A DNA stretch of 64,000 nt from contig NZ_CP046198.1 of assembly GCF_012569285.1 (NCBI RefSeq), positions 126,313-190,312 on the forward strand, written 5' to 3'. The translations under genes were made by a program, and so were the position numbers. Of this stretch, positions 1-64,000 are shown one piece after another. The notes under the pieces were generated by a model. It had not been told where the DNA came from. It saw only the letters and a list, made by a program, of their open reading frames with translations, and did no database searches. Origin of the DNA: Enterobacteriaceae endosymbiont of Donacia proxima (GTDB lineage Bacteria; Pseudomonadota; Gammaproteobacteria; Enterobacterales; Enterobacteriaceae). Each line of letters begins with the position of its first letter. Position 1 is the first letter of the stretch.

Positions 1-522
1 TTACCAAAAAAATGGATTAATAAAAAAACTAAATTTTTTATCAATCCTTCTGGTCGTTTTATTATAGGTGGACCTTTTGGTGATTGTGGTTTAACCGGAA
101 GAAAAATTATTGTGGATACTTATGGTGGCATGGCTAGACATGGTGGAGGGGCATTCTCAGGTAAAGATCCATCAAAAATAGATAGATCTGCTGCATATGC
201 AGCACGATATATAGCAAAAAATATAGTTGCTTCAAATTTAGCCTCACGTTGTGAAATACAAATTGCATATATAATTGGTATAGCTAAACCGATTTCAATT
301 ATGGTAAATACTTTTGGTACTAGTAAAATTTCTGATAAAAATATTATGTTATTTATTAAAAATAATTTTGACCTACGACCTTTTAATTTAATTAGAATGC
401 TAAATCTATTAGCACCTATATATAAAAAAACTGCATCTTATGGACATTTTGGTAGAAATATTTTTACATGGGAAAAAACAAATAAAATAAATGAATTTAA
501 ACATTTTTTTAATATTAAATAA
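1..522 (+). CDS. metK: S-adenosylmethionine synthetase, C-terminal part (5' end outside window)
   Basis: Makes S-adenosylmethionine from methionine and ATP, the methyl donor for the methylases RsmH, KsgA, PrmB and RlmB encoded in this window. The frame is open from base 1 and begins [13 protein letters not shown], aligning with E. coli MetK from about residue 212 to the end. The conserved segments [32 protein letters not shown] and [12 protein letters not shown] are intact, as is the C-terminal GHFGR...FTWEKT. About 173 codons of the usual 384 are present; the rest lies before the window. It converges on gyrA with a 42 bp gap. Identification is secure. Confidence 0.97.
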
Positions 523-541
523 AAATAATTTTATTTAATAT
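512..541. terminator. AT-rich inverted repeat between metK and gyrA
   Basis: Perfect 13 bp arms (512-524 and 529-541) around a 4-base loop, overlapping the metK stop codon and lying between two convergent genes. There are no G or C bases in the stem, so it is a weak hairpin. A bidirectional terminator role is inferred from position only. Confidence 0.35.
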
Positions 542-564
542 GTATAAATAAAATATTTAATAAT

Positions 565-3102
565 TTAAATTTTTTGTAATCCTATGATTTTTTCATTAAA
601 TTTAGTTTTAATTATGATAACACCTTTAGTATTACGTCCAATAACACAAATTTCAGATATATTAATACGTATTAATGTACCCATATTTGTTATTATAATA
701 ACTTGGTTATTTTTTTTAACCCTTAAAGATCCTACTAATAATCCATTTCTTTTATTAATTATCATAGATAAAATTCCTTTAGTATATCTAGATCTTGTAG
801 GAAATAATTTATTATTTGTACATTTACCATATCCATTTTCTGTTATGGTAAAAATATTACCCTTAAAAAGGGGTTTAATAATAGTTAATGAAACAACAAA
901 ATCATTTTTTTGTTTTAAAATATTAATTCCTTTTACACCTGTTGTATTTCTTCCCATAGGTCTAACTTTTGTTTCACAAAATTTTACTACTTTTCCTTGT
1001 GAAGTAAATAACATAATTTTATCTTTTATATCTATAATGGATACTCCGATTAAAACATCATTTTTTTTTAATTTAATTGCGATAATACCTTTAGTTCGTG
1101 GATGACTAAAATGTTTTAAATTAGTTTTTTTTACTATTCCTTGTTTAGTTGCCATAATTAAATTAGAATTATTTCTATATTCGTTTACTATTAATAAACT
1201 AGTAATTTTTTCATTTTTTTTTAAAGGAACTAAATTAATAATAGGTTTGCCTTGAGAAAATCTACTAAATTTAGGAATATTATATACTTTTAACCAATAT
1301 AATCTACCTATATTAGAAAATAATAAAATATTATCATGAGTATAAGCGATTAAAATTTTATAAATAAAATCATTTTCTTTTAATTTTGTAGTTAATTTTC
1401 CTTTACCTCCTCTATGTTGTAGATGATATTCATCAATTTTTTGATATTTTATATATCCTTGATAAGATAAAGTAATAATAACTTGTTCATATTTAATTAA
1501 ATCTTTTGTATTTATAATAGGTGTATTTTTATCTAAAATAATTTCAGTTTTTCTATTATCTCCAAATTCTTTTTTAATTATAATTAATTCATTGTATATT
1601 ACTTGCATTAAATATTTATAATTATTAATAATTTTAACTAATTTAGAAATTTTATATATTAAATTTTGATATTCAATACATAATTTTTTATATTCTAATT
1701 TTGTTAATTTATTTAATTTTAAATTTAAAATAGCTGTAACTTGATCATTGCTAAAATGATAATTTTGATTAAATTTTACTAAATTAGAATTAGTTAAATA
1801 ACTATTTAACAGTTTTTGTTCTTGAAATAAGAATAATTGTGATATATCTGGTATTTTCCAAGATTTTGTACAAATTTTATTTTTTATATTTTCTGATATT
1901 TTATCAGAACGTATAATTTCTATTATTTCTTGTATATTTAATAAAGCAACTATTAATCCTTCTAATATATGTGCTTTATTACGAGTTTTATTAATTTGAT
2001 AATTTGTTCTTCTTATTACTATTTCACGCCGATGAGAAATAAAAGCTCTAATAATATTTTTTAAAGACATTAATACAGGCTCACCCTTATATAAGGAAAT
2101 CATATTTATACTAAAAGTAGTTTGTAAAGATGTTAATGTATATAAATGATTTAAAATAACATTAGTAGAAATATCCATTTTTACTTTAATTAAAATTCTT
2201 ATTCCATCTTTATCTGATTCATCTCTTAAAGTTTTAATTCCCTTAATTTTTTTCTCTTTTATTAATAAAGCTATTTTTTTTATTAATTTAGCCTTATTAA
2301 CTTGATAAGGTAATTCATAAATTATAATAGTTTTATAATTTTTTTGTTTATTTTTAATAATTTTAGTACGTCCTCTGAGAAAAATTTTTCCTTTACCTGT
2401 AGAATAAGCATTTTTAATACCATTTATACCATAAATAATACCTGATGTAGGAAAATCTGGGCCTGGAATATAATGCATTAATTCTTTTATAGAAATTTTA
2501 TTATTATTTATATAAGCTAAACAACCATTGATTATCTCAGTAATATTATGAGGAGGTATATTAGTAGTCATACCTACAGCTATTCCTGATGATCCATTTA
2601 TTAATAGATTAGGTATTTTAGTAGGCATTATTTCAGGAATCTTTTCTGTTCCGTCATAATTAGATAAATAATTAACTGTATTTTTCTCTAAATCATTAAT
2701 AATTTCCTGAGCTATTTTAGCCATTTTAATTTCCGTATAACGCATAGCTGCAGCTGAATCTCCATCAATAGAGCCAAAATTTCCCTGTCCCTTAATTAAG
2801 GGATATCTTAATGAAAATGATTGAACTAATCTCACAATCGTATCATATACTGCATTATCACCATGTGGATGATATTTACCGATAACATCTCCTACTATTC
2901 TAGCTGTTTTTTTGTAAGCTTTATTATAGGTATTACCTAATACATACATTGCATATAATATTCGTCTATGTACTGGTTTTAATCCGTCTCTTATATCTGG
3001 TAAAGCTCTACCGATGATTACTGACATTGCATAATCTAGATAAGAATTTTTTAATTCTTCTTCAATATTAATTAATTTTATTTCTTTGGCAAAAGAATTC
3101 AT
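565..3102 (-). CDS. gyrA: DNA gyrase subunit A
   Basis: Breakage-reunion subunit of DNA gyrase, which introduces negative supercoils with GyrB (not in this window). The 845 residues align without gaps to the E. coli N-terminus. The catalytic tyrosine lies in AAAMRYTEIKM (Tyr122 in E. coli numbering), and the GyrA box is present as QHRGGKG at the start of the beta-pinwheel C-terminal domain. The quinolone-pocket residue equivalent to E. coli Ser83 is Asn (HPHGDNAVYDT) while Asp87 is kept. The protein is slightly shorter than E. coli GyrA (875), losing part of the acidic tail. It lies downstream of mutS on the same strand, 94 bp apart. Confidence 0.98.
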   Translation of the reverse strand: MNSFAKEIKLINIEEELKNSYLDYAMSVIIGRALPDIRDGLKPVHRRILYAMYVLGNTYNKAYKKTARIVGDVIGKYHPHGDNAVYDTIVRLVQSFSLRYPLIKGQGNFGSIDGDSAAAMRYTEIKMAKIAQEIINDLEKNTVNYLSNYDGTEKIPEIMPTKIPNLLINGSSGIAVGMTTNIPPHNITEIINGCLAYINNNKISIKELMHYIPGPDFPTSGIIYGINGIKNAYSTGKGKIFLRGRTKIIKNKQKNYKTIIIYELPYQVNKAKLIKKIALLIKEKKIKGIKTLRDESDKDGIRILIKVKMDISTNVILNHLYTLTSLQTTFSINMISLYKGEPVLMSLKNIIRAFISHRREIVIRRTNYQINKTRNKAHILEGLIVALLNIQEIIEIIRSDKISENIKNKICTKSWKIPDISQLFLFQEQKLLNSYLTNSNLVKFNQNYHFSNDQVTAILNLKLNKLTKLEYKKLCIEYQNLIYKISKLVKIINNYKYLMQVIYNELIIIKKEFGDNRKTEIILDKNTPIINTKDLIKYEQVIITLSYQGYIKYQKIDEYHLQHRGGKGKLTTKLKENDFIYKILIAYTHDNILLFSNIGRLYWLKVYNIPKFSRFSQGKPIINLVPLKKNEKITSLLIVNEYRNNSNLIMATKQGIVKKTNLKHFSHPRTKGIIAIKLKKNDVLIGVSIIDIKDKIMLFTSQGKVVKFCETKVRPMGRNTTGVKGINILKQKNDFVVSLTIIKPLFKGNIFTITENGYGKCTNNKLFPTRSRYTKGILSMIINKRNGLLVGSLRVKKNNQVIIITNMGTLIRINISEICVIGRNTKGVIIIKTKFNEKIIGLQKI

Positions 3103-3196
3103 GTAAATAAATATCCTTTAAACTTCAATTAAATTAATTTTTTAATTATAAAACTAATAGAATTTATATTTATTTAAACCTAACTTTTATAAAAAT

Positions 3197-5590
3197 TTAG
3201 TTTAAAGTATTATGATTTTCTAATTGTTTAATTTTTTTTTTTGCCTGATTAATAACTTCTTTAGGAATTCCTGCTAAGGATGCTACAAATAAACCATAAT
3301 TTTTATTAATTGATCCATTTTTAATTTTATGTAAAAAAACAATGGAATTATTTAATTCCATTGCATCAAAATATACATTTTTTATACATTTATTTGTATC
3401 TTTTAAAATAGTTAATTCAATATAATTAGTAGCAAATAAAGTAAGTGATTTAATTTTTTTTGCTATATTTTCTGCACAAGCCCATGCAATAGCTAAACCA
3501 TCATGTGTCGAAGTTCCTCTTCCTACTTCATCCATTAATACTAAACTTTTAGTTGTTGCATTTCTTAAAATATTTGCTGTTTCTATCATTTCTACCATAA
3601 AAGTAGATAATCCAGAAGAAATATCATCAGTTGATCCTATTCTAGTAAATATTCTATCTATTGGTCCTATAATAGCTTTATCTGCCGGAACATAACTTCC
3701 TATATAAGTCATTAAAATAATTAATGCAATTTGTCTCATGTACGTGCTTTTCCCTCCCATATTAGGTCCTGTTATTATTAACATATGATTTTTTTTTGTT
3801 AAAAATATATTATTAGGTATAAATGGTAGTTTTCTCATATTTTCTACAACAGGATGTCTTGAATTAGTTAAAGATATTCCTATTTCTTCATTAATAAGAG
3901 GACAAGTATAATTTAAAGTTAAAGAACGTTCAGCTAAATTACATAACACATCTAATTCTGATAAATATAATGATAATTCTTGTAGATTTTTTAAAAAAGG
4001 ATTTATATAATAAAATAATTCATTATATAAAGTTTTTTCTAAATTTAAAAGTTTTTCTTTAGAAAATAAAGTATCTTTTTGATATTTTTGTAATTCTGGG
4101 ATTGTATATCTATTGAAATTTTTTAAAGTTTGGATTTGAATATATTTATTCGGTATATTTAATTTAAAATTTTTATTAATTTGAATATAATATCCATTAA
4201 TTGTATTAAAACCTATTTTTAATTTTTCTAATTTTAATAATTTTCGTTCTTTTTGTTCTAAAAAAGATAAATATTTTTTAGAATCTTGTGAAAATTTTCT
4301 TAATTTATCTAACAAAGGATTATATCCAGTAGCTATAACATTACCATCTTTTAAAGATAATGAAGGTTTTTTTTTTATAGATTTTATTAATAATTCTTTT
4401 AATTTAGAAAATAATCCTAAATTTAAAATTTTTGACTTTATTTCACAAATATCTATAATATTCATTATTTTATTAATTTTAGGTAAATACATCAATGTAT
4501 TTCTTAAAGAAACTAAATCATTAGGTTTAGCTGTTTTTAATGCTAATCTAGCAATAATTCTTTCAATATCACTAATTTTTAATAAATTTTTTTGAAATTT
4601 TAAATAATATTGTTGTAATATAGAGATATTTTTTTGCCTATTTAAAATAATTTTTGTATTTCTTATAGGATTATTTAACCAACGCTTTAATAAGCGACTC
4701 CCCATAGTAGTTACAGTATAATCTAATACTTTGATTAGGGTATTATTATTATTTCCAGAAATACTATTAATAATTTCCAAATTTTTACGAGTATTTTCAT
4801 CTAAAATAATTTCATTATTATGGTTTTCTAAATAAATATTATTAATATGAGGTAAATATACTTTTTGAGTATCTTGAACATACTGAAGTAAACAACCTGC
4901 AGCTTTAATAGCTATAAATGAATTTTCAATACCAAAACTTTTTAAATTTTTAGTTCCAAATTGCATATTTAATTTTTGTACAGATATATCTATATCAAAT
5001 TCCCATAATGGTCTACATTGAGTAAATTTTATTTTTTTTATTAGATCCATATTATTAAAATTTTCTGGATATAATAATTCGATAGGATTTGTTCTTTGTA
5101 ATTCTCCTGCAATTATATTAATATCATTATTTTCTGTAATTCTAAAATCACCAGAACTAATATTTAATGTTGCATAACCAAATCCTAATTTTTTGTCCTG
5201 ATAAATAGCAGCTAATAAATTATCAACATGATTATTTAATAAAATATCATCGCTAACTGTTCCAGGTGTAATAATACGAACTATTTTCCTATCCAAAATT
5301 TTTTTTTTATATAATAAATTTGTATTTTCTATTTGTTCACAAATAGCTATTGATTCTCCTAATTTAATTAATTTAGATAAATAATTTTCAACTTTATTAA
5401 CTGGTATACCTGCCATAGGTATAGGTTTCCCATTAATTTTTCCTCTTTTAGTTAATACAATATTTAATAATCTAGATGCTTTTTTAGCATCTTGAAAAAA
5501 CATTTCATAAAAATCTCCTAATCTATAAAATAGGATAATTTTAGGATATTGTTTTTTTAATTTTAAATATTGTTTTATCATAGGTGTCAT
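3197..5590 (-). CDS. mutS: DNA mismatch repair protein MutS
   Basis: Recognises mismatches and, with MutL (also in this window), starts methyl-directed repair. The mismatch-binding Phe-x-Glu motif is present near the start (GDFYEMF). The Walker A loop [22 protein letters not shown] and the C-terminal ATPase signature are intact. At 797 residues it lacks the roughly 50-residue tail that tetramerises E. coli MutS (853 aa); the protein ends at QLENHNTLN, much like the dimeric truncated MutS used in structural work. The N-terminus begins about ten residues later than in E. coli, at the TPM(M)xQYL segment. Full function as a dimer is likely. Confidence 0.97.
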
Positions 5591-5655
5591 ATTTTATATT
5601 TATAATTTTTAATTATATCAATTATTTATTTTAATATTTAAATTTACGTAAAATT

Positions 5656-5689
5656 AAATAATAATTTTTATATATAAAAATTATTATTT
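5656..5689 (-). terminator. 34 bp perfect palindrome at the 3' end of ybhL
   Basis: Bases 5656-5689 form a perfect palindrome (17 bp arms, no unpaired centre) that overlaps the ybhL stop codon. It contains only A and T. As transcript it would fold into a hairpin ending in a U-rich arm, so a terminator or 3'-end stabiliser is the simplest reading. Confidence 0.45.
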
Positions 5690-6415
5690 ATCATCATCAT
5701 TATTACTGATCATACGTAATATTATAAAGAATAAATTAATAAAATCTAAATATAGCATAAGTGCACCTAAAATAGCATATCTTCTTAAATTATCTTGATC
5801 ATGTTCATTTAAACTAATTTTTTTAGCAATATTTTTTAGTTTTTGAGTATCATAAGCTATAATTAATGTAAAAAAAATTACACCAAGATAATTAACTATA
5901 GATGTTATTAAACTATTTTGTAACCATAAATTTATAAAAGAAGCAATTAATGTACCAATAATCCCCATTATTATTATATTACCTAAATTACTCAAATCTT
6001 TTTTAGTAAAAAAACCCCAAATACACATAAATAAAAAAGTTAATGATGTAGTTATAAATGCTGTAAAAATAGTATTTTGATTATATATGGAAAATATTCC
6101 AGCTGTTGTAAATCCTGTTAAACATGAATAAAACATAAATAAAGTAGTTAATGTTTTTCCAGATAATTGATTTATAAAACCAGAAATAGTAAAAACTAAT
6201 ACAAATTGTACAAAACATATACTTAATAAAAAATATTTATTACTTAATAAATAATTTGTAATTTGTATTGTATTAGACACATACCAAGCAATAAACGCAG
6301 TTAATAATAAACCACAAAACATCCATCCATATACTTTTCGAAAATATTTTTGTATATAATAATTTTTTTCTTTTTTTAATAAAGTAGTACTTTTAAAATT
6401 TGGATATTCTATCAT
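5684..6415 (-). CDS. ybhL: Bax inhibitor-1/YccA family inner-membrane protein, YbhL-like
   Basis: A 243-residue multi-pass membrane protein with about seven hydrophobic segments. It matches E. coli YbhL better than YccA: YGWMFCGLLLTAFIAWY near residue 30, FTKKDLSNLGN in the middle, and AYDTQKLKNIAKK followed by LRRYAILGALMLYLDFIN near the C-terminus. The paired acidic residues in the last two helices typical of the BI-1 family pH sensor are present (D in AYDTQKL, D in LYLDFIN). The biological role of YbhL is unsettled; the paralogue YccA modulates FtsH. It is transcribed away from rsmH across a 135 bp gap. Retention in such a small genome is notable. Confidence 0.88.
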   Translation of the reverse strand: MIEYPNFKSTTLLKKEKNYYIQKYFRKVYGWMFCGLLLTAFIAWYVSNTIQITNYLLSNKYFLLSICFVQFVLVFTISGFINQLSGKTLTTLFMFYSCLTGFTTAGIFSIYNQNTIFTAFITTSLTFLFMCIWGFFTKKDLSNLGNIIIMGIIGTLIASFINLWLQNSLITSIVNYLGVIFFTLIIAYDTQKLKNIAKKISLNEHDQDNLRRYAILGALMLYLDFINLFFIILRMISNNDDDK

Positions 6416-6550
6416 AAATATTACCTTTTAACAATTTAACCAAATTTTTAAATAAATATTAATTTATATTAAAAATATTTTAATTACAAATTAATATATT
6501 ATAGTATATAATATATTAATTATATAGTATTTAATTAAATTAAATGTCAT

Positions 6551-7480
6551 ATGATAAGTCATATTCCAGTTTTATTAAAAGAATCTGTTAATAGTTTAAA
6601 TATTAAAAAAAATGGAACATATATAGATGCGACATATGGTTGTGGAGGACATACAAAATTAATTTTATCTAGATTAGGTAATCAGGGAAAAATTTATGCT
6701 ATAGATCGTGATCTAAAAACATTATTGAAACATCAAATATTAGATAAAAGAATTGTTTATGTTAATAATAATTTTTCAAATTTACAAAACTTATTTAATA
6801 ATAAAACAGGTATAATAGATGGTATCTTATTTGATTTAGGTATTTCTTCATTCCAATTAAATAATCCTGAAAGAGGTTTTTCTTATATATTTAATGGACC
6901 ATTAGATATGCGTATAAATCAAAATGAAAAAATTACTGCTTATGATTTATTAAATAATATAAATGTAAAAAAATTATCAAAAATATTAAAAATATATGGT
7001 GAAGAAAAATATCATAAAAAAATAGCATATAATATTAAAAAGTATATATCTAATAATAAATTAAATAATACACATGATTTATCATCTATAATATCGATAG
7101 TTAGTAAAAAAAATAAATTTAAACATCCAGCAAAAAGATCTTTTCAAGCTATAAGAATTTTCTTAAATAAAGAAATAGAAGAATTAAAAAAAGGATTAAA
7201 TATTTCATTAAAATTATTAAAAATAGGAGGAATTATATCAATAATTAGTTTTCATTCTATAGAAGATAGAATTATAAAAATGTTTATGAAAAAACATAGT
7301 TCCTATCAAAATCAAATTAATAATAAATTGCCTTTAACGGAAGAACAGATAAATTTTTTTTATCTCCAAAATAAAAAATTAACATTAAAAATTATTGGTA
7401 AAATTTTTCCTAATAAAAATGAAATTTTAAAAAATTCAAGATCTAGAAGCGCAATATTACGTATTGCACAAAAAATATAA
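6551..7480 (+). CDS. rsmH: 16S rRNA (cytosine-1402-N4)-methyltransferase RsmH
   Basis: Methylates N4 of C1402 in the ribosomal P site, using SAM. The 309 residues show HIPVLLKESV at the start, the SAM-binding loop DATYGCGGHTKLIL, DRDLKTL, the catalytic-core segment FDLGISSFQLNNPERGFS, and IISFHSIEDRIIK near residue 230. It is the first gene of the dcw cluster. mraZ, its usual upstream neighbour, is absent, as is ftsL, which normally follows. The stop codon lies 55 bases before the preferred murE start. Confidence 0.97.
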   Translation: MISHIPVLLKESVNSLNIKKNGTYIDATYGCGGHTKLILSRLGNQGKIYAIDRDLKTLLKHQILDKRIVYVNNNFSNLQNLFNNKTGIIDGILFDLGISSFQLNNPERGFSYIFNGPLDMRINQNEKITAYDLLNNINVKKLSKILKIYGEEKYHKKIAYNIKKYISNNKLNNTHDLSSIISIVSKKNKFKHPAKRSFQAIRIFLNKEIEELKKGLNISLKLLKIGGIISIISFHSIEDRIIKMFMKKHSSYQNQINNKLPLTEEQINFFYLQNKKLTLKIIGKIFPNKNEILKNSRSRSAILRIAQKI

Positions 7481-7535
7481 AAATAATAATTTTAGTATTA
7501 ATGTAGTAGATATAATTTATATTAAGGATTTGTCG

Positions 7536-9041
7536 TTGAATATTTCTTTATTTAGTTTGCAAAAATTATTAAATAATTATATTAAACATGATTTAATAAA
7601 AAATATTTTAATAAATAAAATTGTTTTAGATAGCAGAAAAATTAAAGGTAAATATTGTTTATTTATAGCAATTAAAGGATGTAAATATGATGGTAAAAAT
7701 TTTATAACACAAGCTATATTAAAAGGAGTAGTAGCAATATTAACGTATTCTGATAAAAAAACATTACCTTATACTATAGAAGTAAAAAAAAAAATACCTA
7801 TCATTTATTTACCAAATTTACTTGAACAAATTTCATATCTTGCAGGTACATTATATAATCATCCAAGTAAAAAAATTCCCATAATAGGAATTACTGGAAC
7901 TAATGGAAAAACAAGTATTACACATTTTTTAATGCAATGGATCAGATTGTTAGGTTATAAACCTGCTATTTTAAGTACTATAGGAAATGGATTTTATAAA
8001 AATTTAATTAAAACAAATAATACAACTGATTCTGCTGTAGAAATACAATCTACATTAGAAAAGTTTGTAAATCAAAAAGCAGATATTGTAATTATGGAAG
8101 TTTCGTCACATGGATTAGATCAATATAGAGTAGCTAATATAATATTTTCTATTGGAATTTTTACAAATTTAACAAGAGATCATTTAGATTATCATATTAA
8201 TATGAAAAATTATGAATTGTCTAAATGGAGATTTTTTTCTAATCACAAAATAAAAAAAAAAATTATTAATATTGATGATAATATAGGATTAAAATGGTGT
8301 AAAAAATTATCGAATGTTACAGTTATTACTACTAAATTAAAGAATTTATTATATCAATCAAATCTATTTGTATATATAAAAAAAATAATTTATTTATCTG
8401 ATCATACCATTATTAAATTTAATTCTATTTGGGGTAATGGAGAAATAAAAACAAATTTAATAGGTCAATTTAATGTAATAAATATAATATTATGTATGGC
8501 TACATTATTAAATTTAAATTTTCCTTTAAAAAAATTAGTTAAAACAGTATCAAAAATATTTCCTATCCCAGGAAGAATGCAAAAAGTTTTTTTTAAAAAA
8601 AAATATACTAACATAATAATTGATTATGCTCATACTCCTGATGCACTTAAAAATGTTTTATTAACTCTTAAATTAAATGTTAAAGGAAAAATATGGTGTA
8701 TTTTTGGATGTGGAGGAGAAAGAGATATAGGGAAAAGATCAATCATGGGATATATAGCTACAAAATATGCTGATATTATAATTTTAACTACTGATAATCC
8801 TAGAAAGGAAAACATTCATAGCATTATTAATGATATAAAAACAGGATGTATTACATTAAAAAATGTTTATATCATTTTAAATAGAATTAAAGCTATTTCT
8901 TATGCAATCTCTCATTCAGTAAAAACTGATACTATTTTAGTAGCTGGTAAAGGACATGAAAATTATCAAATTATAGGTAATAAAATTTTTAATTATTCAG
9001 ATTTTAATGCTATTCAAAAAATCTTAAAAAATATAAAATGA
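7536..9041 (+). CDS. murE: UDP-MurNAc-tripeptide synthetase (meso-DAP adding)
   Basis: Adds meso-diaminopimelate to UDP-MurNAc-L-Ala-D-Glu in the cytoplasm. The ATP loop TGTNGKTSITH, NTTDSAVEIQSTL, MEVSSHGLDQ, DYAHTPDALKN and the DAP-specifying DNPR motif are all present. There is no usable ATG. The open frame extends upstream to a TTG inside rsmH (7464), but the TTG at 7536 has an AAGGA Shine-Dalgarno (7524-7528) seven bases ahead, and the resulting protein (501 aa) aligns with E. coli MurE (495 aa) from its first residues. The family's usual upstream neighbour ftsI is missing. It overlaps murF by 4 bases (ATGA). Confidence 0.95.
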   Translation: MNISLFSLQKLLNNYIKHDLIKNILINKIVLDSRKIKGKYCLFIAIKGCKYDGKNFITQAILKGVVAILTYSDKKTLPYTIEVKKKIPIIYLPNLLEQISYLAGTLYNHPSKKIPIIGITGTNGKTSITHFLMQWIRLLGYKPAILSTIGNGFYKNLIKTNNTTDSAVEIQSTLEKFVNQKADIVIMEVSSHGLDQYRVANIIFSIGIFTNLTRDHLDYHINMKNYELSKWRFFSNHKIKKKIINIDDNIGLKWCKKLSNVTVITTKLKNLLYQSNLFVYIKKIIYLSDHTIIKFNSIWGNGEIKTNLIGQFNVINIILCMATLLNLNFPLKKLVKTVSKIFPIPGRMQKVFFKKKYTNIIIDYAHTPDALKNVLLTLKLNVKGKIWCIFGCGGERDIGKRSIMGYIATKYADIIILTTDNPRKENIHSIINDIKTGCITLKNVYIILNRIKAISYAISHSVKTDTILVAGKGHENYQIIGNKIFNYSDFNAIQKILKNIK

Positions 9042-10408
9042 ACGAATTAATTAGTTTAAAAAAACTATCACAAATAGTAAATGGTAAATTAATTGGTAAT
9101 AATATTAAAATATTAAATTTTTCTATAGATAGTAAAAAAATTAAACAAAAATGTATTTTTATCGCTATCTGTGGTAATAAATTTGACGGACATTTTTTTA
9201 TTAATGATGCCATTAAAAATGGTGCATTAGCTATATTAGTACATAAATATACTAATATTAATATTCCTCAAATTATTGTATTAGATACTACTATAGGATT
9301 AGCTAAATTGAGTTTATGGAAAAGGATAAAATTTAAACATGATGTAATCGGTATTACTGGATCATCAGGTAAAACATCAGTTAAAGAAATGACTGTATCT
9401 ATTCTAAAAAATAAAAATAAAACTATTTTTACTGAAAAAAATATGAATAACCATATTGGTGTTCCTTTAACATTATTAAAATTACAAAATCAATATAAAT
9501 ATGCCGTAATTGAAATAGGTGGAAATAAAATTAACGATATTTCTTATATTGCTAATTTAGTAAAACCTGATGTTGCATTAATTAATAATATATCAGAATC
9601 CCATTTAGAAGGTTTTAAATCTTTAAAAAATATTATTAAAAATAAAAGTGATATTTTTAAATATTTAAAAAATAAAGGAATCGCAATTATTAATTATGAT
9701 GATAAAAATCAAAAAAAAATTTTAAAAAAATTAAGTAATGATAAAAACATTTTTACCTTTTCTTTACAAAATAATAAAACAGACTTTTTTGCTAAAAATA
9801 TAATAATATTACCTAATAAAATTAAATTTTTATTAATTTCACCTATAGGTGAAATTTTAATTAAATTATTTCTTATTGGTGGAGGAATACATAATATTTA
9901 TAATGCATTAGCATCAGCAGCATTATCATTTTCTGTAGGATCTACTTTAGAAGAAATAGCAATTGGATTAAAAAATTTTAAATCTATTAAAGGAAGAATG
10001 TATCCAATTATTATTGGTCATAATAAACTTATTATAAATGATACATATAATGCGAATCCAAATTCGGTAAGTATAGCTATTAATATTTTAAAAAATTTTC
10101 CTGGTAAAAAAATTTTAGTTATTGGTGATATGTTAGAATTAGGTATTTACACTATTTTTTATCATAAAAAAATAAAAAAATTAATTTTAAAATCTAACAT
10201 AGATTATATTTTTAGTATTGGTAAATATAGTTATTATTTTATTAAAAAAAATATAAAATCACAACATTTTTCCAATAAAAATATGTTAGTAAATCAATTA
10301 TTTTTAATAATTAAAAATTTTAACCATTATACTATTTTATTTAAAGGATCACGTAAAAATAAAATAGAAATATTAATTAAAATGTTATTGGAGAAATTAA
10401 AATGTTAA
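9038..10408 (+). CDS. murF: UDP-MurNAc-tripeptide:D-Ala-D-Ala ligase
   Basis: Adds D-alanyl-D-alanine to the UDP-MurNAc-tripeptide, completing the pentapeptide; the dipeptide comes from DdlB encoded in the same cluster. The 456 residues contain the ATP loop GITGSSGKTSVKEM near residue 107, EKNMNNHIGVPLTLL, IEIGGN, the histidine-containing NISESHLEGF, and NDTYNANPNSV near residue 325. The start codon overlaps the murE stop (ATGA), and the end overlaps mraY by 7 bases, indicating tight translational coupling. Confidence 0.97.
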   Translation: MNELISLKKLSQIVNGKLIGNNIKILNFSIDSKKIKQKCIFIAICGNKFDGHFFINDAIKNGALAILVHKYTNINIPQIIVLDTTIGLAKLSLWKRIKFKHDVIGITGSSGKTSVKEMTVSILKNKNKTIFTEKNMNNHIGVPLTLLKLQNQYKYAVIEIGGNKINDISYIANLVKPDVALINNISESHLEGFKSLKNIIKNKSDIFKYLKNKGIAIINYDDKNQKKILKKLSNDKNIFTFSLQNNKTDFFAKNIIILPNKIKFLLISPIGEILIKLFLIGGGIHNIYNALASAALSFSVGSTLEEIAIGLKNFKSIKGRMYPIIIGHNKLIINDTYNANPNSVSIAINILKNFPGKKILVIGDMLELGIYTIFYHKKIKKLILKSNIDYIFSIGKYSYYFIKKNIKSQHFSNKNMLVNQLFLIIKNFNHYTILFKGSRKNKIEILIKMLLEKLKC

Positions 10409-11484
10409 TAATATTATTTTCATATTTTAAAAATTATTTAAAATATGTAAATTTTTTCTTAATAAATTTTAAAATACGTTCTATAATGACACTTATAACA
10501 TCATTTAGTATGACATTTTTTTTAACTCCAATTTTTATTAAATATTTTCATAAAAAAAAAGTTTCTCAAATAATTAGAAAAGATGGACCAATTACACATT
10601 TTATTAAAAAAAAAACTCCTACTATGGGGGGAATAGTAATATTATTATCTATTTTTATTTCTGTAATACTTTGGTCAGATTTATCTAATAAATATATTGT
10701 ATATACATTATTTATAACATTTTTATATTCAATAATTGGTTTTATAGATGATTTTTATAAAATTATTTTAAAAAATTCGATAGGGCTATCTGCATATAAA
10801 AAACTTTTTTTACAATCAATTGCTAATATTTTTTTTATATTATTTATTATAATAAATAATGAAAAAGAATTATATATAAGATTTATCATACCTTTTACAC
10901 ATAAAATTATTAAATATAATTTAAATATTATATTATACATAATAATATGTTATTTTATTGTACTAATAATTAGTAATTCTGTAAATTTAACTGATGGGCT
11001 AGATGGTTTAGCAATCATGCCTATTATTTTTATTTCCTTAAGTTTAACTTGTTTATCTTATTTGACAGGAAATATATATTTTTCTAGATATTTTAATTTT
11101 ATTTATATAAAAAATTCTACAGAATTAATTATTATTTGTTTATCTATAGTTGGTTCTGGATTAGCATTTTTATGGTATAATACATATCCTGCAAAAATAT
11201 TTATGGGAGATGTGGGTTCACTATCTTTAGGTTGTATCATTTCAATAATTGCAATTTTTATAAAACAAGAATTTTTATTTCTTATAATGTGTGGTATATT
11301 TATCATTGAATCATTTTCTGTTTTTATTCAATTATTAAAATTTAAATATAATAAAAAAAGATTTTTTTTAATGGCTCCTTTACATCATCATTATGAGTTA
11401 CAAGGAATTTCAGAACCTTGTATTATTACTAGGTTTTGGATTATTTCATTAATATTAATAGTTTTTGTTTTTATAATAATATAA
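10402..11484 (+). CDS. mraY: Phospho-MurNAc-pentapeptide transferase MraY
   Basis: Integral membrane enzyme that transfers phospho-MurNAc-pentapeptide to undecaprenyl phosphate, giving lipid I. At 360 residues it matches the E. coli length. About ten hydrophobic helices are evident. Conserved cytoplasmic motifs are PTMGGI near residue 70, the aspartate-rich FIDDFYK, NLTDGLDGLA, FMGDVGSLSLG and the histidine loop APLHHHYELQG. It overlaps murF by 7 bases and is followed after 19 bases by murD. Confidence 0.98.
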   Translation: MLIILFSYFKNYLKYVNFFLINFKIRSIMTLITSFSMTFFLTPIFIKYFHKKKVSQIIRKDGPITHFIKKKTPTMGGIVILLSIFISVILWSDLSNKYIVYTLFITFLYSIIGFIDDFYKIILKNSIGLSAYKKLFLQSIANIFFILFIIINNEKELYIRFIIPFTHKIIKYNLNIILYIIICYFIVLIISNSVNLTDGLDGLAIMPIIFISLSLTCLSYLTGNIYFSRYFNFIYIKNSTELIIICLSIVGSGLAFLWYNTYPAKIFMGDVGSLSLGCIISIIAIFIKQEFLFLIMCGIFIIESFSVFIQLLKFKYNKKRFFLMAPLHHHYELQGISEPCIITRFWIISLILIVFVFIII

Positions 11485-11503
11485 TATTTGATAACATAAT
11501 AAA

Positions 11504-12820
11504 ATGAATAAAAAAATACTTATTATAGGTTTAGGTATAACAGGCATATCTTGTTTAAAATTTTTTTTAAAAAAAAAAATCATCCCAGCTATTATGGATG
11601 AACGTAAAGATTTGCAATTTATAAAAAAAATACCTTTATATGTACCATGTCATTTTGGTTCTTTAAATAGAGATTGGATACTTAATTCTCAATTAATTAT
11701 TTTAAGTCCTGGTATATCAATATTTAATAGTCTTATATTAGAAGCTCAAAAAAAAAATATTGAAATTATAGGAGATATAGAATTATTTGCTCGTTATAAT
11801 ACAACTCCTTTAATAGCTATTACAGGTACTAATGGTAAAAGTACTGTAACTAATATGATTGCTAATATTATGGAAAAAAGTAATTTTAAAGTTAGTATCG
11901 GTGGTAATATAGGATATCCAGTAATAGATTTATTATCTTTTAAAAGAGATTTTTACATTTTAGAAATATCTAGTTTTCAATTAGAAACAATTAAAAAATT
12001 AGATATATATATTGCTATAATTTTAAATATTTCACAAGACCATATGGATAGATATCCTTTAGGTATCGAACAATATCGTAATTTTAAATTACGTATTTAT
12101 CAAAATGCTAATATTTGTATATATAATTCCGATGATATATTATGTTATCCTAAAATATTTTATAATAAAAAAAAATATATTACTTTTGGTAAATTTTCAG
12201 GTAAATATAATTTATCTTTTAATAAAAAAGATATTTATCTAAAAATAAATAATAAAAAAATATTTAATTTTAATAAAACTAAATTAGTTGGTATACATAA
12301 TTATTTAAATTCTTTAGCTGTATTAGCTGTTACAGATATACTAAAAATTTCCAAAAAAATTTTTTTTGAAAAAATTAGTAATTATAAAAATATGGATCAT
12401 GTATTACAAATTATTCATAAAGAAAATGGAGTAACCTGGATTAATGATTCTAAATCAACTAATATTAGTAGTACAAAAGTTGCTTTAGAATATTTACATA
12501 AAAAAAAAAGAATTTGGTTGTTTTTAGGAGGTTATGACAAAAATTGTAAATTATATTTATTACAAAAATATTTACAAAAAAAAGATAATATAAAAATTTT
12601 TTGCTTTGGTCAATTAAGTAAAAAAATATTATCTTTTTTACCTAAAGCAATAATAGTTAACACAATATCTGAAGGAATAAAAAAAATTATTAAATTAGTA
12701 CAATTTGGAGATATTGTGTTATTTTCCCCAGCATGCTCTAGTATTGATCAATTTAGAAACTTTAAACACCGTGGAAATGAATTTATTAGAATAGTAAAAA
12801 AAATTCATAAATATAAATAA
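11504..12820 (+). CDS. murD: UDP-MurNAc-L-alanine:D-glutamate ligase
   Basis: Adds D-glutamate to UDP-MurNAc-L-Ala. The 438-residue sequence has an N-terminal Rossmann-like UDP-binding start (KILIIGLGITGISC), the ATP loop ITGTNGKSTVTNM near residue 108, LEISSFQLE, LNISQDHMDRY, and the C-terminal NDSKSTNISST and SPACSSIDQF. In E. coli ftsW follows; here only 55 non-coding bases separate murD from murG. Confidence 0.97.
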   Translation: MNKKILIIGLGITGISCLKFFLKKKIIPAIMDERKDLQFIKKIPLYVPCHFGSLNRDWILNSQLIILSPGISIFNSLILEAQKKNIEIIGDIELFARYNTTPLIAITGTNGKSTVTNMIANIMEKSNFKVSIGGNIGYPVIDLLSFKRDFYILEISSFQLETIKKLDIYIAIILNISQDHMDRYPLGIEQYRNFKLRIYQNANICIYNSDDILCYPKIFYNKKKYITFGKFSGKYNLSFNKKDIYLKINNKKIFNFNKTKLVGIHNYLNSLAVLAVTDILKISKKIFFEKISNYKNMDHVLQIIHKENGVTWINDSKSTNISSTKVALEYLHKKKRIWLFLGGYDKNCKLYLLQKYLQKKDNIKIFCFGQLSKKILSFLPKAIIVNTISEGIKKIIKLVQFGDIVLFSPACSSIDQFRNFKHRGNEFIRIVKKIHKYK

Positions 12821-12875
12821 TATTTTTATAAAAAAATTTATGATTTCAATTTTTTTATATATTAAATTTTAAAAA

Positions 12876-13937
12876 ATGAAAAAAAAAATTCTTATAGTAG
12901 CTGGAGGTACTAGAGGACATATTAATCCAGCTTTAAATATAGCATATGTTTTAAAAAAACAAGGTTGGGAAGTTCGTTGGTTAGGAACTAATTCTAGAAT
13001 GGAAGCACAAATTATTCCTAAAAAGAATATACGTATTTATTTTATCAAATTTTACAGATTTAAAAACAAAAATATTTTTTCTATTATTTTTACTATTATT
13101 AAATTGATAATATCAATTTATAAATCTATTCTGGTTTATAAAAAATATAAACCACATATAATATTAACAATGGGGAGTTATATTTCTGGACCTAGTGGAT
13201 TAGCAGCATGGTTGTATCGAATACCATTAGTAATACATGAACAAAATAGTATTGCAGGTATAACAAATAAAATTTTATATAAAATAGCGACTAAAACTAT
13301 GCAAGCATATCCTGATACATTTACTAATGCTATATTAGTAGGTAACCCTTTAGATAATAAAATTATTAAATTATCTTTATATAAAAGAAAAATGTTTAAA
13401 ATTCATAAACCAATTCATTTATTGCTCACAGGAGGTAGCCAAGGATCATATATAATAAATAAAATAGGCATTAAATTAGCTAAAATTTTAAAGAATAAAA
13501 TATTTATTTTACATCAAGTAGGAAAAGGTAATTTTAAAAAAATATTTTGTAAATATAAAAAATATAATATTATTGATAATTTTATTATAAAAGAATATAT
13601 ACAAAATATTTATAAAGCATATGCATGGGCTGATATAATCATATGTAGGTCAGGAGCTATGACTGTTAGTGAAATTGCTGCAATAGGATTACCTGCTATC
13701 TTTATACCTTTCGAACATAAAGATAAACAACAATATTTTAATGCAATATATTTAAAAAACATAGGAATAGCTAAAATTTTTGAACAAAATAATATTGATT
13801 ATGATAGAATGACTAATTTAATATTAAATCTTAATAAAGATCAAATCGTAAACATAATAAATAAATCTTGTAATTTAGTTATAAAAAATTCTGTACAATT
13901 AATTTATGAAGAATTAAATAAAATAAAAATTAATTAA
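12876..13937 (+). CDS. murG: UDP-GlcNAc:lipid I GlcNAc transferase MurG, with altered glycine loops
   Basis: Peripheral membrane glycosyltransferase (GT-B fold, two Rossmann domains) that converts lipid I to lipid II. The 353 residues match E. coli MurG (355) end to end, with VRWLGTNSRMEAQ, HEQNSIAGITN, VGNPLDN, CRSGAMTVSEIAAIGLPA and PFEHKDKQQYFNA all recognisable. The three glycine loops are changed: GGTGGH reads GGTRGH (Arg13), MGGYxSGPGG reads MGSYISGPSG, and GGSQGA reads GGSQGS. The second-domain nucleotide-sugar site looks normal. Function may be retained at reduced efficiency; this cannot be settled from sequence. Confidence 0.95.
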   Translation: MKKKILIVAGGTRGHINPALNIAYVLKKQGWEVRWLGTNSRMEAQIIPKKNIRIYFIKFYRFKNKNIFSIIFTIIKLIISIYKSILVYKKYKPHIILTMGSYISGPSGLAAWLYRIPLVIHEQNSIAGITNKILYKIATKTMQAYPDTFTNAILVGNPLDNKIIKLSLYKRKMFKIHKPIHLLLTGGSQGSYIINKIGIKLAKILKNKIFILHQVGKGNFKKIFCKYKKYNIIDNFIIKEYIQNIYKAYAWADIIICRSGAMTVSEIAAIGLPAIFIPFEHKDKQQYFNAIYLKNIGIAKIFEQNNIDYDRMTNLILNLNKDQIVNIINKSCNLVIKNSVQLIYEELNKIKIN

Positions 13938-13964
13938 TATTTAAATAAATAATATATAAAAAAT

Positions 13965-15437
13965 ATGTCTAGTATAATAAATTTTAAAAAAATACCAAAG
14001 ATGAAAAATATTAATCATATATATTTAATTGGTATTGGTGGTTCTGGAATGGGAGGAATTGCAAAAATTTTAATAAAAAAAGGATATAAAGTTAGTGGTT
14101 CAGATTTAATTTCAAATTTTATCACAAAAAATTTAATTTCATTGGGTATTACTATTTATTTTAAACATAAAATTAAAAATATTACAAATGATATAGATCT
14201 TATTGTTATATCTAGTGCTATTAAGCATAATAACCCAGAGTTAATTATTGCAAAAAAATTAAATATTACTATAATTAGTAGAGTAAAAATGTTAGCCGAA
14301 TTAATGAAATTTTACTATCAAATTACCATTACAGGTGCTCATGGTAAAACTACAACTACAGCCATGATTTATGAAATATATAAATTATCTGGATTAGATC
14401 CTACATTTATTAACGGAGGAATTTTAAAATATTCTAAAGAATATGCTTATTTAGGTTCTAGTAAATATTTTATTACAGAAGCAGATGAAAGTGATAAATC
14501 ATTTTTATATTTAAAACCAACTATTGGTATAGTAACAAATATTGAAAATGAACATTTAGATTATTATAAAAACAATATAGAAATTTTAAAAAAAACATTT
14601 TTAAAATTTTTAAAAAAAATACCATGTTATGGTTGTATAATTATTTGTATAGATAATATTCATAATTATGAATTAATAAAAAAAAATAAATTTAATATTA
14701 AACAAAATATTATTACATATGGTTCCCATAAAAATTCTGATATACAATTATATAATTACAAACAAAAAGGTTATAAAACTCAATTTTATATATTAGAAAA
14801 AAAAACATATTCATCTTTTAAAATTAACTTAAGCATTCCTGGATATCATAATGCATTAAATGCCACAGCAGCATATGCTGTTTCTAAATTTAATAATCTA
14901 AATAATAAAATTATTTTAAAATCATTAAAAAATTTTCAGGGTATTATAAGAAGATTTGATATTTTAACTACAATTTATCCTGAAAAAAGGATAGGATATC
15001 AACAAACTATAATAGTTATTAATGATTATGGGCATCACCCAACTGAAATAAATATGACTATAAATACAGCACGTAAAATATGGCCAAATAGAAGTTTAAT
15101 AATGGTTTTCCAACCTCATCGTTATTCAAGAACAAAAAATTTATTAAAATACTTTATTAAAGTATTATCAAAAGTTGATAAATTATTTTTACTAAAAGTT
15201 TATTCAGCAGGAGAAACTTTTATCAAAAATGCTGATAGTGAATATTTATCTAAAAAAATAAATGAATTAGGAATTATTATTTCTCAATTCATAAATTTTA
15301 AAAATTATTATAATATTGCACATTATATTTATTCTAAATTAAAAGGAAATGAAATATTAATTTTTCAAGGGGCTGGTGATATTAATAATTTATCATCATT
15401 ATTTATAAATAAAAAATTTCAAAATACAAAACATTAA
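13965..15437 (+). CDS. murC: UDP-MurNAc:L-alanine ligase
   Basis: Adds the first residue, L-alanine, to UDP-MurNAc. The 490 residues (E. coli 491) show IYLIGIGGSGMGGIA near residue 20, ATP loop TGAHGKTTTTAMI near residue 124, EADESDKSFL, NIENEHLDYY, GIIRRFDIL, NDYGHHPTEINMT and FQPHRYSRTK. It lies 27 bases after murG and 39 before ddlB, in the order seen in the E. coli dcw cluster. Confidence 0.98.
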   Translation: MSSIINFKKIPKMKNINHIYLIGIGGSGMGGIAKILIKKGYKVSGSDLISNFITKNLISLGITIYFKHKIKNITNDIDLIVISSAIKHNNPELIIAKKLNITIISRVKMLAELMKFYYQITITGAHGKTTTTAMIYEIYKLSGLDPTFINGGILKYSKEYAYLGSSKYFITEADESDKSFLYLKPTIGIVTNIENEHLDYYKNNIEILKKTFLKFLKKIPCYGCIIICIDNIHNYELIKKNKFNIKQNIITYGSHKNSDIQLYNYKQKGYKTQFYILEKKTYSSFKINLSIPGYHNALNATAAYAVSKFNNLNNKIILKSLKNFQGIIRRFDILTTIYPEKRIGYQQTIIVINDYGHHPTEINMTINTARKIWPNRSLIMVFQPHRYSRTKNLLKYFIKVLSKVDKLFLLKVYSAGETFIKNADSEYLSKKINELGIIISQFINFKNYYNIAHYIYSKLKGNEILIFQGAGDINNLSSLFINKKFQNTKH

Positions 15438-15476
15438 ATTAATAATTAAAAAATTTTAATAAGTTTTATTTTAAAT

Positions 15477-16400
15477 ATGTCTAATAAAATAGTTGTTTTA
15501 TTTGGAGGTAATTCTCTAGAAAGAGAAATATCTTTAAAATCCGGAAAATCAATTTTAAATACTTTAATAAAATCAGGAGTTAATGCTATCGGAATAGATC
15601 CAATTAATTTTCCATTATTATATTTAAAAAAATATGGATTTAAAAAAGCTTTTATAGCCTTACATGGGAGGGGGGGGGAAGATGGAATAATACAAGGTAT
15701 ATTAGAATATTTAAATATTCCTTATACTGGGAGTGGAGTTTTATCGTCAGCAATTACTATGAATAAATTTTTAACAAAAATTATTTGGAAAATATATGGA
15801 TTACCTATTATTTATCCTCATTTATTACTAAATAAAAAAGATTTTATTAAAAAAAATTATTTAATAATAGAACAAAAAATTTTGAAAATAAAATTACCGA
15901 TTATTATTAAACCTAATTGTAATGGATCTAGTTTAGGTATTTTAAAAATTAATCATATAGATGATTTATTTAATGCATTAGAAAAATCATTTATGTATGA
16001 TAATAATATTTTAATTGAAAAATATATAAAAGGAACAGAATATTCCATAGGAATATTAAATAATAAAATATTACCTCCTATTAAAATAGGGTATGAGAAT
16101 ATTTTTTATGATTATCAATCTAAATATTATTCAAATAATACTAAATATTTTTGTCCTAGTGGTTTAAGTAAAAATAAAGAAAAAGAATTAGAAAATATAA
16201 TTTTAAAAGCTTGGAAAGTTTTAAATTGTAAAATATGGGGTAGAATCGATGTTATTTTAGACGAAAATAAAAATTTTCAATTATTAGAAATAAACACTAT
16301 TCCAGGAATGACATCAAAAAGTTTATATCCTATAGCAGCAAAAAAAGCAGGATTATCGTTTTATGATTTAATCATGAAAATTTTATTTTCAACTAAATAA
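15477..16400 (+). CDS. ddlB: D-alanine:D-alanine ligase
   Basis: ATP-grasp enzyme that makes the D-Ala-D-Ala dipeptide used by MurF. The 307 residues contain FGGNSLEREISLKSG at the start, ALHGRGGEDGIIQG near residue 62, the ATP-grasp lysine segment IIKPNCNGSSLGI, and the C-terminal LLEINTIPGMTSKSL. The HGRGGEDG motif is encoded with GGG AGG GGG GGG, giving nine consecutive G (15670-15678), highly unusual in this A+T-rich sequence. In E. coli ftsQ, ftsA, ftsZ and lpxC follow; here the next gene, dciA, ends 33 bases away on the opposite strand. Confidence 0.97.
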   Translation: MSNKIVVLFGGNSLEREISLKSGKSILNTLIKSGVNAIGIDPINFPLLYLKKYGFKKAFIALHGRGGEDGIIQGILEYLNIPYTGSGVLSSAITMNKFLTKIIWKIYGLPIIYPHLLLNKKDFIKKNYLIIEQKILKIKLPIIIKPNCNGSSLGILKINHIDDLFNALEKSFMYDNNILIEKYIKGTEYSIGILNNKILPPIKIGYENIFYDYQSKYYSNNTKYFCPSGLSKNKEKELENIILKAWKVLNCKIWGRIDVILDENKNFQLLEINTIPGMTSKSLYPIAAKKAGLSFYDLIMKILFSTK

Positions 16401-16433
16401 AAATAAATAATTTTTATATAAAAAATTTTATAT

Positions 16434-16904
16434 TTAATTATTTGTTATTTTAATAAATCTTTCTATTATTACACGTAACTTTGTTGAACTTTTTTTTGAA
16501 ATATGAAGTAATAAATCAGCACTACATTTACTTAATATATTTTTTTTAAATTTTTTTTTTTTTTTTATAAAATTTTTTTTTATAAAAATAGGGTTAATTT
16601 TAATATCTATTTTTCTTAAAGAAGAAATAACATATTTTTTTATATAAAATAAAATACTTGATTTTTCAGATAAAAATCTGAACATAGAACTAGCATTATT
16701 TGTTTCTATAATTAGAATATTATTTTTTATATTTTTAATATTATACCAATTATGTAATTGTATCGGTAAATATTTTTTGATAATCTTATTAATTTTGATT
16801 AAAATATTTGTATGTGTATATATTTTATGTAATATTTTTGTATAAGACGAATAATATTTTTGTTGAAAAAGTTTATTAATTAATAATAATTTATTATTAC
16901 GCAT
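16434..16904 (-). CDS. dciA: DciA-like replicative-helicase operator (DUF721)
   Basis: A 156-residue basic protein. The middle section, with IKNIKNNILIIETNNASSMF followed by a helix and then IDIKINPIF, matches the KH-like core of DUF721/DciA, and the tail LSKCSADLLLHISKKSS resembles the family's C-terminal helices. DciA proteins interact with the replicative helicase DnaB. The location just upstream of and divergent from secA is the usual place for this gene in gammaproteobacteria. The coding strand carries an A16 tract (16551-16566) and an A10 tract (16573-16582), which encode lysines and are candidate slippage sites. Sequence similarity is moderate, so the call is good but not certain. Confidence 0.78.
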   Translation of the reverse strand: MRNNKLLLINKLFQQKYYSSYTKILHKIYTHTNILIKINKIIKKYLPIQLHNWYNIKNIKNNILIIETNNASSMFRFLSEKSSILFYIKKYVISSLRKIDIKINPIFIKKNFIKKKKKFKKNILSKCSADLLLHISKKSSTKLRVIIERFIKITNN

Positions 16905-17024
16905 ATTTTTGTATCCACTTAATTTTTAATAAAAAGAATTATAAACATTTTTTGTATTTAATTAAAATACATAATAAATAATATTTATAATTATACAATT
17001 ATATTTTTTATTAAGAGTATTTAT

Positions 17025-19763
17025 ATGTTAAAAAAAATTTTTACTAAAATTTTTGGTAGTAATAATGATAATATTTTAAAATGTATCCAAAAAATAGTAA
17101 ACACTATTAATAATTTGGAAAAAGAATTTGAAAAATTAACGAATTATGAATTAAAAAATAAAACTATATATTTTAAAAATAAATTAAAAAATAAATCTAC
17201 TTTAGAAAGTATTCTTCCAGAAGCTTTTGCAACAGTAAGAGAAGCTAGTAAAAGAATATTTAATATGCGTCATTTTGACGTTCAATTAATCGGAGGTGTT
17301 GTTTTAAATAATAATTGTATAGCAGAAATGAAAACTGGTGAGGGAAAAACATTAACATCTACATTACCAGCTTATTTGAACGCTTTAACTAATAAAGGTA
17401 TTCATATTGTTACCGTGAATGATTATTTAGCTCAACGTGATGCTCAAAATAATAAAATATTATTCGAATTTTTAGATTTAACTGTAGGTACTAATATAGC
17501 TAATATGTCATTAAAAGAAAAACAAAATGCATATAAAGCAGATATTACATATGGAACTAATAATGAATTTGGATTTGATTTTTTACGAGATAATATGATT
17601 TTTAATTATAATAATAAAGTACAACGTGGTTTAAATTATGCTATTATAGATGAAGTTGATTCAATATTAATTGATGAAGCTCGTACACCTTTAATCATAT
17701 CAGGACCTACTGAAGATAGTTCAAAATTATATATTAAAATAAATAATATTATTCCTAAATTAATATATCAAAAAAAAGAAGATTCTAGTTCTTATAAAGG
17801 TAAAGGACATTTCTTTATAGATGAAAAATCTCGTCAAGTATATTTAACCGAAAAAGGTTTAATTTATTTAGAAGAAATTTTAATAAAAAAAAAAATAATT
17901 AATATAGGTGAGTCTTTATATTCTAATAATAATATAATTATATTACATCATATTATTTCTGCATTAAGAGCACATAAACTTTTTAAAAAAGATGTAGATT
18001 ATATATTAAAAAATAATAAAGTTATAATAGTAGATGAACATACTGGAAGATTAATGGAAGGTAGAAGATGGTCAGAAGGATTACATCAAGCAATAGAAGC
18101 AAAGGAAAATGTTAAAATTAATAATGAAAATCAAACTCTTGCATCTATTACATTTCAAAATTATTTTAGACTATATAAAAAGTTATCAGGTATGACAGGT
18201 ACTGCTAGTACAGAATCTTTTGAATTTAAGGAAATATATAAATTAGATACAATAATTATTCCAACTAATAAACCTATGATTAGAAAAGATCTTCCAGATT
18301 TAATTTATTTAACTAAAAAAGAAAAAATAAATGCAATTATTAATGATATAAAAGAAAAGAATTTAAAAGGTCAACCTGTATTAGTTGGTACTATTTCTAT
18401 AAAAAAATCAGAATTGATATCTAAAAAACTAAAAAAAATAGGTATAAAACATAATATTTTAAATGCTAAATTTCATGCAAAAGAAGCAGAAATTATTGCA
18501 AAAGCAGGTATAAAAAAAGCAGTAACCATTGCAACTAATATGGCTGGTAGAGGAACAGATATTGTTTTAGGTGGTAATTTTATTGTAGATAAAAAATTTA
18601 ATTTAAATAAAATTAAAAAATTAAAATTAGAATGGCAAATAAAACATAATGAAATTATAAAATTAGGAGGTTTATATGTAATTGGTACTGAACGTCATGA
18701 ATCAAGAAGAATAGATAATCAATTAAGAGGTCGTGCTGGAAGACAAGGGGATCCTGGTATATCTAGATTTTACTTATCAATGGAAGATTCTTTAATGCGT
18801 ATTTTTGCATCTAAAAATATGTTATTTTTAATGAGTAAATTAGGAATGAATACTAATGATTACATTGAACATCCTTGGATTACAAAAGCTATATCTAATG
18901 CACAAAAAAAAGTAGAAAGTTATAATTTTGAAATACGTAAGCAATTAATAGAATATGATGATATTATTAATGATCAACGTTTAATTATATATTTACAAAG
19001 AAATACATTATTAAAATCGTTAAATTTTACTCAAATTATTAGAAATTTTAAAATTGATGTATTTGGAAATATATTAAATAATTATTTACAATCTAATTAT
19101 ATTATTAAAGAAAAATTAAATTTTAAAAAATTAAAAACATATTTTCAAAATATTTTTAATATTAAATTACCAATTAAAGTTTGGATTAATGAATTTCAAG
19201 AAAAAAAGAAAAAAATAATTAATAAAAATTATATTCTTAAAAAAATTATTAATTTTACAGAAAAAAAATATTTAAAAAAAATTTCTATTTTAGAAAAACA
19301 ATATGTAAATATTTTTGAAAAAAATATTATTTTACAAATTTTAGATAATTTATGGAAAGAACATCTTGCGGCTATAGAATATTTAAAACAAGGAATTCAT
19401 TTAAGAAGTTATGCCCAAAAAGATCCTAAACAAGAATATAAACGTGAATCTTTTTCTATGTTTAATAACATGTTATATAATTTCAAAAAAGAAGTTCTTA
19501 TTACTTTAAGTAAAGTAGATAATAAAAAAATTAAAAATAATGATAAAATTACAATGTGTTTAGAAAAAAATACAATTATAGATAACAATTTAGAAAAAAA
19601 TAATTTAATTATTTTAAATAAAAAAACTAATATTAATATAAATAAAAAAAATAAACACTTAAATAATATAGATTTTTTTAAAAAAAAAATAGGAAGAAAT
19701 GAAAAATGTCCTTGTTATTCAGGTAAAAAATATAAATTTTGTCATGGATTAATATTTAAATAA
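17025..19763 (+). CDS. secA: Preprotein translocase ATPase SecA
   Basis: Motor of the Sec pathway, pushing unfolded precursors through SecYEG. The 912 residues start [15 protein letters not shown] as in E. coli, with nucleotide-binding motifs [16 protein letters not shown] near residue 100 and [30 protein letters not shown], and [20 protein letters not shown]. The C-terminal zinc motif [13 protein letters not shown] is intact. The region just before it is shorter and lysine/asparagine-rich. The secM arrest-peptide gene that precedes secA in E. coli is absent from the 120 bases upstream, so SecM-type regulation is unlikely. Its stop codon overlaps a 66 bp palindrome. Confidence 0.98.
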
Positions 19764-19827
19764 TCTAATAATAATAGAGGGTATAAAAAATAAATTTATT
19801 TTTTATACCCTCTATTATTATTAGATT
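19762..19827. terminator. 66 bp perfect palindrome spanning the secA and dnaJ stop codons
   Basis: Two perfect 33-base arms (19762-19794 and 19795-19827) with no spacer, including the GC core AGAGGGTAT / ATACCCTCT. The palindrome begins within the secA stop codon and covers the stop codon of the convergent dnaJ. Transcripts from either side would form a long stem, so this is read as a bidirectional terminator. The absence of any mismatch over 33 bp suggests active maintenance or recent origin. Confidence 0.85.
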
Positions 19828-20933
19828 TTTATCTTATAAAAAAAATTTTTAATATTCTCTAAAAATTTTTTTATTTTAGGATTATTTCTATAATCAGAAA
19901 ATTCATGAAAACTTTTATCTAATTCATATAAAATATCTTTTTGTTTTTTATTTAAATTAATTGGAGTTTCAATTATTATTTTGCATAATAAATCACCAGG
20001 AATATTGTTTTTTTTAATTGATTTTATTCCTTTATTACGTATCCTAAATATTTTACCTGTTTGAGTTCCTTCAGGAATTTTAATTTTTACATAACCATTT
20101 AATGTTGGTATTTTTATATTACCTCCTAATATAGCTATTATAAAATTAATAGGTAATTCACAATATAAATTATTACCTTCTCGAACAAATAAATGATGTT
20201 TTTTAATTTTAATTTCTATATATAAATCCCCAGCAATTCCATTTTGTCCTACCTCTCCTTTTCCATTTAATCTGATACGATCTCCAGTATCAATTCCACT
20301 CGGAATTTTAACTGATAAAGTTTTATAAGATTCTAATCTACCTTTACCTTTACAATAAAAACAAGGATTTTTAATAAAATTACCTTGTCCATGACATCTA
20401 GGACAAGTTTGTTGTACAGTAAAAAAACCTTGACTCATTTGTATTTGTCCATGACCATTACATGTATAACATTGTTGTAATGAACCTTGTCGTGCCCCTG
20501 TTCCATTACAATAATTACAATTTTTTAAAATAGGAATTTTAATTTCTTTTGTTATACCTGTAATAGCTTCTTCTAATGAAATTTCAATCAAATATTTTAA
20601 ATCAGCACCTCTTTTAGGTCTTTGATTTGTTCTTGAATTACCAAATATATCTCCAAAAACATCTCCAAAAATATCACTAAAATCAGTTGTATTATTTATA
20701 CTTTCTTGTTCAAAAGCAGCATGTCCATATTGATCATAAGCAGCTCTTTTTTTTGAATCACTTAAAACTTCATAAGCTTGTTTTATTTCTTTAAACTTAT
20801 TTTCAGCACTTTTATTTCCGGGATTACGATCTGGGTGAAATTTTATAGCTAAACGTTTATATGCTCTTTTAATTTCACGATCTTCAGCATTTTTACTAAC
20901 ACCTAAAATATCATAATAATCTTTTTTTGCCAT
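19821..20933 (-). CDS. dnaJ: Chaperone protein DnaJ
   Basis: Hsp40 co-chaperone that delivers clients to DnaK and stimulates its ATPase. The 370 residues show the J domain with HPD ([11 protein letters not shown]) near residue 33, a shortened Gly/Phe linker ([14 protein letters not shown]), four zinc-binding repeats ([32 protein letters not shown]), and the two C-terminal beta domains. It is the second gene of dnaK-dnaJ and lies 111 bases after dnaK. Confidence 0.98.
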
Positions 20934-20962
20934 AATCGATATAATGTCCTAATCCCATAATG

Positions 20963-21006
20963 TTATTAATACCGATTATTATTAAATTGATAAACGGTAT
21001 TAATAA
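20963..21006 (-). terminator. Intercistronic hairpin between dnaK and dnaJ
   Basis: Perfect 12 bp arms (20963-20974 and 20995-21006, with an ACCG/CGGT base) around a 20-base A+T loop, in the 111-base gap between the two chaperone genes. It may act as a partial terminator or RNA-stability element, lowering DnaJ relative to DnaK. There is no clear U tract on the dnaJ side, so the function is inferred. Confidence 0.5.
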
Positions 21007-21044
21007 TATATTTAAATATATGTATTCACAAAATAATTAAATAA

Positions 21045-22958
21045 TTATTTTTTTTTATCTTTTACTTCTTCAAATTCAGCATCTACAACTTCATTATTTT
21101 TGTTTTCAGGTTTTACATTATTGTTTTCTTTTTTGAAATTATTTTTATTTTGAGATATATTCAAAATACTACTAGATAATTCAATCATTTTTTGTATTTT
21201 ACTTTGTATATCATCTTTATTTTCTGTTTTAAGAGCGTTATTTAATTCATTAATAGCATTTTTTATTATTAATTTATCTTCTTTTTTAATTTGATTATCT
21301 AATTCTTTAAGTTTTTTTTCAGTGTTATGTATAAGCTGATCACCTTCATTACGTATTTTAACTAATTCTTCAAAAATACGGTCAGATTCACTATTAGTTT
21401 CAGCATCTCTTATCATTTTTTCAACTTCTTCTTTATTTAAACCTGATGATGCTTGTATAGTAATTTTTTGTTCTTTACCACTTTTTTTATCTTTTGCAAA
21501 AACATGAAGTATCCCATCTGCATCTATATCAAATGTTACTTCTATTTGAGGTATTCCTCTAGGTGCAGGAATAATCCCATCTAAATTAAATTGTCCTAAT
21601 GATTTATTATCATTAGCTTTTTTACGTTCTCCTTGTAAAACATGAATAGTTACAGAAGATTGATTATCTTCTGCTGTTGAAAATACTTGACTATGTTTTG
21701 TAGGAATAGTTGTATTTTTATTAATTAATGGTGTCATTACGCCTCCCATAGTCTCTATACCAAGAGATAATGGAGTTACATCTAATAATAAAACATCTTT
21801 TACGTCACCAGCTAATACTCCTCCTTGTACTGCAGCTCCTATTGCTACTGCTTCATCAGGATTAACATCTTTTCGTATTTCTTTATTAAAAAATAAAGTA
21901 ACTTTATTCTGAACCATAGGCATACGAGTTTGTCCACCTACTAAAATAATATCATTAATATCTGAAACAGTTAAATTAGCATCTTTTAAAGCCATTTTAA
22001 CTGGTTTAATTGATTTATCTACTAAATCTTCTACTAAAGATTCTAATTTAGCTCTTGTTAATTTAATATTTAAATGTTTTGGTCCTGAAGAATTTGCAGT
22101 AATATAAGGTAAATTTACATCAGTTTGTTGTGCTGAAGATAATTCAATTTTAGCTTTTTCAGCAGATTCTTTTAATCTTTGCATAGCTAATGGATCATTT
22201 TTTAAATCTATTCCTTGATCTTTTTTAAATTCAGTTACTAAATAATTAATAATTCTGCTATCAAAATCTTCTCCTCCTAAATGAGTATCTCCATTTGTTG
22301 ATAAAACTTCAAAAGTCTTTTCACCATCAACATCATCTATTTCGATAATAGAAATATCAAAAGTTCCTCCACCTAAATCATAAACAGCTATAATACGGTT
22401 TCCTTTACCTTTATCTAATCCATATGCTAATGCAGCAGCAGTAGGTTCATTAATAATTCTTTTTACTTCTAATCCCGCTATTTTCCCTGCATCTTTCGTA
22501 GCTTGACGTTGAGCATCATTAAAATACGCAGGAACTGTAATAACAGCTGAATGTACCTTAACACCTAAAAAATCTTCGGCAGTTTTTTTCATTTTTTTTA
22601 AAACTTCAGCAGAAATTTGTGGTGGTGCCATTTTTTTCCCTTTGATATCTATCCAAGCATCACCATTATCAGACTCTACAATTTTATATGGCATTATCTT
22701 AATATCACGTTGTACTTCTTCATCACTAAATTTTCTTCCAATTAATCTTTTAATAGCAAAAAGAGTGTTTTTAGGATTAGTAATCGCTTGACGTTTTGCC
22801 GGTTGCCCTACTAAAATTTCTCCATCCTGTGTATAAGCAATTACAGATGGAGTAGTTCTATCTCCTTCTGCATTTTCTAAAACTCTAGGTTTATTACCAT
22901 CTATAACCGCTACACAAGAATTAGTAGTACCTAAATCAATACCTATTATTTTACTCAT
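21045..22958 (-). CDS. dnaK: Chaperone protein DnaK (Hsp70)
   Basis: ATP-dependent Hsp70 chaperone. The start chosen (22958) gives [18 protein letters not shown], as in E. coli, and 637 residues versus 638. An upstream in-frame ATG would add 16 unconserved residues, and AGGAT lies just ahead of the chosen start. The ATPase phosphate loops ([30 protein letters not shown]), the interdomain linker [13 protein letters not shown], the substrate-binding domain and the C-terminal EFEEVKD tail are intact. Codon and amino-acid use are more conserved than in neighbours. A strongly conserved sigma-32-type promoter precedes it. Confidence 0.99.
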
Positions 22959-23053
22959 ATTGAAATATCCTATATATTTATTTACGGTATGAAATTTAAT
23001 ATACAAAAATATCTAATTTAATTTGTATAAATAAAAATCCCTAATGAAAAGGA

Positions 23054-23086
23054 AAATGGGGCCACATATTAATGCATCAAGGGGGG
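23054..23086 (-). promoter_or_regulatory. Sigma-32 (heat-shock) promoter of dnaK-dnaJ
   Basis: On the minus strand, CCCCCTTGAT (-35 side, 23076-23086) is followed by a 14-base spacer and CCCCATTT (-10, 23054-23061). This is the E. coli dnaK P1 heat-shock promoter pattern, with the same spacer length. The G/C-rich boxes stand out sharply from A+T-only surroundings, which implies selection to keep them. They lie about 95-130 bases upstream of the dnaK start codon. Confidence 0.9.
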
Positions 23087-23285
23087 ATTTTATTTTTTTT
23101 AAAAAAATTTAAAATAATCTAAAAATTTTAAAATATTTTTATAATTATTAGTTATAGATTATCTACAAAACATTATTTATAAATATGTATTTTTTATATA
23201 ATATTGTTTATTATACATCATAATTTTAATTAAAATCAATATTTTAATCTAAATTATTATTTACTCCTTTTATAGGAAATAAAAA

Positions 23286-24770
23286 ATGAAATATATAACA
23301 GATAAAATAATTTTTCCAAATAATACTTTATTAGATTGTATAGTTATACCAATATATGAAACATATAAACTTCCTGAAATTACAAAAAATATAAATCAAA
23401 TATCTAATAATTACATATTAAATGTTTTAAAAAAAAATAATATACAAGGTAAAATTAATCAAAATATTATTTTATATGATATTCCTAATATTTTATGTAA
23501 AAAAATTTTAATTATCGGTTTTGGAATTAAAAATGAACTTAATAGAGATAAAAATAAGTTAATCATATGTAATACTATTAATATATTAAAAAAATTCTTT
23601 ATTAAAGAAATTAATTGGTATCTTACAGATGTTAAAATTAATAATCTTAATTTATACTGGAATATAAGAGATACTATAGATTTAATTGAACATAATACTT
23701 ATAAATTTAATAAGTTTAAAAAAAACACAACTTCTTTTAAAACAAAAATAAAATTTATTATTACTAATAATAATGATAATATCTATTATACGGCGATTAA
23801 ACATTCTAAAGCTATTAATTTAGGTATAAAAAAAGCTAAAGATTTAGCTAACTTACCTCCAAATATATGTACTCCTGAATATTTATCAAAAAAAGCAAAA
23901 AAATTAACAACAAAATATAAAAATATTTCTGTAGATATTATTGATATAAAAGATATCAAAAAAATAGGTATGAATGCTTATTTAGCAGTAAGTAAAGGAT
24001 CAAAAAATAAACCTTTTATATCAATAATAAAATATCAAAATAATAATAAATTACAACCTATAGTATTATTAGGTAAAGGAATTACTTTTGATTCAGGAGG
24101 ACTATCTTTAAAACCAAGTACTAATATGGGAGAAATGAAATATGATATGTGTGGTGCAGCTGCAGTATATGGTACTATATATGCAATAGCAGAATTACAA
24201 ATTCCTATAAATATTATAGCTATTTTAGCAGGATGTGAAAATATGCCAGGAAGTAATGCATATCGACCAGGTGATATTATAAAAACATTATCTGGTACTA
24301 CTGTAGAAATTACGAATACAGATGCAGAAGGACGTTTAATTTTATGTGATATATTAACTTATATTGAAAAATATAATCCTAAATATGTAATCGATATAGC
24401 TACTCTAACCGGTGCTTGTGTTATCGCATTAGGTAATAATATAAGTGGTTTAATGTCTAATAGTAAAATTTTATCTAATAAAATTATAAAAGCTTCATTA
24501 GAGTCAGATGATCGTGTTTGGGAATTACCTATTAATGATATTAGTTATTTTAATCAATTAAAATCTAATTTTGCTGATTTAATTAATAGTAGTAGTGGAG
24601 GTATTGCAGGAGCGATTAATGGAGCTTGTTTTTTATCTAAATTTACTAAAAAATATAATTGGGCTCATATTGATATAGCTGGTACAGCATGGTATTACAT
24701 AAATAATAAAGCTATTGCTTCAGGAAGACCAATTAATATGTTAAGTCAATTTTTAATTAATCAGATATAA
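23286..24770 (+). CDS. pepA: Leucyl aminopeptidase PepA
   Basis: Manganese/zinc M17 aminopeptidase that recycles peptides. The 494-residue protein has a divergent N-terminal domain and a well-kept C-terminal catalytic domain: LGKGITFDSGGLSLKPS, DMCGAAAVYG, and the metal-binding NTDAEGRLILCD. E. coli PepA (503 aa) also binds DNA in carAB control and plasmid resolution; whether that survives in this divergent N-terminus is unknown. It lies just before valS, as in E. coli, but holC (between them there) and the divergent lptFG genes are gone. Confidence 0.96.
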   Translation: MKYITDKIIFPNNTLLDCIVIPIYETYKLPEITKNINQISNNYILNVLKKNNIQGKINQNIILYDIPNILCKKILIIGFGIKNELNRDKNKLIICNTINILKKFFIKEINWYLTDVKINNLNLYWNIRDTIDLIEHNTYKFNKFKKNTTSFKTKIKFIITNNNDNIYYTAIKHSKAINLGIKKAKDLANLPPNICTPEYLSKKAKKLTTKYKNISVDIIDIKDIKKIGMNAYLAVSKGSKNKPFISIIKYQNNNKLQPIVLLGKGITFDSGGLSLKPSTNMGEMKYDMCGAAAVYGTIYAIAELQIPINIIAILAGCENMPGSNAYRPGDIIKTLSGTTVEITNTDAEGRLILCDILTYIEKYNPKYVIDIATLTGACVIALGNNISGLMSNSKILSNKIIKASLESDDRVWELPINDISYFNQLKSNFADLINSSSGGIAGAINGACFLSKFTKKYNWAHIDIAGTAWYYINNKAIASGRPINMLSQFLINQI

Positions 24771-24819
24771 TAATTATTAATAATAATATAAATTTTATTT
24801 ATATAGGATATTTTTTATT

Positions 24820-27612
24820 ATGGGGAAAGTATATAATTCAAAATTATTTGAACAAAAAATTTATAATTACTGGGAAAATAATAATTATTTAAAAAATAAT
24901 TTTGATAATTCCAAAAAATGTTTTTCTATTATGGTTCCTCCACCTAATATTACAGGTTATTTACATATAGGGCATGCATTACAATATACGTTAATTGATA
25001 TTTTAGTACGTTATCATAGAATGTTAGGAGAAAATATATTATGTCAAGTAGGAATAGATCATGCTGGTATTGCCACCCAAAATTTAATAGAACAGAAAAT
25101 TTTTAATGAAACTGGAAAAACAAAAAATTTTTATAGTAAAAAATTTTTATTAAATAATATTTGGAAATGGAAAAAAAAATATTGTGAAATTATTTATAAT
25201 CAAATGAAACGTTTAGGTTTATCTACAGATTGGGAAAAAACAAGATTTACAATGGATGAAAAATTTCTTAAATCTGTAAAAAAAATTTTTATTATTCTTT
25301 ATAATAAAGGTTTAATTTATAAAAAAAAAAGATTAATACATTGGGATTTAAAACTTAAAACTGTAATATCAGATTTGGAAGTAGAACATAAAAAAATTAA
25401 AACAAATTTATGGTATATAAAATATTTACTTACAGATAAAATTCTTACTCTAGACAAAAAAAATTATTTAATAGTAGCTACAACAAGACCTGAAACTTTA
25501 TTAGCAGATATTGCAATAGCTGTTAATCCATTAGATAAAAGATATAATAATTTAATTGGTAAATTTGTAATTGTTCCTATAATACATCGTAAAATACCTA
25601 TTATTGCTGATAATTATGCTAAAATTACAAAAGGAACAGGATGTGTAAAAATTAGTCCTGCTCATGATTTTAATGATTATAAAGTCGCAATTAGACATAA
25701 TTTACCTTTAATAAATATTTTAGATCTTAATGGAAATATTTTAACAACTTATCAGATATTAGGTAATAAAAAAAATATTATAAATTTTAAGAAAAATATT
25801 CCTGAAAATTTACAAAAATTAAACTTTATTAAAGCAAGAAAAATAATAATAAAGGAATTAATTAATGAAGGATTATTAGATAAATATAAAATAAAACATA
25901 CATTATTTCCTTTTAGTATTAGAAGTAATACTGTTGTTATCCCTATGTTAACTGATCAATGGTATTTAAAAACTAAAATTTTATCTCAAGAAGCAATTAA
26001 TGCAGTAAAAAATAAAAAAATAATATTTTTCCCTAAAAAATATAAAAATATGTTTTATGCATGGATGAATAACATTCAAGATTGGTGTATATCTCGACAA
26101 TTATTATGGGGACATAAAATACCAGCATGGTATGATATAAAAAATAATATTTATGTAGGAAATAGTGAAAAAGAAATTAGAAAAAAATATAATTTAGATA
26201 AAAATATTACTTTAATAAAAGATACTGATGTATTAGATACTTGGTTTTCTTCTAGTTTATGGACATTTATTACTTTAGATTGGCCTAATAATAAAAATTT
26301 TTTTTTATTTCATCCTACTAATGTTATTATAAGTGGTTTCGATATTATATTTTTTTGGATATCAAGAATGATAATGATGACAATGTATTTTGTTAAAAAC
26401 AATAATAATGTATCTCAAATACCTTTTAAAAATATTTTTTTAACAGGATTAATAAGAGATAATAAAGGTAATAAAATGTCGAAATCTAAAGGTAATGTAA
26501 TCGATCCTATGTGTTTTATTGAAGGTAATTCCTATATTAAAAAAATAAAAAAATTAAAAAATCATTCATTTATTAATAATAAAATATATGGGGCAGATGC
26601 TTTAAGATTTACATTAGCTGCATTATCATCTACAGGTCGTGATATTTATTGGGATTTAACAAGATTAGAAGGTTATCGAAATTTTTGTAATAAAATTTGG
26701 AATGCAAGTATTTTTATATTAAAAAATATAAAATATGAATTTATAAAAATAAAAAAAAAACTATCTCTTATAGATAGATGGATTTGGTCTGAATATTATT
26801 TAGTTATTAAAAATTATACAAAAGCACTTAATGAATATCGTTTTGATAATGCAGCTAACATTTTATATAATTTTATATGGAATAAATTTTGTGATTGGTA
26901 TCTAGAATATAGTAAAATAATCTTTCAAGATAAAAATCAATTAAAATATATTAGTACACATTATACAGTATATAATATTTTCGAATCTTTATTAAGATTA
27001 TCACATCCAATAATTCCATTCATTACTGAAGTAATATGGCAAAAAATAATTCCAAATAAAAAAAATAAAGATAGTATTATGATCCAATCTTTTCCTAAAA
27101 TTAATAATATTATCATAGAAAAAAATATTATAGATATTTTTAATACATTTATTAGTATAATTACTGTTATTCGTAATTATCGAGCAGAAATGAATATTAA
27201 AAATAATATAAAAATTGATTTATATATAAGAAATATAGATAATAAATTTCATATTTTTTTAAAAAAATATATAAATATTTTTAAAAAATTTGTGAATCTT
27301 AATAAAGTTTTTTTTATAGAAAACAATATTAATTTCCCAAATAAAACTATTATTAATAATATACATAATATTGAATTTGCTATTCCATTAAATAATGAAA
27401 TTATTGATCAAAAAAAAATATTAGATAAAATAAATAAAAAAATAAATGATAATCAAAAAATAATTAATTTTTTAAATAAAAATATTAAAAATCCATCTTT
27501 TTTATCTAAAGCTCCGAAAATAATTATAAAAAAAAACTTACAAAAATTAAAAAAAAGTAAAATTTTAAAAAAAGAATTATTACAAAAACTTTTTTTAATT
27601 AAACATTTATAA
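24820..27612 (+). CDS. valS: Valyl-tRNA synthetase
   Basis: Class Ia aminoacyl-tRNA synthetase charging tRNA-Val. Its 930 residues (E. coli 951) contain the HIGH signature as GYLHIGHAL near residue 45, the editing domain with TTRPETLLADIA, DVLDTWFSSSLWT, and the KMSKS loop as GNKMSKSKGNVIDP. The lysine-rich C-terminal coiled coil (tRNA arm) is retained. It lies between pepA and argI in the same orientation. Confidence 0.98.
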   Translation: MGKVYNSKLFEQKIYNYWENNNYLKNNFDNSKKCFSIMVPPPNITGYLHIGHALQYTLIDILVRYHRMLGENILCQVGIDHAGIATQNLIEQKIFNETGKTKNFYSKKFLLNNIWKWKKKYCEIIYNQMKRLGLSTDWEKTRFTMDEKFLKSVKKIFIILYNKGLIYKKKRLIHWDLKLKTVISDLEVEHKKIKTNLWYIKYLLTDKILTLDKKNYLIVATTRPETLLADIAIAVNPLDKRYNNLIGKFVIVPIIHRKIPIIADNYAKITKGTGCVKISPAHDFNDYKVAIRHNLPLINILDLNGNILTTYQILGNKKNIINFKKNIPENLQKLNFIKARKIIIKELINEGLLDKYKIKHTLFPFSIRSNTVVIPMLTDQWYLKTKILSQEAINAVKNKKIIFFPKKYKNMFYAWMNNIQDWCISRQLLWGHKIPAWYDIKNNIYVGNSEKEIRKKYNLDKNITLIKDTDVLDTWFSSSLWTFITLDWPNNKNFFLFHPTNVIISGFDIIFFWISRMIMMTMYFVKNNNNVSQIPFKNIFLTGLIRDNKGNKMSKSKGNVIDPMCFIEGNSYIKKIKKLKNHSFINNKIYGADALRFTLAALSSTGRDIYWDLTRLEGYRNFCNKIWNASIFILKNIKYEFIKIKKKLSLIDRWIWSEYYLVIKNYTKALNEYRFDNAANILYNFIWNKFCDWYLEYSKIIFQDKNQLKYISTHYTVYNIFESLLRLSHPIIPFITEVIWQKIIPNKKNKDSIMIQSFPKINNIIIEKNIIDIFNTFISIITVIRNYRAEMNIKNNIKIDLYIRNIDNKFHIFLKKYINIFKKFVNLNKVFFIENNINFPNKTIINNIHNIEFAIPLNNEIIDQKKILDKINKKINDNQKIINFLNKNIKNPSFLSKAPKIIIKKNLQKLKKSKILKKELLQKLFLIKHL

Positions 27613-27665
27613 TATTTTATTTTTTAATATTTTATAATTTTTTTTAAAAAAAAAGGATTTATATA

Positions 27666-28706
27666 ATGAACCAGTTTTATAATAAAAATTTTTTAAAATT
27701 ATCAGATTTTTCTAAAAAAGATCTTTATGAATTAATTGAAATTTCAAAAAAATTAAAATATAATAAAAAAAATTTTAAAGAAAAAAAATTCTTAATTGGT
27801 AAGAATATTATTCTTATATTTGAAAAAAGTTCTACACGTACTAGATGTTCTTTTGAAATAGCTTGTTTTGACCAAGGAGCAAATGTCACATTTTTAGATG
27901 TGAAAGATAGTCATATAGGTTATAAAGAATCATTAAAAGATTCTGCTATAATTTTAAGTCAAATGTATCATGGATTAGAATATAGAGGACAACATCAAAA
28001 AAATATTGAAATATTAGCAAAATATTCAACAATTCCAGTATGGAATGGATTAACAAATGAATTTCATCCTATTCAAATATTAGCAGATTTATTAACTATT
28101 AAAGAAAATATAAAAAATAAAGATATAGATCAAATAAAATTATCTTATATAGGTGATATAAATAATAATATATCTTATAGTCTTATAGAAGCATCAATGA
28201 TAATTGGTTTTACATTATACTTAATTTCTCCTCAAAAACTTGAATTTAAAAATAATTTTTACATTAAAAATATAATAAAAAAAATTAAATATTATAATAA
28301 TATTCATATTACTAATAATATAAATATAGGTGTAAAAAATACAGATTTTATCTATACAGATGTTTGGGTATCTATGGGTGAAAAAAATTCATTTACATTA
28401 TGGGAAAAAAAAATAAAACTTTTATATAAGTATCAAGTTAATGAATTACTTTTAGAAAAAAGTGAAAATAATAATGTCAAAATTATGCATTGTTTACCTT
28501 CATTACATTTATATAATCATTATAAAAAATTATTTAATAGCAAAATATTATCTAAATATAATTTATATAATGGATTAGAAATAACAAATGATATTTTTGA
28601 ATCTAATAAAAGTATTATTTTCCAACAAGCAGAAAATAAAATTCATATAATTAAGGCTATAATGATTACTTCTTTATTAAAAGAAAATATTATTCTTTTA
28701 AACTAA
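27666..28706 (+). CDS. argI: Ornithine carbamoyltransferase
   Basis: Makes citrulline from ornithine and carbamoyl phosphate; the latter comes from CarAB encoded later in the window. The carbamoyl-phosphate loop SSTRTRCSFEIA is near residue 55, HPIQILADLLT follows, the ornithine loop reads DVWVSMGE, and HCLPSLH is present (HCLPAFH in most). Length is 346 (E. coli 334). The valS-argI neighbourhood matches E. coli, so argI is used although a single genomic copy could equally be called argF. An AAGGAT Shine-Dalgarno precedes the start. Confidence 0.96.
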   Translation: MNQFYNKNFLKLSDFSKKDLYELIEISKKLKYNKKNFKEKKFLIGKNIILIFEKSSTRTRCSFEIACFDQGANVTFLDVKDSHIGYKESLKDSAIILSQMYHGLEYRGQHQKNIEILAKYSTIPVWNGLTNEFHPIQILADLLTIKENIKNKDIDQIKLSYIGDINNNISYSLIEASMIIGFTLYLISPQKLEFKNNFYIKNIIKKIKYYNNIHITNNINIGVKNTDFIYTDVWVSMGEKNSFTLWEKKIKLLYKYQVNELLLEKSENNNVKIMHCLPSLHLYNHYKKLFNSKILSKYNLYNGLEITNDIFESNKSIIFQQAENKIHIIKAIMITSLLKENIILLN

Positions 28707-29152
28707 ATATATTTAAATAAAAATTTAACATTTTATTTAAAATAAAATAATAGGTTTTTATGAAAAATTATTTATACTAAAAAACTATATTTTTTATAAA
28801 TTTTTATGTACAAAAAATTATATTAAAAAATATTTTTTTTATTTTTAAATAAATAATTATTAATTTAATAAATAAGGTAATCTATTAAAAAATTAATAAA
28901 TAAGTACTTCAAATTTTGAAAAATATTAGATATATTTAAAAAATAAATTTTTATTGAAAAAATTATTAAAACAATATTTTTTTAAAAAATTTAAATAAAA
29001 TAAATTTAATTTATAAAAAATATTTTTTAAAAAATTGTAAAAACTATTTTACTATAATTTATTAAAAAAACCTAATTTAGTTGAAATGTAGAAATTAAAA
29101 TTAAAATTATTGTAATAAAAATATGATTTATATTTTATAAGGTTTAATTAAA
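28707..29152. other. 446 bp non-coding gap between argI and potD
   Basis: Almost pure A+T with many stops in all frames. No recognisable remnant of potA, potB or potC is readable. A TATAAT at 29053-29058 could be the -10 element of a potD promoter, but the -35 region is poor. The 3' side of argI carries a loose 10 bp inverted repeat. Otherwise nothing is seen; it is probably decayed coding DNA. Confidence 0.5.
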
Positions 29153-30214
29153 ATGTTTTTATTTTTTAGATTAATATGTATATTATTAATTATATTATTA
29201 TTTCCAATAACAAAAAATTATTTAAATAAAAAAAAATCTTATCAAGATACCATTTTTTTTTATAATTGGACAGAGTATGTTCCTCAAGAAATTTTAAATC
29301 AATTTACTAAAGAAACAGGTATTAAAATTATTTATTCTACATATGATTCTAATGAAAGTATGTTTACTAAATTAAAAACTTATAAAAAACAATCATATGA
29401 TTTAGTTGTGCCTTCAACATATTTTGTAACCAAAATGAAAGATGAAGGTATGATACAAAAAATTGAAAAAAATAAAATACCTAATTTTAAAAATTTAGAT
29501 CCTAAATTTTTAAATAAATCTTTTGATCGTAATAATGAATATTCTATCCCATATATATGGGGTGCTACTGCTATAGGCATTAATACAAATGTTATAAATT
29601 ATAAACAAATTAATAGTTGGAATGATCTATGGAATCCGAAATATAATAAATCTATTTCTTTAATAGATGATGCTAAAGAAGTATTTCAAATGTCATTAAT
29701 AAGATTAAAATTACCTGTAAACACTACTAATATTCATTATATAAATAAAGCTTTTATAGAATTAAAAAAATTAATGCCTAATATCGTTTCTTTTAACTCT
29801 GATAATCCTGTATATTCTTTTATTGAAGGATCTGTAAATATAGGAATGATTTGGAATGGATCTGCTTATGCTATTCAAAAATTAGGTATACCTTTGAAAT
29901 TTATTTGGCCTAAAGAAGGTAGTATTTTTTGGATGGATAGTTTTGTAATCCCTAGCAATGCAAAAAATATAAAAGGAGCTTTAAAATTAATTAATTTTTT
30001 ATTAAGACCAGATATTGTAGTAAAAATAGTAAAAAAAATAGGTTTTTCTACTCCAAATTTAGAAGCAAAAAAATTATTACCATTAGAAATTATTAATAAT
30101 AAAACATTATACCCTGATGATGAAATTATTAATAATGGTATATGGCAAAATAGTAATAATATTAATATAAATAAACAATATGAAATATATTTTCAAAAGT
30201 TAAAAACTCTATAA
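29153..30214 (+). CDS. potD: Spermidine/putrescine-binding periplasmic protein
   Basis: Substrate-binding component of the polyamine ABC importer. The 353 residues begin with a hydrophobic export signal (MFLFFRLICILLIILLF), followed by the family's conserved start FYNWTEYVPQEILNQFTKETG and YSTYDSNESMF. Ligand-pocket segments such as DLVVPSTYFV, WNGSAYA and WMDSFVIP are recognisable. The permease and ATPase genes potABC, normally adjacent, are not in this window. No lipobox cysteine is visible at the signal end; an intact or uncleaved signal peptide is likely. It may work with a transporter encoded elsewhere. Confidence 0.93.
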   Translation: MFLFFRLICILLIILLFPITKNYLNKKKSYQDTIFFYNWTEYVPQEILNQFTKETGIKIIYSTYDSNESMFTKLKTYKKQSYDLVVPSTYFVTKMKDEGMIQKIEKNKIPNFKNLDPKFLNKSFDRNNEYSIPYIWGATAIGINTNVINYKQINSWNDLWNPKYNKSISLIDDAKEVFQMSLIRLKLPVNTTNIHYINKAFIELKKLMPNIVSFNSDNPVYSFIEGSVNIGMIWNGSAYAIQKLGIPLKFIWPKEGSIFWMDSFVIPSNAKNIKGALKLINFLLRPDIVVKIVKKIGFSTPNLEAKKLLPLEIINNKTLYPDDEIINNGIWQNSNNININKQYEIYFQKLKTL

Positions 30215-30320
30215 TAATTAAATATATAAAAAATATTTTATATAAAATTATAGATTCATAGATATAACTAAATATTAATAATATAAAAATATTTTGTAAT
30301 ATATAAAATTATAAATTTTC

Positions 30321-30350
30321 TTGACATATAAATAATATATAATATATATT
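30321..30350 (+). promoter_or_regulatory. Sigma-70-type promoter of tRNA-Asn
   Basis: A perfect TTGACA (30321-30326) is followed after 18 bases by TATATT (30345-30350); TATATA two bases earlier is an alternative -10. The tRNA begins 17 bases after the -10, leaving a leader of about ten bases for RNase P. Confidence 0.75.
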
Positions 30351-30367
30351 ATTTACATATTTATTAA

Positions 30368-30440
30368 TCCTCTGTAGTTCAGTTGGTAGAACGGCGGACT
30401 GTTAATCCGTATGTCACTGGTTCGAATCCAGTCAGGGGAG
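30368..30440 (+). tRNA. asnT: tRNA-Asn (anticodon GTT)
   Basis: 73 bases folding as a standard cloverleaf. The acceptor pairs TCCTCTG with CAGGGGA, with discriminator G. The D arm contains AGTTGGTAGA, the anticodon loop CTGTTAA reads GTT, and the T arm contains GGTTCGAATCC. The 3' CCA is not encoded and must be added by a nucleotidyltransferase. The symbol follows general asparagine tRNA usage; the exact E. coli paralogue is not distinguishable. Confidence 0.97.
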
Positions 30441-30517
30441 TAAACTACTATATTTTTCACATCATAAAATATATTTTATTAAATAAATAATTATATTTTT
30501 TATTATAAGGTATATAT

Positions 30518-31429
30518 ATGATAATGAAATTAGAACAAATTTTAAAAAAAAAAATCATAATAGAAGAACTTTTTTCGATTCAGGATGTAGTTCGTTGGGT
30601 ATCAAGTTGTTTTAGCATGTCTAATTTATGGTATGGTCATGGTAGTGATAATCCATGGGACGAAGCTGTAAATTTAATTTTACCTATATTAGGATTACCT
30701 CCATATATTTGGAATAGAGTTTATAACTCTAGATTATCTATTAAAGAACGTAAAATTATTTTTGAATTAGTTATAAAACGTATAAAAAAAAGAATTCCTG
30801 TAGTTTATTTAACAAATAAAACTTGGTTTTGCGGTTATGAGTTATATATTGATAATAGAGTGTTAATACCTAGATCTCCTATTTCTGAATTAATTAATAA
30901 TAAATTTAAATCTATTATTTCTTCTCATAATCATCCAAAATATATATTAGATTTATGTACTGGTAGTGGATGTATTGCTATAGCATGTTCATATTTATTT
31001 CCTAATGCACATATAGATGCAGTAGATATTTCTTTAGATGCAATTAATGTAGTTGAACATAATATTCAATTACATGGATTAGAAAATCGTATTACTCCTA
31101 TATGTAGTAATTTATTTAATAAATTATCTAAATATACTTATGATTTAATCATTAGTAATCCTCCATATGTAAATAAAAAAGATATAAGTTTTTTACCAAA
31201 AGAATATTCATATGAACCTAAAATAGGATTAATTTCTGATAATAAGGGTATAGGAATTATTGAAAAAATAATATCTATGTCACCATTTTTTCTTAAAAAA
31301 AATGGTATTTTAATTTGTGAAGTTGGAGATAAAATGATAAATATTATAGAAAAATATCCAGATATATATTTTCAATGGATAAATATTAAAAATGGAGGTA
31401 TAGGTATATTTAAAATGGAAAATAAATAA
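30518..31429 (+). CDS. prmB: Ribosomal protein uL3 N5-glutamine methyltransferase PrmB
   Basis: Methylates a glutamine of ribosomal protein L3. The 303 residues match E. coli PrmB throughout: YGHGSDNPWDEAVNL near residue 42, PVVYLTNKTWFCGYELYID, the SAM loop DLCTGSGCIAIA, and catalytic SNPPYVNK. These segments separate it from the release-factor methylase PrmC. It is followed after 41 bases by aroC, the same pairing as in E. coli. Confidence 0.97.
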   Translation: MIMKLEQILKKKIIIEELFSIQDVVRWVSSCFSMSNLWYGHGSDNPWDEAVNLILPILGLPPYIWNRVYNSRLSIKERKIIFELVIKRIKKRIPVVYLTNKTWFCGYELYIDNRVLIPRSPISELINNKFKSIISSHNHPKYILDLCTGSGCIAIACSYLFPNAHIDAVDISLDAINVVEHNIQLHGLENRITPICSNLFNKLSKYTYDLIISNPPYVNKKDISFLPKEYSYEPKIGLISDNKGIGIIEKIISMSPFFLKKNGILICEVGDKMINIIEKYPDIYFQWINIKNGGIGIFKMENK

Positions 31430-31470
31430 TATATATATAATATAATAAGATATTACAGGAGTAGATTTTT

Positions 31471-32556
31471 ATGTCAGGTAATAGTATCGGAAAATTATTT
31501 ACAGTTACAACTTTTGGTGAATCACATGGTAAATCTTTAGGGTGTATAGTTGATGGTGTACCTCCTAAAATTCCATTAACAATAACAGATATACAAAAAG
31601 ATTTAGATAGACGAAAACCAGGAACATCTAAATATACTTCTCCACGTAGAGAATTAGATCAGATAAAAATTTTATCGGGTGTATTTAATAATTTAACAAC
31701 TGGCACAAGTATCGGTTTATTAATAAATAATGTTGATGTTAAATCTCAAGATTATCAAAAAATTAAAAATATTTTTCGTCCAGGGCATGCAGATTATACT
31801 TACAAAAAAAAATATGGTATTCGTGATTATAGAGGTGGAGGACGTTCTTCAGCTAGAGAAACAACAATGCGTGTTGCAGCAGGAGCTATAGCTAAAAAAT
31901 ATTTAGGTATAAAATATAATATAAAAATTAAGGGTTATTTATCTCAAATGGGTGATATTATTTGTAATTTTGATAATTGGGAAGAAGTTAATAAAAATCC
32001 TTTTTTTTGTCCAAATAAAAATCAAGTAAAATTATTAAAAGATAAAATTAATTATTTAAAAAATAATGGTGATTCTATAGGTGCTAAAATTACTATTATT
32101 ATAAAAAATGTACCAGTAGGGTTAGGAGAACCGGTATTTGATAAATTAGATGCTGAATTAGCTTATGCATTAATGAGTATTAATGCAGTAAAAGGAATCG
32201 AAATAGGTGATGGATTTAATTGCATAAATAAATTAGGAAGTAATTATAGAGATGAAATTAGAAGTAATGGATTTAAAAGTAATAATTCAGGAGGAATTTT
32301 AGGAGGTATTAGCACCGGACAAAATATTATTATTAATTTTGCAGTAAAACCTACTTCTAGTATTTCTAAACCATGTAAAACTATTAATTCATTAGGAGAA
32401 GAAACATATTGTATTACACAAGGACGACATGATCCTTGTGTAGGAATTAGAGCTGTTCCGATAGGAGAAGCAATGGTAGGAATAATCTTAATGGATCATT
32501 TATTACGTTATCGTGCACAGTGTGCTGATATTATCAATTGTAATAAATATTCATAA
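31471..32556 (+). CDS. aroC: Chorismate synthase
   Basis: Final shikimate-pathway enzyme, converting EPSP to chorismate with reduced FMN. The 361 residues carry the signatures [14 protein letters not shown] at the start, [31 protein letters not shown] near residue 120, and the C-terminal [23 protein letters not shown] lies just ahead of the start. This supports aromatic amino-acid or chorismate provisioning. Its stop codon directly abuts the stop codon of the convergent peroxiredoxin gene. Confidence 0.98.
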
Positions 32557-33159
32557 TTATAATTCGTCTATATTTTGGGATAAATAATTAGCGATTCCAA
32601 TAGAATTAGGGGTTAAGCTTTTTTTACCCTTTTCCCATTGTGCAGGACATACATTACCATATTTTTCATAATGATTTAAAGCATCAATCATGCGAATTAT
32701 TTCATTTATATTTCTTCCAAATGGAAGATCATTTACTAATTGATGTCTAATTATTTTTTTTTTATCTATTAAAAATACAGCTCTTAATGCAATTCCTAAT
32801 TCAGGATGTTCAATACCATAAGATTTTTGAATATTTTTTTTAATATCAGAAATCATTATAAATTTAATATGCCCTATACCTCCTTTATTTATAGGAGTAT
32901 TACGCCAAGCGTAATGAACAAATTGTGAATCACATGATATACCTAAAATATTTACATTTCTTTTATTAAAAGAATTTAAATGTTTATTTAATGATATAAT
33001 TTCTGTAGGACAAACAAATGTAAAATCTAAAGGCCAAAAAAATAATATAGTAATTGTATTATTTAAATAATCATATAAATTAAAATTATCAATAATAGAT
33101 CCGTCTTCTAAAACAGCAGACGCATTAAAATCTGGAGCTTTTTTAGTTACTAAAATCAT
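32557..33159 (-). CDS. Typical 2-Cys peroxiredoxin (AhpC/Prx1 family)
   Basis: Thiol peroxidase that reduces hydrogen peroxide and organic hydroperoxides. The 200 residues contain the peroxidatic cysteine in DFTFVCPTE (Cys50) and the resolving cysteine in VCPAQW (Cys171). The catalytic Thr and a later Arg are in place, and the C-terminal tail is long, of Prx1 rather than short bacterial AhpC type. It resembles the TsaA-like peroxiredoxin of Buchnera more than E. coli AhpC. No ahpF is seen nearby, so reduction probably relies on thioredoxin. Confidence 0.93.
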   Translation of the reverse strand: MILVTKKAPDFNASAVLEDGSIIDNFNLYDYLNNTITILFFWPLDFTFVCPTEIISLNKHLNSFNKRNVNILGISCDSQFVHYAWRNTPINKGGIGHIKFIMISDIKKNIQKSYGIEHPELGIALRAVFLIDKKKIIRHQLVNDLPFGRNINEIIRMIDALNHYEKYGNVCPAQWEKGKKSLTPNSIGIANYLSQNIDEL

Positions 33160-33881
33160 ATTTACCTCAAAATGTTATTTTTTTATAATAAAGTAAAATT
33201 ATTAAATTAATAAAATATAATTACTTTTATTATATTTTAATTTATATTTTTTATTTTATATACAAAAATTTTAAATTTTATATTAAATAAAAGATTAAAA
33301 AAAATAATAATCTTTACTTTAAATAAAAATTTATAGTGAATATTAATTTTTTATTTTTAATTTTTCATTAAAATATTTATAATTCAACATAATTTTTTTG
33401 TAAAAAAATATAATTTATTATTAATAAAGTTATTTTTTGGTAAAAAAAATAAATGTTTTTTATTTTAATAAAATAATTATATTAATATTTTTTATAAAAT
33501 TTTTAAATTAATTTACTTTTTATTAAAAATAGTAATAGTTATTATACATAACTTATTATATATTTTATTAAAAATAATAAATTACTTATATATAAGTAAT
33601 TTATTATTTTTAAATTATTATTAAATAACAAAATTAATATTTATTTTAAATAAAAATAATAAAATATTCTTTATTTAATTTTTATAATTTTTAATAAAAA
33701 TTATTATTATTTAATATTTTTTTTAAACTTAAATTTTATTAAAAATAATTAATATTAATTAATATAATTAATTTTTTTATAAATTAATATTTTGTTTTTT
33801 TATAATATATAATAATAAATTTTTTATTTCAAAATTTATTACTAAATAAATAAAAAAATATTTATAAATAAAATTTATATT
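33160..33881. other. 722 bp non-coding stretch between apaH and the peroxiredoxin gene
   Basis: Almost entirely A and T with stops in every frame; no protein remnant or stable RNA is recognised. It contains a perfect 46 bp palindrome (33568-33613) and the promoter region of the peroxiredoxin at its left edge. It is the longest gene-free stretch in the window and is probably the site of one or more erased genes. Confidence 0.6.
33568..33613. repeat. 46 bp perfect A+T palindrome
   Basis: Two perfect 23-base arms meet with no spacer at 33590/33591, with a single C/G pair in each arm (ATTACTTATA / TATAAGTAAT core). It lies about 270 bases past the apaH stop on the transcribed side. It could be a distant terminator for ksgA-apaG-apaH, a cruciform, or a protein-binding site; sequence alone does not decide. 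Confidence 0.55.
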
Positions 33882-34718
33882 TTATATTATACAAGTTATA
33901 CTATGAAATTTTTTAGTTTCCCATGTAAAAACAGTTAATTGATTCCCCCAACAACATCCAGTATCTAAACCTATAATATTTTTAGGAGTATATCCCCCAC
34001 CTTGTAAATCAGACCAATGACCAAAAAATATTGTATATTTTTTATACAATAAATTAGGAATATCAAACCATGGTTTTAATACAATTGAATTAATATCATT
34101 AGGAGCTTTTTTAGTTAACATTTCTAATGTACCATCTGGGTAACAATATCTCATTTTTGTAAATGCGTTAATAATAAAACTAAAACGTTGAAATCCAATT
34201 AATTTATTTTTTTTCCAATCATTTATTTGATACTTTTCATTATTTATATAATCAAAAAAAATTTTATTTTTTTCACTAGAAATTATATCTTTTGCTTCAT
34301 TAGAAGCAGATAATATAGTAGAAATATTTTCCCATTGAGGAGCTATACCAGCATGTGACATTAAAATTTTTTTATTTTCATCATATTGAACAAAAGGTTG
34401 ATATTTTAACCAAGAATTTATGATAAATTTTATTTTAATATCTTTTAATAAATTTAAAATTATTGGATCATTAATATTACTGTTCATTGAACCTAAAGAT
34501 AATGATATTAAATATAAATCATGGTTTCCTAAAACTAATTTTATAGATTTTCTAATAGAATATAAATAATATAAAACTTTTTTAGAATCTGGTCCTCTAG
34601 AAATAAGATCACCTGTAATCCATAATTGATCATTTTTATTATCGAAACGAATTTTTTTTAATAAGGAAATAAATTCATTATAATAACCATGAATATCTCC
34701 AATAAAATAAGTAGTCAT
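33882..34718 (-). CDS. apaH: Diadenosine tetraphosphatase ApaH
   Basis: Symmetrically cleaves Ap4A to two ADP, and also removes Np4 caps from RNA in E. coli. The 278 residues contain the metallophosphatase motifs GDIHGYYNEF, GDLISRGPDS and LGNHDLY, plus a C-terminal FGHWSDLQG and LDTGCCWG. It is the last gene of ksgA-apaG-apaH, 23 bases after apaG. Confidence 0.97.
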   Translation of the reverse strand: MTTYFIGDIHGYYNEFISLLKKIRFDNKNDQLWITGDLISRGPDSKKVLYYLYSIRKSIKLVLGNHDLYLISLSLGSMNSNINDPIILNLLKDIKIKFIINSWLKYQPFVQYDENKKILMSHAGIAPQWENISTILSASNEAKDIISSEKNKIFFDYINNEKYQINDWKKNKLIGFQRFSFIINAFTKMRYCYPDGTLEMLTKKAPNDINSIVLKPWFDIPNLLYKKYTIFFGHWSDLQGGGYTPKNIIGLDTGCCWGNQLTVFTWETKKFHSITCII

Positions 34719-34741
34719 ATTTTTATAAATTATTAATTTTA

Positions 34742-35122
34742 TTAATGTATATAAGTTTTTATTGCTAATCGAAAAATTGGAATATCTACATGATAAACAT
34801 GATTATTTTCATCAATCATTATATAATGACCTTGCATTATACCAATAGGTGTTTCTAAAATAGCACCACTAGTATAGTAAAAATTATTACCTGGTTTAAT
34901 ATACGTTTTTTTACTAATAACTCCTTCACAATACATTTGTGTTTTTTTACCATTTCCATTGGTTATCGTCCAATAACGGCTAATTAACTGTAAAATTTTT
35001 TTTCCTAAATTATATATGGTAATTGTATAAGCAAAAACATAACGATTAATTGTAGGTATAGATTGAGATTTTACATACATACTATGTACTTTTATATAAA
35101 CTTGAGATAATAATGATTTCAT
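34742..35122 (-). CDS. apaG: ApaG protein (Co2+/Mg2+ efflux-associated, ApaG fold)
   Basis: A 126-residue single-domain beta-sandwich protein matching E. coli ApaG. YTITIYNLGKKILQLISRYW, the phosphate-binding-like GNGKKTQMYCEGV, and LETPIGIMQGHY are clear. The biochemical role is poorly defined in bacteria. It lies 4 bases after ksgA and 23 before apaH, the classic operon order. Confidence 0.96.
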   Translation of the reverse strand: MKSLLSQVYIKVHSMYVKSQSIPTINRYVFAYTITIYNLGKKILQLISRYWTITNGNGKKTQMYCEGVISKKTYIKPGNNFYYTSGAILETPIGIMQGHYIMIDENNHVYHVDIPIFRLAIKTYIH

Positions 35123-35126
35123 AAGT

Positions 35127-35927
35127 TTATAACCTTTTATGATTTGTTTTTAACCAGTTAGCTAATTGACAATATTCTGATATTGAAACATCTTCAGCAC
35201 GAATTTTATAATCAATACCTAAATCATCTAATTCTTCTATAGAAAATAAATTTATTAAACTATTTCGTAAAATTTTTCTTCTCATACTAAAAGCTTGTTT
35301 AATAATTTTTTTTAAAAAAAAAATATCATCTAAATTATAATTTTTATTTACATAAGGCCTCATATATATCATATTAGAAAATATTTTAGGTTTAGGGTAA
35401 AAATCATTTGGTTTTATTTCTAATAAAGTTTTTATTTTACAAAATAATTGAATCATTATACTTAAACATCCATAATTTTTCCCTCCAGGATATGCAGTTA
35501 AACGATTTACTACTTCTTTTTGCATTATAAAATGCATATCTTTAATATTATTTAAATAATTAAACAAATAGAAAATTATTTTTGTAGAAATATTATATGG
35601 TAAATTACCGAAAATTCGTATTCTTTTTTTATATTTTTGAATTAAAGTATAAAAATTAAAATTCAATATATTATTTAATATAATATGAATATTTGAATTA
35701 ATTAAAACTTGTTTTTTTTTTAAAAAATTAACAAAATTTTTATCTATTTCAATAATAGAAATATTTTGATTATATTTAATCATTGGTATAGTTAATGCTC
35801 CTAAACCAGGACCTATTTCGACCATTATATGGTAATATTTAGGATTTATTAAAGATATTATTTTTTTTATAATTTTTTTATTTACTAAAATATGTTGTCC
35901 ATATTTTTTTTTAAAAAATATTTTCAT
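35127..35927 (-). CDS. rsmA: 16S rRNA (A1518/A1519-N6) dimethyltransferase
   Basis: Dimethylates two adjacent adenines near the 3' end of 16S rRNA late in 30S assembly (KsgA). The 266 residues show KKYGQHILVNKKI, the SAM motif VEIGPGLGALTIPM, the catalytic NLPYNISTKI near residue 110, and AFSMRRKILRNSL in the C-terminal domain. In E. coli lptD, surA and pdxA precede it; here it is the first gene of its operon, facing djlA across 319 bases. Confidence 0.97.
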   Translation of the reverse strand: MKIFFKKKYGQHILVNKKIIKKIISLINPKYYHIMVEIGPGLGALTIPMIKYNQNISIIEIDKNFVNFLKKKQVLINSNIHIILNNILNFNFYTLIQKYKKRIRIFGNLPYNISTKIIFYLFNYLNNIKDMHFIMQKEVVNRLTAYPGGKNYGCLSIMIQLFCKIKTLLEIKPNDFYPKPKIFSNMIYMRPYVNKNYNLDDIFFLKKIIKQAFSMRRKILRNSLINLFSIEELDDLGIDYKIRAEDVSISEYCQLANWLKTNHKRL

Positions 35928-36246
35928 ATTATTAATTTTTAATTAAGTGTATTTCTTAAATTATATTTTTATATATATCTATAATTATAATATAATTAAA
36001 TATAACTATATATTTTATATTTTAATATATACGATTCATATTTTTTACTCAATTCTATTTTAGAAAAAGTAATTTTTTATAAAAGATAATCAACTTAATT
36101 ATAAAATTATATTTTTTTTTTTATAAATTAAAATTTTTTGTTTAAAGTAATTGATTTTAAATAAATAAATAAATTTTAATTAAAATTAATATTAATAATT
36201 GATTAATTATCTGTTATAATAAATTTATTTTTATTACATTCATAAA
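35928..36246. other. 319 bp divergent intergenic region between rsmA and djlA
   Basis: In E. coli this place holds lptD, surA and pdxA; no coding remnant of these is readable here. The region is nearly all A+T. It must hold promoters for both genes; only the djlA side shows a clear -10 (see separate entry). Confidence 0.55.
36192..36220 (+). promoter_or_regulatory. Probable djlA promoter (extended -10)
   Basis: TGTTATAAT (36212-36220) is a perfect extended -10 element. A weak TTAATA (36192-36197) lies 17 bases ahead of the TATAAT. The djlA start codon follows 26 bases after the -10. Confidence 0.5.
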
Positions 36247-37149
36247 ATGATGAACATATATTCTGGATATCAATTACTATTTTTTATTTACAAAAAAATG
36301 ATTGATAGTCATGAATATAAATATTTTAATGTATTAATTAAAATAATATTAGGGGTATTTTTTACTATATTAATAAATGATATATTTAATTTTTATAACA
36401 AAAAGCATCAATTTTTTTATATAAAAAATATAAAAAAAGAATATTTGAAAATTAATTTTGAAATTATGGGATGTATAAGTAAATCTAAAGGTTATATCAG
36501 TAAATATGATATAAATTATACAACAAATTTAATGAATCAAATAAATTTAAATAAAAAAAATATTATTTTTATGCAAAAAGCTTTTTTATATGGTAAAAAA
36601 ACAGATTATCCATTAATTAGTAAATTAAATTATTTGAATTTTTTAATTTCTTATTATGATCCTACTTTAGTAAATAATTTTTTAGAAACACAAATTGAAT
36701 TATCATTTATTAACAAAAAATTACATTTTAAAACTAAAAAAGTATTAAATATTATTTTTCAAAATTTGAATATATCAATGTTTGATATTCTTTTAATTAT
36801 AAAAAAATTAAAATATCGTAATAAATATATTAATGAAAAAGATTTATTTTTTTATAATTTTTTCTTTTATCAAAGAAAAACAAATAATAATTATTATGAT
36901 AATAATTTTAAAAATAAAAAAAATATAGATAATAATAAATTAGCTATAAAAAAAGCTTATAAATTATTAGGAATCAAATATGATGATAATCTTTTAACTA
37001 TAAAAAGAGCATATCATAAATTACTTAGTAAGTATCATCCAGATAAATTAATATCAAAAGGTTATTCATCAAAAAAATTAGAAAAAGCAAAAATTAAAAC
37101 ACAAAATATACATAAAGCATTTAATATTATTAAAAAATATATGAAATAA
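36247..37149 (+). CDS. djlA: Membrane-anchored J-domain co-chaperone DjlA
   Basis: DnaK co-chaperone anchored in the inner membrane. The 300 residues have an N-terminal hydrophobic segment (about 28-45), a central TerB/DjlA-like helical domain that is poorly conserved but includes QKAFLYGKKTDYP, and a C-terminal J domain (about 236-300) with KLLGIKYDD and the HPD tripeptide in KYHPDKLISKGY. The call rests on the C-terminal J domain plus synteny: djlA sits next to the lptD-surA-pdxA-rsmA-apaGH block in E. coli. The first residues contain two alternative methionines. Confidence 0.88.
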   Translation: MMNIYSGYQLLFFIYKKMIDSHEYKYFNVLIKIILGVFFTILINDIFNFYNKKHQFFYIKNIKKEYLKINFEIMGCISKSKGYISKYDINYTTNLMNQINLNKKNIIFMQKAFLYGKKTDYPLISKLNYLNFLISYYDPTLVNNFLETQIELSFINKKLHFKTKKVLNIIFQNLNISMFDILLIIKKLKYRNKYINEKDLFFYNFFFYQRKTNNNYYDNNFKNKKNIDNNKLAIKKAYKLLGIKYDDNLLTIKRAYHKLLSKYHPDKLISKGYSSKKLEKAKIKTQNIHKAFNIIKKYMK

Positions 37150-37160
37150 ATTATATAATT

Positions 37161-37547
37161 TTATTTTTTTTCAATAATAACTATTGAACATGCATATTTT
37201 TTTTCATCCGAAAATGAAATATGAATTTTATATTTAAAATCCATATTTTTTAAAAATTTTAATGCTTTTTTATATAAAATTATTTTTGGTTTATTATTTT
37301 TAGAACTTAATAGTTCTACTTGATTAAAAAAAATACCATTTGTAAAACCAGTACTTAAAGCTTTTACTGTTGCTTCTTTAGCTGTAAAAAATTTTGCTAA
37401 TAGTTTAATTTTATGAGTATTTTTTTTATATATAGATAACTCATATTTTGTTAAAATTTTACAAGCGAAACGATTACCAAAAAGCAAAAAAATTTTTTTA
37501 ATTCTATTAATTGCGATTATATCGATTCCAATCCCAAAAATATTCAT
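37161..37547 (-). CDS. acpS: Holo-[acyl carrier protein] synthase
   Basis: Transfers 4'-phosphopantetheine from CoA to ACP for fatty-acid synthesis. The 128 residues carry IFGIGIDIIAINRI at the start (metal-binding Asp) and the second signature AKFFTAKEATVKAL, with HISFSDEKKYACSIVI at the end. In E. coli it lies after pdxJ, recO and era; here it follows era directly, 34 bases away, both intermediate genes being lost. Confidence 0.96.
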   Translation of the reverse strand: MNIFGIGIDIIAINRIKKIFLLFGNRFACKILTKYELSIYKKNTHKIKLLAKFFTAKEATVKALSTGFTNGIFFNQVELLSSKNNKPKIILYKKALKFLKNMDFKYKIHISFSDEKKYACSIVIIEKK

Positions 37548-37581
37548 AATTTTAATTTAAAAAATATTGTTTAAAAACAAA

Positions 37582-38400
37582 TTACTTAATTTTTATCCAT
37601 ATATGTAATTTTATCTTTTTTTTAAAAAATTTTTCTATATTTTGTTCTGACTTATTTCTGATTAATTTTATGTTATTAGAATTTTTACCTATTATTATTT
37701 TTTTATGATTTATTTTTTTTACTAAAAATATAATATTTATTTCATCTGATAAAATTTTAGAAAAAATTACTTTAATTTTAATTAAATATGGTATTTCTTT
37801 ATGAAGAAATTTCATAATATTTTCTCTTATAATTTCTTTAATAATTACCTTATCTGTTTGATTTGTAATATAATTTTTAGAATAAAAATGTTTTTTTTTA
37901 GGTAAATTATTACAAATTATATGATAAAGATCATTTGTATATAATTTATATTTAGCTGAAATTATAAATAAATGAAAAATATTTATTTTCTTTTTAAGAA
38001 AATTAATATATGGTAATAATATATTTTTATTTTTAATTTGATCAATTTTGTTAATAATTAATATTATCGGTATATTAATTTTAGAAAAAATTTTACTAAA
38101 ATTTTCTTCTATATAACTCCATTTAGTTTTATCTAAAATAAATAATATAAAATCATATTGATTATTTTTTAATAAATTAAAAATTCTATTTTTAGAAAAT
38201 ATATTTCCAGGAGTATCAATAAATTCTATTTGATAAATATCATTATTATAAACTCCAATAATATTGCTACTTGTAGTATTTTTTTTATGAGAAACAATTG
38301 ATATTTTTTTCTTCACTAAAAAATTTAATAAAGTAGATTTACCTACATTAGTTCTACCTAATATTAAAATACTTCCATAACATGATGATATTTTTTTCAC
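37582..38400 (-). CDS. era: Ribosome-assembly GTPase Era
   Basis: Binds the 3' end of 16S rRNA and couples 30S maturation to GTP hydrolysis. GTPase motifs are G1 GRTNVGKSTLLN, G3 DTPGN and G4 NKID. The switch region is altered but keeps a TT pair. A KH RNA-binding domain occupies roughly the last 70 residues, with a diverged GxxG-like segment (IGKNSNNIK). At 272 residues it is shorter than E. coli Era (301). It lies 26 bases after rnc. Confidence 0.94.
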   Translation of the reverse strand: MKKISSCYGSILILGRTNVGKSTLLNFLVKKKISIVSHKKNTTSSNIIGVYNNDIYQIEFIDTPGNIFSKNRIFNLLKNNQYDFILFILDKTKWSYIEENFSKIFSKINIPIILIINKIDQIKNKNILLPYINFLKKKINIFHLFIISAKYKLYTNDLYHIICNNLPKKKHFYSKNYITNQTDKVIIKEIIRENIMKFLHKEIPYLIKIKVIFSKILSDEINIIFLVKKINHKKIIIGKNSNNIKLIRNKSEQNIEKFFKKKIKLHIWIKIK

Positions 38401-38426
38401 ATAAATAACCTTCTATATTAGAATAA

Positions 38427-39095
38427 CTATTCTAGTCCAAGTTTTTTTAATGCTTTTTCAGCAGCTGATTGTTCCGCTTTACGACGACTAGATCCTATAC
38501 CCCTAATTATTTTTGATATTCCACTAATTTTACATTGTATCGTAAATTTCTGATTATGTACTTCTCCATTTATTTGTACAATAAAATAATATGGTAAAGG
38601 TAAATGTGATCTTTGTAAATATTCTTGTAATCTTGTTTTAGGATCTTTTTGATTATTACCTGGTAAAATTGTTTTTAATCTAAATTGGTACCAAAGTAAA
38701 ATAATTTTTTCTACAACTTTAATGTTACTATCTAAACATATACTTCCTATTAATGCTTCCATTGTATCTGCTAAAATAGATTCTCTATTATAACCTCCAT
38801 TTTTATATTCTCCAGGTCCTAAAAATAAATATTCACCTAATTTAAATTCTCTTGCAATACTTGCTAGAGTATTACCTCTAACTAAAGAAGCACGCATACG
38901 ACTCATATTACCTTCATTTACATCAGGAAATTTATTATATAATGCTTTAGCTATTATATAGCTTAATATAGAATCACCTAAAAATTCTAATCTTTCATTA
39001 TGTTTACTACTTGCACTTCTATGTGTTAAAGCTTGATATAATAAATCTTGATGATTAAAAATATAACCCAATTTTTTCTGTAATTGATTAATCAT
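38427..39095 (-). CDS. rnc: Ribonuclease III
   Basis: Endonuclease that cuts double-stranded RNA, including rRNA precursors. The 222 residues have the RNase III signature [20 protein letters not shown] near residue 35, the second catalytic acidic cluster [13 protein letters not shown] near residue 110, and a C-terminal dsRNA-binding domain ending [20 protein letters not shown]. It is part of lepA-lepB-rnc-era-acpS. The very long hairpins in this window would be potential substrates. Confidence 0.98.
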
Positions 39096-39154
39096 AATAA
39101 AATTTATTTAATTGTATTTTAAATCTAAAACTAGATAAAATATTTTTTTAAAAA

Positions 39155-39955
39155 TTAATTTATTTTACATATTCGATTAAATTTTATTTTATAAAACCAT
39201 AAATGTGTTGTTTTTTTAATACTGAACCAAATAAATATAGCTTTCCCTAATAAATATTTTTCATGAAGAAAACCCCAATATCTACTATCAAGACTATTAT
39301 CACGATTATCACCCATAACAAAATAACATTTTTTAGGAACTATCCACATATATAAAGGAATATTTTTTTGTTTATATATTTTTCCATTTATTTTATTCTC
39401 TAATTCAGGTGTAAATAAAATTTTATGTGACAATTTATTTATATATTCTGTATATTGAAAATATCTTATATTTCCAAATTTATAAAATTTTATAGAATTT
39501 TTTTTTAAAAAAACATATTTTTTTTGAGTAATATTTTGAAATATTTTAAAATATTTACTTTTTTTAAGTTCTTTATATTTAAAAATATTTTTTTTAATAT
39601 ATTTATTATTATATAATATAATTTGTTTGTTTGTAATATCATAAAAAATGATATCTCCTGGTAATCCAATTATTCTTTTAATATAATTTATTTTAGTATT
39701 TTTAGGATATTTAAAAACGACTATATCACCTCTTTGAGGTAATTTATTTTTAATAAAAATTTTATTATTAAAAGGATTCCTAAGACCATAAATAAATTTA
39801 TTAACTATAATAAAATCACCTGTATTTAAGGTAGGCATCATGGATTCCGAAGGGATATAGAAAGGTTCATATATAAATATACGAATAATTAAAATTAATA
39901 ATATAATAGGAGCTATAGAAAATATTTGATTTATTAAAAATTGTATTTTTTTCAT
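39155..39955 (-). CDS. lepB: Signal peptidase I
   Basis: Membrane serine protease removing export signals. The 266 residues start with one hydrophobic segment (about 10-28), then the nucleophile in PSESMMPTL (Ser38), the general-base lysine in NYIKRIIGLPGD (Lys93), and GDNRDNSLDSRYWGFL near the end. E. coli LepB (324 aa) has two membrane segments; the first one and its cytoplasmic loop are missing here, so topology is simplified to a single anchor. The central beta insert is lysine-rich and diverged. It follows lepA. Confidence 0.96.
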   Translation of the reverse strand: MKKIQFLINQIFSIAPIILLILIIRIFIYEPFYIPSESMMPTLNTGDFIIVNKFIYGLRNPFNNKIFIKNKLPQRGDIVVFKYPKNTKINYIKRIIGLPGDIIFYDITNKQIILYNNKYIKKNIFKYKELKKSKYFKIFQNITQKKYVFLKKNSIKFYKFGNIRYFQYTEYINKLSHKILFTPELENKINGKIYKQKNIPLYMWIVPKKCYFVMGDNRDNSLDSRYWGFLHEKYLLGKAIFIWFSIKKTTHLWFYKIKFNRICKIN

Positions 39956-39974
39956 AAATAATCGTCAATAATAG

Positions 39975-40009
39975 ATATTACATTTTATATAAATAAAAAA
40001 ATGTAATAT
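39975..40009 (-). terminator. Hairpin between lepA and lepB
   Basis: Perfect 12 bp arms (39975-39986 and 39998-40009; ATATTACATTTT and its complement) around an 11-base loop in the 89-base lepA-lepB gap. It is probably a partial terminator or processing site within the operon. The stem has only one G/C pair. Confidence 0.4.
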
Positions 40010-40044
40010 TTTTTGAAATTTTAAAAATTTTATTTTTTAAAAAA

Positions 40045-41835
40045 TTATTTTGGTATTTTTAACATATCTAAAAAAATTGAAGATGGTAATTTAACATTAC
40101 CAATATTTTTCATGCGTTTTTTACCTTCTTTTTGTTTTTGAATTAATTTTTTTTTTCTACTAACATCACCTCCATAACATTTAGCGATGACATTTTTACG
40201 TAATTGTTTAATTTTTGCACTAGAAATAATTTTTTTATTAATAGCAGCTTGTATTGTAATATTAAATTGTTGTCTAGGAATTAATATTTTAAGTTTTTCT
40301 ATTAAAGAACGACTATAAGAATAAATTTTACTCCTATAAGTAATTGTTGTTAATGCATCAATACATTTTTTATTAATTAATATGTTTACACACACTAGAT
40401 CAGATTTTTTAAATTTTAAAAAATTATAATCTAATGATCCATAACCTTTTGTAATAGATTTTAATTTATCAAAAAAATTTATAATAATCCCTATCATAGG
40501 AATTTCATATATTAAAATAACATTATTATTATGATATATAATATCTTTTTGTATACCATATTTACTGATACATAATTTAATAATTTTACCTATATATTTT
40601 ATAGGAGAAAAAATCTTACATTTTAAGATAGGTTCTCTTATTTCTTTAATTAAAGAAAAATTTGGAAATTTTGATGGATTATCTATAAATAAAATTTTGT
40701 TATCTAATGTTTTTATTTCATATTTTACTGTAGGTATGGTCGTAATAATATGAATATTATATTCGTTTAATAATCTTTGTTGTATAATTTCCATATGTAA
40801 TAAACCTAAAAAACCACATCTATATCCATATCCTAATACTTCTGAATTTTCTGGTTCAAAAAATAACGAAGAATCATTTAAACTTAACTTTTTTAATGCA
40901 TTACTAAAAATATTATATTCATCTGAAATTATTGGAAATAATCCTGCAAAAACTTTAGGTATACTTTTTTTAAATCCGGAAATTATTTTACTAGATGGAT
41001 TTATATATGATGTTATAGTAGCACCTACTGGTACTTCAATTATATTTTTTGTTCCTAATACAATCCAACCAACATCACCACATTTTAATACATTTAAATT
41101 TTTTTTTTTAGGTGTAAAAATACCTATCTTTTCTATATAATATTTTTTTTTGGTATTTAAAATAAAAACTTTCATACCTTTTAAAATTTGTCCATTTTTT
41201 ATACAAACTAATGCTATTACTCCTAAATAGTTATCAAACCAAGAATCTATAATTAATGCTTGTAATTTTTTTTTAATATTTCCTCTAGGTGAAGGAATTT
41301 TTTTTACTATGTTTTCTATTACTTCTTTTACACCTAAACCTGTTTTTGCAGAACATTTAAGAAATGTTGTAGATTTAATCCCAGTAATTGCTTCTATATC
41401 ATTTTTAATTTTTTTTATATTTATTGACAATAAATCTATTTTATTAATAATAGGTAATACTTTTAATCCCATCTCTATAGCCGTTTTACAATTAGATATT
41501 GTCTGTGCTTCTATACCTTGCGAAGCATCTATCAATAATAAAGCACCTTCACAAGCAGACAAGGATCTAGAAACTTCGTAAGAAAAATCTACATGTCCTG
41601 GAGTATCAATAAAATTTAATTTATAAATATTATTATTTTGTGATTTATATTTTAAAGAAACACTTTGTGCTTTTATAGTAATACCTCTTTCTTTTTCTAA
41701 AATCATACTATCTAAAACTTGTGATGTCATTTCTCTTGTAGATAATCCTCCACAAATTTCTATTAATCTATCTGCAAATGTTGATTTACCATGATCAATA
41801 TGAGCAATAATTGAAAAATTTCGTATATTTTTCAT
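40045..41835 (-). CDS. lepA: Translation elongation factor 4 (LepA)
   Basis: Ribosome-dependent GTPase (EF4) that aids translation and assembly. The 596 residues match E. coli (599): G1 [16 protein letters not shown]3 [17 protein letters not shown]4 NKIDL, then the LepA-specific [19 protein letters not shown] and the C-terminal domain with [19 protein letters not shown] and QKEGKKRMK. It heads the lepA-lepB-rnc-era-acpS series. Confidence 0.98.
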
Positions 41836-41879
41836 AAAATAATTATTTTACATTCTGTTAATATAAAATAAATTTTCAT

Positions 41880-43925
41880 TTATATTTTAATGCCTCTTTG
41901 TTTAAGTAAAATATGAAAATTTAATTTTCTACCACTAAATTTTTTAAATAAGATCATAGGATCTATAGAATTACCTAAAGATAAAAAATTTTTTAAAAAA
42001 TTTTTACCTATTTCAGGATTAAATAAACCATTTTTTTTAAAATGATAAAATGAATCTGCTGCTAATTGTTCTGACCATAAATAACTATAATATCCTGCAG
42101 CATATTCTCCACCAAATATATGATGAAATATATTAGTATATTTATTCCAAATTGGGATAGGAGAAATTGTAACAATATCTTTTTGTATTTCTTTAATCAA
42201 ATGTGATATTTGATTATTTTTTTTTAAAGAAAATTCGTTATGAATTTTTATATCAAATAAACTTAATTCTATTTGGCGCATAAGTAATAAAGCAGAATTA
42301 TATTTTTTAGATGTAATTAATCTATTTATTATATCTGATGGCATATTTTTATGTTTTTGATAATGTTGAGAAATCATTTTAAGAGGTTTATATTCCCAAC
42401 ACCAATATTCCATAAATTGACTAGGAAATTCTACAATATCTAAAGGTAAACCATTAATACCTGATATATTAGGTATATTAATACAAGAAGTAATGTGATG
42501 TAAAGCATGTCCAAATTCATGAAATAAAGTTAAAATATCATGATGGTGTAAAAGAAAAATGTTATTGTTTGAAGGAGTAAAATTACAATTAATAAATGCT
42601 ATTGGATATTGTAACATTCCATTAGATTTTAAAATTCTTGTTTGACATATATCCATCCATGCACCACTACGTTTTTCTACACGAAAATATAAATCAAAAT
42701 AAATACTTCCACATAATTTATTATTTTCATCAAAAACATTAAAAAACATTACATTTTTATGCCAAACTGAAACTTTTTTTAAAATAAATGATAAACCGTA
42801 TATATTATTAATAATTTGGAACATACCTTTTATTACAACATTAATGGGAAAATATTCACGAATAATATTATCATTTATTCCATATAAATAAAATTTATAT
42901 TTTTCTGTAAAAAAAGATACATCCCATGGATTAATATTAATAATATTATATTTTTTTTTAACAAATTTTTTTAAATTTAAAACTTCTTTTATAGCTTGTT
43001 TTTTAGATAATTTAAGTAATGTATATAAAAAAGACAAAACTTTATTTATTTTTTTTGCTGATTTATTTATTAAAGATTGTTCAGAATAAGAACTATATCC
43101 TAGTAAATTAGATAATTTTAAACGTAAAGATAATTCTTTTTGTATAATGGTTTCATTTTCTAATGAAATGTTATCATCTAATGATGATGCTCTTATACTA
43201 TATTTATAGTATATTTCTTTTCTTAAATTTTGATTATTACAAAATGTAATTATTGATAAATAAATTGGATAATCTAAACTTAGTAAGTATCCTTTTTTAT
43301 TTTTTAATAAAGCATTTTCATGCATTATTTTTATTATATAATCAGGAATACCATCTAATTCTTTTTTATTAAAAATATATTTTTTAAATTTTCTTGTACT
43401 GTCAAAAACATTATTATTAAAGTTATTTTCTAGTCTTAATAATTTTTTAATAATTTGTAAATATAATTTTTTTTGCTCTTGATTTAATAAAATTCCTGAT
43501 AATTTAAAATCAAGTATAATATCATTAATAGATTTATTTTGTAATTTATCTAAATGTAAAATATTTTGTTTTTTTTGTACATATATATATGCTTGATATA
43601 AATCTAAATTTTGTTTAAACCATATATTATAATCAGTTATTATTTTAATAATAATTTCATAATTTTTCCTAATTTTTTTGTTATTATTAACATAATTTAA
43701 ATGATTAATAGGAGCAAAAATACGATATAAATTTTCTTCTAATTCTAGAATTTTTTGACAAAAATTTTCCCAATTATAATTATTTTTTTTATTTCTTAAT
43801 ATTTTATTAATTTTTTTTTTAATATTATTTATTGTAATTATAATCGCTGGAACCATACAATCATCAGTAATTTGATCAAATGGAGGTAACAAGAAATCTG
43901 ATAATAAGGGATTATTCATAATCAA
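41880..43925 (-). CDS. prlC: Oligopeptidase A
   Basis: M3-family zinc metallopeptidase that degrades short peptides, including cleaved signal peptides. The 681 residues (E. coli 680) carry the HEFGH zinc motif in LFHEFGHALHHITS near residue 470, with the third ligand in the downstream FPSQFMEYW segment, and FGGEYAAGYYSYLWSEQLAAD near the C-terminus. Its retention beside pepA suggests that peptide recycling matters here. It is monocistronic, 44 bases from lepA. Confidence 0.96.
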   Translation of the reverse strand: MIMNNPLLSDFLLPPFDQITDDCMVPAIIITINNIKKKINKILRNKKNNYNWENFCQKILELEENLYRIFAPINHLNYVNNNKKIRKNYEIIIKIITDYNIWFKQNLDLYQAYIYVQKKQNILHLDKLQNKSINDIILDFKLSGILLNQEQKKLYLQIIKKLLRLENNFNNNVFDSTRKFKKYIFNKKELDGIPDYIIKIMHENALLKNKKGYLLSLDYPIYLSIITFCNNQNLRKEIYYKYSIRASSLDDNISLENETIIQKELSLRLKLSNLLGYSSYSEQSLINKSAKKINKVLSFLYTLLKLSKKQAIKEVLNLKKFVKKKYNIININPWDVSFFTEKYKFYLYGINDNIIREYFPINVVIKGMFQIINNIYGLSFILKKVSVWHKNVMFFNVFDENNKLCGSIYFDLYFRVEKRSGAWMDICQTRILKSNGMLQYPIAFINCNFTPSNNNIFLLHHHDILTLFHEFGHALHHITSCINIPNISGINGLPLDIVEFPSQFMEYWCWEYKPLKMISQHYQKHKNMPSDIINRLITSKKYNSALLLMRQIELSLFDIKIHNEFSLKKNNQISHLIKEIQKDIVTISPIPIWNKYTNIFHHIFGGEYAAGYYSYLWSEQLAADSFYHFKKNGLFNPEIGKNFLKNFLSLGNSIDPMILFKKFSGRKLNFHILLKQRGIKI

Positions 43926-44041
43926 TTTCCAGTTTATATAAAAATAAAATTTAAAATATTCATTAAATATATAATAATTTTATAAAAAAAAACATTACAT
44001 TTTATTTTTAAATAATAAATATTATTAATTAATTTGTAATA

Positions 44042-44785
44042 TTAAACAATATAATTTTGTCTATTTATTTCAAAAAGAAAAATACTAGTAGCAACAGAAA
44101 CATTTAAAGAATTTACATTATTAAACATGGGAATAGAAAGTAATATATCACAATTATTTTTAATAATAGATTTTATTCCTTTATTTTCTGAACCCATAAC
44201 TAAACATATTGGATATTTTAGTTTGTAATTATAAATTGTATTATTAATTACATTATTATCAGTACCAATAATAAAAATATTAAGAGATTTCAAAAATTGA
44301 ATAATATTAACTAAATTTTTAACAAAAATAATAGGTATATCATCTGATGTTCCACAAGACACTTTTTTTACTGTAGCATTTATTTTGGCAGAAAATTTTT
44401 TAGGTAAAATAATCATATTTACATTAAAAGCAACAGCACTTCTAATACACGCTCCTAAATTATGAGGATCTGTTATACGATCTAATACTAAAATTAATAT
44501 TTTTTTAGAAAAATTAATAATATTGATTATATCATTTTCTTTAAAAAATATTAATTTATTTAAAACACCCATACATCCTTGATGTATGCTATTATTAGTT
44601 TTGCTATCTAACCATTTTTTATTTACTTTATATATATTTATATTATATTTTTTTATATAAAAAAATAATTCTTTAATATTGTTAGATTTTTTTTTACTAT
44701 TTAAAATAAATATTTCTTTAAAAGAAAGAGGATTTTTTTTTAACATATTGATAATAGGATGTATACCAAAAATAATATTTTTCAT
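44042..44785 (-). CDS. rlmB: 23S rRNA (guanosine-2251-2'-O)-methyltransferase RlmB
   Basis: SpoU-family knotted methylase acting on 23S rRNA G2251. The 247 residues include the substrate-binding N-terminal domain (IFGIHPIINMLKKNP) and the three knot motifs: LDRITDPHNLGACIRSA, VMGSENKGI and IPMFNNVNSLNVSVATSIFLFE. In E. coli it lies downstream of mutL-miaA-hfq-hflX-hflKC-rnr; the genes between miaA and rlmB are absent here. Confidence 0.97.
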   Translation of the reverse strand: MKNIIFGIHPIINMLKKNPLSFKEIFILNSKKKSNNIKELFFYIKKYNINIYKVNKKWLDSKTNNSIHQGCMGVLNKLIFFKENDIINIINFSKKILILVLDRITDPHNLGACIRSAVAFNVNMIILPKKFSAKINATVKKVSCGTSDDIPIIFVKNLVNIIQFLKSLNIFIIGTDNNVINNTIYNYKLKYPICLVMGSENKGIKSIIKNNCDILLSIPMFNNVNSLNVSVATSIFLFEINRQNYIV

Positions 44786-44856
44786 TTTATATTTTATAAA
44801 ATATTGATTAATAATTATATATATAATAAAACATATTTTTTTTTTAAATTAAAAAA

Positions 44857-45834
44857 TTATTTTATTTTTTTAAAAATAAATTTTATGATAAAATCATATG
44901 CTTTATAAATATCATTACTATCAAACCAATGAATATTTTCCCAATGACGTAACCAAGTTAATTGTTTTTTTGCTAAATGACGTGTTGAAATGATAGTTTG
45001 TTGTATCATTTCTTTATAAGTAATTTTATTTAAAATATAAAGAAACATTTGTTTATACCCGATACAACGAATAGCAGGAAAATTTATTTTTAAAAATTTT
45101 AATTTTATAAGATCACTTACTTCTTTTTCAAAACCTAGTTCTAACATTTTTAATATTCTAGTTTCTATTTTTTGATATAAAATTTGACGATTATAATAAG
45201 TTAAACCAAATTGATATATTTGATAAGGAATTTTATTTCTAGAAGTTTCTTTTAATTTACTTAAAGTTTTACCTGTTAAAAAAAAAATTTCTAAAGCTCT
45301 GATAATTCTTTGCGTGTCGTTTAAGTGAATTTTATTTGCAGACATAATATCTATTTTTTTTAACATATCGTGATATGATATAAATAATTTATTTTTTATT
45401 TGATTTTTAATCATATTACGTATATCAATATTTGATGGTGGTAATAAAGGAGATATTGTATTAATTAATATTTTATAATAAAACATACTACCACCAACTA
45501 ATAAAGGTATTTTCCCTCTTTTAGTAATATTATCCATAATATTTAAAACATCATTATAAAATTCCATAACTGAATATTTTTGATAAGGTTCTTTAATATC
45601 AATTAGCCAATGTTTTGTATAAAAAAAATCATTTTTTTTAGGTTTATCCGTTCCTATATTTAATTTTTTATAAATTAAAGAAGAGTCAACACTAATTAAT
45701 TCTATAGGTAATATTTTAGCTAAACGAGTAGCTAAATAAGTTTTTTTAGATGCTGTTGTACCCATTAAAAAAATTGCTAATGGTAATTTATTAATTTTAA
45801 TATTCATATTATAAATTATATTTCTATTAAACAA
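44857..45834 (-). CDS. miaA: tRNA dimethylallyltransferase, with altered P-loop
   Basis: Adds the dimethylallyl group to A37 of tRNAs reading UNN codons. It is recognised by VDSSLIYKKLNIGTDKP, RIIRALEIFFLTGKTLS, GFEKEVSDL and QTIISTRHLAKKQLTWLRHW. The Walker A loop, normally GPTASGKT, reads GTTASKKT, so the invariant glycine before Lys-Thr is Lys (codon 45745-45747). The ATP-family P-loop is therefore probably impaired, although the rest is conserved. The 325-aa reading overlaps mutL by 19 bases; an internal ATG at 45807 (MNIKINKLPLAIF) is an alternative start. Confidence 0.93.
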   Translation of the reverse strand: MFNRNIIYNMNIKINKLPLAIFLMGTTASKKTYLATRLAKILPIELISVDSSLIYKKLNIGTDKPKKNDFFYTKHWLIDIKEPYQKYSVMEFYNDVLNIMDNITKRGKIPLLVGGSMFYYKILINTISPLLPPSNIDIRNMIKNQIKNKLFISYHDMLKKIDIMSANKIHLNDTQRIIRALEIFFLTGKTLSKLKETSRNKIPYQIYQFGLTYYNRQILYQKIETRILKMLELGFEKEVSDLIKLKFLKINFPAIRCIGYKQMFLYILNKITYKEMIQQTIISTRHLAKKQLTWLRHWENIHWFDSNDIYKAYDFIIKFIFKKIK

Positions 45835-47504
45835 AATAATTCTTTTATTATAAGATTATTATTTAAATTTAATAATTCTAATTCCATTAATAAATCTATA
45901 ATTTTATAATTATCCCATGTAATATACGAGTCATTAATACAATTAATTAATAATTTTATAATCCTTTTTAAGGATATTATTTTTATGTGTATAATTTTTC
46001 TTATTAAATTAAGAAATATTTTTGTTATATTAAAATATGACAAAAATATAGGTACATACATAATATGTAATACATTTTTATTATTTAATGAAAAATAAAA
46101 ACCTAATTTCAATAAAATTTGTTTTGTTTTATATAAAACAATATATTCTTTTTCTGTTATATTTATTTTAATATTTATTTTAAAATTATTAATAATATCT
46201 TTATTTTGTAAAATTAATTGAAATTTTTTTTTTAAAAAAAAATAAAACAATGTTTTAATTATAATAAAATACAAAAAATTATTTTTTTTTATGATAATAT
46301 AATTATTTTTTATTATAGTAAGAAATTTACCAAAATTTTTAAAATAAAAATTTGGTCTATTATCTAAATAGACTATTTTTTGTTTTATTTTATTATTCAT
46401 TAAAATATTTTCTACATTAGCAGAATACTTATAATATTTTAAATTTATTTTATTTTTTTTTTTTAAAATATAAATTTCTTTATTTTGGTTTTTTATTTGA
46501 AAATTATTTTTATATAAAATTTTCGAAATATTTTTATGTATAAAATTATATATTAATTGCGTATTATAAAAACGAATATCATTTTTTTTAGGATGTATAT
46601 TTATGTCGATTTTATTAGATTCTATTTCTAGATATAATAAAAAAGAAAAAATATAACTTTGATTAAATTTATTTTGAATCGTTTCTTTAATTGTACGATA
46701 TAAAAAATTATTATTTATAATACGGTTATTTACATAAAAATATTTAAACAAATTATTTGGTATTTTTTTTTTATCAAAAATCATTATTCTTCCATATAAT
46801 TTTAATTTTTTATAAATTGCATTAATTTCTAATGAATTTTTTAAAAAATTATTACCGAAAATAACTTTTATTCTATTTATATAAGAAATATTATCTGTAA
46901 CTTTTTTAAAATTATAAATAACTTTATTTTGATATTTAAACTTAATACCTATACCTAATTTCATTAAAATAATTTTTTTAATAATATTTTTAATATAGAT
47001 AAATTCTACTTTATCATCTAATAGACACAATCTTCTAGCAGGTAAATTATAAAAAATATCAGATATAATAATAGTTGTCCCAGTAGGATGAGAAATAGGA
47101 TTTAAAGAAAGTATTTGTTCATTAAATCCTTCTGTATATAATTGCCATGCAAATGATTGTTTTAATGTTTTAGATATGATAGTCATTCTAGATACAGATT
47201 TTATACTAGTTAAAGCTTCTCCTCTAAAACCAAAACTATTTAAAAAATTAAAACTATTTAAATTATTTATTTTACTTGTAGCATATTTTTTTATACATAA
47301 AATTAAATCTTTTTTATTCATACCTATACCATTATCATTTAAATTAATATATTTTCCTCCTTTTTCTATATGTAAATTTATTTGTGATGCTTTTGCATCA
47401 ATACTATTTTCAATTAATTCTTTAACTATAGTTGCTGGTCTGTCTATTACTTCACCTGCAGCTATTTTTTTTATTACATTTTTAGGTAGAATTTTAATAG
47501 ACAT
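45816..47504 (-). CDS. mutL: DNA mismatch repair protein MutL
   Basis: Matchmaker ATPase that links MutS to downstream nicking and unwinding. The 562 residues have the GHKL motifs IAAGEVIDRPATIVKELIENS, DNGIGM, FGFRGEALTSI and GTTIIISDIFYNLPARR. The linker and C-terminal dimerisation domain are strongly A+T-driven (Lys/Ile/Asn-rich) and hard to align, and the protein is about 50 residues shorter than in E. coli. The first gene of mutL-miaA, it lies 55 bases after tRNA-Gly; amiB and tsaE, which precede it in E. coli, are missing. Confidence 0.96.
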   Translation of the reverse strand: MSIKILPKNVIKKIAAGEVIDRPATIVKELIENSIDAKASQINLHIEKGGKYINLNDNGIGMNKKDLILCIKKYATSKINNLNSFNFLNSFGFRGEALTSIKSVSRMTIISKTLKQSFAWQLYTEGFNEQILSLNPISHPTGTTIIISDIFYNLPARRLCLLDDKVEFIYIKNIIKKIILMKLGIGIKFKYQNKVIYNFKKVTDNISYINRIKVIFGNNFLKNSLEINAIYKKLKLYGRIMIFDKKKIPNNLFKYFYVNNRIINNNFLYRTIKETIQNKFNQSYIFSFLLYLEIESNKIDINIHPKKNDIRFYNTQLIYNFIHKNISKILYKNNFQIKNQNKEIYILKKKNKINLKYYKYSANVENILMNNKIKQKIVYLDNRPNFYFKNFGKFLTIIKNNYIIIKKNNFLYFIIIKTLFYFFLKKKFQLILQNKDIINNFKINIKINITEKEYIVLYKTKQILLKLGFYFSLNNKNVLHIMYVPIFLSYFNITKIFLNLIRKIIHIKIISLKRIIKLLINCINDSYITWDNYKIIDLLMELELLNLNNNLIIKELFCLIEI

Positions 47505-47559
47505 GTATTTTTTAAAAAATTTTTTAATAAATTTTCATAAAATAATTTATATATTATTA

Positions 47560-47632
47560 AGCGGGAAACGAGATTCGAACTCGCGACCCCAACCATGGCA
47601 AGGTTGTACTCTACCAACTGAGCTATTCCCGC
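47560..47632 (-). tRNA. glyV: tRNA-Gly (anticodon GCC)
   Basis: 73 bases on the minus strand. The acceptor pairs GCGGGAA with TTCCCGC, with discriminator T(U). The D arm has GCTCAGTTGGTAGAGT, the anticodon loop TTGCCAT reads GCC, and the T arm has GAGTTCGAATCTC. CCA is not encoded. It lies next to orn exactly where E. coli has the glyVXY array, of which one copy survives. Hence the symbol. Confidence 0.97.
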
Positions 47633-47667
47633 TAAAATTTAATAATGTATGTAATAAAATACAATTT

Positions 47668-47697
47668 ATCATATTAAATTTATATTTTATTTGTCAA
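47668..47697 (-). promoter_or_regulatory. Promoter of tRNA-Gly embedded in the end of orn
   Basis: On the minus strand a perfect TTGACA (47692-47697) is followed after 18 bases by TATGAT (47668-47673). The -35 hexamer is inside the last codons of orn, where TTG ACA encodes Leu-Thr, and the -10 lies just past the orn stop. The tRNA begins 35 bases after the -10. Confidence 0.65.
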
Positions 47698-48258
47698 TAT
47701 ATTTTTAATATTATTTGTTTTAAATATATATTTTTTATAGAATTTTAATTCCTTTATGGATTGATAAATATCATTAAAAGCATTATGAAATGTATTTTTT
47801 TTTGGAAATTTATTATAAATATTAGGATACCAAATTTTTGTAAGTTCTTTTATTGAACTTACATCGATATTTCGATAATGAAAATATTTTTCTAAATTTG
47901 GCATATAATTAAATAAAAAAATTCTATCTTTATATATACTATTCCCACATAAAGGAGAGGTATTAGGTTTAATCCATGATTTTAAAAAATTTAATATATA
48001 TTTTTCTGTTTTTTTTAAATTAAATTTACTATTTTTAACTTTTTTAATTAATCCATTTTTAGTATGTATATTTTTATTCCAAATATTCATCAAATTTAAA
48101 ATATTATCTGGTTGATATACTGGGATAGTTAAACCTTTATTTATAATTTTTAGATTATTATTAGTAATAATAATAGCAATTTCAATTATATGATCTTTAT
48201 TAGGATTAAGACCTGTCATTTCTAAATCTAACCATACTAAATTAGTATTTATTTTCAT
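47680..48258 (-). CDS. orn: Oligoribonuclease
   Basis: 3'-5' exonuclease that degrades two- to five-nucleotide RNAs; essential in E. coli. The 192-residue protein has DEDDh exonuclease motifs: WLDLEMTGLNPNKDHIIEIA at the start, LCGNSIYKDRIFL in the middle, and the final HNAFNDIYQSIKELKFY. It is divergent from psd as in E. coli, but rsgA, which stands between them there, has been lost. Confidence 0.97.
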   Translation of the reverse strand: MKINTNLVWLDLEMTGLNPNKDHIIEIAIIITNNNLKIINKGLTIPVYQPDNILNLMNIWNKNIHTKNGLIKKVKNSKFNLKKTEKYILNFLKSWIKPNTSPLCGNSIYKDRIFLFNYMPNLEKYFHYRNIDVSSIKELTKIWYPNIYNKFPKKNTFHNAFNDIYQSIKELKFYKKYIFKTNNIKNILTNKI

Positions 48259-48362
48259 AAATAATATCCTTATATCAATTTTTGATTAAAAATTAAAATT
48301 TTATATACTTAAAAGATAAAATTTTTTATATTAAAATATTACATAAAATATTTCTTCATAAA

Positions 48363-49232
48363 ATGAAAAAAAAAATATATTTATATATACAACGTTATTT
48401 ACCAAAATTATTTATTACAAATATTTTTGGATATTTATCTAAAAAAAAATTAAATTTTATAACTACTTTTTTTATATTTTTATTTATTAAAATTTATAAA
48501 ATAAATATGAAAGAAACAAAATATCCTAATATTTTTTATTACAAAACTTTTAATGCATTTTTTATCAGAAAACTAGATATGTTTAATAGACCTATTGATA
48601 ATAATAAAAATCATATTATTCATAATTCAGATGGTATAATTAATGAAATTGGTTGTATAAAAAAAAATAAACTTTTTCAATTTAAAGGTTGTAAATATTC
48701 TTTATATAATCTTATAGGAAATAATAAATATATAAATAAAATTTTTAGTAATGGAAATTTTATTAATGTATATTTATCTCCTAAAAATTATCATAGAGTA
48801 CATATGTCTTATAATGGTTTTTTATTAAAAATGATATATATTCCTGGAAAATTATTTCCCGTTAATAATATTATTACAAATAATTTATGTAATTTATTTA
48901 TTTTAAATGAAAGAATAGTTTTTTTATTTAAAACAAAATTTGGTTTGATGATTAAAATTTTAATTGGTGCTCAAATAGTTGGAAGTATTCATACTTCTTG
49001 GTCTGGTTTAATAATACCTCCTAGAGCAAATAAAATTTTGACTTGGAACTGGCCATATATTAATAATTTTAATAAAAAAGATTTTATTTTTCTAAAAAAA
49101 GGTGAAGAAATAGGTTATTTTAATATAGGATCAACTGTTATTACATTATTCCCACCTAAAACAATTAAATTTAATCCTATTCTAAAAAAAGGATTAAAAA
49201 TAAAAATTGGAGAATTATTAGCATCATTTTAA
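48363..49232 (+). CDS. psd: Phosphatidylserine decarboxylase proenzyme
   Basis: Membrane enzyme that makes phosphatidylethanolamine, with a pyruvoyl cofactor formed by self-cleavage. The 289 residues have the conserved NAFFIRKLD, VYLSPKNYHRVHMSYNG with catalytic His, and the processing site in FNIGSTVI near residue 256 (Gly-Ser-Thr; LGST in E. coli), leaving a short alpha chain. The enzyme shows that at least one phospholipid headgroup step is kept. It converges on epmA with a 20-base gap. Confidence 0.95.
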   Translation: MKKKIYLYIQRYLPKLFITNIFGYLSKKKLNFITTFFIFLFIKIYKINMKETKYPNIFYYKTFNAFFIRKLDMFNRPIDNNKNHIIHNSDGIINEIGCIKKNKLFQFKGCKYSLYNLIGNNKYINKIFSNGNFINVYLSPKNYHRVHMSYNGFLLKMIYIPGKLFPVNNIITNNLCNLFILNERIVFLFKTKFGLMIKILIGAQIVGSIHTSWSGLIIPPRANKILTWNWPYINNFNKKDFIFLKKGEEIGYFNIGSTVITLFPPKTIKFNPILKKGLKIKIGELLASF

Positions 49233-49252
49233 ATAATAAATAATTTTTTTAA

Positions 49253-50230
49253 TTAAGATTTCATGATTGAAAAACTTACAGATTTATGAATAGTTTTTTG
49301 TTTTAATAAAAACATAATAAATCTATCTAAACCTAGAGCCATACCTGAACAATTAGGTATATTCCCATGTTTTATCGCTTTTAAAAAAAGAAAATCTATT
49401 TTTTTAGAAGATAAACCCATTAATTTTCTTTTATTATTATCTTTAACAAATCTTTTCTTTTGTTCTAAAGCATTATTTAATTCATGGAAACCATTTCCTA
49501 ATTCTACTCCTTTAAAAAAAACTTCAAATCTATTTGCCAAATATTTTTTTTTATTTATAGTTTCTGTAGTTTTTTGTGATGCTGGAAAGTGATATATTAT
49601 AATAGGATTTTTATAACCTAATTTAGGAACAATATACAAATCAAATAATATTTGTACATAGTTATTAACTATATTTTGAGTAAATTTTTCATTATTATTT
49701 TTTACTAAACCAATATCTTTTATTAAAGATAATAATTTTTTTTGTTTAACTTTAAATGGATTTATATCCAAATATTTTAAAAAAATTTTTTTATATGAAT
49801 ATTTTTCAAGTGCATTAAATCCAAATTCTATAAAAAACTTATTTACTTCTAACATTAATTGAGTTAAATCATAATTGATATGATACCATTCTAACATAGT
49901 AAATTCTGGACTATGATATTTTCCTAGTTCTTCATTACGGAAACTATGACATATTTGATAAATAGATCTATTTATCTTCGATGCAAGAATTCTTTTCATA
50001 TGATATTCAGGACTAGTAATTAAAAATAATTTTTTTTTTTTTTTATAATTGAAAAAATTTGTATTAAATTGTTTCAAATAAGGACTAGTATTTTCAAATT
50101 GTGTTAATATTGGTGTGTCTACTTCAAGAAATTTTTTTTTATCAAAAAAATTTCTTATTTTTTTTATTATAAAAGAACGTTTAATTAGATTATGTATCTT
50201 AATACTAGTTAGCCAATTAAAATTTTTCAT
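49253..50230 (-). CDS. epmA: EF-P--(R)-beta-lysine ligase EpmA
   Basis: LysRS-like enzyme that attaches (R)-beta-lysine to Lys34 of EF-P. The 325 residues (E. coli 325) cover the class II catalytic core without the tRNA-binding domain of true LysRS: VDTPILTQFENTSPYL, TSPEYHMKRILASK, CHSFRNEELGKYHSPEFTMLEW, GVELGNGFHEL and CSGMALGLDRFIMFL. It lies 17 bases downstream of efp in the same orientation, a tight functional pair. Confidence 0.97.
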   Translation of the reverse strand: MKNFNWLTSIKIHNLIKRSFIIKKIRNFFDKKKFLEVDTPILTQFENTSPYLKQFNTNFFNYKKKKKLFLITSPEYHMKRILASKINRSIYQICHSFRNEELGKYHSPEFTMLEWYHINYDLTQLMLEVNKFFIEFGFNALEKYSYKKIFLKYLDINPFKVKQKKLLSLIKDIGLVKNNNEKFTQNIVNNYVQILFDLYIVPKLGYKNPIIIYHFPASQKTTETINKKKYLANRFEVFFKGVELGNGFHELNNALEQKKRFVKDNNKRKLMGLSSKKIDFLFLKAIKHGNIPNCSGMALGLDRFIMFLLKQKTIHKSVSFSIMKS

Positions 50231-50247
50231 TTTTTTATATTTATAAT

Positions 50248-50817
50248 TTATAATTTATAACGAGAAATATATTTTTTTTTTCTTATATCAATTTTAATTA
50301 AATCACCAATCTTAATAAAAGATGGTACTCTAATCAATTCTCCATTACTCATAATTGCTTGTTTATTATTATTTATTGTACTACTTTTTAATACAAAATC
50401 TGTATTAGTTACTTTTAATTTAATAAAATTAGGTAATGTTAAAAATATAGGTAATTGATTCCAAAAAGTTATTATGTAATTATATTCAGGAATTAACCAT
50501 TTTTTTTTATCTTTAATAACTTGATTATTAATCATAATCTGTTCAAAATTATTTTCATACATAAAATAATAAAAATCATTTTTTTCATTGTATAAATATT
50601 TTAATTTTTTTTCTAAAATATCAGCGGTATTTAAATTATAAGTTGATTTAAAAGTTTTATCAATTAATTTTTCTGTAATTAAATTACGCATTTTTATTCT
50701 AACAAAAGCTTGTCCTTTGCCTGGTTTTACAAATTCACTATTTTCTATAATATAAGGTTGATTTAAAAATATAAATTTCATTCCAATTTTAAAATTATTA
50801 CTAGAATAATTAATCAT
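50248..50817 (-). CDS. efp: Translation elongation factor P
   Basis: Relieves ribosome stalling at polyproline. The 189-residue protein aligns with E. coli EF-P from the first residue, and the modified lysine is conserved at the same position (Lys34 in FVKPGKGQAFVRIK). Domains II and III follow, ending GDLIKIDIRKKKYISRYKL. Both enzymes that install the beta-lysine (EpmA, EpmB) are neighbours, so the modified form is probably made. Confidence 0.98.
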   Translation of the reverse strand: MINYSSNNFKIGMKFIFLNQPYIIENSEFVKPGKGQAFVRIKMRNLITEKLIDKTFKSTYNLNTADILEKKLKYLYNEKNDFYYFMYENNFEQIMINNQVIKDKKKWLIPEYNYIITFWNQLPIFLTLPNFIKLKVTNTDFVLKSSTINNNKQAIMSNGELIRVPSFIKIGDLIKIDIRKKKYISRYKL

Positions 50818-50883
50818 TTTTTTTCTTTTTTTAAAAAATTATTAATTTATAATATAATATATTTATTTAAATAAAATATTTTT

Positions 50884-51861
50884 ATGAAAGAATTATGGTT
50901 ACAACAATTATCAAATAGTATTAATAATAATACTGATTTAATCAAAATTACAAATATAAAAAAACAAAATAGTTATCAATTTTTATATAAAAATAAAAAT
51001 ATAAAATTTAATGTTAAAATACCTGTTATTTTTATAAAAAAAATAGAAAAGAATAATCATCGAGATCCAATATTATTACAGTTTATTTTACATAAAAAAG
51101 AATTAATTACAAATAAAAAATATAATAATAATCCATTAAATGAACAATTTATTAAACCTGGAATAATACATAAATATAAAAATAGAATATTAATTTTAAT
51201 TACAGGAATGTGTGCAGTACATTGTAGATATTGTTTCCGTAAAAACACTAAACAAATAAATTCCATTAAATTATGTGATTGGTTTCAAATAATAAATTAT
51301 ATACAAAAAAATAAACAAATTAATGAAATTATTTTTTCCGGAGGAGACCCTTTAATATTAAATGATTATAGATTGAATTTTTTTATTAATGATATAAAAA
51401 ACATTTCCCATATTAAAGTATTAAGAATACATACAAGAATAATATGTATTATTCCTGAAAGAATTACATCAAATTTAATAAAAATTTTTAATAAATGTAA
51501 ATTTAATATTGTAATAGTTACTCATATTAATCATCCTAATGAAATTAGTGAAGAATTATTTAATAAAATTTTACTTTTAAAAAAAGTAGGGATTACTATG
51601 TTAAATCAAAGTGTTTTATTAAAAAATATTAATAATAATGATAATATTTTAATTAAATTAAGTAATAGTTTATTTAATATTGGAATATTACCATACTATA
51701 TTCATTTATTAGATAAAGTAGAAGGCAGCAAACATTTTAATGTTTCTGAAAAAAAAGCTAAAAAAATTATACAAAAAATATCATTATCTTTATCAGGATT
51801 TTTAATTCCTAAATTAACTAAAGAAATTTATGGGAAAAAATATAAAAAATTTATTATATAA
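50884..51861 (+). CDS. epmB: EF-P lysine 2,3-aminomutase EpmB
   Basis: Radical SAM/PLP enzyme that converts L-lysine to (R)-beta-lysine for EF-P. The 325 residues have the CxxxCxxC iron-sulfur motif at GMCAVHCRYCFRKN (Cys110, Cys114, Cys117), SGGDPLILND, and the C-terminal PYYIHLLDKVEGSKHF. The final residues after YGKK are shorter than in E. coli. It is transcribed divergently from efp, with 66 bases between them, as in E. coli. Confidence 0.97.
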   Translation: MKELWLQQLSNSINNNTDLIKITNIKKQNSYQFLYKNKNIKFNVKIPVIFIKKIEKNNHRDPILLQFILHKKELITNKKYNNNPLNEQFIKPGIIHKYKNRILILITGMCAVHCRYCFRKNTKQINSIKLCDWFQIINYIQKNKQINEIIFSGGDPLILNDYRLNFFINDIKNISHIKVLRIHTRIICIIPERITSNLIKIFNKCKFNIVIVTHINHPNEISEELFNKILLLKKVGITMLNQSVLLKNINNNDNILIKLSNSLFNIGILPYYIHLLDKVEGSKHFNVSEKKAKKIIQKISLSLSGFLIPKLTKEIYGKKYKKFII

Positions 51862-51877
51862 TAAATTTTTATAAAAA

Positions 51878-51903
51878 AAGCTGTGCCTATTAATGCACAG
51901 CTT
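51878..51903. terminator. Bidirectional terminator between epmB and groEL
   Basis: Perfect 9 bp arms (AAGCTGTGC at 51878-51886, GCACAGCTT at 51895-51903) around an 8-base loop. On the minus strand the stem is followed by a run of seven T, giving a textbook intrinsic terminator for groEL. It also serves the convergent epmB. It is GC-rich for this genome. Confidence 0.88.
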
Positions 51904-51964
51904 AATAAATAATTTAAATTAAAAAATATTTTATTTAAATAAATAAAAATCTTTATTATAAAAC

Positions 51965-53626
<1,662 letters not shown>

Positions 53627-53686
53627 TTAAATTAATTTATATTAAAATCATGTTCTTAAAAAATTTTTTTACTTCTAAATATAATT

Positions 53687-53977
53687 CTATTTAACAATAG
53701 CTAAAATATCACTTTCAGACATTATAAGAATTTCTTCATCATCAATTTTTTCTGTTTTAACACCATAACTATCATTAAATATGATTATATCACCTTTTTT
53801 AACATCTAATGGTTTAACTACACCATTATCTAATATACGTCCTTTACCTACAGCTAATACTTCTCCACGAGTAGATTTACCTGCAGCAGAACCAGTTAAC
53901 ACAATTCCACCTGTAGATTTACATTCAACTTCTTTTCTTTTTACAATAACTCGATCATGTAACGGACGAATGTTCAT
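53687..53977 (-). CDS. groES: Co-chaperonin GroES
   Basis: Lid of the GroEL chamber. The 96 residues have [20 protein letters not shown], the mobile loop [20 protein letters not shown], and a C-terminal end typical of E. coli GroES (97 aa). A strong AAGGAG Shine-Dalgarno (53987-53992) lies nine bases upstream, one of the best in the window. It is first in groES-groEL, with a heat-shock-like promoter about 75-100 bases upstream. Confidence 0.98.
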
Positions 53978-54050
53978 TTAATGTATCTCCTTCAAGAAGT
54001 TTAATTGTATATAATTAATATTCTAATATATTTAAAGAATGTGCACTAAA

Positions 54051-54079
54051 AGATAAGGACATATAATCTATGTTTCAAG
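54051..54079 (-). promoter_or_regulatory. Heat-shock-type promoter of groES-groEL
   Basis: On the minus strand CTTGAA (54074-54079) matches the sigma-32 -35 core. After 15 bases comes CCTTATCT (54051-54058), six of the eight positions of CCCCATnT counting n as a match. It is weaker than the dnaK promoter but correctly placed upstream of groES. Confidence 0.6.
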
Positions 54080-54160
54080 TATTATTTTAAAAATTTTTAT
54101 TTTATTTATGTTCTGATACATTTTTAAAAATAAAAATATAATAAAATTATAATAAAAACA

Positions 54161-54190
54161 TTGACGTTTAATTATTATTATTGTCATAAT
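54161..54190 (+). promoter_or_regulatory. Promoter of tRNA-Phe
   Basis: TTGACG (54161-54166) is followed after 18 bases by CATAAT (54185-54190), with one mismatch to consensus in each hexamer. The tRNA starts 15 bases after the -10. It is divergent from the groES heat-shock promoter. Confidence 0.65.
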
Positions 54191-54204
54191 ATAACTATTA
54201 TTTT

Positions 54205-54277
54205 GCCCGAATAGCTCAGTCGGTAGAGCAGTGGACTGAAAATCCCCGTGTCGGTGGTTCAATTCCGCCTTCGGGCA
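54205..54277 (+). tRNA. pheV: tRNA-Phe (anticodon GAA)
   Basis: 73 bases. The acceptor pairs GCCCGAA with TTCGGGC, with discriminator A. The D arm has GCTCAGTCGGTAGAGC, the anticodon loop CTGAAAA reads GAA, and the T arm has GGTGGTTCAATTCCGCC. CCA is not encoded. The numbered E. coli paralogue cannot be distinguished, so the symbol only indicates phenylalanine tRNA. Confidence 0.97.
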
Positions 54278-54304
54278 AATATTATTATATTTATAAAATA
54301 AAAA

Positions 54305-54368
54305 ATTGATAAACTGAAAAAAAATGCAGAAAGAATTTTCTTTCTGCATTTTTTTTCAGTTTATCAAT
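54305..54368. terminator. Perfect 31 bp hairpin between tRNA-Phe and the ompA-like gene
   Basis: Arms 54305-54335 and 54338-54368 are perfect complements over 31 bases, separated by only 2 bases. The core is TGCAGAAAG / CTTTCTGCA, flanked by matched runs of eight A and eight T, and an outer ATTGATAAACTG. It lies between convergent transcripts and reads as a bidirectional intrinsic terminator, longer than needed for that role. Confidence 0.85.
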
Positions 54369-54398
54369 AAATAATATAATTATTATCTTAATAAAACA

Positions 54399-55625
54399 TT
54401 AAGAATAATTATTTTTAATAATAAAATTTTTATACATAAAAAGAATACTTTGATAAATATATAATTTATTAAAATAATCATAACTATTATAATTATTTTT
54501 ATAATTTACTAAATTTTTTTTTGTAAAAAAATATTTTTTAATAGATTTAATAAATCTTAAAATTTTAATTTTAACATAACGATTTTTTATTAAATATTTT
54601 TTAAGAATTTTGTAATTATTAATTTTTCTATACTTTTTGTTAAAAAATAATTTTTTTTCTAATCTTTTAACAAAAATATTTTTTTTCGTTAAATAATTAT
54701 TTATAAATAGTAAATATTTAACAACTAATTTTGCTTCTTTTTGAACTAAAAAATTATTTTTAATATTTTTTTCGTAATAATCTACATAACGTAAAATTAG
54801 TATTTTATTACTAAAATTACTTAATAAATTTTTCAATTTTAGTTTAAATAACTTATTTAAAATACTTTTATCTTTTTTATTTAAGAAAATACTTCTAAAT
54901 TTTAAAAAAAACTTTTTTTTAGACATAAAATTATTATGACTATAGTTACTATAATAATTTTTTGATTTATTAATTAAATTTTTTATTGTAGGTAAATGAT
55001 GTTTATCAAAAAATTTATATATTATACTAATACTAAACATAAAATTATTTGTTTTTTGGCCTAAATTATCATCATTTTTACTCCCAATATTTTTTATAAC
55101 TCGATATTCGATTCTAGATGATAAATTATCTTTAATTTGATATTCCCCTCCAAAAGAAAATAATGGAGAGACATTATAATATAAATTATCTAAATTATAA
55201 TATTTATAATTATTACTAAATCGATTATAATAAGATTTAGCAAAAAACCCCCCTAAACGGGTATATAAATATAAATTTTTAAATATAGGATATCTAATAT
55301 TAGTCGTTAATTGTATCCCTTTAACTTCAAAAAAATTTTTAATATTATCATTAATATTTTTTTTAATAATTCCTAACCACTCTAATCCTAATTCTAAACC
55401 CAGAAAATTATTTGTTTGATATCCTAAAAAAAGTCCATTTCCTAGTTTATTAAAAAAAGTATATTCTTTATCATCAATGTCTTTCCCTAACAATTTAATA
55501 TTATTATATTGTGATAATCCAAATGTAGAACCAAAATACCAATAATCTTTAAAATTAGATTTAGCATTAGCAATATTATGAATACTTATCATAATTATTG
55601 TAAAAATAATAATTATTTTTTTCAT
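54399..55625 (-). CDS. ompA: OmpA-like outer-membrane protein with degenerate peptidoglycan-binding domain
   Basis: 408 residues. Residues 1-21 form a signal peptide ending ANA. Residues 22-206 align with the OmpA eight-strand barrel (WYFGSTFGLSQY, GYQTNNFLGLELGLEWLG, LYLYTRLGG, YRVIKNIG). After a linker, residues 238-358 follow the OmpA peptidoglycan-binding domain in register (FLKFRSIFLNK, ILRYVDYYE, EAKLVVKYL, NRYVKIKIL). The diaminopimelate-binding Asp is kept (Asp282), but the Arg 15 residues later is Glu297 and the Gly-rich motifs are lost. A Lys/Tyr/Asn-rich tail of about 50 residues follows. The barrel call is firm. The wall-anchoring function is probably weakened or lost. Confidence 0.85.
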   Translation of the reverse strand: MKKIIIIFTIIMISIHNIANAKSNFKDYWYFGSTFGLSQYNNIKLLGKDIDDKEYTFFNKLGNGLFLGYQTNNFLGLELGLEWLGIIKKNINDNIKNFFEVKGIQLTTNIRYPIFKNLYLYTRLGGFFAKSYYNRFSNNYKYYNLDNLYYNVSPLFSFGGEYQIKDNLSSRIEYRVIKNIGSKNDDNLGQKTNNFMFSISIIYKFFDKHHLPTIKNLINKSKNYYSNYSHNNFMSKKKFFLKFRSIFLNKKDKSILNKLFKLKLKNLLSNFSNKILILRYVDYYEKNIKNNFLVQKEAKLVVKYLLFINNYLTKKNIFVKRLEKKLFFNKKYRKINNYKILKKYLIKNRYVKIKILRFIKSIKKYFFTKKNLVNYKNNYNSYDYFNKLYIYQSILFMYKNFIIKNNYS

Positions 55626-55772
55626 TTTTTATATAAACCTTTCTTTATGAAATAAAATTTAAATTTATATTTTTTACTTTATTGATAACCTTTTTAAATA
55701 TTTTTTATTTATTTAAAATGATATAACCTCATTCATATATATAACCAAAGTTAGTATTTACTAAAATATTTT

Positions 55773-56747
55773 TTAAAATAATTTAATAATTAAAAAAATA
55801 CTATTTTTATCTTTTTTAAATCTAATTAAAGATTCTTTGGTAAAATTATTTTTTAATATAACCTGTATCCAAAATATATTTGATGTAGTTTCTAATATTT
55901 TTAAAATAATTCTACTTCTTATAATCCTCCATTCTCCATTTTTATTAGTTTTAAATTCTAATAAATCATCATATGATGGTATTATTTTTGTTTGACCTTT
56001 TAATAAAATTAATGTTTGATTTATTTTATTTTTAAATTTTAAACTACTAATAATTTCTTGCCCTAAATAACATCCTTTATCAAAATCAATAGTGTTTATT
56101 TGGTTAATAATAAATTGTTGTGGTAAAAATAAATTACAATGACGATTCATATCAATAATATAATAACCTATTTTCATATAAAATTTATCCCAAGAACTAT
56201 TATTTTGTAAAAAAGTAATTTTAGATAAAAAAAATTTTTTTATGATAAAATTAATATTTTTTTGAGATAAAATCAAAAAATAATAATTCTTAGAATATTT
56301 AAACTTTAATACAATATCTTCATTAAAAAAATAAAGTGTTCTTTTCTTAAAGAAGAAACTTTTTTTTTTAAAATTTTTAAATAAAATTTGTTTTGTTTTA
56401 ACATTTAAAATTCCAAAAATTTTCTTTTTTTTATCTAAAAAAATTGTTATATTATATAATAAAGTATATTTTTTAATATTTTTTAAGTATTCTTTTAATA
56501 TATTTTTTCTAATTATATATTGATAAACATCATCACATATTTTAAATATATGCATATTCGTTAAAATTTTACCTTTCGAATTACAATGAAAAGTATTAAA
56601 AAAATTTATTTTATTATCTAACTTATTTATATCAATTGTTAATTGATTTTGTAAAAAAATTTTACTATCAGGACCTTTTACTGTTAAAATTTGTAAATTA
56701 TTTAAATTAACATAATTTAATAAATTATTATTTTCTTTAAGATTCAT
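55773..56747 (-). CDS. ygfZ: tRNA-modifying/iron-sulfur protein YgfZ
   Basis: Folate-binding protein of the GcvT-like family that supports synthesis or repair of certain iron-sulfur enzymes. The signature KGCYLGQEIISS (KGCYxGQE) lies near residue 227, and the N-terminal TVKGPDSKIFLQNQLTIDI matches the family. Otherwise the 324 residues are heavily A+T-biased. The reading is supported by the intact signature and length (E. coli 326). Its client in this cell may include the iron-sulfur enzymes EpmB (radical SAM) and IlvD encoded here. It lies 24 bases downstream of carB in the same orientation. Confidence 0.9.
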   Translation of the reverse strand: MNLKENNNLLNYVNLNNLQILTVKGPDSKIFLQNQLTIDINKLDNKINFFNTFHCNSKGKILTNMHIFKICDDVYQYIIRKNILKEYLKNIKKYTLLYNITIFLDKKKKIFGILNVKTKQILFKNFKKKSFFFKKRTLYFFNEDIVLKFKYSKNYYFLILSQKNINFIIKKFFLSKITFLQNNSSWDKFYMKIGYYIIDMNRHCNLFLPQQFIINQINTIDFDKGCYLGQEIISSLKFKNKINQTLILLKGQTKIIPSYDDLLEFKTNKNGEWRIIRSRIILKILETTSNIFWIQVILKNNFTKESLIRFKKDKNSIFLIIKLF

Positions 56748-56771
56748 TTTATAAAAAACTTTAATATAAAT

Positions 56772-59700
56772 TTATATTTTTAAATTATATAATTCTTGTA
56801 AAGAAGATACTTTTATTTGGAAATCATTTTTCATTGAAATTATTGTAGCTATAGCTCCATTAATAGTTGTATTATAATAAATATTATTTTGTAAAGCTAA
56901 GATTCTAATTAATTTAGAATTATCAATCGATTTTTTTCTTTTTACTGTATTAATAATATAAGTATATCTTTTATTTTTAATAAAATTAAGTACATTTGGT
57001 TGTTTTTCTGTAGTTTTACGAACTATTGTAGCTATTAATTTAAATTTTTTTAAAAATTTAGCTGTTCCAGCTGTAGCTTCAATTATAAATCCATAAGAAA
57101 TCAATTTTTTAACTAATTCAACAATTAATTTTTTGTCTTTATCATTAACTGATATTAAAACAATTCCTTTTTGTTTTATATAAAATGTAGTACTTAATAT
57201 TACTTTATAAAATGCTTCTGCGAAAGTATAACCTATACCCATAACTTCTCCAGTAGATCTCATTTCAGGGCCTAAAATAGGATCTATATTATCGAATCTA
57301 TTAAAAGGTAAAATTACTTCTTTAACAGAAAAAAATGAAGGATAAATTTCCTTTTTAAGATTTAAACTTGATAAAGATTTACCTATCATAACTAATGTAC
57401 CCATTTTTGCTAAAGGTATATTAATTGCTTTTGAAACAAATGGAATTGTTCTAGATGCTCTAGGATTAACTTCTATAACATAAATTATATTATTTTTAAT
57501 GGCAAATTGTATATTTATAAGTCCACATATATTAATTTTAATTGCTAATTTTTTAGTTTGTAATTTAATTTCATTTAAAATCTCTGGTTTTAAATTACGT
57601 GTGGGTAAAGAACAAGCAGAATCACCAGAATGAATTCCTACTTGTTCAATATGTTCCATAATACCACCTATAAAAACATCTTTTCCATCACAAATTGCAT
57701 CTACATCTACTTCTATTGCATTATCTAAAAATTTTTCTAATAAAACAAAAATATTATATTTTATATTTAATAAAAAATAATTTTGTAAATCATCTTCATT
57801 ATATACTATTTCCATACATCTACCTCCTAAAACATAAGAAGGTCTTACTATTAAAGGATAACCTAAAATATTAGCTTTTTTAAAAGCTTCATTTAAATCT
57901 TTTACTATATAACTAGGTGATTGTTTTAATTTTAAACAATTAACAATATTTTGAAATTTTTTTCTATCTTCAGCTAAATCTATTGCAGATGAACTTGTCC
58001 CTATAATATTTACATTTTCTTGTTCTAATTTTTTAGCTAAGTTTAATGGATTTTGTCCTCCATATTGGATAATAACACCTAATGGTTTTTCTATTCGAAC
58101 AATTTCTAATATATTTTCTAAAGTTATAGGTTCAAAATATAAACGATCTGAAATATCATAATCTGTTGAAACAGTTTCTGGATTACAATTAATCATTATT
58201 GTTTCAAAATTATTTTTACGTAAAATCATAGATGCATGTACACAACAATAATCAAATTCTATTCCTTGTCCTATCCTATTAGGACCACTACCTAAAATAA
58301 TAATTTTTTTTTTATTATTATTAGGATTAGCTTCGCATTCTGTTCCATATGTTGAATACATATAAGTAGTATTAGTTTTAAACTCTGCAGAACATGTATC
58401 TACTTTTTTATATACTGGATGTATATTATATTTATATCTTAATTTTCTTATTTTTTTTTCAGATACATTTAAAATATTAGCTAATCTAACATCAGAAAAT
58501 CCTTTTTTTTTTAATTTAAAAAAATATTTTATATTTTTTAAATATTTAATACCTAACATTTTAATTTTTTGTTCAGTTAAGATTATATCTTCTATTTGTG
58601 ATAAAAACCACATATCTATTTTAGAATAATTATGTATTTCTTCAATAGACATATTTATTCTCATAGCATCTGCAATAAATCTAATTCTATCTGGCCCTGG
58701 TTTTTTTAATTCTTTTATAATTACATTATAATAATCTTTACTATTGATTTTATCAATTTTAATTGGTTCAAATCCATAAATACCATTTTCCAAACTACAT
58801 AATGCTTTATGAATAGATTCTTGGAAAGATCTACCTATAGACATAACTTCACCTACTGATTTCATCTCTGTTGTTAATCTATCATTAACATTATAAAATT
58901 TTTCAAAATTAAATTTAGGTATTTTTGTTACTATATAATCAATAGATGGTTCAAATGCAGCTGAAGTACAATTATTAGTTATATCATTTGTTAATTCATC
59001 TAATGTATAACCAATAGAAAGTTTTGCTGATATTTTAGCTATTGGGAAACCAGTTGCTTTTGATGCTAAAGCAGAAGAACGTGAAACACGAGGATTCATT
59101 TCTATTACTATTAATTCCCCAGTTTTAGGATTAATTGCAAATTGTACATTTGCTCCTCCAGATTCAAGACCAACAGCTCTAATAATAGATATAGAAGCAT
59201 TTCTCATTATTTGATATTCTTTATCAGACAAAGTTTGTGCTGGAGCAACTGTAATTGAATCTCCTGTATGTATACCCATTGGGTCTATATTTTCGATAGA
59301 ACATATAATAATTGAATTATTGTTTTTATCTTTTATAACTTCCATTTCATATTCTTTCCATCCGATTAAAGATTCATCTATAATTAATTCATTATTAAAT
59401 GATAAACTTAAACCATTATTACAAATTTTTTTAAATTCCATAATATTATATGCTATTCCCCCTCCACTACCTCCCATAGTAAATGAAGGTCTAATAATAC
59501 ATGGAAATTTAATTTTTTGTATACAATCTATTGCTTCATCCATATTACGAATAGAAAAAGAATATGGAGTATTAAATCCTAATTTTTTTATAATTTTTGC
59601 AAAGTAAGAACGATTTTCTGCGTTATAAATAGTATTTATAGATGTTCCTAAAACTTCTATATTAAATTTTTTTAATATATTATTTTTATGTAAATCTAAA

Positions 59701-59996
59701 ATACAATTTAAAGCAGTTTGTCCTCCCATAGTAGCTAAAATAGCATCAGGTTTTTCTTTTTTTATAATTTTAGTGATAACATGCCAATTAATAGGTTCGA
59801 TATATGTTACATTAGCAATATTTGGATCTGTCATTATAGTAGCAGGATTAGAATTAACTAGAATTAAATTATATCCTTCTTCTTTTAAAGCTTTACATGC
59901 TTGTGTGCCAGAATAATCAAATTCACAAGCCTGACCAATAATAATAGGTCCAGCTCCTAAAAGCATAATATTTTTTATATCAGTACGTTTTGGCAT
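56772..59996 (-). CDS. carB: Carbamoyl-phosphate synthase large subunit
   Basis: Synthesises carbamoyl phosphate from bicarbonate, ATP and glutamine-derived ammonia, feeding arginine (through ArgI here) and pyrimidines. The 1074 residues (E. coli 1073) keep the two ATP-grasp halves ([20 protein letters not shown] and [51 protein letters not shown] and [17 protein letters not shown]) and a C-terminal MGS-like allosteric domain. The allosteric domain's survival suggests ornithine/UMP control may persist. It begins one base after carA ends. Confidence 0.99.
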
Positions 59997-59997
59997 T

Positions 59998-61155
59998 TTA
60001 AAATCTCTTATATTTTTTTCTACAATAGATATGAATTAATTTTATAAAATAATCAAATAATTTAGATGTATCATGTGGTCCTGGACTAGCTTCGGGATGT
60101 CCTTGAAAACCAAAAGCAGGTTTATCAATACAATGAATTCCTTCTATAGAATTATCAAATAAAGATTTATGTGTAATTTTTAATTTTTTTGGAAAATTAT
60201 TTTTATCAATGGTAAAATTATGATTTTGAGTAGTAATTAATACTTTATTATTTTCTAAATCTTTTACAGGATGATTACTTCCATGATGACCGACATCCAT
60301 TTTAATTATTTTTGCTCCATTAGCAATAGCTAAAATTTGATGGCCAAAACAAATTCCAAAAATAGGAATATTTATCTTTAATATTTTTTTTACAATATTG
60401 ATTATATAATTACATGGATTAGGATCTCCTGGACCATTAGATAAAAAAATACCATCAGGATTTAATGCCATTAAATTTTTATAACTTATAAAAGCTGAAA
60501 CAACAGTAACTTTACATTGTCTATCAACTAACATTTTTAAAATACTATTTTTTACACCAAAATCTAATACTATTACATGTTTAGAAAACATATAATTTTT
60601 ATTTTTTTTTGTATTTTTATTACTTAATATCCAAGAATAATTTACTTTTGTAGTAATATCTTTTATTAAATTTAAACCTTGTAAACCTTTAAATCGACAT
60701 ATTTTTTGTAAAATATTTTCATAATTAAAATATTTTTTAGTAGAAATTAAAGCAATTTTATTAATTTTTTTATTACATATTAATCTTGTTAAATATCTTG
60801 TATCTATTCCTTCAATAGCAACAATATTTTTTCTTTTAAGAAAAATATCTAATCTCTCTGTACTACGATAATTACTTGATATTTTAGATAAATTATTAAT
60901 AATAAGTCCTTTTGCATAAATTTTTGATGATTCATTATCATCTATATTGGTCCCAACATTACCAATATGTGGATATGTCAAAATTATAATTTGTTTATAA
61001 TAAGAAGGATCAGTAATTATTTCTTGATAACCAGTAATAGCAGTATTAAATATTATTTCTCCTATAACTATTCCATCTACTCCTATAGAATTGCCAAAAA
61101 TTTGTGTTCCATCTTCCATTAATAATATTGCTTTATTATTCAAATTATTCTCCAT
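59998..61155 (-). CDS. carA: Carbamoyl-phosphate synthase small subunit
   Basis: Glutamine amidotransferase subunit that supplies ammonia to CarB. The 385 residues have an N-terminal domain with [31 protein letters not shown] and [11 protein letters not shown], and the class I glutaminase triad: Cys in [14 protein letters not shown], His and Glu in [11 protein letters not shown]. One base separates it from carB, so the pair is translationally coupled. The 187-base upstream gap shows no obvious ArgR or PurR box. Confidence 0.98.
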
Positions 61156-61312
61156 AACTTATAATTTTTTATATAAAAATATATTGTTAAACATCAAAAT
61201 TATTTATTTATAAAAATTTTATAAAATATCCCTATAAAATTTAAAAATAAAAAATATATAAGATGTGTATTTAAAAAAATAATTTAATTCATATTTTATT
61301 AAATTTTAATCA

Positions 61313-61332
61313 CTCTCCTCTTATAAAGAGAG
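61313..61332 (-). terminator. Weak hairpin after ilvC
   Basis: CTCTC (61313-61317) pairs with GAGAG (61328-61332) around a 10-base loop, 11 bases past the ilvC stop on the minus strand. No T run follows. The local G/C content stands out, but termination is only inferred. Confidence 0.35.
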
Positions 61333-61342
61333 CAATTTATTT

Positions 61343-62827
61343 TTATTTATTAATTTTAGTTAAAGATTTCATATTAATCATATAATTTCTTAAATTATAT
61401 CCTATTTTTTCAATAGGATGATTTCTGATTTCATAATTTATTTTATATAAATAACTATTTTTTATCGATGTATTTTTTATTTTAAAAATTCCTAAATCTT
61501 TTATTGTAAGATTATTTACAAATCCTTTTAATAAAGGAATAGCATTATTTGTAAATAAATAATTACCATATTCAGCCGTATTTGATATAACTTTATTCAT
61601 TTCATATAATTTTTTTCTAGCAATAGTATTCGCAATTAAAGGTAATTCATGTAATGATTCATAATATGCTGAAGCGGGTGATATACCAGATTCTGTCATT
61701 AATTCGAATGATAATTCAACACTACTTTTAATAGCAGCAATCATTAAAATTCCTTGATCAAAATAATCTTGTTCTTTTATATTAAAATTTTGTAAATTAT
61801 TTATTTTTTCAAATTTATTATTTTTATATATTTTTCTCCATTTTATCAAGTCATTATTATTATTTTTCCAATCTTGAATAAGATTTTGAGAAAATTTACC
61901 TGAAAGTATATTATCAATATGTAATTGAAATAGAGGTTTTAATTTTTTTTTTAAAATTGATGATAATTTATAAACATGTATTTTACTAGAATTATTTAAT
62001 CTATCCATCATTAAACTAATACCTCCTTGCTTTAAGGACTCCGTAATATATTCCCATCCGAATTGTATTAATTGTGCAGCGTATAATGGATTTTGTTTTA
62101 ATTCTAATAATTTATCAAATAATAAAATTGATATTGTTTGTAACATTCCGCATAATACAGTTTGTTCACCCATTAAATCTGATTTAACTTCAGCAATAAA
62201 AGATGATTCTAATACACCAGCTTTATGGCTACCAATTGCAGCAGCCCAAGCTTTAGCTAATTGAAAACCATAATTGTTATCATTAGCTTCTTGATGAACA
62301 GCGATTAAAGATGGAACTCCAAAACCTCTTTTAAATTCTTCTCTTACTTCTGTTCCCGGACATTTAGGAGCTACCATAATAACTGTAATATCTTTAGATA
62401 TATTTTCTCCTTCTTCTATAATATTAAAACCATGTGAATAACCTAATGTTGCTCCTTTTTTTATTAATGATTTTATATTTTTTAAAACATTATGATGATT
62501 ATTATCAGGAGTTAAATTAATAATTAAATCAGCATTAGGTATTAATTCTTCATAAGATCCAACAGTAAAGTTATTTTTATATGCTCTTTGCCAAGATAGA
62601 TTTTTTTTTTTTATAGATTTTTCTTTTAAAGTATATGAAATATTTAATCCTGAATCTCTCATATTTAATCCTTGGTTTAAACCTTGAGATCCACAACCTA
62701 TAATAACAATATTTTTATTTTTTAAAAAATTAATACTATTATTAAATTCTTTAAATTGCATTAACCTACATTTTTGTAAATTTTTTAATTTTTTACGAAA
62801 ATTTAAATTATTGAAATAATTTTTCAT
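61343..62827 (-). CDS. ilvC: Ketol-acid reductoisomerase
   Basis: Second common step of valine/isoleucine synthesis, NADPH-dependent. The 494-residue length marks the long class II enzyme of enterobacteria (E. coli 491). Conserved stretches are [21 protein letters not shown] near residue 57, [46 protein letters not shown] and [22 protein letters not shown]. It lies 105 bases downstream of ilvD in the same orientation, a pairing not found in E. coli, where ilvC is next to ilvY. Confidence 0.99.
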
Positions 62828-62932
62828 TTTAATGACCCTTATTTTATGTAAATAATTGATATTTAATAAATACTCTTGATTTAAATAATAATTTATATTA
62901 AATCTAATATTTTTTATTTTAAAATATTTATT

Positions 62933-64000
62933 TTATATTATTAATTTATTTTTATCTCTTACTGCTCCTTTATCTGCACTAGTTACAAAACTAGCATAAA
63001 CTTTAAGTGCAAAAGAAATTTTTCTAGATCTTTTATGTAGAGGTTTATATGATAATAAACCTTTTTTTTCTTCTTGTTGAATTCTTCTATTTAAAATAGA
63101 ATCAGAAATATCTAAATTAATAGATCTTTTAGGTATATTAATTTGAATAATGTCATCATTATGTACTAAAGCTATTAATCCTTTATCAGCTGCTTCAGGA
63201 GAAATATGTCCTATAGATAATCCAGAAGTACCTCCCGAAAATCTTCCATCTGTAATTAAAGCACATTTTTTATCTAAATTCATAGATTTTAAATATGATG
63301 TAGGATATAACATTTCTTGCATACCTGGGCCTCCCTTAGGTCCCTCATATCTTATTACTATAATATTACCAGGAAAAATTTGTTTATTTAAAATGGCATA
63401 TACTGCTGCTTCTTGACTATCAAATACTCGTGCTTTTCCTTTAAAAACCATTAATTTTTTGTCTACACTAGCTGTTTTAACAACACATCCATTTTTAGCA
63501 AGATTACCATATAAAATAGCTAAACCGCCATCTTTGCTAAAAGCAAATTGATATGAACGAATGCAACCTTTTTTTCTATCTTTATCTAAAGTAGAATAAA
63601 TATTTTTTTGTGAAAAAGGATGTATTGTTTTTATGTTTCCAGGAGCTGATTGATAAAATTTTTTTATACTTACATTTTTTTTATTTAAAATATTATATTT
63701 ATATATAGTTTCTTCTATTGTATATCCTAAAATATTTATAGTATTTTTATGTATTAAATTTATTTTATTTAATTCATTTAAAATTCCTATTACTCCTCCT
63801 GCTCTATGAAAATCTTCCATATAAAATTTATTAGTACTAGGAGATATCATACACAACCACGGAGTTTTTTTAGATAAATAATTAATTGTATTTAAATTAA
63901 ATACTATATTAGTTTCTTGTGATAATGCTAACATATGTAAGATTGTATTTGTAGATCCACCCATAGCAATATCTAACATCATCGCATTTTCAAATGATTT
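62933..64000 (-). CDS. ilvD: Dihydroxy-acid dehydratase, C-terminal part (5' end outside window)
   Basis: Iron-sulfur dehydratase making the keto acids of valine and isoleucine. The frame is open to the window edge; the first codons seen read KSFENAMMLDIAMGGSTNT, matching E. coli IlvD from about residue 265. Further motifs are APGNIKTIHPFSQ, RSYQFAFSKDGGLAILYGNLA, IRYEGPKGGPGMQEMLYPTSY, LITDGRFSGGTSGLSIGH and the terminal SADKGAVRDKNKL. About 355 codons are present of the usual 616; the start lies past base 64000. Confidence 0.98.
   Translation of the reverse strand, partial: KSFENAMMLDIAMGGSTNTILHMLALSQETNIVFNLNTINYLSKKTPWLCMISPSTNKFYMEDFHRAGGVIGILNELNKINLIHKNTINILGYTIEETIYKYNILNKKNVSIKKFYQSAPGNIKTIHPFSQKNIYSTLDKDRKKGCIRSYQFAFSKDGGLAILYGNLAKNGCVVKTASVDKKLMVFKGKARVFDSQEAAVYAILNKQIFPGNIIVIRYEGPKGGPGMQEMLYPTSYLKSMNLDKKCALITDGRFSGGTSGLSIGHISPEAADKGLIALVHNDDIIQINIPKRSINLDISDSILNRRIQQEEKKGLLSYKPLHKRSRKISFALKVYASFVTSADKGAVRDKNKLII

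Follow-up and report, generated by a model that had tools for sequence, protein, structure and literature searches.

The endosymbiont of the reed beetle Donacia proxima (genome of 458,077 bp plus 6,453 bp) has lost the septal machine and has kept both the lipid II pathway and the elongation machine. The FtsZ ring and the septum-building enzymes are the division machinery of nearly all bacteria; FtsZ, FtsA, FtsI, and FtsW are missing from this genome as a whole, and FtsL and FtsQ from their home locus, where these two were sought. The same cluster devoid of fts genes is present in all 24 genomes of the reed-beetle symbiont genus, and FtsZ is absent from each of them, which places the loss of the septal machine ahead of the diversification of this group; as the genomes are kin, this was probably one event.

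We analyzed a window of 64,000 nucleotides of this genome that contains a gene cluster matching the E. coli-type dcw order, rsmH-murE-murF-mraY-murD-murG-murC-ddlB; the ftsL, ftsI, ftsW, ftsQ, ftsA, and ftsZ content of such a cluster is missing from the locus. The features are as follows:

6551..7480, plus strand: rsmH, 16S rRNA methyltransferase, 309 aa (NCBIfam TIGR00006, E 2.7e-96)
7481..7553, no strand: remnant-free gap at the site of ftsL and ftsI in relatives, its end set by where the MurE profile begins to match, at residue 31 of the TTG frame
7464..9041, plus strand: murE, 525-aa frame from TTG (NF001123, over the cut-off; profile match begins at 7554)
9038..10408, plus strand: murF, 456 aa (TIGR01143, over the cut-off)
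10402..11484, plus strand: mraY, 360 aa (TIGR00445, over the cut-off)
11504..12820, plus strand: murD, 438 aa (TIGR01087, over the cut-off)
12821..12875, no strand: 55-bp gap at the site of ftsW in relatives
12876..13937, plus strand: murG, 353 aa (TIGR01133, over the cut-off)
13965..15437, plus strand: murC, 490 aa (TIGR01082, over the cut-off)
15477..16400, plus strand: ddlB, 307 aa (NF002378, over the cut-off)
16401..16433, no strand: 33-bp gap at the site of ftsQ, ftsA, ftsZ, and lpxC in relatives
16434..16904, minus strand: 156-aa frame, previously labeled dciA, at the same place in all 24 genus genomes, this one included
17025..19763, plus strand: right-hand landmark, which we take to be secA, following the cluster in all 24 genus genomes, this one included

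Each of the eight cluster genes exceeds the cut-off of the NCBIfam model of the same name, whereas the frame labeled dciA matches no NCBIfam family at E<=1e-5. The first aligned MurE codon lies 127 bp beyond the end of rsmH, and the real murE start is probably slightly upstream of 7554. A preliminary description of this locus gave the murD-murG and ddlB-next gene gaps as 55 and 33 bp, and we obtained the same sizes; its eight wall-precursor genes are indeed eight open frames above the cut-offs, of which seven are precursor genes because rsmH encodes an rRNA methyltransferase.

That description also held that ftsL, ftsI, ftsW, ftsQ, ftsA, ftsZ, and lpxC were gone from the cluster. A tblastn search (E<=0.01) in which 16 dcw proteins from a 5-Mb relative (G024) served as queries bears this out: neither the window's cluster nor that of any of the 23 congeners has a match to any of the seven or to mraZ. 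The same queries recover the six fts genes and lpxC both in Gilliamella (the sole record returned by a MurG scan of genome contigs) and in a 0.6-Mb genome (G030), which indicates that the test works. Genome-wide, a profile search detected no FtsZ in the D. proxima symbiont, and the only match of the FtsA model is the MreB gene, as it is throughout the genus (24/24). All 24 genomes encode a single SEDS protein. The one encoded here is RodA: it scores 404.1 bits against the RodA cut-off of 336.7 and 281 bits against the FtsW cut-off of 337.5, and its gene adjoins mrdA, the PBP2 gene, which together exclude its identification as FtsW. PBP2 is the sole transpeptidase (TIGR03423, 607.6 bits; cut-off 455). 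Intact ftsZ, ftsI, and ftsW elsewhere in the chromosome, the finding that would have overturned the original interpretation, were sought, and none turned up; the genome-wide searches exclude missed or divergent copies of these three genes.

Of the 60 genomes covered by that search, a total that includes the present one, 33 have FtsZ, as have 358 of the 392 sampled genomes of the family. That it was overlooked in the reed-beetle symbionts through incomplete assembly or extreme divergence is extremely improbable. Apart from the incompleteness of one congener (G003, 83% by marker genes), nothing speaks for such an artefact; against it, the chromosome and plasmid analyzed here are of the same size as the published D. 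proxima symbiont genome, all 24 genomes agree, and in other genomes, 0.4-0.6 Mb in size, the same model reaches E values between about 1e-50 and 1e-53. We did not count as a further case genome G124, which lacks FtsZ and encodes RodA and PBP2: it is 84% complete, and its congener G380 has FtsZ.

The elongation machine is kept in the D. proxima symbiont, with MreB, MreC, MreD, and MurJ intact and RodA and PBP2 present; these include the four (mreB, murJ, rodA, and pbp2) that the preliminary description had singled out for checking. This complete genome, with MreB, a SEDS protein, and a class B PBP and no FtsZ, matches in these components the FtsZ-less type with MreB-directed wall synthesis. Of the lipid II pathway, the members covered by the search, namely MurB to MurG, MraY, DdlB, and MurJ, are all present. 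The murB gene is intact (354 aa); an apparently truncated frame of 168 aa was merely cut by the edge of the locus read. Across the genus, the eight dcw genes are intact in 23 of the 24 genomes, the exception being the D. crassipes symbiont (G016), with a broken murG frame of 255 aa, 71% of the reference, which was kept within the dN/dS counts.

The mreBCD locus was read in 21 of the 24 genomes (G013, G016, and G021 were left out), all of which contain MreB and MreC, and the mrdA-rodA locus in 10, with the whole of mrdA in 8. Strict patterns missed some of the PBP2 and RodA motifs; alignment recovered them, showing that the three active-site motifs of PBP2 and the Asp motif of RodA are kept in all eight genomes compared, with K-S-G in place of K-T-G in the two Plateumaris symbionts among them, likewise in G024. 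PBP2 is divided between two frames in the D. dentata symbiont (G018), through either sequencing error or decay. MreB is at least 88% identical to that of the D. proxima symbiont in all 20 others examined; for MreC, MreD, RodA, and PBP2, identity is 31-87% where they were found. In the pairs compared, purifying selection acts on the dcw genes, on MreB, and on MreC; MreB, with dN/dS of 0.01-0.08, is the most constrained of 13 genes measured.

The explanation that we consider on balance probable is that the septal machine was lost in the ancestor of the reed-beetle symbionts, lipid II synthesis and the elongasome (MurJ, RodA, PBP2, MreB, MreC, and MreD) stayed, the MreB-RodA-PBP2 machine took over division, and the Min system was repurposed. 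With the septal pair gone and RodA-PBP2 kept, lipid II would be polymerized by this single pair under the direction of MreB, judging from the functions of the respective families, and the same machine most likely divides the cell, somewhat as in Chlamydia. FtsZ-independent division had been proposed earlier, as had the use of lipid II for elongation alone; the first gains support here from the absence of FtsZ in all 24 genomes, and of the second, polymerization by the elongation pair only, since RodA and PBP2 are the sole such enzymes of this genome. A point against the proposal is that Chlamydia MreB is described as standing in for FtsZ in E. coli only with the help of RodZ (PMC7029139); our genome-wide searches for division proteins covered FtsZ, FtsA, FtsI, and FtsW.

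Two other modes of division have to be weighed against this proposal. The beetle could divide its symbiont, using membrane-remodeling proteins of its own or a gene acquired by transfer from bacteria, the wall serving growth and shape only. The Buchnera wall is, according to work cited in PMC12508126, made in part by host genes, and symbiont shape is reported there to shift with the stage of the beetle, D. thalassina larvae harboring filamentous cells and adults round ones. We nevertheless judge such host assistance improbable: the symbionts are described as partly extracellular (PMC7289800); the symbiont itself encodes MurB, MurJ, RodA, PBP2, and MreBCD as well as the precursor genes found in the window; and the purifying selection noted above acts on its dcw genes, MreB, and MreC. 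Fission independent of the wall, through L-form-like budding or membrane over-production, with a wall made by the elongasome only while the larval cells are filamentous, is somewhat less remote, although still unlikely. The irregular cells reported from Macroplea mutica larvae and the round ones reported from adults (PMC12508126) would fit it, and of the 16 FtsZ-less genomes searched outside the genus, 12, including one of another family, lack a SEDS gene, so small symbionts can live without both FtsZ and SEDS. Yet RodA is kept in all 24 reed-beetle symbionts, as are the precursor genes (murG broken in one), and the pairs compared give dN/dS values far lower than 1 for the precursor genes, with MreB more constrained still; hence wall making is needed.

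The Min system normally sets where the FtsZ ring forms. Its genes, which lie outside the window, are nonetheless found in FtsZ-less members of the genus: MinD and at least the C-domain of MinC are present in 16 of the 24 genomes, and in 13 minCDE is intact. The other eight, namely the symbionts of Plateumaris (5), D. tomentosa, D. clavipes, and D. dentata, lack MinC genome-wide and MinD and MinE at the expected place, so for division Min is dispensable there. Beyond these, minE was lost in two lineages; in the D. proxima and D. piscatrix symbionts it is a DNA remnant, so that the genome analyzed here has neither a complete canonical Min system nor its FtsZ target. Retained MinD carries a conserved P-loop and partner-binding residues S148, D152, D154, and I159, and MinC a conserved RSGQ motif (16/16 each). 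At MinC positions 172 and 175, presumably in E. coli numbering, all 16 sequences have K and S, and most FtsZ-bearing relatives differ; change at two neighboring, otherwise nearly fixed positions is as expected if FtsZ binding is no longer needed. R172K alone does not prove lost binding, since K also occurs in 2 of 24 FtsZ-bearing relatives and 8 of 108 other homologs; A175S occurs in none of either set, and may be one event because all carriers share one ancestor. Among the 15 FtsZ-less MinC sequences that possess the N-domain, K35 and F42 are mostly kept; the change at G10 is not a specific sign, as six well-kept columns (8, 10, 14, 15, 39, and 46) are changed in all 15.

Evolutionary rates show that MinD is under strong purifying selection where MinE persists: in four MinE-bearing sister pairs, its dN/dS is 0.07 (interval 0.05-0.11), with 0.25 (0.18-0.35) for MinC and 0.23 for the eight dcw genes. 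In the MinE-less pair D. proxima-D. piscatrix, MinD is at 0.31 (0.17-0.55) and the dcw genes are at 0.26. The difference between MinE-less and MinE-bearing pairs (Fisher test) has p=2.4e-5 for MinD and 0.24 for the dcw genes, and p=0.079 for MinD when only the nearest MinE-bearing pair is used. MinD thus seems to be loosening in this lineage, where minE has decayed. The loosening may be in part a clade effect, because dN/dS is raised more widely in this clade: MinD reaches 0.11-0.15 in its MinE-bearing pairs, and MreB stands at 0.05-0.08, compared with 0.01-0.02 for the pairs G001-G005 and G002-G020. Relaxation of MinD as a general result of MinE loss was rejected: what had looked like a signal in Neohaemonia disappeared under a fair control. 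In the other MinE-less lineage (G017), 6 otherwise invariant MinD sites are changed, no real excess over the 4-5 of an equally deep MinE-bearing Macroplea pair.

The Min proteins could be a slowly decaying relic devoid of present function, as the loss of MinC in 8 of 24 genomes, the minE losses and remnants, and the MinC 172 and 175 residues might suggest. The rates of MinD and MinC in MinE-bearing pairs, far below 1, already strain this reading, as do the conserved MinD residues and the reported up-regulation of minC in M. mutica larvae (PMC12508126), and we deem it unlikely. Kept under selection in the pairs compared after FtsZ was gone, Min would have to act on something else. Selection on MinD is silent about what that is; the target is most likely placement of MreB-based wall growth or chromosome segregation. 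That the Min oscillator was selectively kept and now positions an FtsZ-free process, either the constriction site of MreB-RodA-PBP2 or chromosome sharing, is a tentative reading.

FtsZ-less bacteria that keep MreB, namely Chlamydia and Wolbachia of supergroup J, are already known. The latter, alphaproteobacteria of nematodes (2 genomes tabulated), are described as having lost ftsZ, ftsA, ftsI, and ftsW and kept murA-G, mraY, ddl, MreB, PBP2, and RodA (PMC10591338, PMC8116671). The table in PMC10591338 lists no MreC, MreD, MurJ, or Min for them, unlike the D. proxima symbiont, which keeps the first three, and the 16 reed-beetle symbionts with MinD and at least the C-domain of MinC. Chlamydia, which divides in a polarized, MreB-directed manner, likewise has MreB, PBP2, RodA, and the lipid II genes and no FtsZ, FtsA, or class A PBP; the resemblance is partial because it is listed as keeping FtsI, FtsW, FtsQ/L/B, FtsK, and RodZ, with no Min (PMC10591338). 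The D. proxima symbiont has no such FtsI and FtsW alongside its elongasome (its side of the comparison covers these two genome-wide and FtsQ and FtsL at the home locus). Buchnera of Lachninae aphids, of the same order as E. coli and the reed-beetle symbionts, also combines a reduced genome with MinCDE and is otherwise nearly a mirror image: FtsZ and FtsA are kept, RodA, PBP2, and MreB are listed as absent, and most precursor genes are lost, with murE in 53% and murJ in 40% of 15 genomes (PMC10591338). A Buchnera-like arrangement, rsmH, ftsA, and ftsZ without mur genes, is found in relative G033, which is probably itself a Buchnera. Trypanosomatid endosymbionts differ in keeping FtsZ, FtsK, and PBP1A. 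Compared with E. coli MinCDE, the reed-beetle genes share the minC-minD-minE order and the conserved residues listed above, and differ in the lack of FtsZ as the division target and in MinC positions 172 and 175.

As a lineage near E. coli that lacks FtsZ, the reed-beetle symbionts have their elongation machine largely intact and offer a natural experiment on what the elongasome does alone; for nearly all genes of this group, a well-studied counterpart exists in E. coli. Retention of Min in these genomes is more surprising than the loss of the fts genes from the dcw cluster. For the M. mutica symbiont, published discussion links the regulation of minC to positioning of the Z ring (PMC12508126), whereas we found no FtsZ in that genome (G002). 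Retained Min lets one ask what MinDE does besides acting on FtsZ, and a link of MinDE to chromosome segregation has been reviewed as open (PMC6803595). As far as the genomes tell, the pattern of retention points to a Min oscillator that would have a job other than FtsZ placement.

The eight dcw genes of the D. proxima symbiont (rsmH, murE, murF, mraY, murD, murG, murC and ddlB) retain the E. coli order, and all eight are open and score above the cut-offs of the curated models. A search with 16 dcw proteins from the 5-Mb relative G024 gave no match to ftsL, ftsI, ftsW, ftsQ, ftsA, ftsZ, lpxC or mraZ (E<=0.01) in the dcw region of the window or of any of the 23 congeners; the identical queries retrieve the six fts genes and lpxC from Gilliamella and from the 0.6-Mb relative G030. 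Across the 24 genomes of the genus, the end of rsmH lies 68-210 bp from the first aligned MurE codon, the murD-murG gap spans 18-323 bp (widest in the D. crassipes symbiont, G016, whose murG frame is broken), and the gap after ddlB spans 6-133 bp. At least 93% of the reference is aligned for all eight frames in 23 of these genomes, the exception being murG of the D. crassipes symbiont (71%). Thus frames, curated models, query search and comparison of 24 genomes confirm the preliminary description of a dcw cluster devoid of fts genes, with open precursor genes.

The genome consists of 464,530 bases (a 458,077-base chromosome and a 6,453-base plasmid), with the window representing bases 126,313-190,312 of the larger of the two contigs. 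The 16 best MurD relatives are all Enterobacteriaceae endosymbionts of Donacia, Neohaemonia, Plateumaris or Macroplea, and the genus sample holds 24 of 26 genomes in print, all but those of the D. versicolorea and D. semicuprea symbionts. Several features of the locus are noted separately. The broken murG of the D. crassipes symbiont (locus L118), in an otherwise conserved wall gene, reflects either an error or decay. A 156-aa gene on the opposite strand (window:16434-16904), without an NCBIfam family at 1e-5, is conserved between ddlB and secA. Adjoining rsmH is a 243-aa frame (window:5684-6415) for a probable multi-pass membrane protein, with a weak match to the MAG0110 family, under the cut-off of that family.

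Outside the dcw locus, FtsZ had no match in the whole genome of the D. proxima symbiont or in the 23 congeners, and the sole FtsA match in each of the 24 genomes is the MreB gene. Each of the 24 encodes exactly one SEDS protein, which in the window's genome is RodA by both score and gene place. A search of the window's genome yielded a single member of the transpeptidase family, PBP2, and therefore no bifunctional class A PBP is encoded there. The PBP2 active-site motifs and the RodA Asp motif are conserved in all eight genus genomes aligned. The window's genome further encodes intact MreB, MreC, MreD, MurJ and MurB; MreB and MreC are present in each of the 21 members of the genus inspected for them. 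In the five Plateumaris symbionts and the Neohaemonia symbiont (L169, L171, L172, L173, L176 and L174), no mreD was detected following mreC. Because of this combination of absent and intact genes, we conclude that the elongation machine stays, and the ring and the septal synthases are gone. mreD is shorter in the Macroplea symbionts, and the PBP2 gene (mrdA, L158) of the D. dentata symbiont is split across two frames, through error or decay.

The earlier proposal that division is FtsZ-independent, with lipid II serving the elongasome only, is supported by the genome-wide absence of FtsZ, with RodA as the sole SEDS protein and PBP2 as the sole transpeptidase. Gene content and selection are direct observations; for lipid II, we infer a route in which MurJ would flip the molecule made by the window's genes, and RodA-PBP2 would polymerise it under MreB. 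Chlamydial MreB together with chlamydial RodZ has been reported to support division of E. coli with FtsZ switched off (PMC7029139), so that such a machine can divide a cell; the MreB-type machine of these symbionts is a candidate for this role. According to the FISH images published in 2025, larval cells form filaments in D. thalassina and have irregular shapes in M. mutica, and adult cells are round (PMC12508126); these shapes are consistent with cells that grow by elongation and divide in a separate, regulated step.

In the D. proxima symbiont, part of the Min system is found outside the window:

C1:106,822-108,438 (locus L102), minC and minD
L102:10441-10712 (C1 ~108,440-108,711), minE remnant with no open frame

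The remnant and the intact minE of the D. crassipes symbiont are about 81% identical in DNA across 286 columns of their alignment, and a minE remnant is also present in the D. piscatrix symbiont. MinC, MinD and MinE are all encoded in 13 of the 24 genus genomes, MinC and MinD without MinE in two (the D. proxima and D. piscatrix symbionts), and the MinC C-domain with MinD in one (the Neohaemonia symbiont). No Min protein was detected in the remaining eight (five Plateumaris, D. tomentosa, D. clavipes and D. dentata symbionts), where MinC was searched genome-wide, and MinD and MinE in the 14-kb stretch at the expected place; in all eight, the flanking rnt and tsaB are present, with no min gene between them. 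In a tree of the genus built from 3,194 aligned residues of the eight dcw proteins, the genomes that retain Min fall on either side of the root; Min is therefore ancestral and outlasted the loss of FtsZ. The tree implies three complete losses of Min and two further losses of minE; the placement of Plateumaris has 74% support and does not affect the inference of ancestral Min.

Selection on the Min proteins was assessed by Nei-Gojobori counts in four MinE-bearing sister pairs. The dN/dS of MinD is 0.07 (interval 0.05-0.11; 40 non-synonymous and 128 synonymous changes), that of MinC 0.25 (0.18-0.35), and that of MinE 0.28 (0.17-0.45). The eight dcw genes taken jointly give 0.23, and MreB, with data from only one of the four pairs, gives 0.01. 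MinD is therefore under tighter constraint than these wall enzymes. Its P-loop and the residues that bind its partners are kept in all 16 sequences. In the MinE-less pair, the dN/dS is 0.31 for MinD (31:25, interval 0.17-0.55) and 0.26 for the dcw genes. At 149 MinD sites invariant across the 13 MinE-bearing congeners and five FtsZ-bearing relatives, the window's genome carries seven changes and the D. piscatrix symbiont five, compared with 0-2 in the other MinD-bearing Donacia symbionts. Against a release of MinD after MinE loss, the comparison with the nearest pair alone gives p=0.079, MinE-bearing pairs of the same clade also show raised values (MinD 0.11-0.15; MreB 0.05-0.08), and the six changed sites of the Neohaemonia symbiont are no different from the 4-5 of the MinE-bearing Macroplea pair. 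The strong constraint on MinD in MinE-bearing genomes is firm; our preferred reading of these sequence comparisons is that the selected unit would be the MinD-MinE oscillator. As a separate observation, one Donacia clade (G000, G003, G007, G016 and G022) shows faster evolution of both MinD and MreB than the other pairs, and the dcw genes of this clade are not obviously different.

Among the MinC C-domain columns that are at least 90% conserved across 24 FtsZ-bearing relatives, two carry a different residue throughout the 16 FtsZ-less sequences: R172, which we take to be an FtsZ-tail contact, is replaced by K, and A175 by S. The substitution R172A weakens DicB binding (PMC6832061). The RSGQ motif, which binds MinD (PMC6803595), is kept in all 16. 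Among 120 MinC homologues listed out of 1,173, K172 and S175 occur together in 12 of 12 reed-beetle sequences (one assigned by similarity, one from the window's genome itself); among the 108 others listed, K172 occurs in eight and S175 in none. All 21 labelled Buchnera sequences among the matches listed have R and A, and Buchnera is tabulated as FtsZ-bearing (PMC10591338). In the N-domain, six well-kept columns, G10 included, are altered in all 15 FtsZ-less sequences that have this domain, and K35 and F42 are mostly kept. These changes fit a loss of FtsZ binding but fall short of proof.

FtsZ is present in 358 of the 392 family genomes sampled and absent in 34; the 20 of these 34 that were listed, five of them from the genus, are all about 1.0 Mb or smaller. 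Both states are mixed within some genera (for example, G029 without FtsZ and G290 with it). Beyond the genus, a SEDS gene is present in four of the 16 FtsZ-less genomes searched (15 belong to the family, G058 to another) and is broken in two of the four (G029 and G203). A whole RodA adjoining PBP2 was found outside the genus in G178, which is 8% contaminated, and in G124, which is 84% complete and has an FtsZ-bearing congener. MinC is absent in all three FtsZ-less non-congeners of a 60-genome set (G028, G029 and G058). At the dcw locus of two small genomes of the same family, G028 (L126) and G029 (L127), the picture is similar: mur genes remain and fts genes are lacking, ddlB is missing from both, and G029 lacks murF as well; G028 has no SEDS gene, and the RodA match of G029 is spread over two frames. 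The opposite outcome is seen in G033 (L129), where rsmH, ftsA, ftsZ and MinCDE are kept and no mur genes were found; its dcw locus closely resembles the gene content listed in a table for the Buchnera symbionts of Lachninae aphids (PMC10591338).

Peptidoglycan biosynthesis has been reported as retained in these symbionts (PMC7289800), in a text where neither 'fts' nor 'cell division' occurs. The symbionts have been described as likely to control their own division, since minCDE and mreBCD are encoded, and minC up-regulation in the M. mutica symbiont was discussed in 2025 as Z-ring positioning (both PMC12508126); 'ftsz' does not occur in the text of that paper, and among the passages listed the matches to 'fts' are FtsH. 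This Z-ring reading was published for minC, yet no FtsZ was found in the genome of that symbiont (G002). Among the main texts of the papers searched, none joins ftsZ to Donaciinae symbionts. The loss is readable in public annotations, so that the novelty lies in the interpretation and not in the data. As a kind, bacteria that have an elongasome and lack FtsZ are already known. The reed-beetle symbionts add a new case that is deeply shared and close to E. coli, and their further, less expected feature is a Min system under selection without FtsZ.
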